Shown: one piece after another, positions 1-64,000 of the stretch
Numbering within the stretch: position 1 is the first letter of the stretch
How the letters are laid out: each line of letters starts with the position of its first letter
Source: Modestobacter sp. VKM Ac-2986
GTDB lineage: Bacteria; Actinomycetota; Actinomycetes; Mycobacteriales; Geodermatophilaceae
NCBI RefSeq assembly: GCF_026967795.1
Contig: NZ_JAPVBH010000001.1
Location: 186,001-250,000 of the forward strand
Direction: 5' to 3'
Length of the DNA stretch: 64,000 nt
Translations under genes and position numbers: made by a program
Notes under the pieces: generated by a model
What the model was told of the DNA's origin: nothing
Database searches by the model: none
The model's input: the letters and a program-made list of their open reading frames with translations, nothing else

Positions 1-393
1 ACCCTGGTCGAGCCGATGGCGCGCCGCGTCGAGTTCCTCACCGACGTGGTCACCGCCTTGGAGGCCCCCTGGCGGATCGTCCGCGGCCGCGCCGAGGAGC
101 GCTCCGTCGTCCGGGCCGTGGGGCCGGTCGACGTCGTCACCGCTCGGGCGGTCGCGCCGCTGCCCCGGCTCGTGGGCTGGTGCAAGGGACTGCTGGTCCC
201 GGGCGCCCAGCTGATCGCCCTGGTGGGCGAGCGGGCCGCCGCGGAGGTACCCCGTCTGGTCCCCGAGCTCGAGGCGGCGGGGATGCGGGACGTCCACACG
301 CGCGCGGTCGGCGGGGAGCTGGGCTCGGCAGCCACTACCGTGGTCGTCATGACCCGGAGTGGTCCTGCCCGGACCGCACGCAGGTCCGGGTGA
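1..393 (+). CDS. rsmG: 16S rRNA (guanine-N7) methyltransferase RsmG, C-terminal part
   Basis: The reading frame is open to the left edge, so only about 130 C-terminal residues are present and the SAM-binding N-terminal half lies outside the window. RsmG methylates G527 of 16S rRNA in the 30S subunit. The visible part carries the family's TARAVAPLPRLVGW stretch (a variant of the usual SRAxAPL signature), then the ALVGE and TVVVMTR segments of the C-terminal Rossmann core. It lies directly upstream of parA, as in other actinobacterial origin regions. Identification rests on these motifs and on synteny; it is a fragment only because of the window edge, with no sign of damage. Confidence 0.87.
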   Translation, partial: TLVEPMARRVEFLTDVVTALEAPWRIVRGRAEERSVVRAVGPVDVVTARAVAPLPRLVGWCKGLLVPGAQLIALVGERAAAEVPRLVPELEAAGMRDVHTRAVGGELGSAATTVVVMTRSGPARTARRSG

Positions 394-397
394 GCTC

Positions 398-411
398 GTT
401 CCACGTGGAAC
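398..411. other. parS site 1 (ParB-binding palindrome)
   Basis: A perfect GTTCCACGTGGAAC palindrome, embedded in a longer perfect palindrome covering 394-415. It differs from the common actinobacterial parS GTTTCACGTGAAAC at one symmetric position in each arm. It lies in the rsmG-parA gap, the classic place for origin-proximal parS. Confidence 0.88.
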
Positions 412-432
412 GAGCACGATCGACACATCGAC

Positions 433-446
433 GTTCCACGTGGAAC
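433..446. other. parS site 2 (ParB-binding palindrome)
   Basis: A second exact GTTCCACGTGGAAC copy, 35 bp after site 1 and 24 bp before the parA start codon. The pair would let ParB load beside its own operon and could also repress parA (inference). Confidence 0.88.
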
Positions 447-469
447 ACGGTGGTGAGGAGGACGCACCG

Positions 470-1534
470 ATGACTGACCCCGGTGAGCGGCTGCGCTCCA
501 GTCTCGCCGCCGACCAGGCCGTCGGTCCGGACTTCGACAGCCCGATCGCCATGGAGGCCATGCGGGCCACCCGGGTGCTGCACGCGGCCGACCAGGACCC
601 GTTCCCGGCGCCCGGCCGCATCCGTGTCGTCACGATCGCCAACCAGAAGGGCGGCGTCGGGAAGACGACGTCCACGGTGAACCTCGGCGTCGCGCTCGCG
701 TTCTACGGGCTGCGCACCCTGGTCATCGACCTGGACCCGCAGGGGAACACGAGCACCGCCCTCGGCGTCGAGCACACGATCGGCACCCCCTCGATCTACG
801 ACGCGCTCGTCGGCGACAACACCCTCGCCGAGGTCACCCACCCGACCACGGCCAGCCCCAACCTCTTCTGCGTCCCGGCGACGATCGACCTGGCCGGCGC
901 GGAGATCGAGCTGGTCTCCGTCGTGGCCCGTGAACACCGGCTCCGCCGGGCGATCGAGACCTATCTGCACGAGTTGCCCGCCACCGAGCGGCCGCACTAC
1001 GTGCTCATCGACTGCCCGCCGTCGCTGGGGCTGCTCACCCTCAACGCGCTGGTGGCCGGCGACGAGGTGCTCATCCCCATCCAGTGCGAGTACTACGCGC
1101 TGGAGGGCCTGGGCCAGCTGCTCTCGAACATCGACCTGGTGCGCCAGCACCTCAACCCGGGGATCGCGGTGAGCACCATCCTGCTCACCATGTACGACGG
1201 GCGCACCAAGCTCGCCGACCAGGTGGCCGACGAGGTGCGCAACCACTTCGGCGACCTGGTGCTCAAGTCCGCGATCCCCCGCAACGTCCGGGTGAGCGAG
1301 GCGCCGGGCTACGGCCAGTCGGTGCTGACCTACGACCCGGGCTCCCGTGGCTCCACCAGCTACGTGGAGGCGGCCCGTGAGTTCGCCGAGCGCGGCGCCC
1401 TGCTCCCGGCGGCCACGGCCCAGCCCACGACGCCGCCTCCCCCGCCGCCGGTCGCCGGTCCGCCCTCGGTGGCGGCCATGGTGCTCGGTGAGCCGGTGAC
1501 CGCGCCCACGCCCCGTGGACGGCACGCCACGTGA
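470..1534 (+). CDS. parA: Chromosome-partitioning ATPase ParA
   Basis: A 354-residue Walker-type ATPase that forms nucleoid-bound gradients and pulls ParB-parS complexes apart. After an N-terminal extension of about 50 residues comes the deviant Walker A KGGVGKTT (60-67), then VIDLDPQGN (A' box), [10 protein letters not shown] (Walker B) and the conserved [12 protein letters not shown] segment. The ATG at 470 is chosen because GAGGAGG precedes it; the frame stays open further upstream but would run through the parS sites. The C-terminus is a proline-rich tail. It is followed by parB after 88 bp and the two are presumably co-transcribed. Confidence 0.96.
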
Positions 1535-1622
1535 GCCGCGCTGCGGCCACGCCGGGCCCCATGGGCCCCAGCACCACCCCCGGGCCGCGTCAGCGGACCA
1601 CGGGCACGAGCGAGGAGGACCA

Positions 1623-2630
1623 GTGACGAAGCGCGGCGGTCTCGGCCGGGGCCTGGCGGCCCTCATCCCCACGAGCGCGCCTGCGGCGACGGCCACGCCC
1701 GCCGCCCGGGCCGCCGAGGCGGCGGAGGCGGCCGTCACCGGTGCGGCGGAGGGTCGCGCGGCGTCGGTGCACGAGCTGCCCGCCCGCGTGTTGGAGGAGG
1801 TGGCCGGCGTCCCCGGGGCGCAGCTGCGCGAGCTCCCGGTCGGCGACGTCGTCCCGAACCCGAAGCAGCCCCGCCAGGTGTTCGACGACGAGGCGCTGGA
1901 GGAGCTCACCCACTCGGTGCGGGAGTTCGGCCTGCTGCAGCCGATCGTCGTCCGGGAGGGCGCGAGCGGCCGGTACGAGCTCATCATGGGCGAGCGCCGG
2001 TTGCGGGCGGCCCGGGCCGCGGGGCTGGAGACGGTCCCGGCGATCGTGCGGGACACCACCGACGACGCGATGCTGCGCGACGCCCTGCTGGAGAACATCC
2101 ACCGGGTGCAGCTCAACCCGCTGGAGGAGGCGGCCGCCTACCAGCAGCTGCTGGAGGAGTTCGGCGCCACCCACGAGGAGCTGGCCAGCAGGATCGGCCG
2201 CAGCCGGTCCCAGGTCACCAACACCATCCGGCTGATGAAGCTGCCGGTGAAGGTCCAGACACGGGTCGCGGCCGGGGTCATCTCCGCCGGTCACGCACGT
2301 GCGCTGCTGGGCCTGCCCGAGGCGGAGGCGCAGGACGCGCTGGCCACCCGGATCGTGGCCGAGGGGATGTCGGTGCGCGCCACCGAGGAGGCCGTCGCGA
2401 TGGCGGTCGCCGACTCCCCCACCGCTGCCCGCCGGCAGACCCGCAAGATCAGCGCCCCCGGGGTCGAGGACCTCTCCGGCCGGCTGTCGGACATGTTCGA
2501 GACGAAGGTGAAGATCCAGATCGGCCGGGCCAAGGGACGCATCGTCGTGGAGTTCGGCTCCGTCGACGACCTGCAGCGCATCATCGGGATGATGGCCCCT
2601 GAGATCACCGGACGCTCCGACCAGGAGTGA
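1623..2630 (+). CDS. parB: Chromosome-partitioning CTPase ParB
   Basis: A 335-residue ParB that binds parS and spreads as a CTP-dependent clamp. The N-terminus [16 protein letters not shown] is the typical ParA-stimulating tail, which fixes the GTG start at 1623 behind a GAGGAGG Shine-Dalgarno. An alanine-rich linker follows, then the ParB/Spo0J core with the GERRLRA CTP-binding box, the helix-turn-helix ([19 protein letters not shown]) that reads parS, and a C-terminal dimerisation domain. It is the last gene of the rightward rsmG-parA-parB run and ends at a strong bidirectional terminator. Confidence 0.96.
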
Positions 2631-2637
2631 CTCCTCA

Positions 2638-2676
2638 CCCACCGACAGTTCCGTCAATGACGGAACTGTCGGTGGG
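2638..2676. terminator. Bidirectional terminator between parB and the aminotransferase
   Basis: A perfect inverted repeat with 19-bp arms and one central base, starting 8 bp after the parB stop and ending 6 bp before the stop of the convergent minus-strand gene. No T-run, as usual for high-GC actinobacteria. Confidence 0.85.
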
Positions 2677-2682
2677 TCGTCG

Positions 2683-4122
2683 TCAGAGGGAGGGCTCGCC
2701 GCCCTCGGCGCCGTTCGCCGGCCCGATCACCGGCGGCGGGTAGGCCGACCGGGACGACGACCGAGGCGTGGAGGTGACCGCCCGGAAGGTGCCGGTGTCG
2801 ACCGAGCCGAACGTCGAGTGCAGGTCCAGCTCGGCCTCGATGACCCGGGCCAGCCGGCGCACGCCCTCGCGGATCTGGTCGGGCTCGGGGTAGCAGTAGG
2901 ACAGCCGCATGTGCTCACGGCCCGAGCCGTCGGCGTAGAAGCCGATCCCCGGGACGTAGGCCACGTGCGCGGCGACCGCGCGGGGCTGCATCAGCTTGGC
3001 GTCCAGGCCCTCCGGCAGCTTCAGCCACACGTAGAAGCCGCCGTCGGGCTTGCTCCAGGTGGTGCCGCGGGGCATCAGTGCCGCCAGCGACTCCAGCGTG
3101 GCGTCGCGGCGCTCCCGGTACAGCTCGGTGAACACCTTGATCTGCTGCTGCCAGGGCTGGGTGTCCAGGTAGCGGGCGACGGCGTACTGGGTCAGTGAGG
3201 GCGGGCAGAGCACCTGCGCCTCGGTGGCCAGCACCAGCTTCTCCCGCACGGCCAGGGGCGCCAGCACCCAGCCGACCCGCAGGCCCGGGGAGAACGTCTT
3301 GGAGAACGAGCCGAGGTAGATGACCCGCTCGTCGTTGCGGGCCCGCAGCGCGCGCATCGGCTCGTGCTCGAAGCCCAGCAGGCCGTACGGGTTGTCCTCG
3401 ATGACGAGCAGGTCGTACTGCTCGGCGATCGCCATGACCGCCTCGCGTCGCTCCTCGGAGAGGGTCACGCCGGCGGGGTTGTGGTAGTTGGGCACCGTGT
3501 AGAGGAACTTGACCCGGTCGCCGCGCGCGCGGCACTCGATGAGCGCCTGCTCGAGCGCCTCGGGGATGAGCCCGTCGGTGTCCATCTCCACGTGCCGGAC
3601 CTGCGCCTGAGCGGCCTGGAAGACCCCCAGGGCGCCGACGTAGGACGGCCCCTCGGCCAGGATGGTGTCACCGGGGTCGACGAACACGCGGGTCACCAGG
3701 TCCAGCCCCTGCTGGGAGCCGACGGTGACCACCACCTCGCTGGGTGAGGCGTCCAGGATGCCCTCGAGGGCCATGACGTCGCAGATCCGCTCACGCAGCC
3801 GGGGGTCGCCCTGACCGGAGCCGTACTGCAGTGTCTGGGCGCCCATGCCGGAGACGAGCTCGCCGATCATGGAGCCGACGACGTCCAGCGGCAGGGCGGT
3901 GACGGCGGGCATGCCACCGGCCAGCGACACCACCTCGGGCCGGCTCACCACGGAGAACAGGGCCCGGATCTCCGAGCTCTTCATGCCGTGGGTGCGTGCT
4001 GCGTACCGGTCTGCCAGGGGGTCCAACCGCGGATGCCGCAGCGAGACGTGCGAGGGCGCACCCGGTGAGCGCGCCCCGGCCTGACCGGGACCGACCGAGG
4101 GGTCGGGCACAGGAGGGGTCAC
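2683..4122 (-). CDS. PLP-dependent class I/II aminotransferase
   Basis: A 479-residue fold-type I aminotransferase of the group containing 2-aminoadipate and aromatic or valine-pyruvate transaminases; the true substrate cannot be read from the sequence. Visible are the YGSGQGDPRLRE segment, the PNYHNPAGVTL asparagine region, IEDNPYG (PLP-nitrogen aspartate) and the Schiff-base lysine in SFSKTFSPGLRVGW (K275). There is no N-terminal GntR domain, so it is not a MocR regulator. The GTG at 4122 gives a weakly conserved N-terminus; a start near residue 47 (MKSSEIRALF) is possible. The position next to parB matches mycobacterial Rv3916c only by order, not by family, so this gene may be lineage-specific here. 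Confidence 0.85.
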   Translation of the reverse strand: MTPPVPDPSVGPGQAGARSPGAPSHVSLRHPRLDPLADRYAARTHGMKSSEIRALFSVVSRPEVVSLAGGMPAVTALPLDVVGSMIGELVSGMGAQTLQYGSGQGDPRLRERICDVMALEGILDASPSEVVVTVGSQQGLDLVTRVFVDPGDTILAEGPSYVGALGVFQAAQAQVRHVEMDTDGLIPEALEQALIECRARGDRVKFLYTVPNYHNPAGVTLSEERREAVMAIAEQYDLLVIEDNPYGLLGFEHEPMRALRARNDERVIYLGSFSKTFSPGLRVGWVLAPLAVREKLVLATEAQVLCPPSLTQYAVARYLDTQPWQQQIKVFTELYRERRDATLESLAALMPRGTTWSKPDGGFYVWLKLPEGLDAKLMQPRAVAAHVAYVPGIGFYADGSGREHMRLSYCYPEPDQIREGVRRLARVIEAELDLHSTFGSVDTGTFRAVTSTPRSSSRSAYPPPVIGPANGAEGGEPSL

Positions 4123-4235
4123 CTGTCGAAGTGTAAGCGGCTGGAGCGCAGCCGGACCGGTCCGTCCCCGGCGAGCCGCCCGGCCCTGCGTCGGCCCGGC
4201 CTCCCTGCAGGGTCCCGCCGCGAGTGGGGGGACGA

Positions 4236-4303
4236 CGTCCTCCTCACCCCTCGCAGGTTCGGGGCGAGCCTCGGGACGCGGCCGGGGGCCGGGAGGTCCT
4301 TGG
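4236..4303 (-). repeat. Post-stop hairpin repeat, AAGGACC family, copy D
   Basis: Starts immediately after the stop codon of the cwlM-like gene with CCAAGGACCTCC and contains the shared CTGCGAGGGGTGAGGAGG block seen in inverted form in copy B. It is the most diverged of four copies (see 5627, 6082 and 19625). Probable transcription terminator. Confidence 0.6.
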
Positions 4304-5431
4304 TCAGCGCCGGGCGGGGAGGAGGAACGTGCCGGTCGCCGGGTCGGCGTCGGCCGGCAGGAAGAGCCGCTGCACGGCGGCGACCACGGCCTGGGCGATG
4401 GTGCTGCGGGTGCGGGCGTCCAGGAGCAGCAACCGGTCGACGGGGTGGGAGAGGTACCCGCAGTCGACGCGGACGGCCGGCATCCGGGTCATCCGCAGGA
4501 TGTCCCAGGTCTTGGGGTGCGAGCCACAGTCGAGCAGGCCGGTGCGGGCGATGACCTCGCGCCGCACCAGGTTGGCGAACTCCTCGCCGACGGTGGAGCT
4601 GGCCCCGGACCCGGTGCCGTAGTAGTAGCTGGCCACGCCCCGGGCGTGCGCCGAGCCGTGCGCCTCCATGTGCAGGGACAGGAACAGGTCGGCTCGGGTG
4701 TCGTTGGCGAACGTGGTGCGGTCACCGGCCGCGGGGTCGCCGTCGCGCCCCCGGGTCAGGTAGACGGTCGCGCCCGCGGCGGCCAGCCGGCCCTCGATCC
4801 GGGAGGCGAGGTCGAAGACCAGGTCGGCCTCGGTGGTCTCCCCCGCGGTGAACCCGGTGTCCGGGCCGCCGTGACCGGGGTCGATGACGATGACCCGGCC
4901 GATGAGGTGCGAGCCGGACGCCACCATCGACGCGCTCTGCCGCAGCAGCTGAGGCCGCCCGCCGGTGACCCGGCGGCCCAGCTGCTTGAGGGCGCGCAGC
5001 GTGGCCGGCCCGCAGGTGCCGTCGGCGGTCAGGCCGTAGTCGCGCTGGAAGGTGCGCAGCCCCGACTCGGTCTCGGCGCCCAGGATGCCGTCGGCGCGGC
5101 CGGCGTCGTAGCCCAGCTCGAGCAGGAGCTCCTGCAGCCGGCGGACGTCGTCGCCGCGCACGGGCCGCTCGGGGTCGTACCGGAGGAGGCGGTCACCGAG
5201 GGACCAGCGGGCCTCGTGCAGGGCGCGGTAGGTCTCGTCGCCCACCCGCCCGTCGACGGAGAGCCCACGGACCTGCTGGAAGTGCCGGACGGCGAGCTCG
5301 GTCGCCGGGTCGTACTCGGCGGTGGGGCCGGCGGGCTGGGCGGGGTCGCCGTCGAGCAGCTCGAGGGACCGGAGGACCGCCTGCACCTCGGCCACCGCGG
5401 GGCCGGTGCTGCCGGGTCGCAGGACGTCCAT
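4304..5431 (-). CDS. cwlM: CwlM-like N-acetylmuramoyl-L-alanine amidase-fold protein
   Basis: A 375-residue protein with two N-terminal peptidoglycan-binding-like repeats (about 1-75 and 85-150) and an Amidase_3 domain (about 178-355). Zinc ligands are visible: H187 in VIDPGHGG, E201 in TTEADL, H254 in LSLHMEAH. The position of the usual catalytic glutamate holds D323 (RVDCGYLSHP). There is no signal peptide, as in mycobacterial CwlM, which is a cytoplasmic, phosphorylation-dependent activator of MurA rather than a wall hydrolase. A regulatory role is therefore favoured here (inference from order, missing export signal and Asp substitution). It lies downstream of trxB-trxA on the same strand. 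Confidence 0.88.
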   Translation of the reverse strand: MDVLRPGSTGPAVAEVQAVLRSLELLDGDPAQPAGPTAEYDPATELAVRHFQQVRGLSVDGRVGDETYRALHEARWSLGDRLLRYDPERPVRGDDVRRLQELLLELGYDAGRADGILGAETESGLRTFQRDYGLTADGTCGPATLRALKQLGRRVTGGRPQLLRQSASMVASGSHLIGRVIVIDPGHGGPDTGFTAGETTEADLVFDLASRIEGRLAAAGATVYLTRGRDGDPAAGDRTTFANDTRADLFLSLHMEAHGSAHARGVASYYYGTGSGASSTVGEEFANLVRREVIARTGLLDCGSHPKTWDILRMTRMPAVRVDCGYLSHPVDRLLLLDARTRSTIAQAVVAAVQRLFLPADADPATGTFLLPARR

Positions 5432-5626
5432 GCGGCGCTCGTCGCTCCTCTACGGTCGGATTCCGGTCGGGGGACGGCCGGCGTACGGACGTCGATTGTG
5501 GCCCGTGGTGACCGACGTGTGCGCACCGGGTGACCTGACGCCGTCAGACCACCCGCCCACGGACGCCGCGACCCCACCCCGGGAACGGACGAGGCCCGCC
5601 CGTCCCGAGGGACGAACGGGCCCATG

Positions 5627-5685
5627 GCCTGCTCGCAGGGGCCCACCATGAGCCTGCGAATGGTGGGGGGCGAGCAGGTCCTTCG
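5627..5685 (-). repeat. Post-stop hairpin repeat, AAGGACC family, copy A
   Basis: Begins directly after the trxA stop codon with CGAAGGACC. Two nested perfect stems are visible: 8 bp at 5628-5635/5671-5678 and 8 bp at 5642-5649/5660-5667, with loop core TCGCAGGCTC. Probable terminator of the trx genes, shared in design with copies B, C and D. Confidence 0.7.
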
Positions 5686-6015
5686 TCAGATGTAGTCGGA
5701 CAGGTCCGAGAGGATGGCGCCCTTGGGCTTGGCGCCGATGATGCTCTTGACCGGCTTGCCGCCCTGGAAGACCGTCATGGTCGGGATCGACATGACCTGG
5801 TAGTCGCGGGCGATCTGCGGGTTCTCGTCGATGTTGAGCTTGGCGATGGTGAGCTTGTCGGCGTGCTCGGCCGCGATCTCCTCCAGCACCGGGGCGACCA
5901 TCTTGCACGGGCCACACCACTCGGCCCAGAAGTCGACGAGCACGGGCTTGTCGCTGCCCAGCACGTCGGTGGCGAAGCTGGCGTCGGTCACGGTCACGGT
6001 GTTCTTGCCTGCCAT
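5686..6015 (-). CDS. trxA: Thioredoxin
   Basis: A 109-residue thioredoxin, the cytoplasmic disulfide reductant fed by TrxB. The redox centre WCGPC is at 33-37, with the cis-proline segment MSIPTM and a KPV near the C-terminus. Length is normal for the family. The ATG start has GGGAG 6 bp upstream. It lies 132 bp downstream of trxB on the same strand, with a hairpin repeat between them, so it may need its own promoter or depend on read-through from the SigR-type promoter of trxB. Confidence 0.97.
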   Translation of the reverse strand: MAGKNTVTVTDASFATDVLGSDKPVLVDFWAEWCGPCKMVAPVLEEIAAEHADKLTIAKLNIDENPQIARDYQVMSIPTMTVFQGGKPVKSIIGAKPKGAILSDLSDYI

Positions 6016-6081
6016 GGTGGCTCCCTTGGTTGCTCGGAGGTGCTGGTGGTGGAACCGGCCGGTCGCCGGTTCTATGCCCTC

Positions 6082-6147
6082 GGCCCCTTCGTAGGGCCCC
6101 GCGCTGAGCTTGCGAAGCGTGGGGGACGAAGGGGTCCTGCTACTTCG
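6082..6147 (-). repeat. Post-stop hairpin repeat, AAGGACC family, copy C
   Basis: Lies between trxB and trxA, directly after the trxB stop (CGAAGTAGCAGGACC). Outer stem near 6084-6092/6126-6134, imperfect inner stem, loop core TCGCAAGCTC. Could partly terminate trxB transcription before trxA. Confidence 0.65.
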
Positions 6148-7158
6148 TCAGCGCTCGTCGAAGGTGTCGGCCAGCCAGCGCTCGGCGTCGATGGCGGCGG
6201 CCGCACCGGTGGCGGCCGACGTGATCGCCTGGCGGTAGATGTGGTCGACGACGTCACCGGCAGCGAAGACGCCGTCGATGCTCGTCCGGGTGGTCGGGTG
6301 GTCGACGACGACGTACCCCTCGTCGTCCAGCTTCACCTGGCCGGCGAACATCTCGCTGCGCGGGTCGTGGCCGATCGCGACGAAGAGGCCGGTGACCGGG
6401 AGCTGCTCGGTGGCGCCGGTGGCGACGTCGGTGAGCTCGACGGCCGAGACCGCGCCCTCGCCGTGGACGTCGGTGACCTGCTTGCCCAGGGCCCAGCGGA
6501 TCTTCTCGTTGTCCTGCGCGCGCTTGACCATGATCTTCGACGCGCGCAGCTCCTCGCGGCGGTGCACGACGGTGACCGTCTTGGCGAAGCGGGTCAGGAA
6601 GGTGGCCTCCTCCATGGCGGAGTCACCACCACCGACCACGACGATGTCCTGGTCGCGGAAGAAGAAGCCGTCGCAGGTGGCACAGGCGGAGACGCCGTGG
6701 CCGAGCAGGCGCTGCTCGTTGTCCAGGCCGAGGTACCGGTACTTCGAGCCGGTCGCGATGATCACCGCGTGGGCGCGGTGCTCCACCCCACCGACCTTGA
6801 CGATCTTGGGGTTGACGGTGAGGTCGACCTCGGTGACGTCGGAGGGCACCAGCTCGGCGCCGAAGCGCTCGGCCTGGGTGCGCATGTCGTCCATCAGCTG
6901 CGGGCCCTGGATGCCCTCGGGGAAGCCGGGGAAGTTCTCGACCTCGGTGGTGGTCATCAGGGCGCCACCGAACTGCGAGCCCTCGAACACCAGCGGGTGG
7001 AGGTTCGCGCGGGCGGCGTAGGTGGCAGCGGTGTAACCGGCAGGGCCGGACCCGATGATGATCAGGTCACGGACGCCGTCGTGCTCCGCCGGGGGGATCG
7101 CCGGGTGCGCCGGGTCGGTGGAGACCGCGGGGCCGGGGGCGGGCTGGTCGTTCGTCAC
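6148..7158 (-). CDS. trxB: Thioredoxin-disulfide reductase
   Basis: A flavoenzyme that passes NADPH electrons to thioredoxin. It shows the FAD dinucleotide motif [13 protein letters not shown], the redox pair CATC, the NADPH motif [13 protein letters not shown] and the C-terminal FAD motif FAAGDVVD. The longest frame starts with GTG at 7167, but a GGGAAT-N18-GTT promoter ends at 7168. A transcript from it would start around 7161-7158, so the next GTG (7158, [10 protein letters not shown]) is chosen, giving 336 residues and an almost leaderless message. Known biology fits: trx genes are core SigR/SigH targets in Streptomyces and Mycobacterium. The mycobacterial sigM gene usually found just upstream is absent. 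Confidence 0.94.
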
Positions 7159-7167
7159 GGTCGGCAC

Positions 7168-7194
7168 AACCGACAGCCTAGGTCGGGCATTCCC
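7168..7194 (-). promoter_or_regulatory. SigR/SigH-type promoter of trxB
   Basis: On the minus strand GGGAAT (7194-7189) is followed after exactly 18 bp by GTT (7170-7168), the published consensus for the thiol-oxidative-stress sigma factors SigR/SigH. It sits directly against the trxB start region. Confidence 0.8.
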
Positions 7195-7216
7195 CGCAGA
7201 CCCTGCTGCCGGGCCC

Positions 7217-7248
7217 GTGGCGGGCGGCCCGCCACCCCGGACGGGGTG
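7217..7248 (-). terminator. Hairpin(s) after the pseudokinase gene
   Basis: Two overlapping perfect stems: 8-bp arms at 7217-7235 and 7-bp arms (CACCCCG) at 7233-7248. They lie 16-47 bp past the stop of the murJ-pseudokinase run and before the trxB promoter. Confidence 0.6.
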
Positions 7249-7263
7249 GTCGGTGGCTCGCGC

Positions 7264-8934
7264 TCAGCCGGCGGAGCGGGGGGTGACCTCGGCGAGGTCG
7301 GCGCTGAAGGTGCTGCCCTGGGGCACCAGGCCGGTGACCCACACGAGCACGTAGCGGGTCGTGATCGGCGCCTGGAAGGCCAGGTCGTCGGTGCCGGTGA
7401 GGTCGCCGCTGGCGGCGACCGTGAAGTCCTCCAGGTCGCTGTCGGGGGTGCCCCCGGTGCGGATCTCCACGGAGGAACCGGGCCGGGTGGTCCGCAGCTC
7501 GACGCTGCTCACCGGCTGCTCGCTGCCCAGGTCGTAGAGGACCCCGACGCCTTCCTTCAGGTTGCCGAAGTCGGCGGAGTTCCGGTAGTTCAGCGTCGCC
7601 CAGGCGGTGGCGGGGTCGCCGTCGGTGGTCAGCGGGACGTCGCCGTCGTTCTCCGGCTCGCCGTCGCCCAGGGGGTCGAAGACGGTGGCGTCGGTGACCG
7701 GCAGCGGGGTGCCCGGGGTGGCCGCCGGGGGCGCCGGCGCTGCGGCGGAGGAGCCGGCGGTGGCACCGGCGCCGGGCACCGTCCGGCCACCGTTCGAGTC
7801 GACGTTGCTGGAGGCGACGGAGAGCACGTTGCTGCCCACCCACCAGCCGATCGCGATGATGACGGCGAGGGCGAGCAGCGGCAGCCCGATGACGGCCAGC
7901 CGGCGACGGGCGGTGGGAGCCGGCTCGTCGTCGAGCTCCTCCTCGTCGTCGGGGAAGGTCGTCTCCCAGTCCAGGTCGTCCTCGTCGTCGACCTCGGCCG
8001 CGTGGCGGGAGGCCAGCGGGCGGGCCATGGCGCGACCGGGGACCGGCGGGAGGGTGTGCGGGTCGAGCCGGACGGGACCGCCGGTCTCCTCGGCGTCGGC
8101 GAGGTCGCGGCGGTCGCGCAGCCGGCGCATCCAGCCGCTGTCGGTCAGCCCGTCGGGACGGGCGGCCTCCTGCGGGGCGGTGCGCGGGCGCTCGGCCAGC
8201 AGGGCGACCATCGCGCCGGCACTGGACAGCCGGTTCGCGGGGTCGGTGGAGCGGGCCCGGCGCACCAGGGCGGCCAGGTCGGGGGACGCGATCGGGGTGG
8301 GGCCGCCGCCGGTGAGGCACAGCTCCAGGAGGGCCCCGAGGGCGGCGATGTCGCCCTCCTCGGTGCTGGTCGCGGCCGGCACAGACAGCAGCCCGACGAG
8401 GCCACCGGGGCGCAGCACGACGTGCTCGGCGGTGAGCCCGCCGACGGCGAGCCCGACCCGGTGCGCCTCGGCGACGCCCTCGGCCAGCCGGCGGACCACG
8501 GCGCTGGCCTCGCGCTCGCCCAGCGGGCCGCTCTCGGCCAGCCGGTCGGACAGCCGGGTGCCCTCGATCCACTCGTTGACCACGTAGGCCGCGCCACCGG
8601 GCTCGGTGCCGCCGGTGCCCTCGGCCGCGTCGTAGACCATCGCCAGTGCCGGCGTGGCCAGCCCGCCGGCGGTGAGCGCGCGGGTGATCCACTCGCGGGC
8701 GGCGGGGCCGCCGGGGGTGTGCACGCGCAGCGCGACGTCGCGGTTGAGCACCCGGTCCCGGGCCCGCCAGGAGCGGATGACGCCGGTGGGCGTCTCCTCG
8801 TCCGGGGCGACCTGGTCGAGCGGGCGGTACCGGTCGGGCAGGCCTGTGGTCGTCGACGTCACGGACGCTGCCGACCCCCTGCCCTGTCCTGCCGGGGACG
8901 GCGCCCCCGTGCTCGGCACCGGTGGTCTGGTCAC
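7264..8934 (-). CDS. Membrane-anchored pseudokinase partner of MurJ
   Basis: A 556-residue protein in three parts: a kinase-like domain (about 30-290), an acidic linker, one transmembrane helix (about 345-367) and an extracellular discoidin-like beta domain (about 405-556). Catalytic signatures are lost: the VAIK lysine is R70 (VALRV) and the catalytic loop reads GGLTAEHVVL with no HRD. This is the architecture of the C-terminal half of mycobacterial MviN (Rv3910), whose pseudokinase recruits FhaA when phosphorylated; here it is a separate protein. The GTG at 8934 overlaps the murJ stop by 4 bp (GTGA), implying translational coupling; GTG 8862 is a possible shorter start. Likely role: regulating lipid II flipping (inference). 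Confidence 0.82.
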   Translation of the reverse strand: MTRPPVPSTGAPSPAGQGRGSAASVTSTTTGLPDRYRPLDQVAPDEETPTGVIRSWRARDRVLNRDVALRVHTPGGPAAREWITRALTAGGLATPALAMVYDAAEGTGGTEPGGAAYVVNEWIEGTRLSDRLAESGPLGEREASAVVRRLAEGVAEAHRVGLAVGGLTAEHVVLRPGGLVGLLSVPAATSTEEGDIAALGALLELCLTGGGPTPIASPDLAALVRRARSTDPANRLSSAGAMVALLAERPRTAPQEAARPDGLTDSGWMRRLRDRRDLADAEETGGPVRLDPHTLPPVPGRAMARPLASRHAAEVDDEDDLDWETTFPDDEEELDDEPAPTARRRLAVIGLPLLALAVIIAIGWWVGSNVLSVASSNVDSNGGRTVPGAGATAGSSAAAPAPPAATPGTPLPVTDATVFDPLGDGEPENDGDVPLTTDGDPATAWATLNYRNSADFGNLKEGVGVLYDLGSEQPVSSVELRTTRPGSSVEIRTGGTPDSDLEDFTVAASGDLTGTDDLAFQAPITTRYVLVWVTGLVPQGSTFSADLAEVTPRSAG

Positions 8935-11231
8935 CGTGATCGCCCGAGCTTCGCCCGGACACCGGCCAGACCGTCCCGCACCTCGGGGACACCGACCACC
9001 ACGGCACCCGCGACCACCGCGCTGCCGATGACCACGGTACCGAGGAGGACCGTTCCGAGCGAGCCCGGGACCGACTCCCCCAGCGATCGGCCGGCGAGGG
9101 ACACCGCGACCCAGCCCAGGACGCCGGCGACGGCGGAGACCAGGGCCATCCGGGCGACCGTCCGGCCTGCGTCCGGGCCGGCGCGGACACCGAGCGCGCG
9201 GTGCAGGGCGACGCTGCCGGCCAGCCAGCCCATCAGGTAGGTGGTGCTGGTGGCGATCATCAGCCCGGCGACGACGTGCTCGGGGCTGACCAGCACCGGC
9301 ACCAGCAGCAGCAGCGGCACCCGGACGGCGACCATGGCCAGCTGGATGAACGTCGGCGTCCGGGCGTCCTTCATGGCGTAGAAGACCCGCAGCTGCAGCA
9401 GGGTGACCGCCATCGGCAGCAGCCCGAAGGCCCCCCAGGCCAGCGCGATCCCGATCGAGTGGGCCTGCTCGACGCTGGTGTTGCCCCAGCCGAAGGCGAC
9501 GGTGGCCACCGCCGGGCCGAGCACCACCAGGACGGCGGTGACCGGCAGCAGCCCGGTGGCCGACAGGCGGGTGCCCAGGGTGAGGTCGGCGACGACGCCG
9601 TCCAGGTCCTGGCGGGCGGCGGCGCGGCTCATCCGGGGCAGCAGGGCGGTGAGCAGTGCGACGCCGATGATCCCGTAGGGCATCTGGAACAGCAGGCTGG
9701 CGATGGCGAAGGCGCTGGACCCCAGCCCGCCCTCCCGGCCGGCGGCGTTGGCCACGCGCATCGCGATGATCACGCCGACCTGGCTGATCGCCGCGTAGGC
9801 CACCACCCAGATGCCCAGCGAGCCGGCCTCGCGCAGCCCGGTGCCGCGCAGGCCCCAGCGCGGGCGCAGCGGCACGCCGACCTTGCGCAGCAGCGGCAGC
9901 AGGATCAACGACTGCACGGCGATGCCGGCGGTGGTGCCGATGCCGAGCAGCCACACCTGGTAGTCGCTGATGGTGACCGGGGTGAGCTCACCGGGGCCGC
10001 TGGCGGCGATGAACAGCGCACCGGTGGCGATGACCACCAGGTTGTTGAGCACCGGCGCCCAGGCCGGTGCGCCGAACACCCCGCGGGAGTTGAGCACCGC
10101 GGCGGCCAGCGCGCCCAGGCCGTAGAAGACGATCTCGATCAGCAGCAGCCTCGCCAGCCAGTTGGCCAGCGACACCTGGTCGGCGTCCCCGCTGATGTCG
10201 GCCAGCCGGGTGAGCAGCGGTGCGCCCAGCACCCCCAGGCCGGTGATCACCAGCAACCCGACGGTGGCGATGGTCATCAGCCGCTGGGTGTAGCCGACGC
10301 CGCCGTCGCGGTCCTTGACCTGCGCCTGGACCAGCAGCGGGACGACGACCGAGGACAGCACGCCGCCCAGCAGCAGCTCGTAGACCAGGTTGGGCAGGGT
10401 GTTCGCGGTGTTGTAGGCGTCGTTGACCAGGGTCACGCCCAGCGCGGCGGCGATGACGACGGTGCGCAGCAGCCCGGTGAGCCGGCTGACCAGCGTCGCG
10501 ACCGCCATGGTGCCGGCGGCCCGCAGGATCCCCTTGCTGCCGCCGGGGGCGCCCTCGCGGTCGGCGACCTCCTCGTCGTCCTCGTCGACCTGCTGGACCG
10601 GCGGGAAGGCGGGGATGAGCTGGGTGTCGTCGGGGCCGGGGACGAACCGCCGCACCCGGGTCGGCGGCGGGACGGGGGGCAGGTCGGTGCGCCGGCGCGG
10701 GACGACGGGCGGCAGGCCGGCCACCGGGGCCGGGTCCAGCGGCGTGACCGGCGGGAGCGGACGACGGACCTGGCCGGGTGCCTGGGGCAGCTCCGCGCCG
10801 GTGCGGGGCCCGGCACCCGAGGGACGGGCCGAGGGGTAGTTCGGCGGCAGGGGCAGCGGTCGCGGCGGCACCCGGTCGCGCGAGGGCGCCGGGGCGGCGG
10901 ACCGGGCCGGTCCGGGCCCGGCGTCGCCGGCGGGACCCGTGCCCCGGGACGGCGGGACGTCGCGGGACGGCGGCGGCACCGGGACCGCCGGGGCAGCGGC
11001 CCCGGCCGGGGACGACGGGGGGACGCCGCGGGCGCCGTTGTACGGGGGCGGCGGAAGGGGCACGGGCGGGACCGGGCGATCCGGCCGCGCGGGTGGGCGG
11101 GCGGCGCCGTCCGGACGGGGACGGTCGCCAGGCCGCTGCTGGTCGTCGTGCCGCTGCGGGTCGGCGGGCTGCCAGGACCCGGCGTCGGCGCGCTGGTCCT
11201 CCGGGGAGCCGGCGCGGGAACCGTTGCTCAC
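8931..11231 (-). CDS. murJ: Lipid II flippase MurJ with long proline-rich N-terminus
   Basis: A 766-residue MOP-superfamily protein that flips lipid II across the membrane. The first 230 residues are cytoplasmic, proline- and arginine-rich and end in an acidic patch; the polytopic core follows from GSKGILRAAGTMAVATLVSR, with about 14 hydrophobic segments and the family's DAYNTANTLPN segment. The GTG start overlaps the stop of the DUF6049 gene by 4 bp, and its own stop overlaps the pseudokinase start by 4 bp, so Nudix, DUF6049, MurJ and pseudokinase form one tightly coupled operon. The core matches normal MurJ; the long tail is the actinobacterial addition, probably for protein contacts. Confidence 0.94.
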   Translation of the reverse strand: MSNGSRAGSPEDQRADAGSWQPADPQRHDDQQRPGDRPRPDGAARPPARPDRPVPPVPLPPPPYNGARGVPPSSPAGAAAPAVPVPPPSRDVPPSRGTGPAGDAGPGPARSAAPAPSRDRVPPRPLPLPPNYPSARPSGAGPRTGAELPQAPGQVRRPLPPVTPLDPAPVAGLPPVVPRRRTDLPPVPPPTRVRRFVPGPDDTQLIPAFPPVQQVDEDDEEVADREGAPGGSKGILRAAGTMAVATLVSRLTGLLRTVVIAAALGVTLVNDAYNTANTLPNLVYELLLGGVLSSVVVPLLVQAQVKDRDGGVGYTQRLMTIATVGLLVITGLGVLGAPLLTRLADISGDADQVSLANWLARLLLIEIVFYGLGALAAAVLNSRGVFGAPAWAPVLNNLVVIATGALFIAASGPGELTPVTISDYQVWLLGIGTTAGIAVQSLILLPLLRKVGVPLRPRWGLRGTGLREAGSLGIWVVAYAAISQVGVIIAMRVANAAGREGGLGSSAFAIASLLFQMPYGIIGVALLTALLPRMSRAAARQDLDGVVADLTLGTRLSATGLLPVTAVLVVLGPAVATVAFGWGNTSVEQAHSIGIALAWGAFGLLPMAVTLLQLRVFYAMKDARTPTFIQLAMVAVRVPLLLLVPVLVSPEHVVAGLMIATSTTYLMGWLAGSVALHRALGVRAGPDAGRTVARMALVSAVAGVLGWVAVSLAGRSLGESVPGSLGTVLLGTVVIGSAVVAGAVVVGVPEVRDGLAGVRAKLGRSR

Positions 11232-13558
11232 ACCGGGCTCCGGGTGGGCGGCACGCCGGCGCCACCGGCCGGGGACTCGTCCCCGGTGGTCTCGCCGCGA
11301 CGGCGGGCCAGTACGAAGAGCACGGCTCGGCGCAGGAACAGCAGGCCGAGCAGGCCCGCGGCGCCGATGGTGAGGCCGAGGGTGATCGGGCCGTAGGCGG
11401 TGCTCCTGACCTGCATCCGCACCTCCTCGCCCAGCAGCTCACCGCCGGGCGTGGTCAGCCGGGCGGTGACGGCGAAGCCGCCGGACTGCTGCACGCGGGC
11501 CGGCACCTCCAGCAGGCGGCGGGACTCGGGCTCCAGGGTGGTGACGCCGATGTCCTCGGTGGTCAGCTGCACGTTCTCGCGGGTGATGAGCTCGAGCTCC
11601 ACGTCGATGGGGAAGGGCAGGTCGTTGCGCACGGTGAGCACCAGGGGGGCGTCCCGTGAGGCGAGGCTGTAGGTGCCGTCGACCGGGGCCACCAGGGTGA
11701 CCTGCCGGCGCAGCGAGTCGATCGAGTCCCGCAGCCGGGCGGCCGAGGCGGTGAACCCCACCGGGTCGCCCCGCCAGCCGGCCGAGGCGGCCCGGGCGAT
11801 GGCGGCGTCGTAGCCGGCGAGCACGCTGGCCGGCTCCCCGACGGCGGCGGTGAAGTCGTCGCGCACCCGCGCCGCCGCGGCGATCACGGCCACGTCGTCG
11901 GCGGACAGCGGCGCGTCGGTCCCGGCCTCGGGCACCAGGTCGCCGGCGGGGCCGGGGCCAGGTGCGTCGGCGGCCGCTCCCGCGCCGACCAGGTCGGGGA
12001 CCGGGACGGCGGTCAGCCACGGCTGTTCGACCGTGTCGGTCATCATCGCCGCGACCGTCGCCGGGTCGGGGTCGACCCGGCGCGAGGGGACGACGAGCAG
12101 GGTCGCCGGGGCGTCCGCGGCCTGGGTGGCCAGCGCGCCAAGCTCGGCCAGGAAGCTCTGCTCGGTCAACCGCCCGCCGGCCGACCCGCCGGTCGCGTCG
12201 GTGACGAGGTCGGTGAGCCGCTGGTCGGCGACCAGGGCGGTCACCGGCCCCGCCGCGGTGGGCAGGCTGCTCGCTGGCACGGCAGAGCCCCCTTCAGCAC
12301 CGACGGCGCGGTCGCCCTCGGTCAGCGAGTCCTGGGCCAGCACCACGGCGCGCGCCCCGCCGGTGCGCAGCGCCGCGAGGGTGTCGGGGCGGACCGCGCC
12401 CTCGACCGGCCAGGCGACGTCGGTGCGCGGCTCGACCCCGAGCACGTCCCGGACGATCGCGGCCCCCGCGCTGCCGGTCGTGGCCTCGGTGGCGCCGGGG
12501 ACCCCGGGCTGGCGGGCGGTGCCCTCCGGCGTGCCGGGGAGAGAGCGGGCCAGCACCTCGGTCAGCCCGCCGGCGGCCAGCGCGTCGCCGTCCACGTCGG
12601 CGTAGGGCAGCACGACCACCGAGGGGTCCGCCGCGGCGCGCAGCCGCTCGAGCAGGGCGGCGGCGGCAGCGGTGCCGGTGCCGTCGGCGTCGCCGACGCG
12701 GTAGGGGCCGGCGGCCATGACCGCCAGCTCCTCCAGCAGCGCGGGGTCGACGGCGAGGGTCACCGGTACCGCCGGCCGGGTCCCACCGGGCACCCGGGGC
12801 AGCCGGTCCAGGACGTCGAGGGCGCGGTCGAGCCGGCCGCCCTCGGCCACCTCGGCGGCGAGCTGGTCGTCGACGAAGGCACCGGTGGGGTCGCGGTGCG
12901 GCCGGTCGGTGATCGGCCAGAGCCAGGCGACCGTCGTCCGCCGGGGCGGGTCGGCCGGCGGTGCGACCCGGGAGACCAGCTGGGTGGCCAGCTCCCCCAC
13001 CCGCTCCTCGGCGCCGTCCTCGGGTCTGCCGTTGACGTTGACCAGCACCGGGTAGACGCCGTCCTCGGTGAGCTGCAGGGCCTCGGCGGTGGTCGCGTAC
13101 TCGACGGTGCGGGACTGCCCGGGGGCCAGCTCGCCGGCCACCTCCTGCCAGGGTGCGGCGGCCGTGGCCCCACCGGTGTCGGCGGAGTCGAGCTCGGCGT
13201 CCAGGCCGGCCCGGGTGCGCAGCACGTCGCCGCGCTGCAGCCGCACCGACAGGTCGCGGTAGGTGGTGGTGCCGTCGTTGACCAGGGTGAGGCCCAGCTG
13301 GACCGGTGCGCCCGGGACCACCGTGCGCGGCTCGAGCCGCTGGACCACCACCCGCACCGGGCGGGGGGCCTCGGCGGCGGCGGTGGTGCGGACGGGCCCG
13401 CCCGGCTCGGCCTGTGCGGCCGGCAGGCCGACCACGCCGGTCAGCACGGTCAGGACCGCCCCGAGGACGGCGGTGCGCCCGGCGGCCCGGGACGACGTGC
13501 AGGAGGCGACGCCGAGGCCGGGGCGGCCGTCGGCGCGGCCGGCGGCCCGCCGCCTCAC
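11228..13558 (-). CDS. DUF6049 secreted/membrane-anchored protein (Rv3909-like)
   Basis: A 776-residue protein of unknown biochemical function. It has a basic N-terminus and signal peptide (hydrophobic [19 protein letters not shown], cleavage near AQA), beta-rich extracellular domains, and a C-terminal transmembrane helix (about 730-752) followed by a basic tail. The GTG start at 13558 overlaps the Nudix stop by 4 bp; the frame stays open far upstream but that part is a shadow of the Nudix gene. Permanent placement between the Nudix gene and murJ, as in mycobacteria, suggests a function in envelope assembly together with MurJ (inference). No catalytic motif is visible. Confidence 0.85.
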
Positions 13559-14031
13559 GCGGTGTCGGCCAGCAGGCCCGGCGCGCGCTCCACCAGGGCG
13601 CGCTCGTCGGCGTAGGCCAGCCGGCCGCCCAGTTCGGTCAGCGGCACCCAGGCCACCTCGGTGACCTCCACGTCCTCGTCGGACAGCGCGCCACCGGTGG
13701 CCCGGAGCAGGAAGTGGTGGACGGTCTTGTGCACCCGCCGCCCGTCGGCGACGAACCAGAAGTCGATGATCCCCAGCGGGGCGACGACCTCGCCGATGAT
13801 GCCGGTCTCCTCGGCGACCTCGCGGACGGCGGTGTCCTCGGGCGTCTCGCCCTCCTCGATGTGGCCCTTGGGCAGGGACCACAGCAGGCGGCCGCGCCGG
13901 TCGGTGCGCCCGATCAGGGCAGCGCAGGGTCCGGTCAGTGCGTCGTCGGCCACCACCAGGCCGCCGGCCGAGGTCTCGTCGACCCGGCGCAGTCGGCGGC
14001 CGGGGCGCTGTCGCCCGCCCGTCCCAGCCAT
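13555..14031 (-). CDS. Nudix hydrolase (MutT4/Rv3908-like)
   Basis: A 158-residue Nudix enzyme that hydrolyses a nucleoside-diphosphate-linked substrate. The Nudix box is complete: G-x5-E-x7-REVAEETG, seen as GHIEEGE through [11 protein letters not shown]. The arginine-rich N-terminus ([16 protein letters not shown]) is typical of this actinobacterial subgroup, as is the [14 protein letters not shown] run. It is the first gene of the coupled Nudix-DUF6049-murJ-pseudokinase operon and diverges from cca with only 42 bp between starts, so the promoters overlap. Substrate unknown; mycobacterial MutT4 was proposed to act on nucleotides. Confidence 0.9.
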
Positions 14032-14073
14032 GCGGAGAGGGTAGCGCGCGCGACCGCACTACCCTCGCTCGTC

Positions 14074-15561
14074 GTGTCAGTCGAGCATCCGCGTCGCCCT
14101 CCCGCCCAGCCCGTCCCCGCGGCGGTGCAGGCGACGGTCCGCGAGCTCGTGGACCTCTCGCCGGTCCTCGCCGAGGTGGGCCGCCGGTTCACCGCGGCCG
14201 GGTTCGAGGTGCACCTGGTCGGCGGGTCGGTGCGCGACGCGCTGCTGGCCGCCGCCGACGACGCCGCGCTGCCCACGGGCGACCTGGACCTGACGACCGA
14301 CGCCCGCCCGGAGCAGACGCTGGAGGTGCTGCGCGGCTGGGCCAGTTCCACGTGGAACACCGGCATCGCCTTCGGCACGGTCGGCGCGGAGGTGCGCGGG
14401 GAACGGCTGGAGATCACCACCTTCCGGGCCGACCGGTACGACCGGGAGTCCCGCAACCCCGAGGTCGCCTGGGGCGACTCCCTGGTCGACGACCTGGCCC
14501 GCCGGGACTTCACCGTCAACGCGATGGCCGTCTCCCTCGGCGAGGACCGCACCGTCACCGACCCCTTCGGCGGCCTCGGGGACCTGCTGGCCCGCCGGCT
14601 GCGCACGCCCGGCCGGGCCGAGGAGTCCTTCGCCGACGACCCGCTGCGGATGCTGCGCGCAGTGCGCTTCGTCGCCCAGCTGCAGCTGATGCCCGACCCC
14701 GAGGTCGTCGAGGCGATGACCGCGCTGGCCCCGGAGCTGGGCCGGATCACCCCCGAGCGGGTGCAGCACGAGTTCTCCCGCACCCTGCTCAACGACTCCC
14801 CCAGCGAGGCGCTGGACCTGTTCGTGTCCACCGGGCTGGCCGACGTCGTGCTGCCGGAGCTCTCCGCGCTGCGGATGGAGATCGACGAGCACCACCAGCA
14901 CAAGGACGTCTACGCCCACTCGCTGATCGTGCTGGACCAGGCGATCGCGCTGGAGAAGGCCGACCCGCAGGCGGGGTCCCCGGACCTGGTGCTCCGGCTG
15001 GCCGCACTGCTGCACGACATCGGCAAGCCCGCCACCCGCCGGCACGAGTCCGGCGGCCGGGTGTCCTTCCACCACCACGAGGTGGTCGGCGCCAAGCTGG
15101 TGCGCCGCCGGCTGACCGCGCTGAAGTACCCCAAGGACGTCGTGGAGGCCGTCAGCCGGCTCACGTTCCTGCACCTGCGGTTCCACGGCTACGGCAACGG
15201 CGAGTGGACCGACTCCGCCGTCCGCCGCTACGTCACCGACGCCGGTGACCTGCTCCCCCGGCTGCACAAGCTGGTGCGCTCGGACTCCACGACCCGCAAC
15301 AAGAAGCGGGCGGCGATGCTGTCGGCGACCTACGACTCCCTCGAGGAGCGCATCGAGGACATCTCGCAGGCCGAGGACCTCGGGCGGATCCGGCCCGACC
15401 TCGACGGCAACCGGATCATGGAGCTGCTGGACATCCCGCCGGGCCGCGAGGTCGGCGAGGCCTGGCGCTTCCTCAAGGACCTCCGCCTCGAGCGCGGCCC
15501 CCTGGACCCCGACGTGGCCGAGGCCGAGCTCCTCACCTGGTGGCGCAACAAGACCTCGTGA
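14074..15561 (+). CDS. cca: CCA tRNA nucleotidyltransferase
   Basis: A 495-residue class II nucleotidyltransferase that builds the 3' CCA end of tRNAs (often labelled PcnA in actinobacteria). It shows the GG motif VHLVGGSVRDALL, the catalytic DLDLTTDA, the RRDFTVNAMA segment, and a C-terminal HD domain (YAHSLIVLDQ, LAALLHDIGKP). The GTG at 14074 gives the expected N-terminus; the frame stays open upstream but those codons are a shadow of the Nudix gene. An exact parS palindrome lies inside the coding sequence and encodes STWN. The gene ends at a strong hairpin. Confidence 0.94.
   Translation: MSVEHPRRPPAQPVPAAVQATVRELVDLSPVLAEVGRRFTAAGFEVHLVGGSVRDALLAAADDAALPTGDLDLTTDARPEQTLEVLRGWASSTWNTGIAFGTVGAEVRGERLEITTFRADRYDRESRNPEVAWGDSLVDDLARRDFTVNAMAVSLGEDRTVTDPFGGLGDLLARRLRTPGRAEESFADDPLRMLRAVRFVAQLQLMPDPEVVEAMTALAPELGRITPERVQHEFSRTLLNDSPSEALDLFVSTGLADVVLPELSALRMEIDEHHQHKDVYAHSLIVLDQAIALEKADPQAGSPDLVLRLAALLHDIGKPATRRHESGGRVSFHHHEVVGAKLVRRRLTALKYPKDVVEAVSRLTFLHLRFHGYGNGEWTDSAVRRYVTDAGDLLPRLHKLVRSDSTTRNKKRAAMLSATYDSLEERIEDISQAEDLGRIRPDLDGNRIMELLDIPPGREVGEAWRFLKDLRLERGPLDPDVAEAELLTWWRNKTS
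14345..14358. other. parS site 3, inside cca
   Basis: An exact GTTCCACGTGGAAC copy within cca, about 14 kb from the parAB sites. Intragenic parS copies spread around the origin are usual for chromosomal ParB systems. Confidence 0.8.
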
Positions 15562-15563
15562 GC

Positions 15564-15602
15564 GGAGTGGATCCGTCGCGGTGACGCCGACGGATCCACT
15601 CC
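15564..15602 (+). terminator. Terminator of cca, AGCGGAGTGGAT hairpin family
   Basis: A perfect 15-bp stem with a 9-nt loop, beginning right after the cca stop. The outer part matches the hairpin at 16586 (stop codon plus GCGGAGTGGAT), so the two are copies of one element. Confidence 0.8.
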
Positions 15603-15650
15603 ACTTGTGGACGGCGCCGGCGCGGGTGACCGGTTCGCCGTCACCCTGCC

Positions 15651-16586
15651 GTGGTGCCCAGCGCCTCCGTCTTCCCCACCGACCGCTGCGTCGCCCACCG
15701 GCGGGACCTGCGGGCGGCGGGCATCAGCGACCAGCGGGTCCGCACGGCGGTGCGCACCGGCCGCTGGCAGGAGCCGGTCCGCGGGGTGGTCGTGTCGCAC
15801 GGTGGCGGGCTGACCCGCCGTGAGCGGTGGCAGGTCGGCCTGGAGTTCGCCGGGCCCGACGCGTGCCTGTCCCACCACAGCGCGCTGGTGCTGTGGGGAG
15901 CACGCGTGGACGAGTTGCCGCCCCGTCGCCGCACGGCGGGGGTGACCGGCGTCTTCGCCGCACCGCCAGAGACGGGGATGGTCGAGGTGTCCCGCCCCCA
16001 CGGTCAGCACATGGCCTCGCACGGCTTCGTGGTCGTCCACCAGAGCCGGCGTCCCCTCGAGCCGGTGGTCGTCGCTGGTCTGCCGGTGACGACCGCTGCC
16101 CGGGCAGTGGTCGACGTCAGCCTGGGCGCACGGCGCCGGTCCGACGTCGAGCACGTGGTCTCCGACGCGCTCCAGCGCGAACTCGTCTCGGTCGACGACC
16201 TCTTCTCCGAGGCGCGGGCGCTGGGCCGGCGACTCGGGCCCTGGTTGCGGTCCGCGCTGGAGGACGCCCGCCGGGGCATGCGCTCGGTCGGCGAGAGCGA
16301 CCTCCGCCGGGTCGTCGTCGCCGCCGGACTGCCGGAGCCGGAGTGGAACGCCCCCGTCGACACACCAGCCGGCCGGTTCTCCGTCGACGCCCTGTGGCGC
16401 GAGCACGGCGTGGGCGTGGAGGCCGACGGGCGTGCCTGGCACCTCAGCACCGAGGACTGGGCCGCCGACCTGCGCCGGCAGAACGCCCTGCACGGTGCCG
16501 GGCTGGTGCTACTGCGCTTCCCGGTGCAGCGGCTGCGAGCCGACCGGGTGTCCTGCGGCCGGGAGATCGCGGCCCTCGTGCACTGA
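15651..16586 (+). CDS. AbiEi-like/DUF559-type protein (unknown function)
   Basis: A 311-residue protein. Residues 1-60 look like the winged-helix N-terminal region of AbiEi-type proteins (HRRDLRAAGISDQRVRTAV); the middle holds the LSHHSALVLWG block usual in this family; the last 100 residues resemble a DUF559/Vsr-like endonuclease fold with SVDALWREHGVGVEADG, where the acidic residues could form an active site. Such proteins are very common in actinobacteria, usually single and without a proven role; antitoxin and nuclease functions are only suggestions. It is bordered on both sides by copies of the same hairpin. Two adjacent GTG codons can serve as start. Its 3' end overlaps the convergent MFS gene by 78 bp. 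Confidence 0.75.
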   Translation: MVPSASVFPTDRCVAHRRDLRAAGISDQRVRTAVRTGRWQEPVRGVVVSHGGGLTRRERWQVGLEFAGPDACLSHHSALVLWGARVDELPPRRRTAGVTGVFAAPPETGMVEVSRPHGQHMASHGFVVVHQSRRPLEPVVVAGLPVTTAARAVVDVSLGARRRSDVEHVVSDALQRELVSVDDLFSEARALGRRLGPWLRSALEDARRGMRSVGESDLRRVVVAAGLPEPEWNAPVDTPAGRFSVDALWREHGVGVEADGRAWHLSTEDWAADLRRQNALHGAGLVLLRFPVQRLRADRVSCGREIAALVH

Positions 16587-17894
16587 GCGGAGTGGATGAG
16601 CCGGTGTCAGCTCGACGAATCCACTCCGCTTGGACCAGCGGGAGAAGGCGAGGGCGGTGAGGAGGTAGCCGGCGCCGACGGCGATGAGCACCGGCCAGCT
16701 GACCCCCGAGGCGGGCAGCAGCAGCGCGCCGACCAGCAGGGCGACCACGTAGGTGACGTTGAACAGGGTGTCGTAGGCGGAGAACACGCGGCCGCGGAAG
16801 TCGTCGTCCACCGACTCCTGCAGGGTGGTGTCGACGCAGATCTTGATGCCCTGCGCGACGAAGCCCAGGGTGAGCACGGCGGCCACGACCGCCGGCGGGG
16901 TGAACAGCCCGCCGAGCACGAGCTGGCCGACCCCGGCGAGCAGCAGCAGCCCGATCACCCACGGCGCCTTGCCCCACCGGCGCACTGCCGCCGGGGTCAC
17001 GGCCGCGGCCAGCAGGGTGCCGGCCGCGCCGGCGGCCAGGACCTCGCCCAGCCCGGCCAGCCCACCGGGGAAGAGACCGGACTCGTCGGTGAACTCGTTG
17101 CGGTAGAGCAGCAGGGTCATCAGCGTGAGCAGCCCGTAGAACACCCGGTGCACGGCCATCACCGACAGGACGGCGGTGGCCGGGGGGTGGGCGAGCATGT
17201 GCCGGGCGCCGGCCACCATCCCGTGCAGGACGTCGCGGGCGCTCACGGTGGCCGCCAGCGTCAGGTGGTCCGGCCCCAGGTAGGGCCGCGGGAAGCCGGA
17301 GACGACCGCCGAGGCCACCAGGTAGGGCACCGCCGAGACCAGCGCCAGCAGGGCGTAGCTGCCCGCGCCGGACCCGGCCAGCTCGGTCGACCCGATCGCC
17401 AGGCCGCCGCCCAGCACCGCGGCGATGGCGCCCGAGGTCGTGGTCAGCGCGTTCGCCGAGACCAGCGACGGCTCGTCGGTGACGTGAGGCAGCCCGGCCG
17501 ACAGCGCCGAGAGCACGAACCGGTTGACCGAGAAGACCAGCAGCCCCGCGACGTAGAAGCCGGGCCCGGTCACCCCGGCCAGGATCAGCGCGGCCACGCC
17601 CAGCACGAGCACCGCGCGCACCAGGTTGGCGACCATCAGCACCTGCCGGCGGCTCCAGCGGTCCAGCCACACCCCGGCGAACGGTCCGACCAGCGAGTAC
17701 GGCAGCAGCAGGACGGCGAACCCGGCCGCGACGTCGACGGGGTCGGTGGCCTGCGAGGGGTTGAACAGCACCGTCCCGGCGAGCGCAGCCTGGAAGACGC
17801 CGTCGCCGAACTGGGAGGACAGGCGGGTGGCCAGCAACCGGCGGAAGTCACCGCGCAGCAGGAGGTGACGCACGGTGGTGGGCGCCTGCTGCAC
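16509..17894 (-). CDS. Major facilitator superfamily permease
   Basis: A 461-residue membrane protein with about 12 hydrophobic segments and the MFS loop signature GVWLDRWSRRQVL between helices 2 and 3. Substrate unknown; the overall look is that of enterobactin-exporter/MFS_3-like drug or siderophore permeases. The GTG at 17894 is chosen because the region upstream reads as unconserved low-complexity sequence. The last 40 residues (after LAFSRWSK) are encoded by the hairpin repeat at 16586 and by sequence antisense to the neighbouring gene, so the original stop was probably lost and the tail is not native. Confidence 0.85.
   Translation of the reverse strand: MQQAPTTVRHLLLRGDFRRLLATRLSSQFGDGVFQAALAGTVLFNPSQATDPVDVAAGFAVLLLPYSLVGPFAGVWLDRWSRRQVLMVANLVRAVLVLGVAALILAGVTGPGFYVAGLLVFSVNRFVLSALSAGLPHVTDEPSLVSANALTTTSGAIAAVLGGGLAIGSTELAGSGAGSYALLALVSAVPYLVASAVVSGFPRPYLGPDHLTLAATVSARDVLHGMVAGARHMLAHPPATAVLSVMAVHRVFYGLLTLMTLLLYRNEFTDESGLFPGGLAGLGEVLAAGAAGTLLAAAVTPAAVRRWGKAPWVIGLLLLAGVGQLVLGGLFTPPAVVAAVLTLGFVAQGIKICVDTTLQESVDDDFRGRVFSAYDTLFNVTYVVALLVGALLLPASGVSWPVLIAVGAGYLLTALAFSRWSKRSGFVELTPAHPLRSVHEGRDLPAAGHPVGSQPLHREAQ
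16586..16630. terminator. Terminator, AGCGGAGTGGAT hairpin family, second copy
   Basis: Perfect 12-bp arms (16586-16597 and 16619-16630) with a smaller stem inside, starting at the stop codon of the DUF559-type gene. On the other strand it lies inside the 3' end of the MFS gene. Confidence 0.75.
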
Positions 17895-18023
17895 TCCGAC
17901 AACACTACGTCGCTGCTGGTGAGGTGCCAGCCCGGCGCGGGCGCCTGGGGACGGCGGGCACGCTCGCAGGGAGCGGGTCGGTGTGCCGCCCCTCACCGCC
18001 CTGGCTGATGCACACTGGAGGGG

Positions 18024-18695
18024 ATGAACCCGGTGCCCTCGTCACCCGATCCCGAGCGTCGTCCCGCCGCCGAGCAGGCAGCCGGACGACGCCGGTCCAG
18101 TGACGTCCCCGCGCTCTCCGTGGGGTGCCTGGACGACGTCCGCCCGGGCTCGCTGCTGGTCGCGCTGCCGGGTCTGGTCGACCCGACCTTCGCCGGCGCG
18201 GTGGTCTACGTGCTCGACCACGCCGACACCGGCACGATCGGCGTCGTGCTCGGGCGGCCGAGCGAGGTGCGCATCGGCGACGTCCTGCCGGGCTGGTCCG
18301 AGCTGGCCGTGGCGCCGGAGGTCTTCCACATCGGTGGCCCGGTCGAGGCCGACACCGCACTGTGCCTGGCCACCCGCCGGGGCAGTGACCCGCTGCCCGC
18401 GGACAGCGGCCTGCGTCAGGTCGCCGGCGCGGTGCACCTGGTCGACCTGGACAGCGACCCCGACGAGCTGGACGGCGAGATCGGCGGCCTGCGGGTCTTC
18501 GCCGGGTACGCGGGCTGGTCCCACGGGCAGCTGGCCGACGAGCTCGCCGATGGCGCCTGGGCCTGCGTGACCGGGCTGCCCGGCGACCTGCTGACCGGCG
18601 CGTCCGGTCCCGAGCTGTGGCGGTCGGTGCTGCGCCGTCAGTCCGGCCGGCTCGGCGTGCTGTCGACGGCCCCCGCGGACCCCTCCGCCAACTGA
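18024..18695 (+). CDS. YqgE/AlgH family protein (UPF0301)
   Basis: A 223-residue protein of the YqgE/AlgH family, whose molecular role is not settled. The family signatures are clear: PGSLLVALPGLVDPTFAGAVVY, GTIGVVLGRPSE, VFHIGGPV and RVFAGYAGWSHGQLADEL, ending in LWRSVLRR. The first 30 residues are a variable charged tail. The ATG at 18024 has its GGAGGGG directly abutting it, while GTG at 18033 lies at a normal distance, so the second start is possible. It is a lone gene between the MFS gene (divergent) and a lipoprotein gene (convergent). Confidence 0.92.
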   Translation: MNPVPSSPDPERRPAAEQAAGRRRSSDVPALSVGCLDDVRPGSLLVALPGLVDPTFAGAVVYVLDHADTGTIGVVLGRPSEVRIGDVLPGWSELAVAPEVFHIGGPVEADTALCLATRRGSDPLPADSGLRQVAGAVHLVDLDSDPDELDGEIGGLRVFAGYAGWSHGQLADELADGAWACVTGLPGDLLTGASGPELWRSVLRRQSGRLGVLSTAPADPSAN

Positions 18696-18768
18696 ACCCC
18701 CCGTGTCGGGTCGACTCCCTCGCGTGTCGACTCCCGCTGCGGGCCGTGGGCTGGTAGGAAGGGACCCG

Positions 18769-18807
18769 CAGGAGGGGGCGACCTGGGGAAGAGGCCGCCC
18801 CCTCCTG
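18769..18807. terminator. Bidirectional terminator between yqgE and lipoprotein gene
   Basis: Perfect 12-bp arms (CAGGAGGGGGCG and its complement) with a 15-nt loop between two converging genes. The following GGTCCTTCG touches the lipoprotein stop codon, matching the tail of the AAGGACC repeat family. Confidence 0.78.
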
Positions 18808-18826
18808 TGCTGTCCGGGGTCCTTCG

Positions 18827-19612
18827 TCAGAGGCCCAGCGTGCTGGCGATCTCCGGGTGCGCGGTCAGGTCGACCGTGTCGGCGTCGGCGGGCAGCGGGA
18901 TCTCCCGCTCGCCGTGGTCGGACAGGTCGATCGTGACGTCGAAGTCCTGCAGCCGCGTCACGTACTGCAGCAGCAGCCGGCTCTCCGTCCCCACGGCGAT
19001 CGTGGCGCCGGTGCCGCTCTGGAACAGCGAGGCCAGCTCGCCGTCGATCTGCTGCGCGCCCCGCCAGGTGTACTCACCGAAGGACCCCGGGTCGTCGGCG
19101 GTGTCGGCCGACAGGCGGGTGACCATCTGCACCAGCACGTCCAGCAGCGAGGCGGTCCCGTTGGCGCCGGTGGCGGTGACCGGCCGGCGGACGTAGGTCG
19201 CGGCCGGGAGCCCGGCGCCGCTGAGCGCCTCGGCCAGCCCCGGGACGTCGCCCTGGTAGAGCTCCTCCTCGCTGAAGAACAGCGTGCGGGTCTCCTCGGG
19301 CCGGCCGTCGCCGTAGGTGGTCACGGCCTGGGCACGGCCGATGCCGCCCTGGAAGTCGATCTCGCCGGTGAGGGTCAGCTCGGCGCCCTGGGCGTAGGGC
19401 GCGCGGACCTCGAAGTCGGCGCCACCGGCCTCGCGGTCGGCGTACAGGACCTGGCTGAGGACCTCGGCCTCCTGGGTGCTGACCGGGTCACCGGGCGTCC
19501 GCTGCGCGGCCTCGTCCGCACCACAGCCGGCCAGCAGTGCGGCGACCACGCCGAGGACCGCGACCCGGGAGGACAGGCGCGCGAGCGGACGAGGACGGCG
19601 GAGGGAGCGCAT
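18827..19612 (-). CDS. Putative lipoprotein, LppX/LprG-like
   Basis: A 261-residue exported protein. The signal peptide ends in a lipobox LLAGC (Cys about 31), preceded by RVAVLGVVAALLAG, so it should be lipid-anchored outside the membrane. The rest is a single soluble domain of alternating strands with charged residues, compatible with an LppX/LprG-type lipid-carrier fold, but this cannot be confirmed by eye. The ATG at 19612 places the arginine-rich n-region directly before the hydrophobic core; an upstream in-frame start (19645) would add 11 residues from the hairpin repeat. Immediately upstream lies repeat copy B. Confidence 0.7.
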   Translation of the reverse strand: MRSLRRPRPLARLSSRVAVLGVVAALLAGCGADEAAQRTPGDPVSTQEAEVLSQVLYADREAGGADFEVRAPYAQGAELTLTGEIDFQGGIGRAQAVTTYGDGRPEETRTLFFSEEELYQGDVPGLAEALSGAGLPAATYVRRPVTATGANGTASLLDVLVQMVTRLSADTADDPGSFGEYTWRGAQQIDGELASLFQSGTGATIAVGTESRLLLQYVTRLQDFDVTIDLSDHGEREIPLPADADTVDLTAHPEIASTLGL

Positions 19613-19624
19613 GGGCTCAAGCGT

Positions 19625-19682
19625 AAGGACCTCCTCGCCCCCCACCCCTCGCGAGCTCGGGGCGGGCCCCTGCGAGGAGGCC
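19625..19682. repeat. Hairpin repeat, AAGGACC family, copy B
   Basis: Outer stem CCTCCTCG/CGAGGAGG (19630-19637/19673-19680), inner stem with one mismatch, loop core TCGCGAGCTC. In plus orientation it begins AAGGACCTCCTCG like copy A. Unlike the others it lies upstream of a start codon rather than just after a stop. Confidence 0.68.
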
Positions 19683-19690
19683 GAACAGAC

Positions 19691-19722
19691 CAGGGCCCCG
19701 GACCGTGAGGTCCGGGGCCCTG
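19691..19722 (-). terminator. Terminator of ino1
   Basis: Perfect 14-bp GC-rich arms with a 4-nt loop, 14 bp past the ino1 stop. Confidence 0.88.
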
Positions 19723-19735
19723 TGTGGGACCTGCG

Positions 19736-20815
19736 TCAGCGCTCGACGTCGCCGCGGATGAAGGCCTCGACGGCGTCCCGCGCGGTGCTGTCGTCGTACT
19801 GCTCCGGCGGGCTCTTCATGAAGTACGAGGACGCCGACAGGATCGGGCCACCGATGCCGCGGTCCTTGGCGATCTTCGCGGCGCGGACGGCGTCGATGAT
19901 GATGCCGGCCGAGTTCGGGGAGTCCCAGACCTCGAGCTTGTACTCCAGGCTCAGCGGGACGTCGCCGAACGCGCGGCCCTCGAGGCGGACGTAGGCCCAC
20001 TTGCGGTCCGACAGCCACGGCACGTGGTCCGAGGGGCCGATGTGGACGTTGTCCTTGCCCATGTCCCGGTCGACCTGGCTGGTGACGGCCTGGGTCTTGG
20101 AGATCTTCTTGGACTCCAGGCGCTCGCGTTCGAGCATGTTCTTGAAGTCCATGTTGCCGCCGACGTTGAGCTGCATGGTGCGGTCGAGCTGCACGCCGCG
20201 GTCCTCGAAGAGCTTGGCCAGCACGCGGTGGGTGATGGTGGCGCCGACCTGGCTCTTGATGTCGTCGCCGACGATCGGCACACCGGCGTCGGTGAACTTC
20301 TGCGCCCACTCCGGCGTCCCGGCGATGAAGACGGGCAGGGCGTTGACGAAGGCGACGTTCGCGTCGATGGCGGCCTGTGCGTAGAACTCCGCGGCCTGCT
20401 GCGAACCGACGGGCAGGTAGCAGACGAGGACGTCGGCGCCGGACTCGCGGAGGGCGGCGACCACGTCGACCGGGGTCTCGTCGGACTCCTCGACGATCTC
20501 GCGGTAGTACTTGCCCAGCCCGTCGAGGGTGGTGCCGCGCTGGACGGTCACGCCGAGCGGCGGGACGTCGGCGATCTTGATCGTGTTGTTCTGGCTGGCG
20601 GAGATCGCCTCGGACAGGTCGCGGCCGACCTTCTTGCCGTCGACGTCGAACGCGGCGACGAACTCGATGTCGGAGACGTGGTAGTCACCGAACCGGACGT
20701 GCATGAGGCCGGGGACCGTGGCGGTCTCGTCGGCGTCCTTGTAGTACTCCACGCCCTGGACGAGCGAGGCGGCGCAGTTCCCGACGCCGACGATGGCGAC
20801 CTTGACCGATGCCAT
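19736..20815 (-). CDS. ino1: Inositol-3-phosphate synthase
   Basis: A 359-residue NAD-dependent enzyme that converts glucose 6-phosphate to inositol 3-phosphate, the first step toward phosphatidylinositol, PIMs and mycothiol. The N-terminus [21 protein letters not shown] contains the Rossmann motif, followed by [11 protein letters not shown], the conserved [17 protein letters not shown] and [12 protein letters not shown] segments and [12 protein letters not shown]. The ATG at 20815 with GGAGGGAG upstream fixes the start; earlier in-frame codons read as low-complexity. It follows padR on the same strand, a pairing conserved in mycobacteria (Rv0046c-Rv0047c), so PadR may control it. Confidence 0.96.
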
Positions 20816-20833
20816 GGACTGTCTCCCTCCGGC

Positions 20834-20851
20834 GGGCCCCGCGCGGGGCCC
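20834..20851 (-). terminator. Hairpin between padR and ino1
   Basis: An 18-bp perfect palindrome in the 55-bp gap. It may terminate or attenuate padR read-through into ino1; its role is not clear from position alone. Confidence 0.45.
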
Positions 20852-20870
20852 GGACGATGTGCGGTGCGGA

Positions 20871-21503
20871 TCAGGTGGTGCTGGTCGAGCTGTGCGGTGC
20901 GGGTGGTGCTGTCCGAGGGGCCGGCGGCTCGGTCGCCGGCGGTGCGGCACCGGGGTCGGTGCGCTCGCTGTCGATCAGCTCGGTCAGCCAGCGGACCTCG
21001 CGGTCGACGGAGTCCAGGCCGTGCCGCTGCAGCTCGAGCGTGTAGCGGTCCAGGCGCTCCTGCGTGCGGCGGAGCGACTCCAGGAGCCGGTCGCGTTGGC
21101 GCTCGAGCGTGCGGCGGCGGCCCTCGAGGATCCGCAGCCGGACGTCGGCCGCGGTGTGGGCGAAGTTGGCGAGGTGGACCCCGAAGCGGCCCTCGTCGTC
21201 GTAGGCCTCGGGGCCGGCCTCGCTGACCAGGTCGGCGAAGCGCTCCCGCCCCGCGGGCGTGATCGTGTAGACGACCTTGCCGCGCCGGCCGGTGAGCGTC
21301 GGGGCGTCGGCGGGCAGCAGGGCCCGCGGGGTCGGCTCGTCGCTGGAGATGAGCCCGGCGGCGTGCATGCGCTTGAGCGCGGGATAGAGCGAGCCGTAGG
21401 AGATGCTGCGCCGCCCGCCCAGGACGGCGGCGAGCTCCTTGCGCAGCTCGTAGCCGTGCACGGGCGACTGGTGCAGCAACCCCAGGATGGCGAACTCGAG
21501 CAC
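20871..21503 (-). CDS. PadR family transcriptional regulator
   Basis: A 210-residue regulator. The first 80 residues form the PadR winged helix ([20 protein letters not shown], then [14 protein letters not shown]), the middle is the charged Vir/PadR_C coiled-coil helix pair ([20 protein letters not shown]) for dimerisation, and the tail is Pro/Ala-rich. GTG at 21503 has GAGG at a good distance. A perfect 10-bp inverted repeat lies 25 bp before its start and is very probably its own operator. Target genes beyond itself are likely ino1 downstream and possibly ponA across the divergent region (inference). Confidence 0.9.
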
Positions 21504-21527
21504 CGTGTCACCTCACTCTCGGCTGGT

Positions 21528-21550
21528 CGATGTATCGAGACGATACATCG
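21528..21550. promoter_or_regulatory. Probable PadR operator
   Basis: Perfect inverted repeat CGATGTATCG-AGA-CGATACATCG. ATGT...ACAT ends are typical of PadR sites. It stands out as AT-rich in an otherwise GC-rich region and lies just upstream of the padR start codon. Confidence 0.8.
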
Positions 21551-21904
21551 GAGTGTGGCGCAGACCGCAAGTCGGGACGTCCCGTCGCGTGGCCATGGCG
21601 ACATCGCGGGAGTGCCTGCACGGGCCGTGGGTTGCGTACATTGACGGCGGTGCCCGGACGACGGGCGGTGGCGGACCCCGGGGTCCGGCCGGCCCGGGAC
21701 GGCCACCACGCAGCGCCGGCGCCGCGTCGCGACGGAGCGGTCGACGCCGCACGGCTGGGTCCGGTGTGCCGTGTGGTGCACAGGAGCCGGATCCCGGTCC
21801 GTGCGCTGCCCGCACACAGCCAGAGACGGCATCCTGGGTGATGCCGGGCGGGGCGACACCCTCGCCACCCGACATCCCTCGAGCAGCAGGAAAGGGGCCA
21901 CCGC
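21551..21904. other. Divergent intergenic region padR/ponA, remainder
   Basis: About 350 bp between the operator and ponA. No coding potential was accepted here and no second copy of the operator was found. It must contain the ponA promoter, but no convincing -35/-10 pair could be read. The end (AGGAAAGGGG near 21890) is the ponA ribosome-binding site. Confidence 0.5.
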
Positions 21905-24466
21905 GTGCCTCCCTTCGACGAGACCAGTCGCGTCGGCCCCAGTGCCGGCTCGGTGCGCCGCCCTCCGGCGGCGCGGTCGGCGAACGGTGGCGGCGGCGCC
22001 GCACCGCGTCGGCCCGCGCCGCCGAGCCGCACCCGGGCGACGGCCTCCCGCAGCGGTGAGGCACGTCCGCCGGCGGCCCGGTCCGGTGGCGGCAGCGGGC
22101 GACCCCCGGCCAAGCCGCCGACCGGGGGACGTCGTCCGGGTGGCTCGGGCAGTGGTGGCCCGGGCCGTCCGCCGGGTGGGGCGAAGCGCAAGCGCACCGG
22201 CAAGCAGCGGCGGCGGCGGTTCCTGAAGTTCCTCGCCGGCGCCTTCCTCAGCATGCTCGTGCTGCTGGGCGTGTTCGTCGGCGTCGTCTACGCCTCGACC
22301 GACGTCCCCTCGCCCGAGTCGATCACCAACAAGCAGACGACGGTCCTCTACTACTCCGACGGCGTCACCGAGATGGCCCGGCTGTCCGACGGGGAGAACC
22401 GCACCAGCGTCCCGCTCGCGCAGATCTCCGAGCCGGCCCGGAACGCCGTGCTCGCCGCGGAGAACAAGGGCTTCTACTCCGACCCGGGCATCTCCTTCAC
22501 CGGCATCGCCCGGGCGGCCTACAACAACGTCACCGGCGGCTCCACGCAGGGCGGGTCGACGATCACCCAGCAGTACGTGAAGAACGCGATCCTGAACTCC
22601 GACCAGACCTTCAGCCGCAAGTTCAAGGAGCTCTTCCTCGCGGTCAAGCTGGACAACGAGTACTCCAAGGACGAGATCCTGGAGAACTACCTCAACACCA
22701 TCTACTTCGGCCGCGGCGCCTACGGCATCGAGACCGCGGCGAACACCTACTTCGGCGTGCCGGCGTCCCAGCTGACCGCCGAGCAGGGCGCGGTGCTCGC
22801 GGTGCTGATCCGCAACCCCAGCGCCAACGACCCCGAGACCAACCCCGAGGGCGCGCAGAAGCGCTGGGGCCTGGTGCTCGACGCCATGGTCGAGTCCGGC
22901 TGGGTCGACCCGGCCGCGCGGACGCCGATGGTCTACCCACCGGTGCAGCCCAAGAAGGGCGCCAACCTGGGCATCCCGTCCGGGCCGGAGGGCCTCATCG
23001 TCGAGCAGGTGCTCGACGAGCTGGCTTCCCCGGACATGGGCTTCGAGAACGTCGAGGGCGCCGGCCTGCGGGTCACCACCACGATCAACAAGGGCCACCA
23101 GGAGGCCGCCGTCGCCGCGGTGAACGACGTGATGGAGGGCGAGGACAAGGACCTGCGGCAGGCCCTCGTGGCGATCGACCCCCGCACCGGTGGCGTGCTG
23201 GCATACTACGGCAACAAGCAGCACGGCAGCGACGACCCGACCGTCGACACCACCGACTACGCCCAGGCATACAAGCAGCCGGGTTCGTCGTTCAAGCCGT
23301 ACACGGTCGCCACGGCGCTGCAGAACGGCTTCAGCGTCGACTCCAAGCGCGACGGCACGTCCCCGCAGGAGTTCAAGGACCGCGAGCGCGAGGTCGTGAA
23401 CTCGAACAACGCGCAGTGCGCCGCCTGCACGATCAAGGAGGCGGTCACCCGGTCGCTGAACACCACCTTCTACGGGCTGGCCTTCGACATGGGCCCGGCG
23501 AAGGTGGCCGAGCAGGCGCGGGCGGCGATGGGCATCGACGCGACCTGGCCGGACGACGCCACCGTGCCGGAGACGCTGCGCGGCAAGCCGACGCTGGCCA
23601 GCCCGCAGAACGGCCAGACCGGTGGGGCCATCGGCATCGGTGAGTACGAGGTCCGCCCGATCGACCAGGCCGTCGGCTTCGCCACGCTGGCCGCGGGCGG
23701 GATGTACCACGAGCGGCACTTCGTGGCCCAGGTCGCCGACAGCACCGGCGCGGTCGTGCGCACCGTGACCGGTGCCGAGAACGCCCGGTCGGTCATCCCG
23801 GCCGACGTCGCCAGCGACACCACGTTCTCCATGGACGGGGTGGCCAAGGCGTCCAAGCGCCTGCTGGAGGGCAACCGCCCGGTGGCTTCCAAGACCGGCA
23901 CCCAGGGGCTGGGCGCGGAGAACTCCGACGCCTGGATGGTCGGGTTCACCCCGTCGATCTCCACGGCCGTGTGGATGGGCACCCAGGGCATCGCGCCCAT
24001 CCGCAACGCCCAGGACGACATCATCTACGGCTCCGGCCTGCCCGGTGCGATCTGGCAGCAGTTCATGGACACCGTGCTGGCCGGCACCCCGGAGGAGCCG
24101 CTGCCCACCAAGGCGGTGATCAAGGCCGACTCGTCGGTGACCGACGCCGCCGAGGAGACGACCGAGGCGCCGGCCACCAGCAGCGAGGCGCAGGCGACCC
24201 AGGTGCAGCAGGAGCGCCCCGCACCGGCGTCCTCGACCGCCGCCGCCCCGACCACCGGAGCGGCCGAGCAGCGGGCTCGGGACCGGGCGAGGACGGAGGC
24301 CGAGCGGGCGCGTCAGGCGGCAGCCGAGGCGAGCAGGTCGGCCGCGGCGGCGAGCAGCTCGGCAGCGGCGGAGACCACGCCCGCGCCCGTCACCGAGGAA
24401 CCCGACACCGAGCAGCCCGTGCCGTCGGGTCCGGTGCAGCCGGTCCCCACCCAGAGCACCAACTGA
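21905..24466 (+). CDS. ponA: Bifunctional class A penicillin-binding protein
   Basis: An 853-residue peptidoglycan synthase. Residues 1-105 are a cytoplasmic Gly/Pro/Arg-rich tail, followed by a signal-anchor helix (about 106-130), the GT51 glycosyltransferase domain (ENKGFYSDPG in place of the usual EDxxFxxHxG, then GGSTITQQYVKN and NTIYFGRGAYG) and the transpeptidase domain with S461xxK (SSFK), S517LN and K663TG. The C-terminal 130 residues are a Glu/Ala/Thr-rich extracellular tail. GTG start with AGGAAAGGGG upstream. Gene order (padR-ponA-GT87) matches mycobacterial PonA1. Confidence 0.96.
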   Translation: MPPFDETSRVGPSAGSVRRPPAARSANGGGGAAPRRPAPPSRTRATASRSGEARPPAARSGGGSGRPPAKPPTGGRRPGGSGSGGPGRPPGGAKRKRTGKQRRRRFLKFLAGAFLSMLVLLGVFVGVVYASTDVPSPESITNKQTTVLYYSDGVTEMARLSDGENRTSVPLAQISEPARNAVLAAENKGFYSDPGISFTGIARAAYNNVTGGSTQGGSTITQQYVKNAILNSDQTFSRKFKELFLAVKLDNEYSKDEILENYLNTIYFGRGAYGIETAANTYFGVPASQLTAEQGAVLAVLIRNPSANDPETNPEGAQKRWGLVLDAMVESGWVDPAARTPMVYPPVQPKKGANLGIPSGPEGLIVEQVLDELASPDMGFENVEGAGLRVTTTINKGHQEAAVAAVNDVMEGEDKDLRQALVAIDPRTGGVLAYYGNKQHGSDDPTVDTTDYAQAYKQPGSSFKPYTVATALQNGFSVDSKRDGTSPQEFKDREREVVNSNNAQCAACTIKEAVTRSLNTTFYGLAFDMGPAKVAEQARAAMGIDATWPDDATVPETLRGKPTLASPQNGQTGGAIGIGEYEVRPIDQAVGFATLAAGGMYHERHFVAQVADSTGAVVRTVTGAENARSVIPADVASDTTFSMDGVAKASKRLLEGNRPVASKTGTQGLGAENSDAWMVGFTPSISTAVWMGTQGIAPIRNAQDDIIYGSGLPGAIWQQFMDTVLAGTPEEPLPTKAVIKADSSVTDAAEETTEAPATSSEAQATQVQQERPAPASSTAAAPTTGAAEQRARDRARTEAERARQAAAEASRSAAAASSSAAAETTPAPVTEEPDTEQPVPSGPVQPVPTQSTN

Positions 24467-24484
24467 CGCGGGCACACTGACCGC

Positions 24485-26017
24485 GTGACCGCACCGTCGA
24501 CGGGCCCGTCCTCTGCACTCCCGGAGGGCGGGCCCGTCGCGTCGGGCGCCTCCGCGGTGACCCGCCGGCGGGCCGACGCCGCCGTCCCGGGTGAGCCCGA
24601 CCGCGTCGTCCCCAGCTGGGTGGACCCGGTGGTCGCGCAGGCCAGCGAGGCCGTCGGTGGCCCGTGGGGCCGGCACGCCGTCACCGGTCAGGCGCTGTTC
24701 TGGACGCCGCTGCGGGTGTGCCTGCTGTTCACCGTGGCGGTGCTGGGGCTGGCCTGGGCCAAGCAGGCGCCGTGCGCGGACGGCGACTGGTCGGGCTCGA
24801 AGCAGTACACCCACCTCTGCTACAACGACGCCGTCCCGCTGTTCGGCATCCACGGCCAGGACGAGGGCCTGGTGCCCTACCTGGACTCCGCGGTCGAGTA
24901 CCCGGTGCTCACCGGTGGCCTGATGCAGCTGGCCGCGGTGGTCGGCCGGGCCTACGACGCGCTGGCCGCCGGTCCGGGCCTGCTGCCGGACACCGTGCCG
25001 GTGGAGACGTACTACGTCGCCACCTGCCTGCTGCTGTCCGCGCTGGCGCTGCTGGTCACCCGCGGCGTCCTGGGCCTGACCGGACGCCGTCCCTGGGACG
25101 CGGCGATGGTGGGCCTCTCGCCGTTGCTGCTGGTGCACGCCTTCACCAACTGGGACGCACTCGCCGTCGCGCTGACCACCTTCGGGATGCTCGCCTGGGC
25201 CCGTCGCCGTCCGGTGCTGGCCGGTGTGCTGATCGGCCTGGGGATCGCCGCCAAGCTCTACCCGGTGCTGCTGCTGGGCGCCCTGCTGGTGCTGTGCCTG
25301 CGCGCCGGCCGGCTGCGGGCCTGGGCGGCGACCACGGTGGCGGCGGCTCTCGCCTGGCTGGTGGTCAACGTGCCGGTCGCCCTGGCCGCGCCGGAGAACT
25401 GGGCCCGGTTCTTCAGCCTCAGCGACACCCGTCCGGCCAACCCGGAGAGCATCTGGGCGATGCTGCTGGACCTCACCGACGGGCAGGCCCTCGACGGGCC
25501 GCTGGCCACCGGGCAGACGCCGTCGGTGCTCAACGCGACCGTCGCGGTGCTGATGATCGCCACCTCGGCCGGGGTGGCCTTCCTGGCGCTGGCGGCACCC
25601 GTGCGCCCGCGGGTGCCGCAGCTGGCGTTCCTGCTGGTCGCGGCCTTCCTGCTGTTCAACAAGGTGTGGAGTCCGCAGTACTCGCTGTGGCTGCTCCCGC
25701 TGGCGGTGCTGGCCCGGCCGCGCTGGCGTGAGCTGCTCGTCTGGCAGGTCACCGAGGCCCTGGTCTGGCTCACCACGATGCTGTACTACCTCGGCACCGA
25801 CAACCGCGGCATCGGCGTCGAGTGGTTCTACCTGTCCGTCGGGGTGCGGGACGTCGTCGTCCTGGTGCTGGCCGGCCTCGTGGTGCGCGACGTCTGGCGC
25901 CCGGACGCCGACCTGGTGCGGCGCAGCTGGCCGGGCACCGACGACCCCGCCGGCGGGGTCCTCGACGGCACCCCCGACCGGTTCGTCCTGCGCCGCCGGC
26001 GGCTCGTGGCCGCCTAG
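24485..26017 (+). CDS. GT87 (DUF2029) family membrane glycosyltransferase
   Basis: A 510-residue polytopic protein with about ten hydrophobic segments after a hydrophilic N-terminus of 70 residues. The acidic stretch [15 protein letters not shown] in the first extracellular loop and [16 protein letters not shown] are typical of GT-C fold mannosyltransferases that use polyprenyl-phosphate-mannose. It follows ponA by 18 bp, as Rv0051 follows ponA1, and is likely in the same operon. The acceptor is unknown. Its stop overlaps the convergent endonuclease gene by 4 bp (CTAG), with no terminator between. Confidence 0.85.
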
Positions 26018-26826
26018 GCGAGGGCCTCGCGGAGCAGGCTGATCTCCTCGGCGTGACCGGCGGCGTCACCGGGGGTCTCCAGCACGACCGGGGCGCCGGC
26101 GGCGCGGGCGACGCCGACCAGCAGCTCCAGCGGGATCTTCCCCGCGCCCAGCGGTGCGTGCCGGTCGCGCCCGGAGGCGGCGGGGTCGCGGCTGTTGTTC
26201 AGGTGCACCAGGTCGATCCGCCCGGTGACCGCCCGGACGTCGTCCACCACGCGGGTGAGGTCCCAGCCGGCGGCCCAGGCGTGGCAGGTGTCCAGTACGA
26301 ACCCGGCGCCGAACACCCCCACGGCGTCCCAGAGCCTGGCCACGGCGGCCAGCTCACGGGCCATCGCGTTGTCCCCGCCTGCGGTGTTCTCGATCAGCAC
26401 CGGGACGCCGAACCCGCCCTCGTCGGCCTGCCGGGAGAACGTCTTGCGCCAGTTGTCGACGCCGGCTGCCGGGTCGTCCTTGGCGAGCACGTGCCCGCCG
26501 TGCACGACCATGCCGGTCGCCCCGACGGCCGCCGAGGCCGCCGCGTGCTGGGCGAGCAGCTTGCGGCTGGGGATGCGGATCCGGTTGTTGGTCGAGGCGA
26601 CGTTGACGATGTAGGGCGCGTGCACGAAGACGGCGACGTCGGAGGCCAGCAGGTCCGCGGCGTCCGGGCGGGGCAGCGGCTTCTTCCAGCCCTGCGGGTC
26701 GGCGAGGAACACCTGGACGGCGTCGGCGTCCATCTCCGCGGCGCGGGCCAGCGGGCCGCCGTCGTCCAGCTCGTTGTCCTCGGTCAGGCCCGGTCCGACG
26801 TGCACACCGATCAGCTGCTCAGCCAC
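26014..26826 (-). CDS. nfo: Endonuclease IV-like AP endonuclease
   Basis: A 270-residue TIM-barrel protein of the AP endonuclease 2 family, cutting DNA 5' of abasic sites in base-excision repair. Metal-ligand segments are visible: [44 protein letters not shown] and [12 protein letters not shown], giving the expected His/Glu/Asp set. Length is near the family norm (about 280). GTG start at 26826. It runs against the GT87 gene and diverges from the rpsF operon. A sugar-isomerase-like function is possible in this fold, but the motif set favours the nuclease. Confidence 0.88.
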
Positions 26827-26984
26827 CCGGCGACCCTAGTGCGCGCGCCGGTGCCCGGGCCCGCTGAACCGGCCCGTCCACAGCGCGGAGGACCTGAGGT
26901 GGCCGCGCTGGTAGCCTGTGCGGTGCTCGTCCCGTCTGCTGCCCGCTCCCGTGGGTCACGGCGGGGTGGGCGACGCGTGTACGA

Positions 26985-27030
26985 CCCTCCTGCTGCAGAT
27001 CCCCTGCGGCCGCTGAGACCAGAGGAGGTG
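26985..27030 (+). promoter_or_regulatory. rpsF leader with possible Shine-Dalgarno-masking hairpin
   Basis: CCTCCT at 26986-26991 can pair with the rpsF Shine-Dalgarno AGGAGG at 27023-27028, with CTGCAG...CTGCGG between them. Leaders that bind the S6:S18 complex are known in front of rpsF in many bacteria; a match to that structure is only suggested here. Confidence 0.35.
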
Positions 27031-27039
27031 GGGTTCTCC

Positions 27040-27327
27040 GTGCGTCACTACGAACTGATGATCATCCTCGACCCCGAGCTCGAGGAGCGCACCATCGCTC
27101 CCAGCCTGGACCGTTTCCTGACCGTCGTCACCAACTCCGGTGGCACCGTCAAGACCGAGATCTGGGGCCGCCGTCGGCTGGCCTACGAGATCCAGAAGAA
27201 GGTCGAGGGCATCTACGCCATCGTCGACATCCAGGCCGAGCCTGCCGCTGTCGCCGAGCTGGACCGCCAGCTGAACCTCAACGAGTCCATCCTGCGCACC
27301 AAGCTGATGCGGCCCGAGGTCCACTGA
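27040..27327 (+). CDS. rpsF: 30S ribosomal protein S6
   Basis: A 95-residue bS6, which pairs with S18 on the 30S platform. The start [16 protein letters not shown] is classical, and GRRRLAYEI and GIYAIVDI follow. The GTG at 27040 lies 12 bp after AGAGGAGG; the frame is open far upstream but without homology. It is the first gene of rpsF-ssb-rpsR-rplI, all closely spaced (2, 60 and 2 bp). Confidence 0.97.
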
Positions 27328-27329
27328 CC

Positions 27330-27830
27330 ATGGCCGGCGAGACCGTCATCACCGTCATCGGGAACCTGACGGCCGACCCGGAGCTGCGGTTCACCCCGTC
27401 CGGCGCCGCCGTCGCCAACTTCACCGTCGCCTCGACCCCCCGCACCTTCGACCGTCAGTCGCAGGAGTGGAAGGACGGCGAGGCGCTGTTCCTGAGGTGC
27501 AACGTCTGGCGTCAGGCGGCGGAGAACGTCGCCGAGTCCCTCACCCGCGGTTCGCGGGTCATCGTGTCGGGGCGGCTCAAGCAGCGCTCCTTCGACACGA
27601 AGGAGGGCGAGAAGCGCACCGTCATCGAGCTCGAGGTCGACGAGATCGGCCCCTCGCTCCGTTACGCCACGGCCAAGGTCACCCGCGCTGCACGCAGCGA
27701 GGGTGGCGGCGGCGGCGGTGGTTTCGGCGGCGGCAACGGTGGCGGTGGCGGCGGCGGCGGCTTCTCCGGCGGCGGTGCGAGCGACCCCTGGTCGACTCCC
27801 CCGGCGTCCTCGGACGAGCCTCCCTTCTGA
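27330..27830 (+). CDS. ssb: Single-stranded DNA-binding protein
   Basis: A 166-residue SSB. The OB fold covers 1-115 ([38 protein letters not shown]). A glycine-rich linker follows, and the C-terminal acidic tip is SDEPPF, which binds replication and repair proteins. It starts 2 bp after the rpsF stop, in the standard rpsF-ssb-rpsR order. The glycine linker is coded by GGC/GGT runs that form a simple nucleotide repeat. Confidence 0.97.
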
Positions 27831-27890
27831 ACCGGGCCCCTCACGGGCGCCCACTCACATCTCTGAACTGATCTCCCAGGAGAACCCCAA

Positions 27891-28127
27891 GTGCCGAAGC
27901 CTCCCCCCCGCAAGATCAAGAAGAAGGTCTGCCAGTTCTGCAAGGACAAGGCGACCTACGTGGACTACAAGGACACGACCCTGCTGCGGAAGTTCATCTC
28001 CGACCGCGGCAAGATCCGTGCCCGCCGCGTCAGCGGCAACTGCAGCCAGCACCAGCGTGACGTCGCCGTGGCCGTGAAGAACAGCCGCGAGATGGCACTG
28101 CTGCCCTACACCTCCACGGCGCGCTGA
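27891..28127 (+). CDS. rpsR: 30S ribosomal protein S18
   Basis: A 78-residue bS18 that binds next to S6 on the 30S subunit. [10 protein letters not shown] and [15 protein letters not shown] show a Cys-X2-Cys pair and a later Cys-X3-His, meaning the zinc-binding (C+) form. Actinobacteria often carry a second, cysteine-free copy elsewhere that is used when zinc is low. GTG start; CAGGAG lies about 12 bp upstream. Confidence 0.97.
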
Positions 28128-28129
28128 CC

Positions 28130-28585
28130 ATGAGCACCATGAAGCTGATCCTGACCGCCGAGGTGACCGGTCTCGGTTCCTCCGGCGACACCGTCGAGGT
28201 CAAGGGCGGCTACGGCCGCAACTACCTCCTGCCGCGTGGGCTGGCCATGATCGCCACCCGCGGGGCCGAGAAGCAGATCGCCGGTCTGCGTCGTGCGCGT
28301 GACGCGCGTGACGTGCGCACGCTCGAGGAGGCCCAGGCGCTCGCCGCCCGCCTCTCGGGGCTGACCGTGACCCTGCCCGCGCGCTCCGGTGACGGTGGCC
28401 GTCTGTTCGGCCGCATCACCACCGCCGACGTGGCCGCTGCGGTCACCGCCGCCGGTGGCCCGGAGCTGGACCGTCGTCGCATCGAGCTGCCCAGCAGCAT
28501 CAAGAGCGTCGGCACCCACACCGTCACGGTGCGGGTCCACCCCGAGGTCAGCGTCCCGGTCACCCTGGACGTCGTCGCCGGCTGA
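28130..28585 (+). CDS. rplI: 50S ribosomal protein L9
   Basis: A bL9 of 151 residues with the N-terminal RNA-binding domain (MKLILTAEVTGLG, VKGGYGRNYLLPRGLA), the long connecting helix and the C-terminal domain (LFGRITTADVAAAV). The ATG at 28130 follows rpsR by 2 bp; ATG 28139 gives the more canonical MKLIL start and neither has an obvious Shine-Dalgarno, so translation is probably coupled to rpsR. It ends the operon before a double hairpin. Confidence 0.97.
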   Translation: MSTMKLILTAEVTGLGSSGDTVEVKGGYGRNYLLPRGLAMIATRGAEKQIAGLRRARDARDVRTLEEAQALAARLSGLTVTLPARSGDGGRLFGRITTADVAAAVTAAGGPELDRRRIELPSSIKSVGTHTVTVRVHPEVSVPVTLDVVAG

Positions 28586-28592
28586 ACCACCA

Positions 28593-28651
28593 CCTCCTGC
28601 TCCTGCAGGAGGTCGCCCGAGGGGCGTCGGACTCCGGTCCGGCGCCCCTCG
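28593..28651 (+). terminator. Tandem hairpin terminator after rplI
   Basis: Two stems in a row: 8-bp arms at 28593-28612 and 15-bp arms with one G:T pair at 28618-28651. Confidence 0.82.
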
Positions 28652-29183
28652 TGGCGTTCCCGGGCCCGGTCACCCGTCCCCCGTGTCGACACGGCGCCTC
28701 CGACGGCCCGTGGACGGCGGGGTCGACCCGGGCGGTCCGCAGGTGGTGGTCGGTGTGCTCCGCCACCCGTGGCCGAGCGGCTGGACCACCGCGTGCGGTG
28801 CCCGTGTGACCAGCGGTGACGACCCGACACGCCGGTGGTGGAGAACACCCCGCCGGTCGGCGGATTTCTCCTGTCCACACCCCGGGACAGAGCGGAGTGC
28901 AGGTGACGGGCGGGTTGACGGCACCCGACGGACTCCGGTCCCCCGCCGTCTCCACACGGTGACCACCGCAATCCACCGACTTGTCCACAAGTTGTGCAGA
29001 GAGGCGTGCACAGCGGTGTTGGACGGACCCCCTCCCCGGTTCCTACCGTCGTCCCCAGCTCCCGCCGGACCGAGGACTGTCGGCACCCGGTGGTAGTCGT
29101 GTGCCGAACACATGTTCGAGCAGGACGCGCCGCGCCGAGGAGCCCCCGGGCACCCCGAGCACGGCAGAGGAGGGTGGGACCAC
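28652..29183. other. Long non-coding region before dnaB with DnaA-box-like sites
   Basis: About 530 bp without an acceptable gene. It holds a perfect actinobacterial DnaA box TTGTCCACA at 28981-28989, a one-mismatch site CTGTCCACA at 28871-28879 and a weaker TTGTGCAGA at 28992-29000. It also contains the dnaB promoter and the ribosome-binding site AGAGGAGGG (29166-29174). No tRNA or riboswitch motif was seen. Confidence 0.55.
28981..28989 (+). promoter_or_regulatory. DnaA box upstream of dnaB
   Basis: Exact TTGTCCACA, the high-GC actinobacterial DnaA-box consensus, about 195 bp before the dnaB start codon. Could couple helicase expression to DnaA (inference). Confidence 0.55.
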
Positions 29184-30554
29184 GTGGCGGTACTCGACGA
29201 CATCAGCAGGCCGCGGGCCGCGGCTCCGGAGTACGACCGGCAGCCCCCTCAGGACGTCGCTGCTGAGCAGTCCGTGCTCGGCGGCATGCTGATGAGCAAG
29301 GACGCCATCGCCGACGTGGTGGAGGTCCTGCACGGTGCCGACTTCTACCGCCCGGCCCACCAGATCGTCTTCGACGTCGTCCTGGACCTCTACGGCCGCG
29401 GTGAGCCCGCCGACGCGATCACCGTCGCCGCCGAGCTCAACCGCACCGACCAGCTGTCCAAGATGGGCGGCGCGGTCTACCTGCACACCCTCATCGCCTC
29501 CACGCCCACCGCGGCGAACGCCGGCTACTACGCCGCGATCGTCGCCGAGCAGGCCGTGCTGCGGCGGCTGGTCGAGGCCGGCACCCGCGTCGTCCAGCTC
29601 GGCTACGGCGCGGCGGGCGGCAAGGGCGACGTCGACGACATCGTCGACCGCGCGCAGCAGGAGATCTACGACGTCACCGAGAAGCGGATGAGCGAGGACT
29701 ACTCGCGTCTCGCCGACGTCCTGCAGCCCACCATGGACGAGCTGGACGCCATCGCCTCCCGCGGTGGCACCGCCCGCGGCGTCCCGACCGGCATCCGCGA
29801 CCTCGACGAGCTGACCAACGGCCTGCAGTCCGGGCAGATGGTCGTCATCGCGGCCCGCCCCGGTGTGGGCAAGTCGACCCTGGGCCTGGACATCGCCCGG
29901 TCGGCGTCGGTGCACCACCACATGCCGGCGGCGATCTTCTCGCTCGAGATGAGCAAGCACGAGATCACCATGCGTCTGCTGTCGGCGGAGGCGAAGGTCC
30001 CGCTGCACCACATGCGCGCCGGCTCGCTGTCGGACGAGGACTGGTCCAAGCTGGCCCGCCGGATGGGCGAGATCGCCGACGCCCCGCTCTACATCGACGA
30101 CTCACCGAACATGACGATGATGGAGATCCGGGCCAAGGCCCGGCGGCTCAAGCAGCGCAACGACCTCAAGCTGATCGTCATCGACTACCTCCAGCTGATG
30201 ACCTCGGGCAAGAAGGTCGAGAGCCGCCAGCAGGAGGTCTCGGAGTTCTCCCGTGCGCTCAAGCTGCTGGCCAAGGAGCTCGAGCTCCCCGTGATCGCGA
30301 TGAGCCAGCTCAACCGTGGGTCGGAGCAGCGTCAGGACAAGAAGCCGATGCTGTCCGACCTCCGTGAGTCCGGCTCGATCGAGCAGGACGCCGACATGGT
30401 CATGATGATCCACCGCGAGGACATGTACGAGAAGGAGTCCCCGCGGGCCGGCGAGGCCGACATCATGCTGGTCAAGCACCGCAACGGCCCGACCGCCAAC
30501 GTCACCGTCGCCTTTCAGGGCCACTACAGCCGCTTCGTCGACATGGCGAACTAG
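29184..30554 (+). CDS. dnaB: Replicative DNA helicase DnaB
   Basis: A 456-residue hexameric 5'-3' helicase. The N-terminal domain (PPQDVAAEQSVLGGML) is followed by the RecA-like ATPase with Walker A ARPGVGKST, the FSLEMSKHE motif, LIVIDYLQLM (Walker B), QLNRGSEQR and DLRESGSIEQDAD. No intein interrupts it, although DnaB inteins are common in actinobacteria. GTG at 29184 behind AGAGGAGGG is preferred; 24 extra upstream codons are unconserved. The gene is single, with a long upstream regulatory region. Confidence 0.97.
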   Translation: MAVLDDISRPRAAAPEYDRQPPQDVAAEQSVLGGMLMSKDAIADVVEVLHGADFYRPAHQIVFDVVLDLYGRGEPADAITVAAELNRTDQLSKMGGAVYLHTLIASTPTAANAGYYAAIVAEQAVLRRLVEAGTRVVQLGYGAAGGKGDVDDIVDRAQQEIYDVTEKRMSEDYSRLADVLQPTMDELDAIASRGGTARGVPTGIRDLDELTNGLQSGQMVVIAARPGVGKSTLGLDIARSASVHHHMPAAIFSLEMSKHEITMRLLSAEAKVPLHHMRAGSLSDEDWSKLARRMGEIADAPLYIDDSPNMTMMEIRAKARRLKQRNDLKLIVIDYLQLMTSGKKVESRQQEVSEFSRALKLLAKELELPVIAMSQLNRGSEQRQDKKPMLSDLRESGSIEQDADMVMMIHREDMYEKESPRAGEADIMLVKHRNGPTANVTVAFQGHYSRFVDMAN

Positions 30555-30694
30555 CCGACCGGTCACCGCCCCGAGTCGACTCGACACGCCGCCCTCACCA
30601 GGCGGTTCCCTCCACGCCTCTCCTCCGGCTACCTTGCCGCGGCACACCTCGTCCGCCCGGGCGCCGGTCGTCGCACGAGGGCAGGAGAGTGCAC

Positions 30695-32254
30695 GTGTCG
30701 GTGCCCACGGGGCTGCGTCGTCGTCGGTGGTCGTGGGCGGTGGCGGCCGCGGCCGTGGTGGGTGTGCTGTGCGGGACGCCGGGTGTCGCGTCGGCGGCTG
30801 ACGACAACGAGCCGGCGAGGGTCGCCGTCGCCGCGAAGTACGCCGCCCTGGGTGGGCCGTCGGGGACCCTGGGGGCCGCCGTCGGCTCGCTCTCCTGTGA
30901 CGGGCTGGACTACGCGTACAGGTGCGTACAGGACTACGAGCGCGGTGCGATCAGCTGGGCGCGGCTCGGGGGGACCTACGCGGTCACCGACCCCGCGGTC
31001 TTCGCCAGGTGGGCAGCCAGTGGCGCCGAGCCGGCCTACCGCACCATCGGCCAGCCCACCGCGGACACGTTCTGCGGGCTCGCCGGTGGCGGTTGCGGGC
31101 AGCACTTCGAGCGCGGGTCGATCTACTGGTCACCGCCTGTGGGTCGTGCGCTGCTGGTCGACGAGGAGGCGAGGGACGACTGGCGCGTTCTGGGCTGGGA
31201 GCGCGGCCCGATGGGCTTCCCGGTGACCGAGGAGGAGTGCACCCTCCGTGAGGACGGCTGCATCCAGCGCTTCACCGGAGGAGCCGTCTACTCCAGCTCC
31301 GACCCTTACGTCACGAGCGCGGTCGTCGCCGGCCCGGTGGCGGACCGATGGGCCGCGCAGGGCTGGGAGCGGGGCCCGCTGGGCTACCCGACCTCGAGCA
31401 CGTTCTGCGGGCTGCGCGGTGGCGGCTGCGGTCAGCACTTCCGCGGCGGGTCCGTCTACTCCACGCCGGCTGGCACCTTCGTCGTCGACGGTGCGCGGCG
31501 AGAGTTGTGGGCCGCGCAGGGCTGGGAGAACGGGGCGCTGGGCTACCCGACCAGCGGCGCCTTCCGCACGCAGTCGTGGGGCGACGGTCAGCACTTCGAG
31601 GGTGGGTCGATCTACGCGTCGGTGGGTCAGACGATCGTGGTGCCCGACCCCATCCGTGCCAAGTGGGGTTCACTCGGCTGGGAGAGGAGTGTCCTCAACA
31701 CGCCCACCACGCCGGCCTTCTGCGGGTTGCGCGACGGGGGCTGCGGCCAGCACTTCATGGGCGGTTCCGTGTACACGTCCCGGTCGGGGACGTTCACGGT
31801 GATGTTGCCGTTCCGCGACCGCTGGGCGGCCGAGGGCTGGGAGAACGGACGACTGGGCTACCCGACCAGCGACAAGTTCGAGGGCCTGTACACCCGGGGA
31901 CAGGCCTTCCAGGGTGGGACGGTCTACACGTACAACGGGAACCTCCACCTCGTGCCGAGCTCGCTCCTGGGGGCCTACGCCGCGCAGGGCTGGGAGCGTG
32001 GCGGGCTGGGGCTGCCGACGTCCGAGGCGTTCTGTGGACTGCGCAACGGCGGCTGCGGGCAGCACTTCCGGGGCGGCTCGATCTACACCCGCGCGGCCGG
32101 CGCCGGGGGCGTCGCGGTCCCGACGGTCATCGAGCGGGCCTGGGCAGCGTCGGGCTGGGAGTCGGGCCGGTACGGCTACCCGATCGGAGCCGCCTACGCC
32201 GTCCCGAACGGCACCGCGCAGGCCTTCGAGGGTGGCGTCCTCACCGTCGGCTGA
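30695..32254 (+). CDS. Secreted LGFP-repeat protein with cysteine pairs (1)
   Basis: A 519-residue secreted protein. A signal peptide (arginine-rich start, WSWAVAAAAVVGVLCG, cleavage near ASA) is followed by about nine LGFP-type repeats of roughly 50 residues, each centred on GWExGxLGYPT and ending in GGSIY. LGFP repeats are thought to bind the cell wall in Corynebacteriales and relatives. Six repeats contain a close cysteine pair, mostly FCGLRxGGCGQHF, which would form a small disulfide loop outside the cell; the rest lack it. No catalytic domain is present. The GTG at 30695 has AGGAG at 7-nt spacing; GTG 30689 is too close to it. Confidence 0.87.
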   Translation: MSVPTGLRRRRWSWAVAAAAVVGVLCGTPGVASAADDNEPARVAVAAKYAALGGPSGTLGAAVGSLSCDGLDYAYRCVQDYERGAISWARLGGTYAVTDPAVFARWAASGAEPAYRTIGQPTADTFCGLAGGGCGQHFERGSIYWSPPVGRALLVDEEARDDWRVLGWERGPMGFPVTEEECTLREDGCIQRFTGGAVYSSSDPYVTSAVVAGPVADRWAAQGWERGPLGYPTSSTFCGLRGGGCGQHFRGGSVYSTPAGTFVVDGARRELWAAQGWENGALGYPTSGAFRTQSWGDGQHFEGGSIYASVGQTIVVPDPIRAKWGSLGWERSVLNTPTTPAFCGLRDGGCGQHFMGGSVYTSRSGTFTVMLPFRDRWAAEGWENGRLGYPTSDKFEGLYTRGQAFQGGTVYTYNGNLHLVPSSLLGAYAAQGWERGGLGLPTSEAFCGLRNGGCGQHFRGGSIYTRAAGAGGVAVPTVIERAWAASGWESGRYGYPIGAAYAVPNGTAQAFEGGVLTVG

Positions 32255-32416
32255 CCGACCCCACGAACCCAGGTCTTCAGAGCGGCACGCTCACCGCCCG
32301 CTGACCAGCGCCGCAGCAGGACGGCGTGCACGGACGGGTGAATCGCCTTCAGGCGAGACCGGGTGGTGTCGATACCACCGTGACGCCCCCCGTCCACCAA
32401 TCCAGGGAGTTCCCTC

Positions 32417-33088
32417 GTGCACGCACTTCTCACCGGTCTGCTGGGCAAGGTCGGCACCGCTGGCCTCGCCGCGAAGGTCGCTGCCGGCGCCACCGCACTC
32501 GTCGTCGTCGGGGGTGGGGCTGCGGCCACGGCGCAGGCCGTCGAGTCGAACCCCGTCGCCAGCATCTCCGACGTCTCCACGGAGCCCGCGGACCCCCCGG
32601 TGAGCGAGCCGGTCGTCACCGAGCCGGAGGAGACCGAGCCCGCGCCGACCGACCCGGTCGAGCCCGCACCGGTGCCCACGGAGCCCGCACCCACCGAGCC
32701 CACGCCGGAGCCGGCGCCCACCGAGCCGGCTCCGGAGCCGGTGCCCGAGCCCGAGACCCCCGAGATCCTGGAGCCCGAGACCCCCGAGGTCCCCGAGGCC
32801 GAGACGCCCGAGGTCCCCGAGGCCGAGACGCCCGAGGTCCCCGAGGACGGCGCCGAGGAGACGCACCCGGACAACCACGGGGCCGCCGTCTCCGCGGTCG
32901 CCCATGACAAGACCCTGACCGGCCGCGACCACGGCAAGGCCGTCTCGGAGGCCGCCCGTGCCGGCAAGGACTCGGACGCGGACGACGAGGTCGAGGAGCC
33001 CGAGACCCCCGAGGTGGAGGCCGGGCAGGACACGTCCGACGGCGGCCACGGCAAGGGCGGCGGCAAGGACAAGGGCGGCAAGGGCTGA
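32417..33088 (+). CDS. Secreted or surface Pro/Glu/Thr-rich protein (unknown)
   Basis: A 223-residue protein of no recognised family. The hydrophobic N-terminus (LLTGLLGKVGTAGLAAKVAAGATALVVVGG in outline, about 5-38) may be a signal or anchor. Residues 55-150 are an extended acidic repeat of TEPAPTEP and PEVPEAET units, and the tail is rich in His, Asp, Gly and Lys (HGKGGGKDKGGKG). This looks like a wall-spanning stalk with a charged head rather than an enzyme. GTG start with CAGGGAG upstream. It lies between the LGFP protein and the HNH lipoprotein and ends at a strong terminator. Confidence 0.65.
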   Translation: MHALLTGLLGKVGTAGLAAKVAAGATALVVVGGGAAATAQAVESNPVASISDVSTEPADPPVSEPVVTEPEETEPAPTDPVEPAPVPTEPAPTEPTPEPAPTEPAPEPVPEPETPEILEPETPEVPEAETPEVPEAETPEVPEDGAEETHPDNHGAAVSAVAHDKTLTGRDHGKAVSEAARAGKDSDADDEVEEPETPEVEAGQDTSDGGHGKGGGKDKGGKG

Positions 33089-33110
33089 GCCCCACCGCAG
33101 CACGGTGAAC

Positions 33111-33149
33111 CGACAGGGGCCGGGCGAACTCCTCGCCCGGCCCCTGTCG
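33111..33149 (+). terminator. Terminator after the Pro/Glu-rich protein
   Basis: Perfect 17-bp arms with a 5-nt loop, 22 bp past the stop codon. Confidence 0.88.
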
Positions 33150-33241
33150 CCGTCCTCACCCGGGGTGACCGCGCGTCGCTGCGGAGGATCGGCCCGGTCC
33201 GCTCGTAGCGTCGGGAGCTGATCGACTCCCGGGGGATCCAC

Positions 33242-34114
33242 GTGAAACACCGCATCGCCGTCCTGCTCGCCGCCACGGCGCTGGGCACCGCAGGCTGCCA
33301 GACCATCACCCCCGCCACGACCCCGGACGCCGTCTCCGAGGCGGCCCGGCAGGCACAGCCCGGCGCACCCACCGCGGGCGAGCCCGCGGTCGACGTCCTG
33401 GCCCGGCTCGCGGTCAAGGGCCGCGCCCCGGAGACCGGGTACGACCGCGACCAGTTCGGGCAGCAGTGGGCCGACGTCGACCGCAACGGCTGCGACACCC
33501 GCAACGACGTCCTGGCCCGCGACCTCGTCGACGAGGCGTTGAAGGCCGGCAGCGACTGCGTCGTGGTCACCGGCACCCTCGCCGACCCCTACACCGGGCA
33601 GACGATCCGCTTCGAGAAGGGCGACGGCAGCAGCGTCGACATCGACCACGTGGTCGCGCTGAGCAACGGCTGGCAGACCGGCGCCTTCGCCTGGGACGAG
33701 GCCCGTCGCACAGCCTTCGCCAACGACCCGCTCAACCTGCTGGCCGTCGACTACTCCGCCAACCGCCAGAAGGGCGACGCCGACGCGGCCACCTGGCTGC
33801 CCGACGTCACCGGGTACCGCTGCACCTACGTCGCCCGGCAGGTCGCGGTGAAGGCCACGTACGGGCTGTGGGTGACCCAGGCCGAGCACGACGCGATCAC
33901 CCGGGTGCTGGACACCTGCCCCGACCAGCCGGTCCCCGGCCCGGACGCCGCACCGGCGGCCGGGACCGCCGCGGCACCGTCCAGCGCCCCCGTCACCGAG
34001 CCCTTCGCGAACTGCGCTGCGGTCCGGGCCGCCGGCGCGGCACCACTGCACCGCGGCGACCCGGGCTGGTCCGACACCATGGACGGCGACGGGGACGGCG
34101 TCGCCTGCGAGTGA
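33242..34114 (+). CDS. HNH-type nuclease lipoprotein with Excalibur domain
   Basis: A 290-residue exported protein. The signal peptide ends in a lipobox-like LGTAGC (Cys 19). The central domain is a DUF1524/GmrSD-type HNH nuclease: DIDHVVALSNGW, then NDPLNLLAVDYSANRQKGD. The last 40 residues form an Excalibur calcium-binding module (FANCAAVRAAG... MDGDGDGVACE) with DxDxDG and two cysteines. Extracellular DNA degradation for nutrition or competition is the usual proposal for such proteins. GTG start, whose bases are part of a CACGTGAAAC half-parS-like run. The gene ends inside its own terminator stem. Confidence 0.88.
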   Translation: MKHRIAVLLAATALGTAGCQTITPATTPDAVSEAARQAQPGAPTAGEPAVDVLARLAVKGRAPETGYDRDQFGQQWADVDRNGCDTRNDVLARDLVDEALKAGSDCVVVTGTLADPYTGQTIRFEKGDGSSVDIDHVVALSNGWQTGAFAWDEARRTAFANDPLNLLAVDYSANRQKGDADAATWLPDVTGYRCTYVARQVAVKATYGLWVTQAEHDAITRVLDTCPDQPVPGPDAAPAAGTAAAPSSAPVTEPFANCAAVRAAGAAPLHRGDPGWSDTMDGDGDGVACE

Positions 34115-34142
34115 CCCCGGCGCCGCGGCGCCGGGGTCACTC
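34109..34142. terminator. Bidirectional terminator overlapping the nuclease stop codon
   Basis: Perfect 16-bp arms with a 2-nt centre; the TGA stop of the upstream gene lies in the left arm. It also serves the convergent LGFP gene whose stop is 7 bp away. Confidence 0.85.
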
Positions 34143-34148
34143 CCCCGC

Positions 34149-35099
34149 TCAGCCGCGCACCACGCGGCCGTCGGCCAGCCGCACCAGCGTGCCGCCCTGG
34201 AAGGACTGGGCGAGCATGCCGCGGTAGTCGAAGGTCTCCCCGGTCGGGTAGCCGAGCTGGCCGTTCTCCCAGCCCTGCGCTGCCCAGGCGTCCCGGAAGA
34301 CGGTCGGGACGACGACGGCCGGGGTGGACGCCGACCGGTAGACCGACCCGCCCTGGAAGTGCTGGCCGCACCCGCCGTCCCGCAGCCCGCAGAAGGTGTC
34401 GCTGGTCGGGTAGCCCAGCGGGCCCCGTTCCCAGCCCTGCGCGGCCCACCGGTCGCGGATCGCGGTCCTGACCACCACGGGGCCACCGGCCGGCGTCGAG
34501 TAGATCGAGCCGCCCTGGAAGTGCTGGCCGCACCCGCCGTCGGGCAGGCCGCAGAACAACTCGGTGGTCGGGTACCCGAGCACACCGTTCTCCCAGCCGG
34601 TGGACGTCCACTTCTCCAGGACGACGCTGGTCACCCGGGACGCCCCGGTGGCCGGGGACCAGTAGATGGACCCGAACTGGAAGTGCTGACCGCAGCCACC
34701 GCCTTTCAGACCGCAGAAGGTGTCCCGGGTCGGGTAGCCGAGGCCCATCTCCCAGCCCGTGGCGGCCCAGCGGTCACGGACCGGCCCGGTGACGATCCGG
34801 GCGTCCGTGGTGGGTGACCAGTAGATCGAGCCGCCGGCGTAGTGCTGGTAGCAGCCCGAGCGGACCAGCCCGCAGACCTCAGCGGTGGTCGGTGCCCCCA
34901 GCGGGCCCGAGGGCCCACCGGAGGCGGCGTACTTCACCGCGATGGGGCTGGCGTCCGCCACCGCCGCCGGTGCGCCGAGGGCGGATGCCCGGGCCGGTGC
35001 CGCGGACAGCAGCAGGACGGCCAGCAGGCCCAGGACGAGCGTGACGGTGGCCCGCGCGGGCCGCAGCAGGTGGGGTCTCCCCGGGGCGAGGGTGGTCAT
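34149..35099 (-). CDS. Secreted LGFP-repeat protein with cysteine pairs (2)
   Basis: A 316-residue paralogue of the protein at 30695. Signal peptide (ATVTLVLGLLAVLLLSAAPARA), then a starter block SGGPSGPLGAPT and four GWExGxLGYPT repeats. Four of the five units contain the cysteine pair in CGLxxGGCGQHF; the last has none. The protein ends shortly after the last repeat, so the repeats are the whole mature protein. It faces the HNH nuclease across a shared terminator. Probable wall-binding role as for the other copy; no enzymatic part. Confidence 0.86.
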   Translation of the reverse strand: MTTLAPGRPHLLRPARATVTLVLGLLAVLLLSAAPARASALGAPAAVADASPIAVKYAASGGPSGPLGAPTTAEVCGLVRSGCYQHYAGGSIYWSPTTDARIVTGPVRDRWAATGWEMGLGYPTRDTFCGLKGGGCGQHFQFGSIYWSPATGASRVTSVVLEKWTSTGWENGVLGYPTTELFCGLPDGGCGQHFQGGSIYSTPAGGPVVVRTAIRDRWAAQGWERGPLGYPTSDTFCGLRDGGCGQHFQGGSVYRSASTPAVVVPTVFRDAWAAQGWENGQLGYPTGETFDYRGMLAQSFQGGTLVRLADGRVVRG

Positions 35100-35222
35100 C
35101 GCGGTCTCCCGTTCGTCGTCGGCGCCCTGTGCGCACGTACCGGACGACGCCGGACCGTAGCGGTGGTCGCACGCCGCGCGCAGCCCCTTTCCGCACGGCC
35201 GACGGTGCCGGCTGCGCGGCGT

Positions 35223-35921
35223 TCAGCCGTCGGTGCGCAGCAGCGGCGGGTGCAGCGCCGCCGCCGGGCCACGGCGGTACAGCTGGGCCGGCCGGCCGCC
35301 GTCCCGGGTGGTCGTCTCCCCCGTCGGCTCCAGGAAGCCGGCGGTGCCGGTGACCTTGCGGTGGAAGTTGCGCGGGTCCAGCCGGCGTCCCCACACCGCC
35401 TCGTAGACCCGGCGCAGCTCGGCCACGGTGAACTCCGGTGCGCAGAACGACGCGCCCAGCGAGCTGTACTCCAGCTTGGCCCGGGCCCGCTCGACGCCGT
35501 CCCGCAGCACGGTGTCGTGGTCGAAGGCCAGCCCGGGGGACACCTCGGCGACCGGCGCCCAGCGGGCCGCCGCCGCGTCCGAGCCGGCCCGTGGCGCGGG
35601 CGGGTCGGCGACCAGGGCGAGGTGGGCGACGGTGACCACCCGCATCCGCGGGTCGCGGCCCGGCGTCCCGTAGGAGGCCAGCTGCTCGAGGTGGGCGCTG
35701 GCCGGGCCGACGCCGGTCTCCTCGGCCAGCTCCCGCTGCGCCGCGGCCAGCAGGTCCTCGTCCGGCTGCACGAACCCGCCGGGCAGTGCCTCCTGCCCGG
35801 CGAAGGGCTCCTCCCCCCGGCGCACCACCAGGACGGCGAGCTCGTCGGCGGCCACCGTCAGCGCCACCAGGTCGACGGTGACGGCGACGGCGGGGAAGTC
35901 GGTCGGGTCGTAGCCGGGCAC
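35223..35921 (-). CDS. nrtR: NrtR-like Nudix transcriptional regulator
   Basis: A 232-residue two-domain protein: an N-terminal Nudix domain (about 10-150) and a C-terminal winged helix ([19 protein letters not shown], then [17 protein letters not shown]). NrtR proteins repress NAD metabolism genes and release DNA on binding ADP-ribose-type ligands. Unlike many NrtRs, the Nudix box is intact ([16 protein letters not shown] then LAEETGV), so hydrolase activity may remain. GTG start at 35921. The gene diverges from the SPFH/NAD-kinase-like pair, with two matching operators in the 87-bp gap, which points to those two genes and nrtR itself as targets. Confidence 0.88.
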
Positions 35922-35931
35922 GGCACGAGAC

Positions 35932-35952
35932 TAATCGTCGGCTTGACGAGAA
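35932..35952. promoter_or_regulatory. Operator 1 of the NrtR-like regulator
   Basis: TAATCGTC-N5-GACGAGAA, an imperfect inverted repeat matching operator 2. It covers the -35 hexamer of the SPFH promoter and lies 11 bp before the nrtR start codon. Confidence 0.72.
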
Positions 35953-35972
35953 GCGAGGTGAGCACTTATCGT
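35943..35972 (+). promoter_or_regulatory. Sigma70-type promoter of the SPFH/NAD-kinase-like operon
   Basis: TTGACG at 35943-35948 and TATCGT at 35967-35972 with 18-bp spacing, about 40 bp before the SPFH start codon. Each hexamer is inside one operator copy. Confidence 0.65.
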
Positions 35973-35986
35973 CATTCCGACGACAA
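35966..35986. promoter_or_regulatory. Operator 2 of the NrtR-like regulator
   Basis: TTATCGTC-N5-GACGACAA, same pattern as operator 1, with start-to-start distance 34 bp. It covers the -10 hexamer. Consensus of both: TWATCGTC-N5-GACGASAA. Confidence 0.72.
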
Positions 35987-36008
35987 CGGCACGACCGAGG
36001 AGTCCCTG

Positions 36009-37004
36009 ATGGCCGACATCACCCGCTACCCGTTCACCCGCCACCTGCGGGGCTCGGCGACGGCGCACGTGCAGCACGTCCGCAACGGCCGCACCGTGCA
36101 CGCCGGCACCGGCGCCAGCTTCTGGTTCCGCCCGCTGTCGGCGGTGCTCAGCGAGATCCCGGTCGACGACCGCGAGCTGCCGCTGCTGTTCCACGCCCGG
36201 ACGGCGGACTTCCAGGACGTCACCGTGCAGATGACGCTGACCTCGCGGTTCACCGACCCGGCGCTGGCCGCGGCCCGCGTCGACTTCTCCATCGACCCGG
36301 AGACCGGCCGGTGGCGGGGCACCCCGCTGGACCAGGTCGCCGGCCTGCTCACCGAGTCGGCCCAGCAGCACGCGCTCGACCTGCTCACCGTCACCGATCT
36401 GACCACCACCCTCACCCGGGGCGTCACGCCGGTGCGCGAGGCCGTGGCCCGCGGGCTGGCCGCCGACGCCCGGCTGGCCGAGACCGGGATCGCGGTGATC
36501 GACGTCCGGGTGGTGGCCATCCGGCCCGAGCCGGAGCTGGAGCGGGCACTGCAGACGCCGACCCGCGAGCAGGTGCAGCAGCAGGCCGACCGGGCCACCT
36601 ACGAGCGCCGGGCCAACGCCGTCGAGCGCGAGCGGTCGATCAGCGAGAACGAGCTGGCCAACCAGATCGAGCTGGCCCGCCGCGAGGAGGAGCTGGTCGG
36701 CCAGCGCGGCGTCAACGCCCGGCGGGAGGCCGAGCAGGCCGCGGCCGCCGCGGAGGTGGCCAGCGAGGCCCAGGCCCGCCGCGACGAGCGGGCCGCGGCG
36801 GTGCGGGCGCAGACCCAGCGGGTGCTGGGCGCGGCCGCCGCCGAGGCGAAGGAGGCCGAGCTGGCCGCCTACGCCGGGGTCGCGCCGGAGGTGCTGGTCG
36901 CGCAGGCGGTACAGCAGCTGGCGGCGAACCTGCCGCGGATCGAGAGCCTGGTGCTCACCCCCGACCTGCTGGCCCCGGTGCTGGCCAAGCTGGGCGCGCG
37001 ATGA
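36009..37004 (+). CDS. Soluble SPFH/Band 7 domain protein
   Basis: A 331-residue SPFH protein without a membrane helix: the start [15 protein letters not shown] goes straight into the domain (about 15-190, with [17 protein letters not shown] and [24 protein letters not shown]), followed by a long Arg/Glu/Ala coiled coil (about 190-285) and a small C-terminal tail. SPFH proteins build large rings or cages on membranes; this one would need a partner or a lipid contact. ATG behind GAGGAG. Its stop overlaps the next start (ATGA). Expression is predicted to be repressed by the divergent NrtR-like protein. Confidence 0.86.
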
Positions 37005-37879
37005 GCCTGGCCCCGCGGGTGGTCGTCGTGTCCCGGGCCACCGAGCTCACCGAGCTGGTGGCCCGGCACGGCACCCCGGCCGCCGCCGCGTTCTTCCTCC
37101 GCACCCGCGGCCGGGACGTCGACGACGTCCGGGCCCGGGACGCCGCCCAGACGCAGGCCGTGGCCACCGCGACCGCCGGGATCCCGCTGGACTGGCGCCG
37201 CGGCAGCGTGGAGCGCGCCGACCTCCCCCGCTTCCTGTTCGCCCCCGACGACGTCGTCCTGGTGGTCGGCCAGGACGGGCTGGTGGCCAACGTCGCCAAG
37301 TACCTCGACGGGCAGACCGTGATCGGCGTCGACCCCGAGCCCGGCCGCAACCCCGGCGTGCTGGTGCGGCACCGGCCGGACGACGTGGCCGCGCTGCTGC
37401 GCGACCGGCCGGCCCCGACGCCGCTGACCATGGTCGAGGCGGTCACCGACGACGGGCAGTCGCTGCGGGCGCTCAACGAGGTCTACGTGGGCTCCCCCAC
37501 CCACCAGACCGCCCGCTGGCGGCTCACCGCCCCGGGGGCCGAGCCGGAGCGTCAGGCGTCGTCCGGGCTGATCGTGGCCACCGGCACCGGGTCGACCGGC
37601 TGGTGCCGGTCGGTGTGGCTGGAGCGGCACAGTGCGCTGCGGCTGCCCGGCCCGGTGGAGCCCCAGCTGACCTGGTTCGTGCGCGAGGCGTGGCCGTCGC
37701 CGGTCACCGGCACGTCGTCCACCGAGGGGCTGCTCGGCCCGGACGACGCGCTGCGGGTGACCGTCGAGAGTGACCGGCTGGTCGTCTTCGGCGACGGCCT
37801 GGAGGCCGACCACCTGGACCTCTCCTACGGCCAGACGGTCACCCTCCGCCGGTCCGCCACCCACCTCTCCCTCGCCTGA
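37001..37879 (+). CDS. NAD kinase-like protein
   Basis: A 292-residue protein with the NAD/diacylglycerol-kinase fold. The usual GGDGT is GQDGL (90-94, [18 protein letters not shown]), the NE pair is kept in ALNEVYVG (159-160), and the adenine-site motif appears as ATGTGSTGW (193-201). Conserved Asp and Asn-Glu argue that it still binds a dinucleotide, although the changed glycine loop could alter activity. It overlaps the SPFH gene by 4 bp and lies under an NrtR-type operator, so an NAD-linked function is consistent from two sides. It is not necessarily the housekeeping NadK. It ends at a palindrome-type terminator. Confidence 0.8.
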
Positions 37880-37888
37880 GCCCCCTGA

Positions 37889-37912
37889 GGGCGAAAGTGG
37901 CCACTTTCGCTC
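37889..37912 (+). terminator. AGTGGCCACT-family palindrome after the NAD-kinase-like gene
   Basis: Perfect 20-bp palindrome 37891-37910 (GCGAAAGTGGCCACTTTCGC), extended by weaker pairs. Preceded by CTGAGG, as in the copy at 38453. Confidence 0.72.
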
Positions 37913-37923
37913 CCGGAGAGCGG

Positions 37924-38382
37924 TCAGTCGCGGAGGTTGAGCTGGTCGTGCTCCAGCGCGAAGGCGTCGAGCTCCTCGGTGGACGGCGTCCGGCCGTCGG
38001 CGTGCAGCTCGACCAGCCCGGTGAAGTACTCCTCCCGCGGGATGCCGGGGGTGAACAGGATCAGGAAGCGGGCGCCGACGTCGGGCCCGGCCGACCGGAA
38101 GCCGTGCACCCCCGAGCGGGGCACGTACACCAGGTCACCGGCGTGCGCGGTCGTCCACGCGCCGTTCGCGAGCACGGCCAGCGACCCCTTGAGCACGTGG
38201 AAGGACTCGCTGAACGTGCGGTGCAGGTGCGGGCCCGGCCCACTGCCGCCCGGCGGCATGGTCACCTCGAACAGGCCGAGGTCGCCGCGGGTCTGGCTCC
38301 CGGTGGCGATGAACCGGGTGCGGCCGGCGGACCCCTGGTCTGCGGCGCGGGACCAGGTGGCCGGGTCGGGCAGGTACGTCAT
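37924..38382 (-). CDS. Cupin domain protein
   Basis: A 152-residue single-domain cupin. Motif 1 fits G-x5-HxH-x4-E-x6-G (PHLHRTFSESFHVLKG) and motif 2 is VPRSGVHGFRSAG, so a metal-binding site is present. A C-terminal helical tail of about 35 residues follows. Substrate unknown; similar small cupins are dioxygenases, isomerases or sensors. It stands alone on the minus strand, framed on both sides by inverted copies of the same palindrome. Confidence 0.82.
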   Translation of the reverse strand: MTYLPDPATWSRAADQGSAGRTRFIATGSQTRGDLGLFEVTMPPGGSGPGPHLHRTFSESFHVLKGSLAVLANGAWTTAHAGDLVYVPRSGVHGFRSAGPDVGARFLILFTPGIPREEYFTGLVELHADGRTPSTEELDAFALEHDQLNLRD

Positions 38383-38452
38383 GCCCCGTGCCTACACCGG
38401 GGAGAGCACGGCCACCAGGAGGGCGCCGTCCCGGCTGGCCCCCACGACGGGA

Positions 38453-38470
38453 CGAAAGTGGCCACTTTCG
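38453..38470 (-). terminator. AGTGGCCACT-family palindrome after the methyltransferase gene
   Basis: Perfect 18-bp palindrome (CGAAAGTGGCCACTTTCG). Read on the minus strand it begins CTGAGGG shortly after the methyltransferase stop, as at 37889. Confidence 0.7.
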
Positions 38471-38481
38471 CCCTCAGAAGG

Positions 38482-39066
38482 TCAACGGAGGACGGCGACG
38501 AGGAAGTCGGCGTCCGGGGTGAACGGACGCAGGTCCCACGTGGACAGCAGCAGGTCGGGCTCCCAGCCGGTCGCCCGGGCGTCGGTGAGGAAGTCCTCGA
38601 ACTCGTAGCCGCGGCCGGCGCCGAAGCCGAACGCCGCCCGGCCGCCGTCGGCCAGGTGCGCCCGCAGCCGTCGCAGCACCTCCTGCCGGGTGCCGGGCGC
38701 CAGGAACGCCATCACGTTGCCGGCGCAGACGATGCCGTCGAACTGCTCGCCCAGGTCCAGCTCGGCCAGGTCGCCGACGAGCCACCGCGGGCCGGGGTGG
38801 TCGGCCTCGGCGGCGGCGATGAGCACCGGGTCGCCGTCCACGCCCACCACGGTGTGCCCGGCGGCGTGCAGCACCGCACCCACCCGGCCCGGGCCGCAGC
38901 CGGCGTCGAGCACCCGGGCCCCGCGCGGCAGCATCGCGTCGACCATCCGCGCCTCCCCGGCCAGGTCCGCGCCGCGGGCGGCCATGGCGCGGAACCGCTC
39001 GACGTAGCGGTGCGAGTGCTCCGGGTCGGACTGGGTGATCTGCGTCCATGCGCTCGGCTCGACCAT
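38482..39066 (-). CDS. Class I SAM-dependent methyltransferase
   Basis: A 194-residue Rossmann-fold methyltransferase. Motif I is VLDAGCGPGRVGAVL, followed by VVGVDGDPVLI (motif II acidic residue), DLAELDLGEQFDGIVCAGNVM and a C-terminal beta sheet ending at the stop. Substrate unknown. ATG at 39066 avoids overlap with the divergent dinB start (49 bp apart); the frame continues upstream but as an antisense shadow of dinB. Confidence 0.86.
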   Translation of the reverse strand: MVEPSAWTQITQSDPEHSHRYVERFRAMAARGADLAGEARMVDAMLPRGARVLDAGCGPGRVGAVLHAAGHTVVGVDGDPVLIAAAEADHPGPRWLVGDLAELDLGEQFDGIVCAGNVMAFLAPGTRQEVLRRLRAHLADGGRAAFGFGAGRGYEFEDFLTDARATGWEPDLLLSTWDLRPFTPDADFLVAVLR

Positions 39067-39115
39067 GGGGGCATCATCGACGGTCGGCCGGGACGCCGGC
39101 GGAGGGGGGAGGAAC

Positions 39116-40456
39116 GTGCGGCGCGAACCGAGCATCCTGCACCTGGACCTCGACGCCTTCTTCGCCGCGGTCGAGCAGCGCGACAAGCCCTCCCTGCGCG
39201 GCCGGCCGGTGGTCGTCGGCGGCACCGGCGGGCGCGGCGTCGTGGCCACCGCCTCCTACGAGGCGCGTGCGTTCGGCGCCCGCAGCGCCATGCCCACCGC
39301 GGAGGCCCGGCGGCTCTGCCCACCCGGGACGGCGTTCCTCGGCGGCCGGTTCGCCGCCTACCGGCGCACCTCCGACGTCGTCATGGCGCTGCTGCGCGAC
39401 CTGTCCCCGCTGGTCGAGCCGGTCTCCATCGACGAGGCCTACGTCGACCTGGCCGCCGGCGGGCACGACCTGAGCGTCGCCGGGCTCACCGCGATGGCGA
39501 CCGACCTCAAGGCGCGCCTGGCCGCGGCCACCGGCGGGGTCACCGGGTCGGTGGGCATCGGGACGTCGAAGTCGCTGGCCAAGATCGGCTCGGAGCTGGA
39601 CAAGCCGAACGGGCTGACCGTCGTCCCGGCCGGGACGGAGCTGGCGGTGCTGCACCCGCTGCCGGTGCGCGCGCTGGGCGGCGTCGGCCCGGTCACCGCC
39701 GAGCGGCTCGCCCAGATCAAGGTGAAGACCGTCGGCGACCTGCACCGGCTCTCCCTCGTCGACCTGACCAGTCTGGTCGGGCAGGCCAACGGCGCCGGGC
39801 TGTACCGGCTGGCCCGCGCCGACGACGACCGTCCGGTGGTCGCCGACCGGGAGGCCAAGTCCGTCAGCGCGGAGGAGACCTTCGCCCGCGACGTCACCGA
39901 CCCCGCCCGGCTGGCCGCCGAGGTCGACGCGCTGTCGGCCCGGGTCGGCACGCGGCTGCAGCGCTCGGGCACCTCCGGGCGCACGGTGACCCTCAAGGTC
40001 CGCCGCTACGACTTCAGCACCCTCACCCGCTCGCAGACCCTCGCGCACGCCCTCGACGACCCGCGGCAGATCGCCGAGGTCGCCCACCGGCTGCTGGCCG
40101 CCGTCGACCGCACCGGCGGGCTGCGGCTGCTCGGCGTCGGCGTCTCCGGGCTCTCGCCCTACGCCCAGGGCGACCTCTTCGCCACCGAGGCCGCACCGGT
40201 CGTGGAGCCCGTCGCCGACGAGCCGGACGTCGAGCCGGTGCCCGACGACCCGCGGCCGGGACCGGCGGTGCACGCCTGGTACCCCGGCCAGGACGTCGTC
40301 CACCCCGAGCTGGGCGCGGGCTGGGTGTGGGGCAGCGGGCTGAACCGGGTGACGGTGCGCTTCGAGGGCCCGCTGACCAGGCCCGGCCCGGTGCGGACGC
40401 TGGCCGCCGACGACCCGGCGCTGCAGCCGGGCGACCCCCCGGACTGGACCCCCTGA
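39116..40456 (+). CDS. dinB: DNA polymerase IV (Y-family)
   Basis: A 446-residue translesion polymerase. Catalytic motifs are DLDAFFAAVEQ and SIDEAYVDL, with the SVGIGTSKSLAKIGSELDKPNG block, a helix-hairpin-helix (LGGVGPVTAERLAQI) and the little-finger domain. The last 90 residues (HAWYPGQDVVHPELGAGWVW) are an extension typical of actinobacterial DinB proteins rather than a canonical beta-clamp tail. GTG at 39116 has a strong GGAGGGGGGAGGA upstream. Confidence 0.94.
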   Translation: MRREPSILHLDLDAFFAAVEQRDKPSLRGRPVVVGGTGGRGVVATASYEARAFGARSAMPTAEARRLCPPGTAFLGGRFAAYRRTSDVVMALLRDLSPLVEPVSIDEAYVDLAAGGHDLSVAGLTAMATDLKARLAAATGGVTGSVGIGTSKSLAKIGSELDKPNGLTVVPAGTELAVLHPLPVRALGGVGPVTAERLAQIKVKTVGDLHRLSLVDLTSLVGQANGAGLYRLARADDDRPVVADREAKSVSAEETFARDVTDPARLAAEVDALSARVGTRLQRSGTSGRTVTLKVRRYDFSTLTRSQTLAHALDDPRQIAEVAHRLLAAVDRTGGLRLLGVGVSGLSPYAQGDLFATEAAPVVEPVADEPDVEPVPDDPRPGPAVHAWYPGQDVVHPELGAGWVWGSGLNRVTVRFEGPLTRPGPVRTLAADDPALQPGDPPDWTP

Positions 40457-40517
40457 ACGGGTGGACCAGCCCGCTGGGGTGAGGCGCGCGGGCCCCCGGG
40501 CACGCCAGACTCCCCAC

Positions 40518-41201
40518 GTGCCCCTGGACCCCCAGTTCCCCTCGGACGACGACCACCTCGTCGCCCGGTCCCCGGGCGACCCCGCCGCGTCCGCGCAGGG
40601 CCCCACCGCCGACGGGCCCGACACCGTCGAGACCCTCCGCGAGCGGTCGCTGCGCCAGGCGGCCGAGCGGGGTGACGCCCCTGCCGCGCTCGAGCTGGCG
40701 CACCTGCTGCGCGAGGCCGGCCGGCACCTGGAGTCCTGGCACTGGGCGCAGCTGGCCGCCGACGCCGGCAACCCGACCGCCGCCGGGACCCTCGCCTGCT
40801 GGCGCTGGGTGGAGAGCCGCGACCCGGCGCTGGAGCCGCAGCTGCGCGCCGGCGCCGACCACTCGCACTCCGCCCGCGCCGGCCTGGCCGACCTGCTCCG
40901 CGTCACCGGTCGGGTCGAGGAGGCCCGCAGCGTCCTGGAGCGCGGCGCCGTCCGCGGTGAGGTCGCCAGCTGGCTGCCGCTGGGCAACATCTACCGCGAG
41001 GAGCTGGACGACGTCGTCGCCGCCGAGGCCGCCTACCGGGCCGGCATCGAGGGCGGGGACATCCACTCCCACCACAACCTCGGCGTCCTGCTGCTGGGCG
41101 CCGGTGACGTCGAGGGTGCCATCGAGCACTTCTCCATCGCCGCGGCCGGCGGCGACGAGCTGGCCGCCCGGGTGCTGCGCGAGGTCCTGTACGAGGGCTG
41201 A
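40518..41201 (+). CDS. Sel1/TPR-like repeat protein
   Basis: A 227-residue helical repeat protein. After a disordered acidic N-terminus of about 35 residues there are roughly five 34-36-residue helix pairs (APAALELAHLLREAGR, HWAQLAADAGNPTAAGTLA, AAYRAGIEGGDIHSHHNLG). Such repeats are protein-binding scaffolds; no partner can be named. The GTG at 40518 is the likely start but has no clear Shine-Dalgarno; the frame stays open to 40461. It follows dinB by 61 bp on the same strand and runs against tenA. Confidence 0.75.
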   Translation: MPLDPQFPSDDDHLVARSPGDPAASAQGPTADGPDTVETLRERSLRQAAERGDAPAALELAHLLREAGRHLESWHWAQLAADAGNPTAAGTLACWRWVESRDPALEPQLRAGADHSHSARAGLADLLRVTGRVEEARSVLERGAVRGEVASWLPLGNIYREELDDVVAAEAAYRAGIEGGDIHSHHNLGVLLLGAGDVEGAIEHFSIAAAGGDELAARVLREVLYEG

Positions 41202-41202
41202 G

Positions 41203-41874
41203 TCAGCCCAGCGGGTGGGCCCAGCTCTCCTGCTCGTGCGCCGACCGCCAGAACTCCAGCTCGTACCGGGTGGCCAGGGCGAACGCCCGGTGCATCGCCG
41301 GCACCGCCGACGGCGTGGCCGCCGCGGCGTCGTCGACCAGCTGCCGCGCCCGGCGGGTGGACTCCTGGAACGCCGGGTCGTCGTAGGTGGCGACCCAGCG
41401 GGCGTAGGGGTGCCCGGGCGTGCTGCGGGCGGTCGCGGCCAGCCGCACGCCGGTGTCGGCGTAGACCCAGTAGCAGGGCAGCACCGCCGCCGCGGCCACC
41501 TCGTAGGACGCCGTCGCGGCGGTGGCCACCAGGTAGGAGACGTAGCCCAGGCAGGTCGGTGAGTGCAGCAGCTCCGCGGACGCAGGGCCCAGCAGCTCCG
41601 AGCCCAGCAGGTCGGCGTGCAGTGCCGTCTCGACCGTGCGGGTCACCGACGCGGAGTCCGCCCAGAAGGCGGCGGCGTCGGGGTCCGGTGCCCGGGCGGC
41701 CAGCAGCGCCAGCGCCCGCGCGTACCCGGCGAGGTAGAGGGCGTCCTGCTCCAGATAGTGCCGGAACGCCGCCGGGGCGAGCGTGCCGTCGCCCAGCTCG
41801 GCGAGGAAGGCCAGCTCCTCGATCGCCGTCCGCAGGGCCGCCGTGGCGGCCCAGGCGTCGTCGGTGAAGCTCAC
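41203..41874 (-). CDS. tenA: TenA family thiaminase II/aminopyrimidine aminohydrolase
   Basis: A 223-residue all-helical TenA protein that salvages pyrimidine from degraded thiamin. The probable catalytic cysteine is in AAVLPCYWVYADTG, and YELEFWRSA near the C-terminus holds the conserved glutamate. GTG at 41874 overlaps the thiD stop by 4 bp, so it is chosen over a GTG four codons upstream. It is the last gene of the riboswitch-controlled thi operon. Confidence 0.92.
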   Translation of the reverse strand: MSFTDDAWAATAALRTAIEELAFLAELGDGTLAPAAFRHYLEQDALYLAGYARALALLAARAPDPDAAAFWADSASVTRTVETALHADLLGSELLGPASAELLHSPTCLGYVSYLVATAATASYEVAAAAVLPCYWVYADTGVRLAATARSTPGHPYARWVATYDDPAFQESTRRARQLVDDAAAATPSAVPAMHRAFALATRYELEFWRSAHEQESWAHPLG

Positions 41875-42695
41875 GCCGCCCACCACCCGGCGAAGTGGTG
41901 CACCGGGCCGTGGCCGGAGCCGACGCCGAGAGCAGCACCCGCCTCCAACATCGACTGGAGGTGGTCGCGGGCGCGGTCGACCAGTGGCGCCCAGTCCGGC
42001 TCGCGGCCGGCCAGCCGGTCCTGCGCGGCCAGTGCGGCCAGGGCGGAGGACAGCGTGCAGCCGGTGCCGTGGGTGGAGGTGGTGTCCACCCGCGGGCGCC
42101 GGGTCTCCAGCACCCCGCCCGCGGTGACCAGGACGTCGACGCTGGTGTCCCCGCCCAGGTGGCCGCCCTTGAGCAGCACCGCCGCCGGCCCCAGCGCGAG
42201 CAGTGCCGTGGCCTGCGGGGCCAGCTCCTCGACCGTGGTGGCCGGTGCGACGTCGAGCAGTGCGGCCGCCTCGGGCACGTTGGGGGTGAGCAGGTCGGTG
42301 ACCGGCAGCAGGTCGGCCCGCACGGCGTCCACGGCCTCGGCCGAGATCAGCCGGTCACCGCTGGTGGCCACCATGACCGGGTCGCAGACCACCGGTCCGC
42401 CGGGCCGGCCGGCCAGGACCCGGGCGACCTCCCGGACGACGTCGGCGGTGCCGAGCATGCCGAGCTTGGTGGCGTGCACGGTGACGTCGGCGAACAGCGT
42501 CTCCAGCTGCTGCGCCACGAAGTCCGCCGGGACGCCGTGCACCCCGGTGACCCCCCGGGTGTTCTGCGCGGTCAGCGCGGTGAGCACCGCGGTGCCGTAG
42601 GCACCCAGTGCGCTGAAGGTCTTCAGGTCCGCCTGGACCCCGGCGCCCCCGCTGGGGTCGCTGCCGGCGACGGTCAGCGCGACCGCGGCCGTCAT
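41871..42695 (-). CDS. thiD: Hydroxymethylpyrimidine/phosphomethylpyrimidine kinase
   Basis: A 274-residue ribokinase-like enzyme that phosphorylates HMP and HMP-P. Visible are [21 protein letters not shown] (substrate loop), [23 protein letters not shown] and the anion-hole [18 protein letters not shown]. The ATG at 42695 overlaps the thiE stop (ATGA). With ThiM and ThiE it provides both halves of thiamin phosphate by salvage. Confidence 0.95.
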
Positions 42696-43336
42696 CGTCC
42701 GATCTCCTTGCGCAGCAGCCGGGCCGCCTCGGCCGGGTCGTCGGCCGCACAGACGTCGGAGACGACGCAGAGGCCGTCGACGCCGGTCACGAGCGCGGCG
42801 TTGTCGGCGTGGATGCCGCCGATCGCCACCGCGACCAGGCCCGCGGCCCGGGCGCGCGCGGCCAGCGCGCGGACCCCGGCGGGCTCCAGCGACTCCCCCG
42901 CGTCGGGCTTGGTGGGCGTGGCCCACACCGGGCCGATGCCGACCAGGTCCACGGTGCCGTCGGGGAGGGCCAGGACGGCGTCGAGCTCGGCGTCGCTGCC
43001 GGTGGAGACCCCGATCAGCGCGTCGGGCCCGAGCAGCGCCCGGACCTCGTCGGCGGGCAGGTCGTCCTGGCCGACGTGCACGCCGTCGGCGCCGGTGATC
43101 AGCGCGACGTCGACCGCGTCGTTGACGAACAGCGGTACGTGCGGCGTCATCTCGAGCACTTCCTGCACGGCGCGGGTCAGCGCCAGCAGGTCGCGCCGGC
43201 TGGCGGTCTTGTCCCGCACCTGGACGGCGGTGACGCCGCCGGCGACGGCCTCGGCCACCACCGCGGGCACCGACCGGGGCGCGCAGAGCAGGGTGTCGGT
43301 GACCAGGTAGAGCGTGGGGTCCAGTCGGCGGGTCAC
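42692..43336 (-). CDS. thiE: Thiamine-phosphate synthase
   Basis: A 214-residue TIM-barrel enzyme that joins HMP-PP and thiazole phosphate. Conserved segments are [20 protein letters not shown] (normally QLRxK), [27 protein letters not shown] and [16 protein letters not shown] at 43336 overlaps the thiM stop by 4 bp. The central gene of the thi operon. Confidence 0.95.
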
Positions 43337-44124
43337 CAGCTCACCTGTGCCCGGGTCAGCGCGTCGCCGTCCACGGCGTCGAGGGCGTCCAGCCACAGGG
43401 CGGCGAAGGTGCCCGGGCCGGCCGCGGTCGCGGCGGCGGCCTCGGCGGCCAGTGCCACGTGGGCGTGGGCGGCGACGGTGCCGGTGAGCGCGTCCCCGGC
43501 GGCGGCGACGTAGGCGGCGACCAGCCCGCCCAGCGCGCAGCCGGCGCCGGTGGTGCGGGTGAGCAGCACCGAGCCGCCGCCGACCCGGACCACCCGGTGC
43601 CCGTCGGTGACCACGTCGACCGGGCCGCTGACCGCGACGACCGCCCCGGTGCGCCGGGCCAGCTCGCCGGCGGCCTCCAGCGCGTCCTCGGGACCGTCGA
43701 CGCTCTCCACGCCGCGGCCGCCCGTGCCGGCACCGGCCAGGGCCATGACCTCCGAGGCGTTGCCGCGGACGACGGCGGGCGACAGCCCGACCAGCTCGGC
43801 CGCCAGCCCGGTGCGGAAGGCGAGCCCGCCGACGGCGACCGGGTCCAGCACCCACGGGGTGCCGGCCTGCCCGGCGGCCCGTGCGGCGATGCGCATGGCC
43901 TCGGCGGTGCGCTGGTGCACCGTGCCCACGTTGACCAGCACCGCCGAGGCGACCGCGGCGAACTCGCCGGCCTCGGCCGGCTCGTCGACCATCGCCGGCG
44001 CCGCGCCCACCGCGAGCAGCGCGTTGGCGGTGATCGTCTGGACGACGGTGTTGGTCAGGCAGTGCACCAGGGGGGAGCTGTTGCGCAGCGCCGCGTGTGC
44101 AGCGCGCAGAGAGGTGGCGTCCAC
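43333..44124 (-). CDS. thiM: Hydroxyethylthiazole kinase
   Basis: A 263-residue kinase that rescues the thiazole moiety (THZ). Signatures are [47 protein letters not shown] and [12 protein letters not shown]. The GTG at 44124 directly follows the TPP riboswitch; earlier in-frame codons lie within the riboswitch and are rejected. First gene of thiM-thiE-thiD-tenA, all linked by 4-bp overlaps. No thiC or thiG is nearby, so this is a salvage set. Confidence 0.95.
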
Positions 44125-44129
44125 GCCGT

Positions 44130-44205
44130 GACATCCCTTCGCCAGCCGGAGCTGGAGCAGGTTCGACGGGTGTGCTCTCAGTCCCGGGCGGGACACCCCG
44201 TGTCA
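44130..44205 (-). promoter_or_regulatory. TPP riboswitch (THI element)
   Basis: Read on the minus strand: CACGGGGTG, then CTGAGA (44181-44176), ACCCGTCGAACCTG (44171-44158) and finally CGAAGGGATG (44141-44132). This is the conserved order of the THI box. The closing AAGGG is also the likely thiM ribosome-binding site, so ligand binding would block translation. Confidence 0.93.
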
Positions 44206-44470
44206 GCGGGCGACGCTAACACCACCGCCGGGACCGCCCGCGCCGTCGTGCTCCGGCCGACACCCCCTGCGACACGGCCACAACTGCCCGGTTCCGTATC
44301 CGGCCCGCCCTATGCTCGGCCGCCGGGAGGACTCCCGACGGCTGGTCGGCGGAGGACCCCGGTGACCGGCGCCGCTCACGTCCACCCCGTCGAGACCACC
44401 GCGTCCCCGGACCGGCCCCCCCCTGAGCGCGCCGGCCCCGGCGTGGTCCCCGTCCCGAGAGCACCTGCCC
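44206..44470. other. Divergent region between thiM operon and signal peptidase-LamG gene
   Basis: 265 bp containing the promoter of the thi operon and that of the rightward gene. CCTATGCT near 44310 could be a -10 for the rightward gene, without a matching -35. No further element seen. Confidence 0.4.
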
Positions 44471-45862
44471 ATGACCCCTGCCGTCCCCTCCGCGCCCGGC
44501 GCCGTGCGCACCGGTCTGCGCGGCACCGCGGGGGCGCTGGTCGTGAGCGTGCTGGCCCGCACCGTGCTGGGCGCGCTCGTGCTGGCCGTGCTGGTCGCCG
44601 CCGTCCCCACGGTGGTCGGCTGGCAGGCGGCGGTGGTCACGTCCGGGTCGATGGCACCCCGGGTGCAGCCCGGGGACGTCACGGTGGCCCGGCCGGTCGA
44701 CACCTCCGACCTCGCGGCCGGGCAGGTGCTGCTCGTCGACGACCCGGACGGCGCCGGCGGACTGCTGCTGCACCGCCTGGTGTCGGTGGAGGACGGCGGT
44801 CTGCGGCTGCGGGGCGACGCCAACCCGACGGCCGACGGCTCGCTCGTCGACCCGGCAGCGGTGCACGGGGTCGCCGCCCTGCGGCTGCCCGGCCTCGGCC
44901 TGCCGGTCCTGTGGGCGGCACAGCAGCGCTGGGTGCCGCTCGGTGGCGCCGGGCTGGCGCTGGCCGCCCTGCTGGGCCTGTCGGTGCTGCACCGCCCGTC
45001 GGTCGACCAGCGGCCCGACCGGGGTCCCCGGCGGGTGCGGCGCCGGTCGGTGGCGGTCCTCGCCGTCGCCGTCCTGCTGCCGGGCACCGGGGCGGCCGCG
45101 TACGGGACCGCCGCGGCGGCCTACACCGCCGCCACGGCCAACGGGCCCGACGTGTTCCGCTCGGCGCTGTACTACACCTGCACCTCCGGGTCGGCCGGCG
45201 CGGCGCAGTACCTGGACCTCCAGGAGAGCAGCGGGACCGTCGCGCGGAACCGCGGCTCCGCCACCGGTGACGGCACCTACGCGGGCGGGGTGACGCACGG
45301 GGTGGACGGTCCACCGTGCACCGGGGCCTCGCGGGCGGTCCGGCTGGACGGCTCCTCCGGCTTCGTCCACACCGGCGTCACCGTCGCGCTGCCGCCGGGC
45401 CAGACCTTCTCCACGCAGCTGTGGTTCTCCACCACGACCACGCGCGGCGGCCACCTGATCGGCTTCGGCAACGGCACCAACGGCGCCACGTCCAGCGTCA
45501 AGGACCGGATGGTCTACATGACCACCACCGGGCACCTCCGCTTCGGCGTCTTCGACGGTGTCCCGAAGACCGTCATCTCGCCGGCGGCCTACAACGACGG
45601 GAAGTGGCACCTGGTGACCGCCACCTTCTCCACGGACACCGGCATCCGGCTCTTCGTCGACGGCTCGATCGTCGCCTCCGACGCCACGATCACGGCGGCG
45701 GAGAACAACACCGGGTACTTCCGGGCCGGTTACGACAGCCTCCAGGGGTGGCCCGACGTGCCCACCAGCCACTGGTTCGCCGGCTCCATCGCCCACCTGA
45801 GCGTCTTCGCCGGCCGGCTGACCCGCGCGGAGGTCGCCGCCCAGTACGCCGCTGCCGGCTGA
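44471..45862 (+). CDS. SipW-type signal peptidase fused to LamG domain (1)
   Basis: A 463-residue fusion. The N-terminal part is a signal peptidase I of the ER/archaeal (SipW) type: membrane helix (about 20-48), catalytic Ser60 in TSGSMAPRVQPGDV, His101 in LLLHRLVSV (where bacterial LepB has Lys) and RGDANPTAD with Asp116. Two further membrane segments (about 155-173 and 193-210) lead to an extracellular LamG/concanavalin-like domain (about 240-463; FSTQLWFSTTTTRGGHLIGF, NDGKWHLVTATF). The LamG part may bind glycans or the processed substrate (inference). ATG start. A close paralogue lies at 48915; this copy has no adjacent substrate gene. Confidence 0.85.
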   Translation: MTPAVPSAPGAVRTGLRGTAGALVVSVLARTVLGALVLAVLVAAVPTVVGWQAAVVTSGSMAPRVQPGDVTVARPVDTSDLAAGQVLLVDDPDGAGGLLLHRLVSVEDGGLRLRGDANPTADGSLVDPAAVHGVAALRLPGLGLPVLWAAQQRWVPLGGAGLALAALLGLSVLHRPSVDQRPDRGPRRVRRRSVAVLAVAVLLPGTGAAAYGTAAAAYTAATANGPDVFRSALYYTCTSGSAGAAQYLDLQESSGTVARNRGSATGDGTYAGGVTHGVDGPPCTGASRAVRLDGSSGFVHTGVTVALPPGQTFSTQLWFSTTTTRGGHLIGFGNGTNGATSSVKDRMVYMTTTGHLRFGVFDGVPKTVISPAAYNDGKWHLVTATFSTDTGIRLFVDGSIVASDATITAAENNTGYFRAGYDSLQGWPDVPTSHWFAGSIAHLSVFAGRLTRAEVAAQYAAAG

Positions 45863-45970
45863 GGACGCGGACGGCACCGTCCGTTTCCCGCCCCCAGAGG
45901 GGTGAGACAGGTTGTCCGCGATGCGCTGACCTGGGAGTCTGGCCGCCCGAGACCCCAGGAGGAGGCCCAC

Positions 45971-46522
45971 GTGGACCCCGTCGCCGTGGCCTTCCTCGCC
46001 GTCGGCGGGCTGGGTCTGCTCGTGCTCGTCGTGTCCCTGCTCGCCGGGGAGATCGCCGAGCTCGGTGACGCCGACGGCCCGTTCTCGGTACCCGCGATCG
46101 CGGCCTTCCTCGGCGGCATCGGCTTCGGCGGGGCCGCGGCGACCGCGTTGCTGCCCGAGCTGCCGGGGGCGGCCACCGTGCTGCTCGCCCTGGTCGCCGG
46201 GCTGGTGGTCGCGCTGCCGCTGGCCGCCGGCGCCGTCCGGCTGTCGGCCTCGCTGCGCGACATGCCCACCGAACCGACCCTCACCCCCGACCGGCTGCTC
46301 GGCGCCCAGGGCGTCGTCGTCAGCCGGGTCCCGGCCGGCGGGTTCGGCGAGGTGCGGCTGGCGGTCGCCGGCCAGCAGCTCAAGTACCACGCCCGCAGCG
46401 ACGTCCCGTTGCCCGCGGGCACGCCGGTCTACGTCGTCGACACCCCCACGGAGACCTCCGTGCACGTCGTCTCGACCGCCCCGGAGACGACCCCCTTCCC
46501 AGACACCGGAGGAACCCCGTGA
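45971..46522 (+). CDS. NfeD-like membrane protein
   Basis: A 183-residue short NfeD-type protein: an N-terminal helix, two or three more membrane helices (about 35-100), then a C-terminal OB-like beta domain (LLGAQGVVVSRVPAGGFGEVRL to YVVDT). NfeD proteins pair with flotillins in membrane microdomains, and this gene overlaps the flotillin gene by 4 bp (GTGA). GTG at 45971 with AGGAGGAG upstream; a longer frame upstream is not conserved. No protease domain, so it is the truncated NfeD class. Confidence 0.86.
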   Translation: MDPVAVAFLAVGGLGLLVLVVSLLAGEIAELGDADGPFSVPAIAAFLGGIGFGGAAATALLPELPGAATVLLALVAGLVVALPLAAGAVRLSASLRDMPTEPTLTPDRLLGAQGVVVSRVPAGGFGEVRLAVAGQQLKYHARSDVPLPAGTPVYVVDTPTETSVHVVSTAPETTPFPDTGGTP

Positions 46523-48096
46523 CCCTGCTCATCGCCATCGGCGGCATCGCACTGCTGGTGCTGCTGCTCGTCCTGCTCGTGCTCTCCCGGATCAAGGTCG
46601 CCGGCCCCAACCAGGCGTTCCTGGTCACCGGCCGGCAGGGCCGCTCGGTCACCAGCACCGACGGCGCGGTCAGCCGGGACATGAGCGGGCAGAAGGTGGT
46701 GATGGGGGCCAGCGTCTTCGTGCTCCCGGTCGTGCAGAAGCTGCACTCGATCGACCTGTCCAGCCGCCGGATCCCGGTCGGCATCCGCGGCGCGGTGAGC
46801 CTGCAGGGCGTCAAGTGCGACCTCGAGGGCGTGGCGATCGTCAAGGTCGGCGGCAACGAGGGCGCGATCCGGGCCGCCGCCCAGCGGTTCCTCAACCAGC
46901 AGGAGGGCATCGACACCTTCACCTCCGAGGTGCTGGCCGGTGCGCTGCGCTCCATCGTCGGGCGGCTGACGATCGAGGAGATCATCCGCGACCGGGCGGC
47001 GTTCGCCTCCGCCGTGGCCGAGGAGGCAGAGTCCTCCCTCACCGGCCAGGGCCTGGTGCTGGACACCTTCCAGCTGCAGGACATCCAGGCCGAGGGCACC
47101 TACCTCGCCGACCTGGGCCGGCCCGAGGCCGCCCGGGTGCTCAAGGAGGCCTCCATCGCCGAGGCCCGCGCCCGGCAGGCGGCGCAGCAGGAGCAGCTGC
47201 TGGCCGACGAGGCCATCGCCATCTCCCAGCGGCAGCTGGCGCTCAAGCAGGCCGAGATCGACGCGGAGATCGACGCCGCCAAGGCCCGGGCCGCCGCGGC
47301 CGGCCCGCTGAGCCAGGCCGCCCAGGACCAGGAGGTGCTGGCCGCGCAGGAGAAGGTCGCCGAGCGCACCGCCACCCTCACCCAGGCGCAGCTGGACACC
47401 AAGGTGCGCCGTCCGGCCGACGCCGAGCGCTACCGGGTGGAGCAGGAGGCCGAGGGCCGCAAGAACTCCGCGATCCTCACCGCCGAGGCCCAGCGTCAGG
47501 CCACCATCGCCGCAGCCCAGGCCGCCGCCGAGCAGGCGCGGCTGTCCGGTGAGGGTGAGCGCGCCCGCCGCAGCGCGCTCGCCGAGGCCGAGGCGATCGA
47601 GGGCGCCAAGCGCGGTGAGGCCGAGAAGCTGCGCCGTGAGGCCATCGCCGACGCCGTCGAGCGGGAGGGTGCGGCCGAGGCCGCCGCCATCCTGGCCCGC
47701 GGCAAGGCCGAGGCCGAGTCGATGGACGCCCGGTCCGACGCGTTCGCGAACTACGGCGAGGCCGCGATCCTGGACCTGCTGGTGAAGGTGCTCCCCGACG
47801 TGGTGTCCGCGGCGTCGGCCCCGCTGGCCGCGGTGGACAAGATGACGGTCATCTCCGCCGACGGCGCCGGTGCGCTGGGCCGGTCGGTCGCGGCGAACGT
47901 GGCACAGGGCATGCAGATCACCGGTGACCTCACCGGCCTGGACGTCGCCGCGATGCTGCGCCGGCTGGGCGTCGGCGCGTCCGACGGGAGCCCCGCGGCC
48001 CCGGTCACCCACGTGCCGCTGGACGGCGTGGTCCTGGACGGCGCCAGCAGCAACGGTCCCAGCAGCAACGGCGCCTCGGCCGACGGGCACCGCTGA
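46519..48096 (+). CDS. Flotillin-like SPFH protein
   Basis: A 525-residue flotillin. An N-terminal membrane hairpin (LLIAIGGIALLVLLLVLLVL) is followed by the SPFH domain (about 35-200), a long Ala/Glu/Arg coiled coil with EAEA-type repeats (about 205-430) and a C-terminal region (VLPDVVSAASAPLAAVDKMTVIS) typical of flotillins. It organises ordered membrane domains. Length is near the family norm. The last 30 residues are a Ser/Asn/Gly-rich tail. Coupled to nfeD; ends at a strong terminator. Confidence 0.92.
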   Translation: MTLLIAIGGIALLVLLLVLLVLSRIKVAGPNQAFLVTGRQGRSVTSTDGAVSRDMSGQKVVMGASVFVLPVVQKLHSIDLSSRRIPVGIRGAVSLQGVKCDLEGVAIVKVGGNEGAIRAAAQRFLNQQEGIDTFTSEVLAGALRSIVGRLTIEEIIRDRAAFASAVAEEAESSLTGQGLVLDTFQLQDIQAEGTYLADLGRPEAARVLKEASIAEARARQAAQQEQLLADEAIAISQRQLALKQAEIDAEIDAAKARAAAAGPLSQAAQDQEVLAAQEKVAERTATLTQAQLDTKVRRPADAERYRVEQEAEGRKNSAILTAEAQRQATIAAAQAAAEQARLSGEGERARRSALAEAEAIEGAKRGEAEKLRREAIADAVEREGAAEAAAILARGKAEAESMDARSDAFANYGEAAILDLLVKVLPDVVSAASAPLAAVDKMTVISADGAGALGRSVAANVAQGMQITGDLTGLDVAAMLRRLGVGASDGSPAAPVTHVPLDGVVLDGASSNGPSSNGASADGHR

Positions 48097-48111
48097 CCGC
48101 TCCGTCCCCCC

Positions 48112-48156
48112 CGCCCCACCGGGTGGCCCGGCGTCCCGAGGCCACCCGGTGGGGCG
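48112..48156 (+). terminator. Terminator of the NfeD-flotillin operon
   Basis: Perfect 16-bp arms (48112-48127/48141-48156) with a 13-nt loop, 15 bp after the stop. Confidence 0.88.
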
Positions 48157-48173
48157 TCGTCATGCCCCGGGAT

Positions 48174-48193
48174 GGTCACCCTGCGGGGTGACC
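48174..48193. promoter_or_regulatory. Palindrome upstream of the TasA-like gene
   Basis: Perfect 8-bp arms GGTCACCC-N4-GGGTGACC about 100 bp before the start codon. Possible operator for the secreted-protein operon; no regulator gene is adjacent. Confidence 0.4.
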
Positions 48194-48294
48194 GAGTCAC
48201 TCAACGTCTGCCTTGATCCGGTCGTTGCCCCTAGCGTCACTGCTGCGGGACCACCGCAGGAGCCGTTGACCCACCGACGCCGGGAGGACCGAGG

Positions 48295-48918
48295 ATGCGC
48301 AGCGCCACCGCTCGTCGCCCCAGGTCCCGCCGCGCGCGGGCCCGGCTCGCCGCGGTCGCGTCGGCCACCGGCGCCCTGCTGCTGGCCGTGACCGTGGTCT
48401 GGCAGTCGGCCTCGGCCGGCTTCACCGACTCGACGGCCGCCCTGCGGGCCACGGCGGGCGCGGCCACCATCACGCTCACCGACGACGACGCCGAGGGCCG
48501 GCTGTTCACCGTCACCGGTCTCAAGCCGGGGGACAGCGCCGGCACCCGGTGCATCGTCGTGCGCTCCACCAACTCGACCGTGGCCCCGACCGCCCGCACC
48601 TCCGACGTCCGGCTGTACGTCACCGGCGCGACCAGCACCCGGTCGCTGGCCAGCTGGCTGAACGTCGGCGTCCGGATCGGCACCGGCGGCGGCACCGCCG
48701 GCTGCACGGGTTTCCAGTCCCAGTCCCAGGTCTTCTCCGGACGCCTGGCCGACCTCCCCGCGGACAGCTGGTCGAACGGCCGGGCGTCCTGGAGTGCGCC
48801 CGCCGCCGGTCAGACGCGGACCTACGAGATCACCGTCTCCCTGGACCAGGACACCCCGCTGTCCGCCCAGGGCGGGACGGCCGGCGCGACGTTCGTCTGG
48901 GAGTCGAGGTTCTCGTGA
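48295..48918 (+). CDS. TasA/SipW-cognate-type secreted protein
   Basis: A 207-residue secreted protein. The arginine-rich start and hydrophobic core (LAAVASATGALLLAVTVVW) end in SASAGFTDSTAALRATAG, the cleavage-site pattern of proteins processed by SipW peptidases (TasA, camelysin type). The mature part is one beta-rich domain with two cysteines (C85 and C143 in outline) that could form a disulfide. TasA proteins polymerise into biofilm fibres in Bacillus; whether this one forms fibres is unknown. ATG behind GGGAGGACCGAGG. Its stop overlaps the start of the peptidase-LamG gene, its obvious processing partner. Confidence 0.78.
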   Translation: MRSATARRPRSRRARARLAAVASATGALLLAVTVVWQSASAGFTDSTAALRATAGAATITLTDDDAEGRLFTVTGLKPGDSAGTRCIVVRSTNSTVAPTARTSDVRLYVTGATSTRSLASWLNVGVRIGTGGGTAGCTGFQSQSQVFSGRLADLPADSWSNGRASWSAPAAGQTRTYEITVSLDQDTPLSAQGGTAGATFVWESRFS

Positions 48919-50327
48919 GCGCCTCCCTGCCCGCGCTCCGGGACTCCCGTGGCGCACTGGTCATCAGCGCGCTGGCCCGCACCGTCCTGGGCGCGCTGGT
49001 GCTGCTCGTGCTGGTCTCCGTCGTCCCCGCGGTGGCCGGCTGGCAGTCCACCGTCGTGATGTCCGGCTCCATGGCGCCCAGCGTCCAGCCCGGCGACGTC
49101 ACCCTGGTCCGCCCGGTGGCCACCGCCGCCCTGGAGCCCGGCCAGGTCCTGCTCGTCGACGACCCGGACGTCCCCGGTGGCCTCCGGCTGCACCGGCTGG
49201 TCGCCGTCACCGACAGCGGACTGCTCCAGCTGCGGGGCGATGCCAACGTCACCCCCGACGCCTCGCTCGTCGACGCGGCGGCGGTGCACGGCGTCGGCGC
49301 GCTGCGGCTGCCCGCCCTGGGCCTGCCCGTGGTGTGGGCCGCGGAGGGCCGCTGGCTCCCGCTGTCCGGCGCCGCACTCGCGCTGGTCGCACTGATGGGC
49401 CTGGCCCTGCTGCACCGCTCCCCCGACGACGCGCCCGACGACGCGGCGGCCGACGCGTCCCCTGGTCCTGGTGTGCCCCCGGGCGACGACGGCCCCCGGC
49501 CCCGCCGCCTCGCCCGGACGGCGGTGCGCGGGGCGACGGCCGCGTTCGTCGTGGCCGTCCTGCTGCCCACCACGGCGGTGGCGGCGTTCAGCGGGACGAC
49601 GGCCAACCACGCCAACTCCTTCGCCGCCGTCCCCTGGTTCACCTGCTCCTCGGCCGCGAGCGGTGAGTCCGCCGCTCAGTACCTCCCGCTGCAGGAGACC
49701 AGCGGCACGGTGGCGGTCAACCGCGGCAGCTACCCCGGCAACGGCACCTACGCCGGGGGCGTGACCCTCGGCGCCCCGGGACCGGCCTGCAACAGCGCCT
49801 CCCGCGCGGTGACCCTGGACGGCGCCTCCGGCTTCGTCCACACCCCCATCAACGTCGCCAACCCGCAGACCTTCAGCACCCAGCTGTGGTTCCGCACCAC
49901 CACCACCCGCGGCGGGTACCTGGTCGGCTTCGGCAACGGCACCGACGGGGACACCTCCACGACCAAGGACCGGATGGTCTACATGACCAACGCCGGCACT
50001 CTGAAGTTCGGCGTCTACCGGGGCAGTCCGCAGACGATCACCAGCCCGCGCACCTACAACGACGGCGCGTGGCACCTGGTCACCGCGACGTTCTCCCCGT
50101 GGACGGGCGCGCGGCTCTACGTGGACGGCAAGATCGTCGTCTCCAACCCCGCGATGAACGCCGCCGAGCCGGTCTCCGGGTACTTCCGGGCCGGCTACGA
50201 CAGCCTCGAGGGCTGGCCCGACATGCCGACGAGCCGGTACTTCGCCGGCTCGATCGCGCACCTGGGCATCTACGCGTCGGCCCTGACCGACGCCGAGGTG
50301 GCGGCCCAGTACGCCGCCGCCGGCTGA
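48915..50327 (+). CDS. SipW-type signal peptidase fused to LamG domain (2)
   Basis: A 470-residue paralogue of the fusion at 44471 with the same design: membrane helix, Ser52 in MSGSMAPSVQPGD, His93 in RLHRLVAV, Asp109 in LRGDANVTPD, two later membrane segments around a proline/aspartate-rich loop, and a LamG domain (about 250-470; FSTQLWFRTTTTRGGYLVGF). The GTG at 48915 overlaps the stop of the TasA-like gene by 4 bp, so peptidase and substrate are made together. An upstream-open frame exists but is a shadow of the TasA-like gene. The LamG domain is on the same side as the active site (outside), suggesting it handles or anchors the processed product. Confidence 0.86.
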   Translation: MSASLPALRDSRGALVISALARTVLGALVLLVLVSVVPAVAGWQSTVVMSGSMAPSVQPGDVTLVRPVATAALEPGQVLLVDDPDVPGGLRLHRLVAVTDSGLLQLRGDANVTPDASLVDAAAVHGVGALRLPALGLPVVWAAEGRWLPLSGAALALVALMGLALLHRSPDDAPDDAAADASPGPGVPPGDDGPRPRRLARTAVRGATAAFVVAVLLPTTAVAAFSGTTANHANSFAAVPWFTCSSAASGESAAQYLPLQETSGTVAVNRGSYPGNGTYAGGVTLGAPGPACNSASRAVTLDGASGFVHTPINVANPQTFSTQLWFRTTTTRGGYLVGFGNGTDGDTSTTKDRMVYMTNAGTLKFGVYRGSPQTITSPRTYNDGAWHLVTATFSPWTGARLYVDGKIVVSNPAMNAAEPVSGYFRAGYDSLEGWPDMPTSRYFAGSIAHLGIYASALTDAEVAAQYAAAG

Positions 50328-50373
50328 CCGACCCGACGCCGGACGTCGTCCGGGCACCGGTCACCATCTCCCG

Positions 50374-50811
50374 GTGACCGAACTGCGCACCGCCCGCTTC
50401 GCCGAGCTGACCCCCGCCGAGCTGTACGGCGTCCTGCGGCTGCGGGTCGACGTCTTCGTGGTCGAGCAGGCCTGCCCCTACCCCGAGCTCGACGGCCGGG
50501 ACACCGAGCCCACCACGCAGCACCTCTGGGTCGCCGACGGCGACGGCACGGTGCTGTCGACCATCCGGCTGCTGCACAACGGCGAGGACCGCGCCATCGG
50601 CCGGGTCGCCACCGCGGTGTCCGCGCGCGGCCGCGGGCTGTCGGCCCGGCTGGTCGAGCGCGGCATCGAGCTCAGCGAGGGCCGGCAGATCGACATCGGC
50701 GCCCAGGCGTACCTGGAGGGCTGGTACGAGCGCTTCGGCTTCCGCCGCTCGGGCCCGGACTACGACGAGGACGGCATCCTCCACCTCCCCATGCGCCTCC
50801 CCGCCCGCTGA
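50374..50811 (+). CDS. GNAT family N-acetyltransferase (ElaA-like)
   Basis: A 145-residue acetyltransferase. The VLRLRVDVFVVEQACPYPELDGRD start is the ElaA signature, followed by the acetyl-CoA loop (RVATAVSARGRGLSARLVERGI) and the C-terminal YLEGWYERFGFRRSGPDYDEDGILH. Substrate unknown. GTG start 46 bp after the LamG fusion. It ends before a cluster of AGTGGCCACT palindromes. Confidence 0.88.
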   Translation: MTELRTARFAELTPAELYGVLRLRVDVFVVEQACPYPELDGRDTEPTTQHLWVADGDGTVLSTIRLLHNGEDRAIGRVATAVSARGRGLSARLVERGIELSEGRQIDIGAQAYLEGWYERFGFRRSGPDYDEDGILHLPMRLPAR

Positions 50812-50827
50812 CCCCCGCGCCCCGAGG

Positions 50828-50904
50828 GGGCGGGAGTGGCCACTTCTGCCCTCTGCCCTCCCGGGCACCCCGGGGCGGGAGTGGCCACTCCCGCCCCGGG
50901 GTGC
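50828..50904. terminator. Palindrome cluster with a perfect 40-bp palindrome
   Basis: A partial copy GGGAGTGGCCACTTCTGCCC at about 50832-50851, then a perfect 40-bp palindrome at 50865-50904 centred on the same AGTGGCCACT core, ending 1 bp before the helicase stop codon. Bidirectional terminator between converging genes. Confidence 0.85.
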
Positions 50905-50905
50905 G

Positions 50906-52762
50906 TCAGTCGGTGCCGGTGAGGGACGCCGGGGGCAGCCAGTCGGCCTCGAGCAGCTCGGCGATCTGCTGCAGCCCGGCGGTGTCGCCGCCGGCGGTGG
51001 AGCCGGTGACCGCGAGCCGCTCGACCATCACCCGGGCGACGTCCTCCTCGACGGTGTCGGCGGCGAAGGCGACCCGCCACGGGGAGACCTGGTGGTCGCG
51101 GTGGGTGCGGCCGGTGAGCTGGCGGGCGGCGATCCCGGAGAACCGCGGCTGGTGGAACAGCCCCACCCGCGGGGTCGTCGAGGCGGTCAGCCCGCCGGGC
51201 AGCTGCTCGGCGGCGTGCAGGCTGATCGAGGCGGTCACGGTGAACACGCACACCGGTGCCTCCCCGGTCTGGAACCGCAGCCGCTCGGCCTCGACGTCGA
51301 AGCGGTCCCGGCCGTAGATGCCGGCGACCGCGATGCCGCCGTCCAGCAGTGCCTCGCGGATCGGGTCGGCCGCGGTCTCGACGAACTCCACGGAGACGGC
51401 GACCTGCCGGTCGGCCTCGACCTGCGCCTTGACCCAGTCGACGGTGGCCGCGGCCCGGATCAGCCCGGCCTTCTGCCGGAACCGCAGCAGCGCCGCCCGG
51501 CCGCGGGCGCTCTGCCGGGCGCGGCGGGCCAGCTGCATCTCGGCCCGGAACTCCGACCACTCCGCCTCGTACTGCGCGCGCTCGGCGGGGGTGAGCTCGA
51601 CCGGGGTGCCGGTCACCGACACCGGACCCCACGGGGCGGGGCGGTGCAGCGTGGCCGGCGGGTCGGTGTCGGCCAGCCAGCTGCGCAGCCGGGTCAGGTC
51701 GGCGCGGCGCTCGTCGGCGTCCTCGGTCCAGCTCCACCCGTAGCGCGCACGTTCCACGTGGAACCCGTGCGCGGCCAGCCGGGTGGGGAGGTCCGCCCAC
51801 TCCTTCAGCGGCTCGCCGTGGACCGCGGCGAAGTGCGGGGCCAGGTAGGGCAGCTCGAGCGGTGAGTGCGCCGGGGTGGCGGTGGCCAGCAGCACGTAGG
51901 GGGCGTCCTTGACCCGGCCCGCGCCGGAGACGGCCTTCCAGTGCTTCCACCGCTGGGTCGTGGTGTGCCGGACCATGTGCGCCTCGTCGGCGATGACGAC
52001 GTCGAACCGGCCGCCGGTCGCCTTGAGCGCGCCGTTGACCTTGCCCAGCCGGTCCCAGGTGGTCACGCACCAGCGCAGCCCGGCATCGCCGAAGGCCGCG
52101 ATGGACCGCGCCCAGTGCGGCACGGTGATCGCCGCGGGCCGGTCGGCGACCACCAGCACGGTGCGCACCGGGCGCTGGGCGGCGATCTGCTGCACGGCCA
52201 GGACGGCGGTGCCGGTCTTGCCCACACCGGGGTCGTCACCCAGCAGGAACATCCTCCCGCCGGCGGCGGCGTGTGCGGCGATGACGGCGGCCCCGGTGGT
52301 CTGCTCGGCCCGCGGGGTCATCGGCCGGCCCGGCGGCACCGGCCGGGGGTCGGCGTTCAGCTCGTCCTCGACGAACCGCTCGAAGCTGTGGGGGGCCGGG
52401 TCGTAGGGCGCCAGCGCCGCGGGCAGGGACGCCCCGACGTACACGTGCGTCGACAGCCCGGCGTGCCAGGTCGCGCCGGGCGCCGGGGCGCGGAACGGCA
52501 CGGCCAGCGCCCACACCCGCTGCCCGGCCGGCGCGGTCGGCAGCCCGGCGGCTGCCTTCGCGGCCGCCGTCGTCCGGGGGGCGCTCGTGCGGGACGCCGC
52601 CTTCGCCGGGGTGGCCTTCCGGGCGGGAGCGGCCTTGTTCGCGGCGGTCGCCTTCTTCGCCGGCGTGGACTTCTTCGCCGGCGCGGCCTTCTTCGCAGGT
52701 GTGGTCGCGCGTGCGGTGGTGGTGCGGGACGAGCTGGTGGAGCGCCGTCGGCGTCCGGGCAC
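50906..52762 (-). CDS. SNF2/DEAD-like helicase with histone-H1-like tail
   Basis: A 618-residue protein. Residues 10-75 form a Lys/Ala/Pro/Thr tail with AKKAAPAKK-type repeats like histone H1 or HupB tails, suited to binding DNA. The rest is a superfamily-2 ATPase: Walker A GDDPGVGKTGTA, DEAH in VVIADEAHMV, LLATATPAHS (motif III), and a C-terminal helicase half with QLTGRTHRDHQ (motif VI). Role unknown; remodelling or repair is likely. GTG at 52762 behind CAGGAG; the frame is open upstream but unconserved. An exact parS lies inside the gene. Confidence 0.8.
   Translation of the reverse strand: MPGRRRRSTSSSRTTTARATTPAKKAAPAKKSTPAKKATAANKAAPARKATPAKAASRTSAPRTTAAAKAAAGLPTAPAGQRVWALAVPFRAPAPGATWHAGLSTHVYVGASLPAALAPYDPAPHSFERFVEDELNADPRPVPPGRPMTPRAEQTTGAAVIAAHAAAGGRMFLLGDDPGVGKTGTAVLAVQQIAAQRPVRTVLVVADRPAAITVPHWARSIAAFGDAGLRWCVTTWDRLGKVNGALKATGGRFDVVIADEAHMVRHTTTQRWKHWKAVSGAGRVKDAPYVLLATATPAHSPLELPYLAPHFAAVHGEPLKEWADLPTRLAAHGFHVERARYGWSWTEDADERRADLTRLRSWLADTDPPATLHRPAPWGPVSVTGTPVELTPAERAQYEAEWSEFRAEMQLARRARQSARGRAALLRFRQKAGLIRAAATVDWVKAQVEADRQVAVSVEFVETAADPIREALLDGGIAVAGIYGRDRFDVEAERLRFQTGEAPVCVFTVTASISLHAAEQLPGGLTASTTPRVGLFHQPRFSGIAARQLTGRTHRDHQVSPWRVAFAADTVEEDVARVMVERLAVTGSTAGGDTAGLQQIAELLEADWLPPASLTGTD
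51751..51764. other. parS site 4, inside the helicase gene
   Basis: Exact GTTCCACGTGGAAC, about 51 kb from the parAB sites. Confidence 0.8.
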
Positions 52763-52865
52763 GGGTTCTCCTGGGGTCGAGCGGCCGGTCGCTGCGACGG
52801 TAGGCGGGGCCACCGACGATCCGCGGCAGCGACATCGGGTCCGCGGCGTCTGATGGGATGGGGGC

Positions 52866-53696
52866 ATGACCGATCCCGTCCGGCTGGCCGCCCGCACCCT
52901 CGGCGACACCGGACCGCGGGTGGTCTTCGTGCACGGGCTGTTCGGCCAGGGCCGCAACTGGACGACGATCGCCCGGCAGCTCGCCGAGGACGGCCACCGC
53001 GTCACGCTGCTGGACCTGCCGAACCACGGGCACTCGCCGTGGACCGAGCGGGTCGACTACCTGGACATGGCCGAGCTGCTCGCCGCCGAGCTCGCGGCGT
53101 TCGGCGAGCCGGTCACCCTGGTCGGGCACTCGATGGGCGGCAAGGTCGCCATGCTGCTCGCGCTGCGCTCCCCCGCCCTGCTGCGCGCCCTCGTGGTCGT
53201 CGACATGGCCCCGGTCGAGTACCCGGAGACCGGTGGGCGCACCGAGGACCCCGACGAGGAGGCCTCCCCGTTCGCGGCGTTCATCACCGCGATGAAGGCG
53301 ATCGACCTCGGCTCGCTGGCCACCCGGGAGGACGCCGACGCCGCACTGCGGCCCGCCGTCCCGAGCACGATGGTGCGGTCGTTCCTGCTGCAGTCGCTCG
53401 TGCGGGACGGCGGGGGCTGGCGGTGGCGGCTCAACCTCGACGTCCTGGGCCGGGACCTGGCCACGTTGCGCGGCTTCCCCGAGCCCCCGGCCGGCGCGCA
53501 CTTCGACGGGCCGGTGCTGTGGATCGCCGGCGCGAACTCCCACTACGTGCTCGACACCGACCGCCCGCGGATGGCCGGGCTCTTCCCGCTCGTGCGGCTG
53601 GTGCGGGTGAAGAACGCCGGGCACTGGGTGCACTCCGAGGCCCCTGAGGTGTTCGTGGAGACGCTGCGTCGGTTCCTGCAGCAGGTCGAGACGTGA
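52866..53696 (+). CDS. Alpha/beta hydrolase (YbfF-like)
   Basis: A 276-residue alpha/beta hydrolase. The oxyanion segment FVHGLFGQGRNW, nucleophile elbow GHSMGG, and catalytic histidine in NAGHWVH are all present; the acid is likely in the DTDRPRMAG region. The sequence is close to YbfF-type esterases. ATG start with 103 bp to the divergent helicase start. Its stop overlaps the BluB-CobT start by 4 bp (GTGA); whether it works in the cobalamin pathway is unknown. Confidence 0.88.
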   Translation: MTDPVRLAARTLGDTGPRVVFVHGLFGQGRNWTTIARQLAEDGHRVTLLDLPNHGHSPWTERVDYLDMAELLAAELAAFGEPVTLVGHSMGGKVAMLLALRSPALLRALVVVDMAPVEYPETGGRTEDPDEEASPFAAFITAMKAIDLGSLATREDADAALRPAVPSTMVRSFLLQSLVRDGGGWRWRLNLDVLGRDLATLRGFPEPPAGAHFDGPVLWIAGANSHYVLDTDRPRMAGLFPLVRLVRVKNAGHWVHSEAPEVFVETLRRFLQQVET

Positions 53697-55411
53697 CGGT
53701 CCACCCCCGGCCGGTGCCGCTGATCGGTGACCCGACGGCGGCCTCGGAACGGGCGGCCGACCCGGCCGGCTGGGCGTTCGACCCGGCCGAGCGCGACGCC
53801 CTGCACCGCGTGGTCGCCGCGCGCCGCGACGTCCGCCGCTACCGCCCGGACCCGGTCCCGGCCGACGTCCTGGAGCGGGTGCTCACCGCCGCCCACGCCG
53901 CACCCAGCGTCGGGCACAGCCAGCCGTGGCGCTTCGTCGTCATCACCGACCCCGGAGTGCGCGACCGCGCGGCCGTCCTCACCGACCGCGAGCGGCTGCG
54001 CCAGGCCGCCCAGCTGGAGCCCGACGCCGCCCGCCGGCTGCTGGACCTGAAGCTGGAGGGCGTCCGCGACGCCCCGCTCGGCGTCGTCGTCTGCTGCGAC
54101 CGCCGCACCGCGGCCGCCGGGGTGCTCGGCCGGGCCACCTACCCCGACGCCGACCTGTGGAGCTGCGCCGCGGCCATCCAGAACCTGTGGCTGGCCGCCC
54201 GCGCGGAGGGCCTGGGGATGGGCTGGGTGACCCTGTTCCGCCCCGCCGACCTGGCCGAGCTGCTCGGCCTGCCCGAGGGCGTGGAGACCCTCGGCTGGCT
54301 GTGCCTGGGCTGGCCCGACGAGCGCCCGCCCGCGCCCGGGCTGGAGCGGGCCGGCTGGTCGCAGCGGCTGCCGCTGGCCGACGTCGTGATGACCGACCGC
54401 TGGGCCGGTGCGGCTCCCCCGCCGTCTGCGCTGCGCGGCCCCGACCAGCCCGACGTCGTCGCCGCCCGGGACGGCGGGGACCGGCTGCTCACCCCGCCGG
54501 GCTCGCTCGGCGTGCTGGATGCCGCCGTCGACCGGGCCGTCGCCCTGGGCCGGGGCGGGGTCACCGGCGGCGTGCTGGTGCTGGCCACCGCCGACCACCC
54601 GGTCACCGCCCACGGCGTCTCCGCCTTCGACCCCCGGGTCACCCGGGACGTCACCGAGGCCGCCGTCGCCGGGACGGCGGTCGGGGTCACCGCCGCCCGC
54701 GGCGCGGGGCTGACGGCGGTCGTGGTGGACGCCGGCGTGGCCGGTGGACCGGTGCCCGGCGCGGTCGGCGCGCGCCCGGCCGGCCCGCGCGGGGACCTCG
54801 TCGACGCCCCTGCGATGACCGCCGAGGACACCGCGGCCCTGGTCGCGGCCGGCCGGGCGCTGGGGCGGGAGGCCGGCGCGACCGGTCTGGTGGCCCTCGG
54901 CGAGGTCGGCGTCGCCAACACGACCGTGGCCGCAGCGCTCGCCTGTGCGTTGTTGCACGTGGAACCGGCGGCCGTGGTGGGTCTCGGCTCGGGCGCGGAC
55001 TCGGCGATGCTGGCCCGCAAGGCCGCGGTGGTCACCGCCGCCGTCGCCCGGGCCGGCCGGGTTCCCGACCCGCTGACCGGGCTGGCGCAGCTCGGCGGTC
55101 CGGAGCTGGCCGTGCTCGCCGGGGTCGCCCTGGGGGCGGCGGAGGTGCGGGCGGTGGTCGTCGTCGACGGGTTCGCCGCGTCGCTGGCCGCGCTGGCCGC
55201 CGTCCAGCTGGAGCCCGCGGTACAGGCCAGCCTGGTCGCCGGACAGCGCAGCCGGGAGCGCGGGCACGACCTGGTGCTCCAGGCGCTGGGCTGCGAGCCG
55301 CTGCTGGACCTGCGGCTGCGCGCCGGCGAGGGCGTCGGGGCCGTGCTCGCGGCGAGCCTGCTGCTGCAGGGCCTCGCCGTCCGCCGGACCGCGGCCCGCG
55401 TCGACCGCTGA
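53693..55411 (+). CDS. bluB-cobT: BluB-CobT fusion: DMB synthase and nicotinate-nucleotide:DMB phosphoribosyltransferase
   Basis: A 572-residue fusion. Residues 20-225 are BluB, the flavin-destroying enzyme that makes 5,6-dimethylbenzimidazole (DMB): RRDVRRYRPDPVP, AAPSVGHSQPWRF, WSCAAAIQNLWLAARAEGLG and LCLGWPDE. After a short linker (about 225-250) comes CobT, which activates DMB as alpha-ribazole phosphate: LLTPPGSLGVLDA, LATADHPVTAHGVSAF and the catalytic glutamate in LRAGEGVGA (E546). The product of the first half is the substrate of the second. The GTG start is coupled to the hydrolase gene. Lower-ligand assembly for B12, so the host makes or completes cobalamin. Confidence 0.9.
   Translation: MTVHPRPVPLIGDPTAASERAADPAGWAFDPAERDALHRVVAARRDVRRYRPDPVPADVLERVLTAAHAAPSVGHSQPWRFVVITDPGVRDRAAVLTDRERLRQAAQLEPDAARRLLDLKLEGVRDAPLGVVVCCDRRTAAAGVLGRATYPDADLWSCAAAIQNLWLAARAEGLGMGWVTLFRPADLAELLGLPEGVETLGWLCLGWPDERPPAPGLERAGWSQRLPLADVVMTDRWAGAAPPPSALRGPDQPDVVAARDGGDRLLTPPGSLGVLDAAVDRAVALGRGGVTGGVLVLATADHPVTAHGVSAFDPRVTRDVTEAAVAGTAVGVTAARGAGLTAVVVDAGVAGGPVPGAVGARPAGPRGDLVDAPAMTAEDTAALVAAGRALGREAGATGLVALGEVGVANTTVAAALACALLHVEPAAVVGLGSGADSAMLARKAAVVTAAVARAGRVPDPLTGLAQLGGPELAVLAGVALGAAEVRAVVVVDGFAASLAALAAVQLEPAVQASLVAGQRSRERGHDLVLQALGCEPLLDLRLRAGEGVGAVLAASLLLQGLAVRRTAARVDR
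54952..54965. other. Degenerate parS-like site in bluB-cobT
   Basis: GTTGCACGTGGAAC, one base off the palindrome found at the four other sites. May be weakly bound or coincidental. Confidence 0.4.
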
Positions 55412-55440
55412 GCCGTCCTCCGCGGGTGGACCCGCACGAG

Positions 55441-55478
55441 GCAGGGTGGAGCCGCGTGCGCACGCGGTTCCACCCTGC
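55441..55478 (+). terminator. Terminator after bluB-cobT
   Basis: 38-bp near-palindrome with one arm position forming a G:T pair, starting 30 bp past the stop. Confidence 0.75.
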
Positions 55479-55616
55479 TCGGCCCGGCTCGACCCGGGTG
55501 CGGCCGCGCTCACCCCTCGGAGCGTGGCGGGTGGTCGGCGGTCGCGCGGGCTCCTACAGTCCGGGCCACAGTGGTCCGACCCGCCGGGGCGGCACCCGAG
55601 CGCGGGGGACGAGCAG

Positions 55617-56174
55617 ATGAGCCAGGACGACGAGGCGGCGAAGCGGCACCCGACGGAGCCGTTCGACAAGCCGCTCCACGGGCAGGAGCCGTACGGGCAG
55701 GCTGCTCAGCCGTACGGGCAGTCGTCCCAGCCGTACGGGCAGGCTGCCCAGCCGTACGGGCAGGCTGCCCAGCCGTACGGGCAGGCTGCCCAGCCGTACG
55801 GGCAGGCGCCCCAGCCGCACGGTGCCACCGCCCAGCCCCACGGACAGGTCCCGCCGTACGGCCAGCAGCCCCAGGTCCCGCAGCCCTACGCCCAGCCCTA
55901 CGGCCCGCCGCCGTACGGGTACGGCTACCCGCCCCCGCAGCGCACCAACGGGATGGCCATCGCCTCGATGGTGCTGGGCATCCTCTGGCTCTACTGGATC
56001 GGCAGCGTCCTGGCGCTGGTGTTCGGCTACGTCGCCAAGCGGCAGATCCGGGAGCGCGGCGAGAGCGGCGGCGGCATGGCGACCGCGGGCATCGTGCTCG
56101 GCTGGGTCGGCATCGGCTTCCTCGCGGTCTTCCTGGTCGTCTTCGTCGCAGCCGCCTCCTCCGACTTCAGCTGA
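55617..56174 (+). CDS. DUF4190 membrane protein with PYGQ repeats
   Basis: A 185-residue protein. Residues 20-105 are a low-complexity stretch with repeated QPYGQAA units coded by an almost identical 21-bp tandem repeat (about 55690-55810). The C-terminal part is a DUF4190 domain with two membrane helices (MAIASMVLGILWLYWIGSVL and GIVLGWVGIGFLAVFLVVFV) around a short basic loop. Function unknown; proline/glutamine-rich N-termini of this kind may mediate protein clustering. The ATG at 55617 is chosen since the upstream frame has no conserved content. Confidence 0.82.
   Translation: MSQDDEAAKRHPTEPFDKPLHGQEPYGQAAQPYGQSSQPYGQAAQPYGQAAQPYGQAAQPYGQAPQPHGATAQPHGQVPPYGQQPQVPQPYAQPYGPPPYGYGYPPPQRTNGMAIASMVLGILWLYWIGSVLALVFGYVAKRQIRERGESGGGMATAGIVLGWVGIGFLAVFLVVFVAAASSDFS
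55690..55815 (+). repeat. 21-bp tandem repeat coding QPYGQAA
   Basis: About five consecutive copies of CAGCCGTACGGGCAGGCTGC plus one base, nearly identical, inside the DUF4190 gene. Copy number is likely to vary between strains. Confidence 0.85.
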
Positions 56175-56260
56175 TGTCCGGCGCCGAGGCCCAGGCCGCG
56201 GCGCTTCTGCCGGTGGGCGGACCTCGAACACCGACCCACCAGGGGTCGAGCCGCGTCACT

Positions 56261-56296
56261 GACCGTTGAGCCGCGTCACGGCACGGCTCAACGGTC
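56261..56296. terminator. Bidirectional terminator
   Basis: Perfect 13-bp arms GACCGTTGAGCCG/CGGCTCAACGGTC with a 10-nt loop, between the DUF4190 and SNF2 helicase genes. Confidence 0.8.
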
Positions 56297-56346
56297 GGCC
56301 AGGCGGCTCAACCCTCCCGGACGACGACCTCCGGACGTCCCGCAGG

Positions 56347-59628
<3,282 letters not shown>

Positions 59629-59786
59629 CCCGACAGGCTACGGCGGTCCGGCGACAGTCCGGCCGGCTCGCCGGGGAGGCCCGCCCCACGCGTGGTCCGG
59701 TGCGGTCGCCGGAGGTAGGCGATGATGCTCGGGGCGCGGCGGTCGACGGCGCGCCGACACGGACGGACACGGGCGGGGACCAGCTG

Positions 59787-62072
59787 GTGAGAGACGAGAC
59801 GGGCGCCCGGGGGGTGTCGACTGCGGTCGACTTCGCCGCGGTGTTCGCCAGGCAGCCGACCGCCTACCTGGTCATGTCGGCAGACCTGGTGATCGTGGAG
59901 GCCAACGCCGCCTACCTGGAGCTGCTCGGCCGGACCCGCGAGGAGCTGGTGGGGCGCTACGTCTTCGACGCCTTCCCGCCCGCACCCGAGGCCCTGGACC
60001 CCGACGGCGTCAACCCGCTGCAGGCGTCGTTCGAACGGGCCCGGGACACCGGTGTGCCCGACCACATGCCCCTGTTCCACTACGAGGTGCACGACCACGC
60101 GCTGGGCCGGTCGGTGCCGCGCGCCTGGTCGCTGATCAGCGCGCCGGTCCTCGACGCCGCGGGGCGCACGCAGTGGGTGCTGCAGCGGGTCGAGGACGTG
60201 ACCGAGTTCCTGGCCGAGCGGGAGCGCCTGGCCGAGCGCCGGGACGACGGCGGCTGGGCCCGGCTGGACGTGCTGGAGGCCGATCTCTTCGCCCGCACCC
60301 AGGAGCTGCGGGCCGTGCTCGCCGCCCAGGAGGAGACCGCGCGCCGGCTCGCCGCGATGGCCCAGGTCGTGCTGCAGTCGACGGCGGCCGAGACGGTCGC
60401 GGACGTCACCGACGTCCTCGCCGGCGCCGGCCTGGCCGCGATCGGTGCCGACGGCGGCGGGATCGCCCTCCGCGACGACGAGCGCGGGGTCGTGGACCTG
60501 ACGCTCACCCCGTCGATGGGAGAGGGGGCCCAGCGCCGGTACGGCACCCTGGGCCTCGGTGGCCGGTTGCCCGCGGCCTGGGCCGCGCGTACCGGGGAGA
60601 CCCTGGTCTTCGCCGGCCGGGCCGAGGCCGAGGCCTGGGACCCGGGGATGCGGGAGGCGTTCGAGCAGACCGGGCAGCAGGCGTGGATCGTGGTGCCGCT
60701 GACCACCGCGGGGCGGCTGCTCGGGTCCCTGTCCGCAGGCTGGCGCGAGGAGCGCAGCTTCTCCGACGCCGAGATCGAACTGGTGCAGGCCTTCGCCGCC
60801 CAGTGCGCCCAGGCGCTGGACCGGGTGCAGGTGCTCACCCAGGAGCGGAGGTCGGCCGAGCGCAGCCGGCGGCTGGCGGAGGACCTGCAGCGCAGCATGC
60901 TGACCGAGCCCGTGCAGCCCGACCACTGCCAGACCGCCGTCCGGTACCTGCCGGCCACCGGCACGGCCCAGGTGGGCGGCGACTGGTACGACGCCTTCCG
61001 GCACGCGGACGGCTCCGTCGACCTGGTCATCGGCGACGTGGTCGGCCACGACATCGGTGCCGCCGCCACGATGGGGCAGTTGCGGAGCCTCCTGCGCGGC
61101 ATCGCCATGTCCGGTGCGGCGGGCCCGGCGCAGGTGCTCGACACCATGGACACCGCGATCGCCCAGCTCGGGCTGGCCACCTACGCCACCGTGGGCATGG
61201 GCCGGCTCGAGCGGTCGGCGTCCGGCGCCACCCGGCTGCGCTGGGCCAGCGCCGGTCACCCGCCCCCGGTGGTCCTGGACACCGACGGCGTCCCGGTCCC
61301 GGTCCCGGAGGCGCCCGGCCGGCTGATGCTCGGCGTCGACGCGTCCAGCACCCGCGGGGAGAGCGTGCTCGACCTCGACGACGGGGCGACCGTGCTGCTC
61401 TACACCGACGGTCTGGTCGAACGGCCGGGCAGCGACCTGGACGCCGGGGTGGCCGCGCTCCGCGAGGTCGTCGCCGAGGCCGCCGACCTGCCGCTGGAGC
61501 AGCTCTGCGACCGGGTGGTCGACCGGCTCGTCGACGGCCGGCCCGCCGACGACGTCGCGCTCGTCGCCGTCCGGCTGGACCGGGCGTCGGCGGGCACGTC
61601 CGGCCGCGCCCCCGCGCAGTACGCCGCAGCGCACGCCGGCTGGCACAGCGACAGCCCGGTCCCGGCGGTCTCGGGCTCCCGGCTGACCCTGGAGCTGGCG
61701 TCCCTGCGCGGCCTGAGCGGGGTCCGCCAGCAGCTGCGGCACTTCCTGCAGTCCTCGGTGGAGCCGGGACCGACCGTCGAGGACGTCGTGGAGCGGGCGG
61801 TCCTGGTGGTCGACGAGCTGGCCTCCAACGCGCTGCGCCACGGCGCGCCGCCGGCGAGCCTGCACATCGCCGACGAGGAGACCCGCTGGATCGTCCTGGT
61901 CACCGACAGCGCCCCCGGACGGCGGCCCACCCCGGCGCGCGGCCGGCGGGAGGGGCAGGGCGGCTACGGCCTGTACGTGGTCGCCGACCTGACCCTCGAC
62001 CACGGCGTCCACTACGCGGCCGACCGCAAGGTGGTCTGGGTGGTCCTGGACAAGCAGCCCCAGCTGTCCTGA
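59787..62072 (+). CDS. PAS-GAF-SpoIIE phosphatase with C-terminal HATPase (anti-sigma type) domain
   Basis: A 761-residue signalling protein in four parts: PAS (about 12-125, TAYLVMSADLVIVEANAAYLE in outline), GAF (about 175-345), PP2C-type SpoIIE phosphatase (about 370-580; VGGDWYDAF, VIGDVVGHDI, ASAGHPPPVVL, LLYTDGLVERPG) and an anti-sigma-factor-like ATPase (about 625-755; VVDELASNALRHG N-box, GQGGYGLYVV G-box). It combines the partner-switch phosphatase and kinase in one chain, so it may set phosphorylation of an anti-sigma antagonist in response to a ligand or light. No antagonist gene is adjacent. Start uncertain: GTG 59787 or 59814. Confidence 0.85.
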   Translation: MRDETGARGVSTAVDFAAVFARQPTAYLVMSADLVIVEANAAYLELLGRTREELVGRYVFDAFPPAPEALDPDGVNPLQASFERARDTGVPDHMPLFHYEVHDHALGRSVPRAWSLISAPVLDAAGRTQWVLQRVEDVTEFLAERERLAERRDDGGWARLDVLEADLFARTQELRAVLAAQEETARRLAAMAQVVLQSTAAETVADVTDVLAGAGLAAIGADGGGIALRDDERGVVDLTLTPSMGEGAQRRYGTLGLGGRLPAAWAARTGETLVFAGRAEAEAWDPGMREAFEQTGQQAWIVVPLTTAGRLLGSLSAGWREERSFSDAEIELVQAFAAQCAQALDRVQVLTQERRSAERSRRLAEDLQRSMLTEPVQPDHCQTAVRYLPATGTAQVGGDWYDAFRHADGSVDLVIGDVVGHDIGAAATMGQLRSLLRGIAMSGAAGPAQVLDTMDTAIAQLGLATYATVGMGRLERSASGATRLRWASAGHPPPVVLDTDGVPVPVPEAPGRLMLGVDASSTRGESVLDLDDGATVLLYTDGLVERPGSDLDAGVAALREVVAEAADLPLEQLCDRVVDRLVDGRPADDVALVAVRLDRASAGTSGRAPAQYAAAHAGWHSDSPVPAVSGSRLTLELASLRGLSGVRQQLRHFLQSSVEPGPTVEDVVERAVLVVDELASNALRHGAPPASLHIADEETRWIVLVTDSAPGRRPTPARGRREGQGGYGLYVVADLTLDHGVHYAADRKVVWVVLDKQPQLS

Positions 62073-62142
62073 GGGCGGCCCGCCTCGCCGGAGAGGGTGA
62101 CCCGGGTCGCGCGGAACGGGTCCGGGGAGCCAAGATCGGACC

Positions 62143-63777
62143 ATGAGCTCCGACCGCGCCGGACAGACCGCGCAGCCCTCCGACCTGGTCGACGTCCCGC
62201 ACCTGGTGACCGCGTACTACGCGGTGCAGCCGGACCCGGCCGACGTCGCCCAGCAGGTCGTCTTCGGCACCTCCGGCCACCGGGGGTCCTCGCTGGACGG
62301 CGCCTTCAACGAGGCGCACATCCTGGCCACGACCCAGGCGATCTGCGAGTACCGGTCGCAGCAGGGGTACGACGGCCCGCTGTTCGTCGGCCGCGACACC
62401 CACGGGCTGTCCGAGCCGGCCTGGGTCAGCGCCCTGGAGGTGCTCGCCGCCAACGACGTCACCGTCCTGGTCGACGCCGCCGACCGGTACACGCCGACCC
62501 CGGCCGTCAGCCACGCGATCCTCACCGCCAACCGCGGCAGGACCACCGGGCTCGCCGACGGCATCGTCGTCACCCCCTCGCACAACCCGCCCCGCGACGG
62601 CGGCTTCAAGTACAACCCGCCTTCGGGTGGTCCGGCCGACACCGACGCCACCGGCTGGATCGCCCGCCGGGCCAACGAGCTGCTGGCCGCCGGCCTCGAC
62701 GGCGTGAAGCGCATCCCGTTCGCCCGGGCGCGCGCCGCCGCGCAGTCCTACGACTTCCTCGGCACCTACGTCGACGACCTGCCCACCGTGCTCGACATCG
62801 ACGCGATCCGCGGCGCCGGCGTGCGCATCGGTGCCGACCCGCTCGGTGGCGCCAGCGTCGACTACTGGGGCGCCATCGCCGAGCGGCACCGGCTCGACCT
62901 CACCGTCGTCAACCCGTTGGTCGACCCGACCTGGCGCTTCATGACGCTGGACTGGGACGGCAAGATCCGGATGGACTGCTCCTCGCCGTCCGCCATGGCC
63001 TCGCTCATCAGCGCCAAGGACGACTACCAGATCGCCACCGGCAACGACGCCGACGCCGACCGGCACGGCATCGTCACCCCCGACGGCGGGCTGATGAACC
63101 CCAACCACTTCCTCGCCGTCGCGATCTCCTACCTGTTCGCCCACCGGCCGGAGTGGGGCGCGGGCACCGCCGTCGGCAAGACGCTCGTGTCGAGCTCCCT
63201 CATCGACCGGGTCGTGGCCGACATGGGCCGCACGCTCGTCGAGGTGCCGGTCGGGTTCAAGTGGTTCGTGCCCGGCCTGCTCGACGGCTCGGTCGGCTTC
63301 GGCGGCGAGGAGTCCGCCGGCGCCTCGTTCCTCCGCCGGGACGGCAGCGTGTGGACCACGGACAAGGACGGCATCCTGCTCGCCCTGCTGGCCTCGGAGA
63401 TCCAGGCCGTCACCGGGAGCTCGTCCTCGCAGCTGCACTCGTCACTGACGGAACGCTTCGGTGAGTCGGCCTACGCGCGCATCGACGCGGCGGCCACCCG
63501 CGAGCAGAAGGCGGCGCTCGGCAAGCTCTCCCCCGAGGCCGTCACCGCGACCGAGCTGGCCGGTGAGCCGATCACCGCAAAGCTCACCCGCGCCCCGGGC
63601 AACGACGCCGCGATCGGCGGGCTGAAGGTCACCACCGAGAACGCCTGGTTCGCCGCCCGCCCGTCGGGCACCGAGGACGTCTACAAGGTCTACGCCGAGT
63701 CGTTCAAGGGCCCCGAGCACCTGGCCCAGGTGCAGGTCGAGGCCCGCGAGGTGGTCAGCGCCGCCCTGAAGGGGTGA
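62143..63777 (+). CDS. pgm: Alpha-D-glucose phosphate-specific phosphoglucomutase
   Basis: A 544-residue enzyme interconverting glucose 1- and 6-phosphate. The phosphoserine loop is [20 protein letters not shown], the metal loop DADADRHG, the sugar loop [10 protein letters not shown], and the phosphate-binding loop [10 protein letters not shown]. This fits the E. coli Pgm type (about 546 residues). ATG at 62143, 70 bp after the SpoIIE gene on the same strand. Central to glycogen, trehalose and UDP-glucose metabolism. Confidence 0.96.
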
Positions 63778-63820
63778 GGCGTGCTGTGCGACACGGCCGG
63801 GCGTTGACAGACTCCCGGCC

Positions 63821-63979
63821 GTGACCGCATGGGAGCAGGGGCGACCGCAGGACGGGCAGCCTGCTCCGTACGGGCAGTCCCCGTACGGGCAGCCCCCGTT
63901 CGGCCAGCCCGCTCCCCACGGGCAGCCGTACGGACAGGGTCCGTACGGCTCGTCCTGCCGGTCGTCACCGCGTCGCTGA
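63821..63979 (+). pseudogene. Short PYGQ-repeat ORF, probably a gene fragment
   Basis: A 52-codon GTG-started frame coding APYGQ, SPYGQPPFGQ and HGQPYGQGPYG, close in style to the N-terminal repeat of the DUF4190 protein at 55617, then ending in SSCRSSPRR with no membrane domain. It looks like the 5' part of a similar gene that has lost its frame, or a gene that continues past the window after a frameshift. 40 bp after pgm. Confidence 0.4.
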
Positions 63980-64000
63980 GCGGGCAGCGCGTCGTCCAGC

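Follow-up and report, generated by a model that had tools for sequence, protein, structure and literature searches.

Among the closest described counterparts of the locus reported here is the SipW-TasA-TapA system of Bacillus subtilis, where the signal peptidase SipW forms a polypeptide of its own and is not known to carry cargo, and TasA, judging by its sequence, is presumably cut two residues ahead of its first Phe. Mature B. subtilis TasA is given as residues 28-261 in the passage cited (PMC6334530). The sipW-calY operon of Bacillus cereus is described as bringing together a peptidase and two camelysins, with the substrates encoded as separate genes and no lectin-like domain named in the parts of the paper drawn on here (PMC10151520). 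The SEC11A and SEC11C subunits of the ER signal peptidase complex are chains of 177-211 residues with no fused cargo. A search of the literature by titles and abstract openings found no description of S26B-LamG or peptidase-cargo fusions.

The window analysed here, a 64,000-nucleotide stretch of a Modestobacter genome, encodes two proteins that differ from all of these in carrying a LamG domain beyond an S26B signal peptidase (Table 1). As in the SipW-TasA-TapA system, an S26B peptidase adjoins a TasA-like exported protein with a predicted cut two residues before an aromatic residue, but here the peptidase bears a LamG of its own. There is also a likeness to sipW-calY elsewhere in this genome, where a camelysin-type gene adjoins another S26B gene (L042, PF12389 1.6e-15). 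From the sequences, we propose that each fusion is quite probably a polyprotein of an ER/SipW-type signal peptidase and its own cargo, in which LamG is freed via an internal leader.

Table 1. Features of the two fusions and their neighbours (positions in the window).
Feature	Position	Strand	Details
Fusion 1	44471..45862	+	463 aa: S26B signal peptidase, internal SipW-type leader, LamG
Catalytic Ser60 codon, fusion 1 (SGSM)	44648..44650	+	alignment with fusion 2 (48915) and SEC11
Catalytic His101 codon, fusion 1	44771..44773	+	alignment with fusion 2 (48915) and SEC11
Third helix of fusion 1, putative internal leader	45050..45118	+	residues 194-216, predicted cut between A216 and A217
Predicted LamG cargo of fusion 1	45119..45859	+	247 aa, 25.5 kDa, 2 Cys; putatively released
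NfeD-like membrane protein	45971..46522	+	PF01957 20.8 bits, below cut-off 29.1; recurs near fusions
Flotillin-like (SPFH) protein	46519..48096	+	NF058507 2.5e-71 (below its cut-off), Band_7 5.5e-24; recurs near fusions
TasA-like exported protein, candidate trans substrate	48295..48918	+	SipW-type leader, predicted cut between A41 and G42 (nt 48417 and 48418)
Fusion 2	48915..50327	+	470 aa: S26B signal peptidase, internal SipW-type leader, LamG
Catalytic Ser52 codon, fusion 2	49068..49070	+	alignment with SEC11C/SEC11A
Catalytic His93 codon, fusion 2	49191..49193	+	alignment with SEC11C/SEC11A
Asp109 codon, fusion 2 (GDAN)	49239..49241	+	alignment; Asp115 likewise invariant
Third helix of fusion 2, putative internal leader to P1 Ala223	49530..49583	+	residues 206-223, predicted cut between A223 and A224
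Predicted LamG cargo of fusion 2	49584..50324	+	247 aa, 25.7 kDa, 2 Cys; putatively released

Each fusion has, by sequence, the same order of parts: a first helix, the Ser-His-Asp peptidase domain, a second helix, an Arg-rich linker, a third helix and LamG. The catalytic region aligns with that of SEC11A and SEC11C, with Ser, His and Asp in S26B spacing and invariant in 15/15 sequences; the three residues were present in all 44 fusions aligned. By this alignment both proteins are, as the first-pass annotation had proposed from the letters alone, ER/SipW-type (S26B) signal peptidases, predicted to act on SipW-type leaders. Both LamG parts reach the Pfam cut-off of Laminin_G_3, and the peptidase parts match TIGR02228 with 45.5 and 47.4 bits (E ~1e-12), under its cut-off of 51.85. 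Two other S26B proteins of the same genome exceed that cut-off, and searches found six S26B genes in all at E<1e-8.

The LamG parts have a ConA-like jelly-roll fold, and in the predicted structure of fusion 2 the LamG fold was recovered as a match to one domain of the arabinanase AbnA. In AbnA and other LamG/ConA-like jelly rolls the domain belongs to a secreted hydrolase, whereas here, on the best reading, it would be released from a peptidase. Toxin binding domains were also among the fold matches, which speaks to a common fold alone. The AlphaFold 2 model of fusion 2 places a low-confidence helix at residues 199-216, and it is uninformative on how the cut site meets the active site because pLDDT falls below 50 across residues 186-239, at the join between peptidase and LamG.

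The gene upstream of fusion 2 overlaps it at GTGA and encodes a protein with a SipW-type leader, in support of the earlier suggestion that this actinobacterium has a TasA-like candidate substrate translationally coupled to the peptidase. This protein had no match at E<=1 to the Peptidase_M73 and TasA models, with just weak matches to unrelated families, nor to TIGR04088 and TIGR04089, the NCBIfam leader families named for SipW-type peptidases; a comparison of its family with PDB sequences gave nothing useful. Among other loci, the upstream protein of L112 matches both leader families, and those of L020 and L117 gave no match to either at E<=0.1.

The third helix itself has the tripartite form of a SipW-type leader, with an Arg-rich start, a hydrophobic core and A-x-A before the predicted cut followed by x-F-[ST]-x-x-T; in fusion 2 the cut falls between VLLPTTAVA and AFSGTTANHANSF. 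This was assessed with a 20-residue motif trained solely on the N-terminal 75 residues of 74 distinct proteins whose genes lie upstream of S26B genes. When applied to 51 distinct fusions, which are not independent as several are closely related, the motif scored highest within the peptidase-LamG linker in 48, against 10.8 expected; in the other three the best site lay elsewhere, and a further three scored below 0. For 40 of the 51, all 200 shuffled versions of the linker region stayed under the motif score, and within the peptidase part the maximum was never above -11.4. A score of at least 4 was found in 24 of 573 other proteins, the near-top ones being mostly N-terminal leaders. Fusion 1 carries a weaker motif than fusion 2 (6.8 vs 12.6), and L160, L018 and L019 are likewise weak. 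Aligned on the aromatic residue, the fusions have A/S/T/G at -4 and A/S at -2 (50/51 each), F/Y/W at 0 (48/51) and T/S at +4 (47/51), and the stretch before the helix is rich in Arg with hardly any acidic residues. The set of 51 includes L037, from a MAG labelled Acidobacteria, whose open frame appears broken, and leaves out L023 (Cryobacterium), a fusion by tblastn for which the gene caller gave no S26 match. Fusions occur in Modestobacter, Geodermatophilus, Frigoribacterium, Cryobacterium, Flexivirga, Nakamurella and one Intrasporangiaceae MAG.

Since the join between peptidase and LamG thus resembles a cutting site of the same enzyme, LamG is probably a released cargo and not a permanent part. 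The third helix would carry LamG across the membrane, and an S26B enzyme, either the same molecule or a neighbouring copy, would cut after A-x-A. LamG would then depart as a 247-residue lectin-like protein, while the peptidase would remain membrane-bound and keep the leader as its third helix. The enzyme of fusion 2 may in addition process the TasA-like protein whose gene overlaps its own on the upstream side. Made one-to-one with the enzyme, LamG would be a minor partner of an abundant TasA-like fibre; from its fold, our guess is that it binds matrix polysaccharide. An internal translation start yielding free LamG was considered and rejected, each linker having two internal GTG codons, none with a Shine-Dalgarno-like sequence upstream.

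Relatives of the fusions show LamG as a separable unit. In the two window fusions the leader is internal; it is N-terminal solely in five loci (L102-L106), where LamG is its own gene directly downstream of the peptidase and carries the leader at its own N-terminus. Of these separate genes, L105 and L106 score below 0 for the motif, and L103 and L106 have no aromatic residue. Their peptidases group together at a large distance from the main fused clade, which makes these loci parallel cases and not an ancestral state. A further candidate, L101, was dropped, as two N in its linker leave the reading frame uncertain. The L111 peptidase, sister to that of the LamG fusion L117 (99/90), carries three Big_7 stretches (Ig-like repeats) in place of LamG, and a second peptidase group carries cargo other than LamG. 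At L039, in the same genome, LamG has been lost, with peptidase, leader helix and upstream gene kept; Asp stands at the expected aromatic position, where the relative L153, which retains LamG, has Tyr. The peptidase proteins of L183, L187 and L192 had no such leader, with DUF5305 matches around or below the cut-off. Two Actinomyces loci, L034 and L036, were rejected as fusions: they gave LamG matches only, in long surface-type proteins, with no S26 in the stretch.

The leader-type helix, the separate LamG proteins, the other cargo and the loss of LamG from a retained peptidase together make it likelier that LamG is a second substrate, produced in cis, than that it serves as a tethered receptor. 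The first-pass annotation had read it as the peptidase's own carbohydrate- or substrate-binding domain, with the third helix a plain anchor. LamG is indeed fused, lies past a membrane helix and matches a domain of AbnA, and the correlation between LamG and peptidase distances (Spearman 0.76) is what joint function would produce, though joint inheritance predicts it equally. With a substrate-class, cleavage-type motif conserved after the helix, and LamG found separate, swapped or lost in relatives, we regard permanent attachment as improbable. The leader might instead be a remnant of an old gene fusion, no longer cut; such a sequence would be left behind if a LamG gene with its own leader had been joined to a gene for a peptidase, and the weak motifs of L160, L018 and L019 fit this. 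The motif has nevertheless been retained among peptidases with pairwise identities as low as 21%, and at distances from peptidase end to aromatic of 30 to 160 residues, so that we consider a remnant very improbable indeed.

A rather unlikely alternative is that LamG is freed via the internal leader by a different enzyme, either signal peptidase I or another S26B protein, and that TasA-like proteins, cut in trans, are the sole substrates of the fused peptidase. The A-x-A sites, at P3/P1, fit ordinary signal peptidase I as well, a counterpoint to release by the fused enzyme, and the genome offers its six S26B genes. Against this, the residues past A-x-A track the dialect of local neighbours: internal leaders match that of their own neighbours in 49 of 51 LamG fusions, while 16 of the 17 non-LamG fusions (these 17 picked by eye out of 26) match the different dialect found among the neighbours of their own group, and internal and neighbour leaders are closer within one locus than between loci (permutation 0.0002). 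Descent is not removed from these comparisons, and the leader-likeness and dialect results are confounded by it because the division into two dialects coincides with a division into two groups in the tree.

A bolder extension of release in cis is possible but doubtful: the internal leader would lie in or near the active site, and its cleavage would free one lectin per enzyme and open the enzyme for the TasA-like protein, thereby ordering export of the matrix lectin before the fibre, within a general actinobacterial scheme of exchangeable cargo (LamG, double LamG, Ig-like repeats and others). If the polyprotein reading is true, bacteria make signal peptidase and substrate in one chain, with their ratio thereby fixed, and export of a matrix lectin would be tied to the fibre-maturing enzyme. 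This would offer a reading of actinobacterial signal peptidases with a C-terminal half of unexplained role. SipW specificity could also be studied in a simple system that cleaves in cis, in which leader dialects and a loss of the cargo occur naturally.

In both fusion proteins, a third helix with an Arg-rich start and a hydrophobic core is followed by A-x-A|A-[YF]-[ST]-x-x-T-A-N. By its sequence, this helix seems to be no plain anchor and matches the leader pattern of proteins encoded beside S26B peptidases; 79 of 89 S26B genes have, on the same strand, an upstream gene that encodes 120-300 aa. Since training on upstream proteins alone avoids circularity when fusions are scored, a 20-residue leader motif was derived by Gibbs sampling solely from the N-terminal 75 residues of 74 distinct proteins whose genes lie directly upstream of S26B genes. 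In 48 of 51 distinct fusions (a set that includes close relatives, so that its counts are not independent) the best motif site of the whole protein fell between the peptidase end and the LamG start; as this interval makes up 21% of positions, 10.8 of the 51 best sites would be expected there. The score of this region was unreached by any of 200 shuffles of it in 40/51 fusions. The median of the fusions' best sites was 12.6, while the peptidase part scored at most -11.4 and 573 other proteins of the same loci had a median best score of -15.9; scores of at least 4 were found for 24 of these 573, as compared with 42 of the 51 fusions, and the top-ranking of the 24 are mostly further leader proteins by appearance. 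In three fusions another site outscored the one in the linker, and in three more the linker site itself scored below zero. Proteins of 250-350 aa with SipW-type leaders were also seen a few kb from the peptidase in L121, L124, L125 and other loci, and are possible extra substrates.

When the 51 fusions were aligned on the aromatic residue, with three anchors placed by hand, position -4 was A, S, T or G in 50/51, -2 was A or S in 50/51, position 0 was F, Y or W in 48/51 and +4 was T or S in 47/51. TasA is presumably cut two residues ahead of its first Phe. The internal leaders share this register of the cut relative to the aromatic. Mature TasA reportedly spans residues 28-261, as mass spectrometry confirmed (PMC6334530). 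From the cuts predicted for the fusions, the LamG products would comprise 247 residues with two Cys each (25.5 kDa for 44471 and 25.7 kDa for 48915).

Predicted cut sites and coordinates of the features discussed
Feature	Locus	Coordinates	Detail
S26B-LamG fusion	window	44471-45862	predicted cut A216|A217
S26B-LamG fusion	window	48915-50327	predicted cut A223|A224
TasA-like protein	window	48295-48918	predicted cut A41|G42
Flotillin-like and NfeD-like genes	window	45971-48096	NfeD-like gene beside the flotillin-like gene
Flotillin-like gene	L016 (= L141)		NfeD-like gene beside it
Flotillin-like gene	L030		NfeD-like gene beside it
Flotillin-like gene	L143		
Flotillin-like gene	L146		
Flotillin-like gene	L148		NfeD-like gene beside it
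Flotillin-like gene	L149		NfeD-like gene beside it
SipW-type leader protein	L121	7792-8844	
SipW-type leader protein	L124	59-1111	
SipW-type leader protein	L125	7732-8499	
S26B protein, sortase signal-like end	L136	4030-5202	
S26B protein, sortase signal-like end	L139	4118-5305	
S26B protein with Ig-like cargo	L166	6789-8828	
Exported protein	L166	9443-10090	
LamG-less peptidase	L039 (contig C14)	6052-6792	246 aa, start as set by gene caller
LamG fusion	L153	4314-5879	521 aa
Surface-type protein	L040 (contig C11)	6181-10749	1522 aa

The observed architecture, motif, neighbours and variants are best explained by a peptidase-cargo polyprotein. The chain would cross the membrane three times, with its third helix serving as internal signal; cleavage after A-x-A on the outer face, by the S26B site of the same molecule or of a neighbouring one, would set the LamG domain free, and the enzyme, left with three helices, would also mature the TasA-like neighbour. 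Against this cleavage, the predicted model is of low confidence around the cut site, and against S26B as the cutting enzyme, A-x-A also fits signal peptidase I. By analogy with Bacillus, such a polyprotein system could have fibre and matrix roles. None of the papers listed by searches of a mostly open-access full-text collection describes S26B-LamG or other peptidase-cargo fusions, which may be described elsewhere.

The cargo varies. After its leader, L111 carries three Big_7 Ig-like stretches in the place that LamG takes in the sister fusion L117 (99/90), and four fusions (L147, L150, L151 and L152) carry a double LamG, one of them ended by the contig end. In five loci from two families (L102-L106), a peptidase without LamG is followed on the same strand by a LamG protein with a leader ahead of its LamG domain. 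L102, L104 and L105 show the leader pattern plainly; the aromatic gives way to A in L103 and L in L106, and L105 and L106 have motif scores below zero. Because these peptidases group together (100/100) at a distance from the main clade of fusions, and the peptidase tree calls for six changes in the fused state, the separate genes are read as a parallel arrangement. L188 is a sixth such locus. The S26B proteins of L136 and L139 have a C-terminal part that opens with an ordinary-looking leader and ends in a sortase signal-like sequence, for which L139 reaches 22.4 bits with the LAVTG model against a cut-off of 27. Should this part be sorted to the wall, it must be cut off the peptidase. Peptidase proteins of L183, L187 and L192 match DUF5305, L187 with 29.7 bits against a cut-off of 29 and the other two below that value, and have an additional hydrophobic stretch; a SipW-type leader is absent from these three, which represent another architecture.

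S26B was found at E<=1e-8 in 119 of 394 genomes in a census of the class, from which forty further stretches were picked by hand. These revealed a second operon type, in which exported proteins are followed by a short and then a long S26B. For 22 of 26 long non-LamG S26B proteins, the best site of a motif trained on their own upstream genes lay no more than 110 residues beyond the peptidase. Of these 22, 17 (in proteins of 307-679 aa) were judged by eye to be real leaders, and five look like chance. In the 17, the aromatic is followed mostly by T/S-D. Given motifs from both upstream-gene sets, 49/51 LamG-type internal leaders chose the style of the fusions' neighbours and 16/17 non-LamG leaders that of the second group's. 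A quick tree separates the 17 peptidases from the LamG fusions by a branch with SH-aLRT 95, and the split in leader style thus reflects few independent events. Cargo of the second group includes Ig-like domains, above the cut-off in L166 and one below it in L201. In L166-L175, L179, L194 and L199, a short and a long S26B gene, in this order, share an operon with genes for two or three exported proteins; one of these proteins, in L166, weakly matches a cell-wall anchor model (Gram_pos_anchor, 17.1 bits, cut-off 20), and in several such loci the next gene resembles pdxT by eye.

At least 18 of the family's 112 genomes, and at least 11 of the 394 in the class, have near-full-query matches to the fusions; one of the matches in the family contains an in-frame stop. 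Across 50 fusions, peptidase and LamG distances correlate (Spearman 0.76; 0/500 permutations as high), as expected of an inherited fusion. Of the six S26B genes in the window's own genome (E<1e-8), three are LamG fusions; the others are those of L041 (S26B, then a second TasA-like gene), L042 (S26B adjoining a camelysin-type gene) and L039. The last is the LamG-less counterpart of L153, a fusion of the same genus, which indicates that LamG can go while the peptidase and upstream TasA-like gene stay. L039 keeps its leader helix as well as a short tail, with Asp replacing the motif Tyr of L153; in this single case, the motif has decayed along with the loss of LamG. The same genome encodes, in L040, a surface-type protein whose LamG is related to that of the fusions and whose gene neighbours resemble polysaccharide genes by eye; similar long proteins occur in Actinomyces (L034, L036).

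A short sequence pattern scan found a flotillin-like gene in the fusion gene's stretch in 8 of 88 stretches, one genome being counted twice. In B. subtilis, TasA is reported to associate with detergent-resistant membrane, and FloT distribution to be altered in the absence of TasA (PMC7171179). Together with these data, the flotillin-like genes near the fusions suggest that TasA-type export and flotillin microdomains may be linked outside Bacillus, too.
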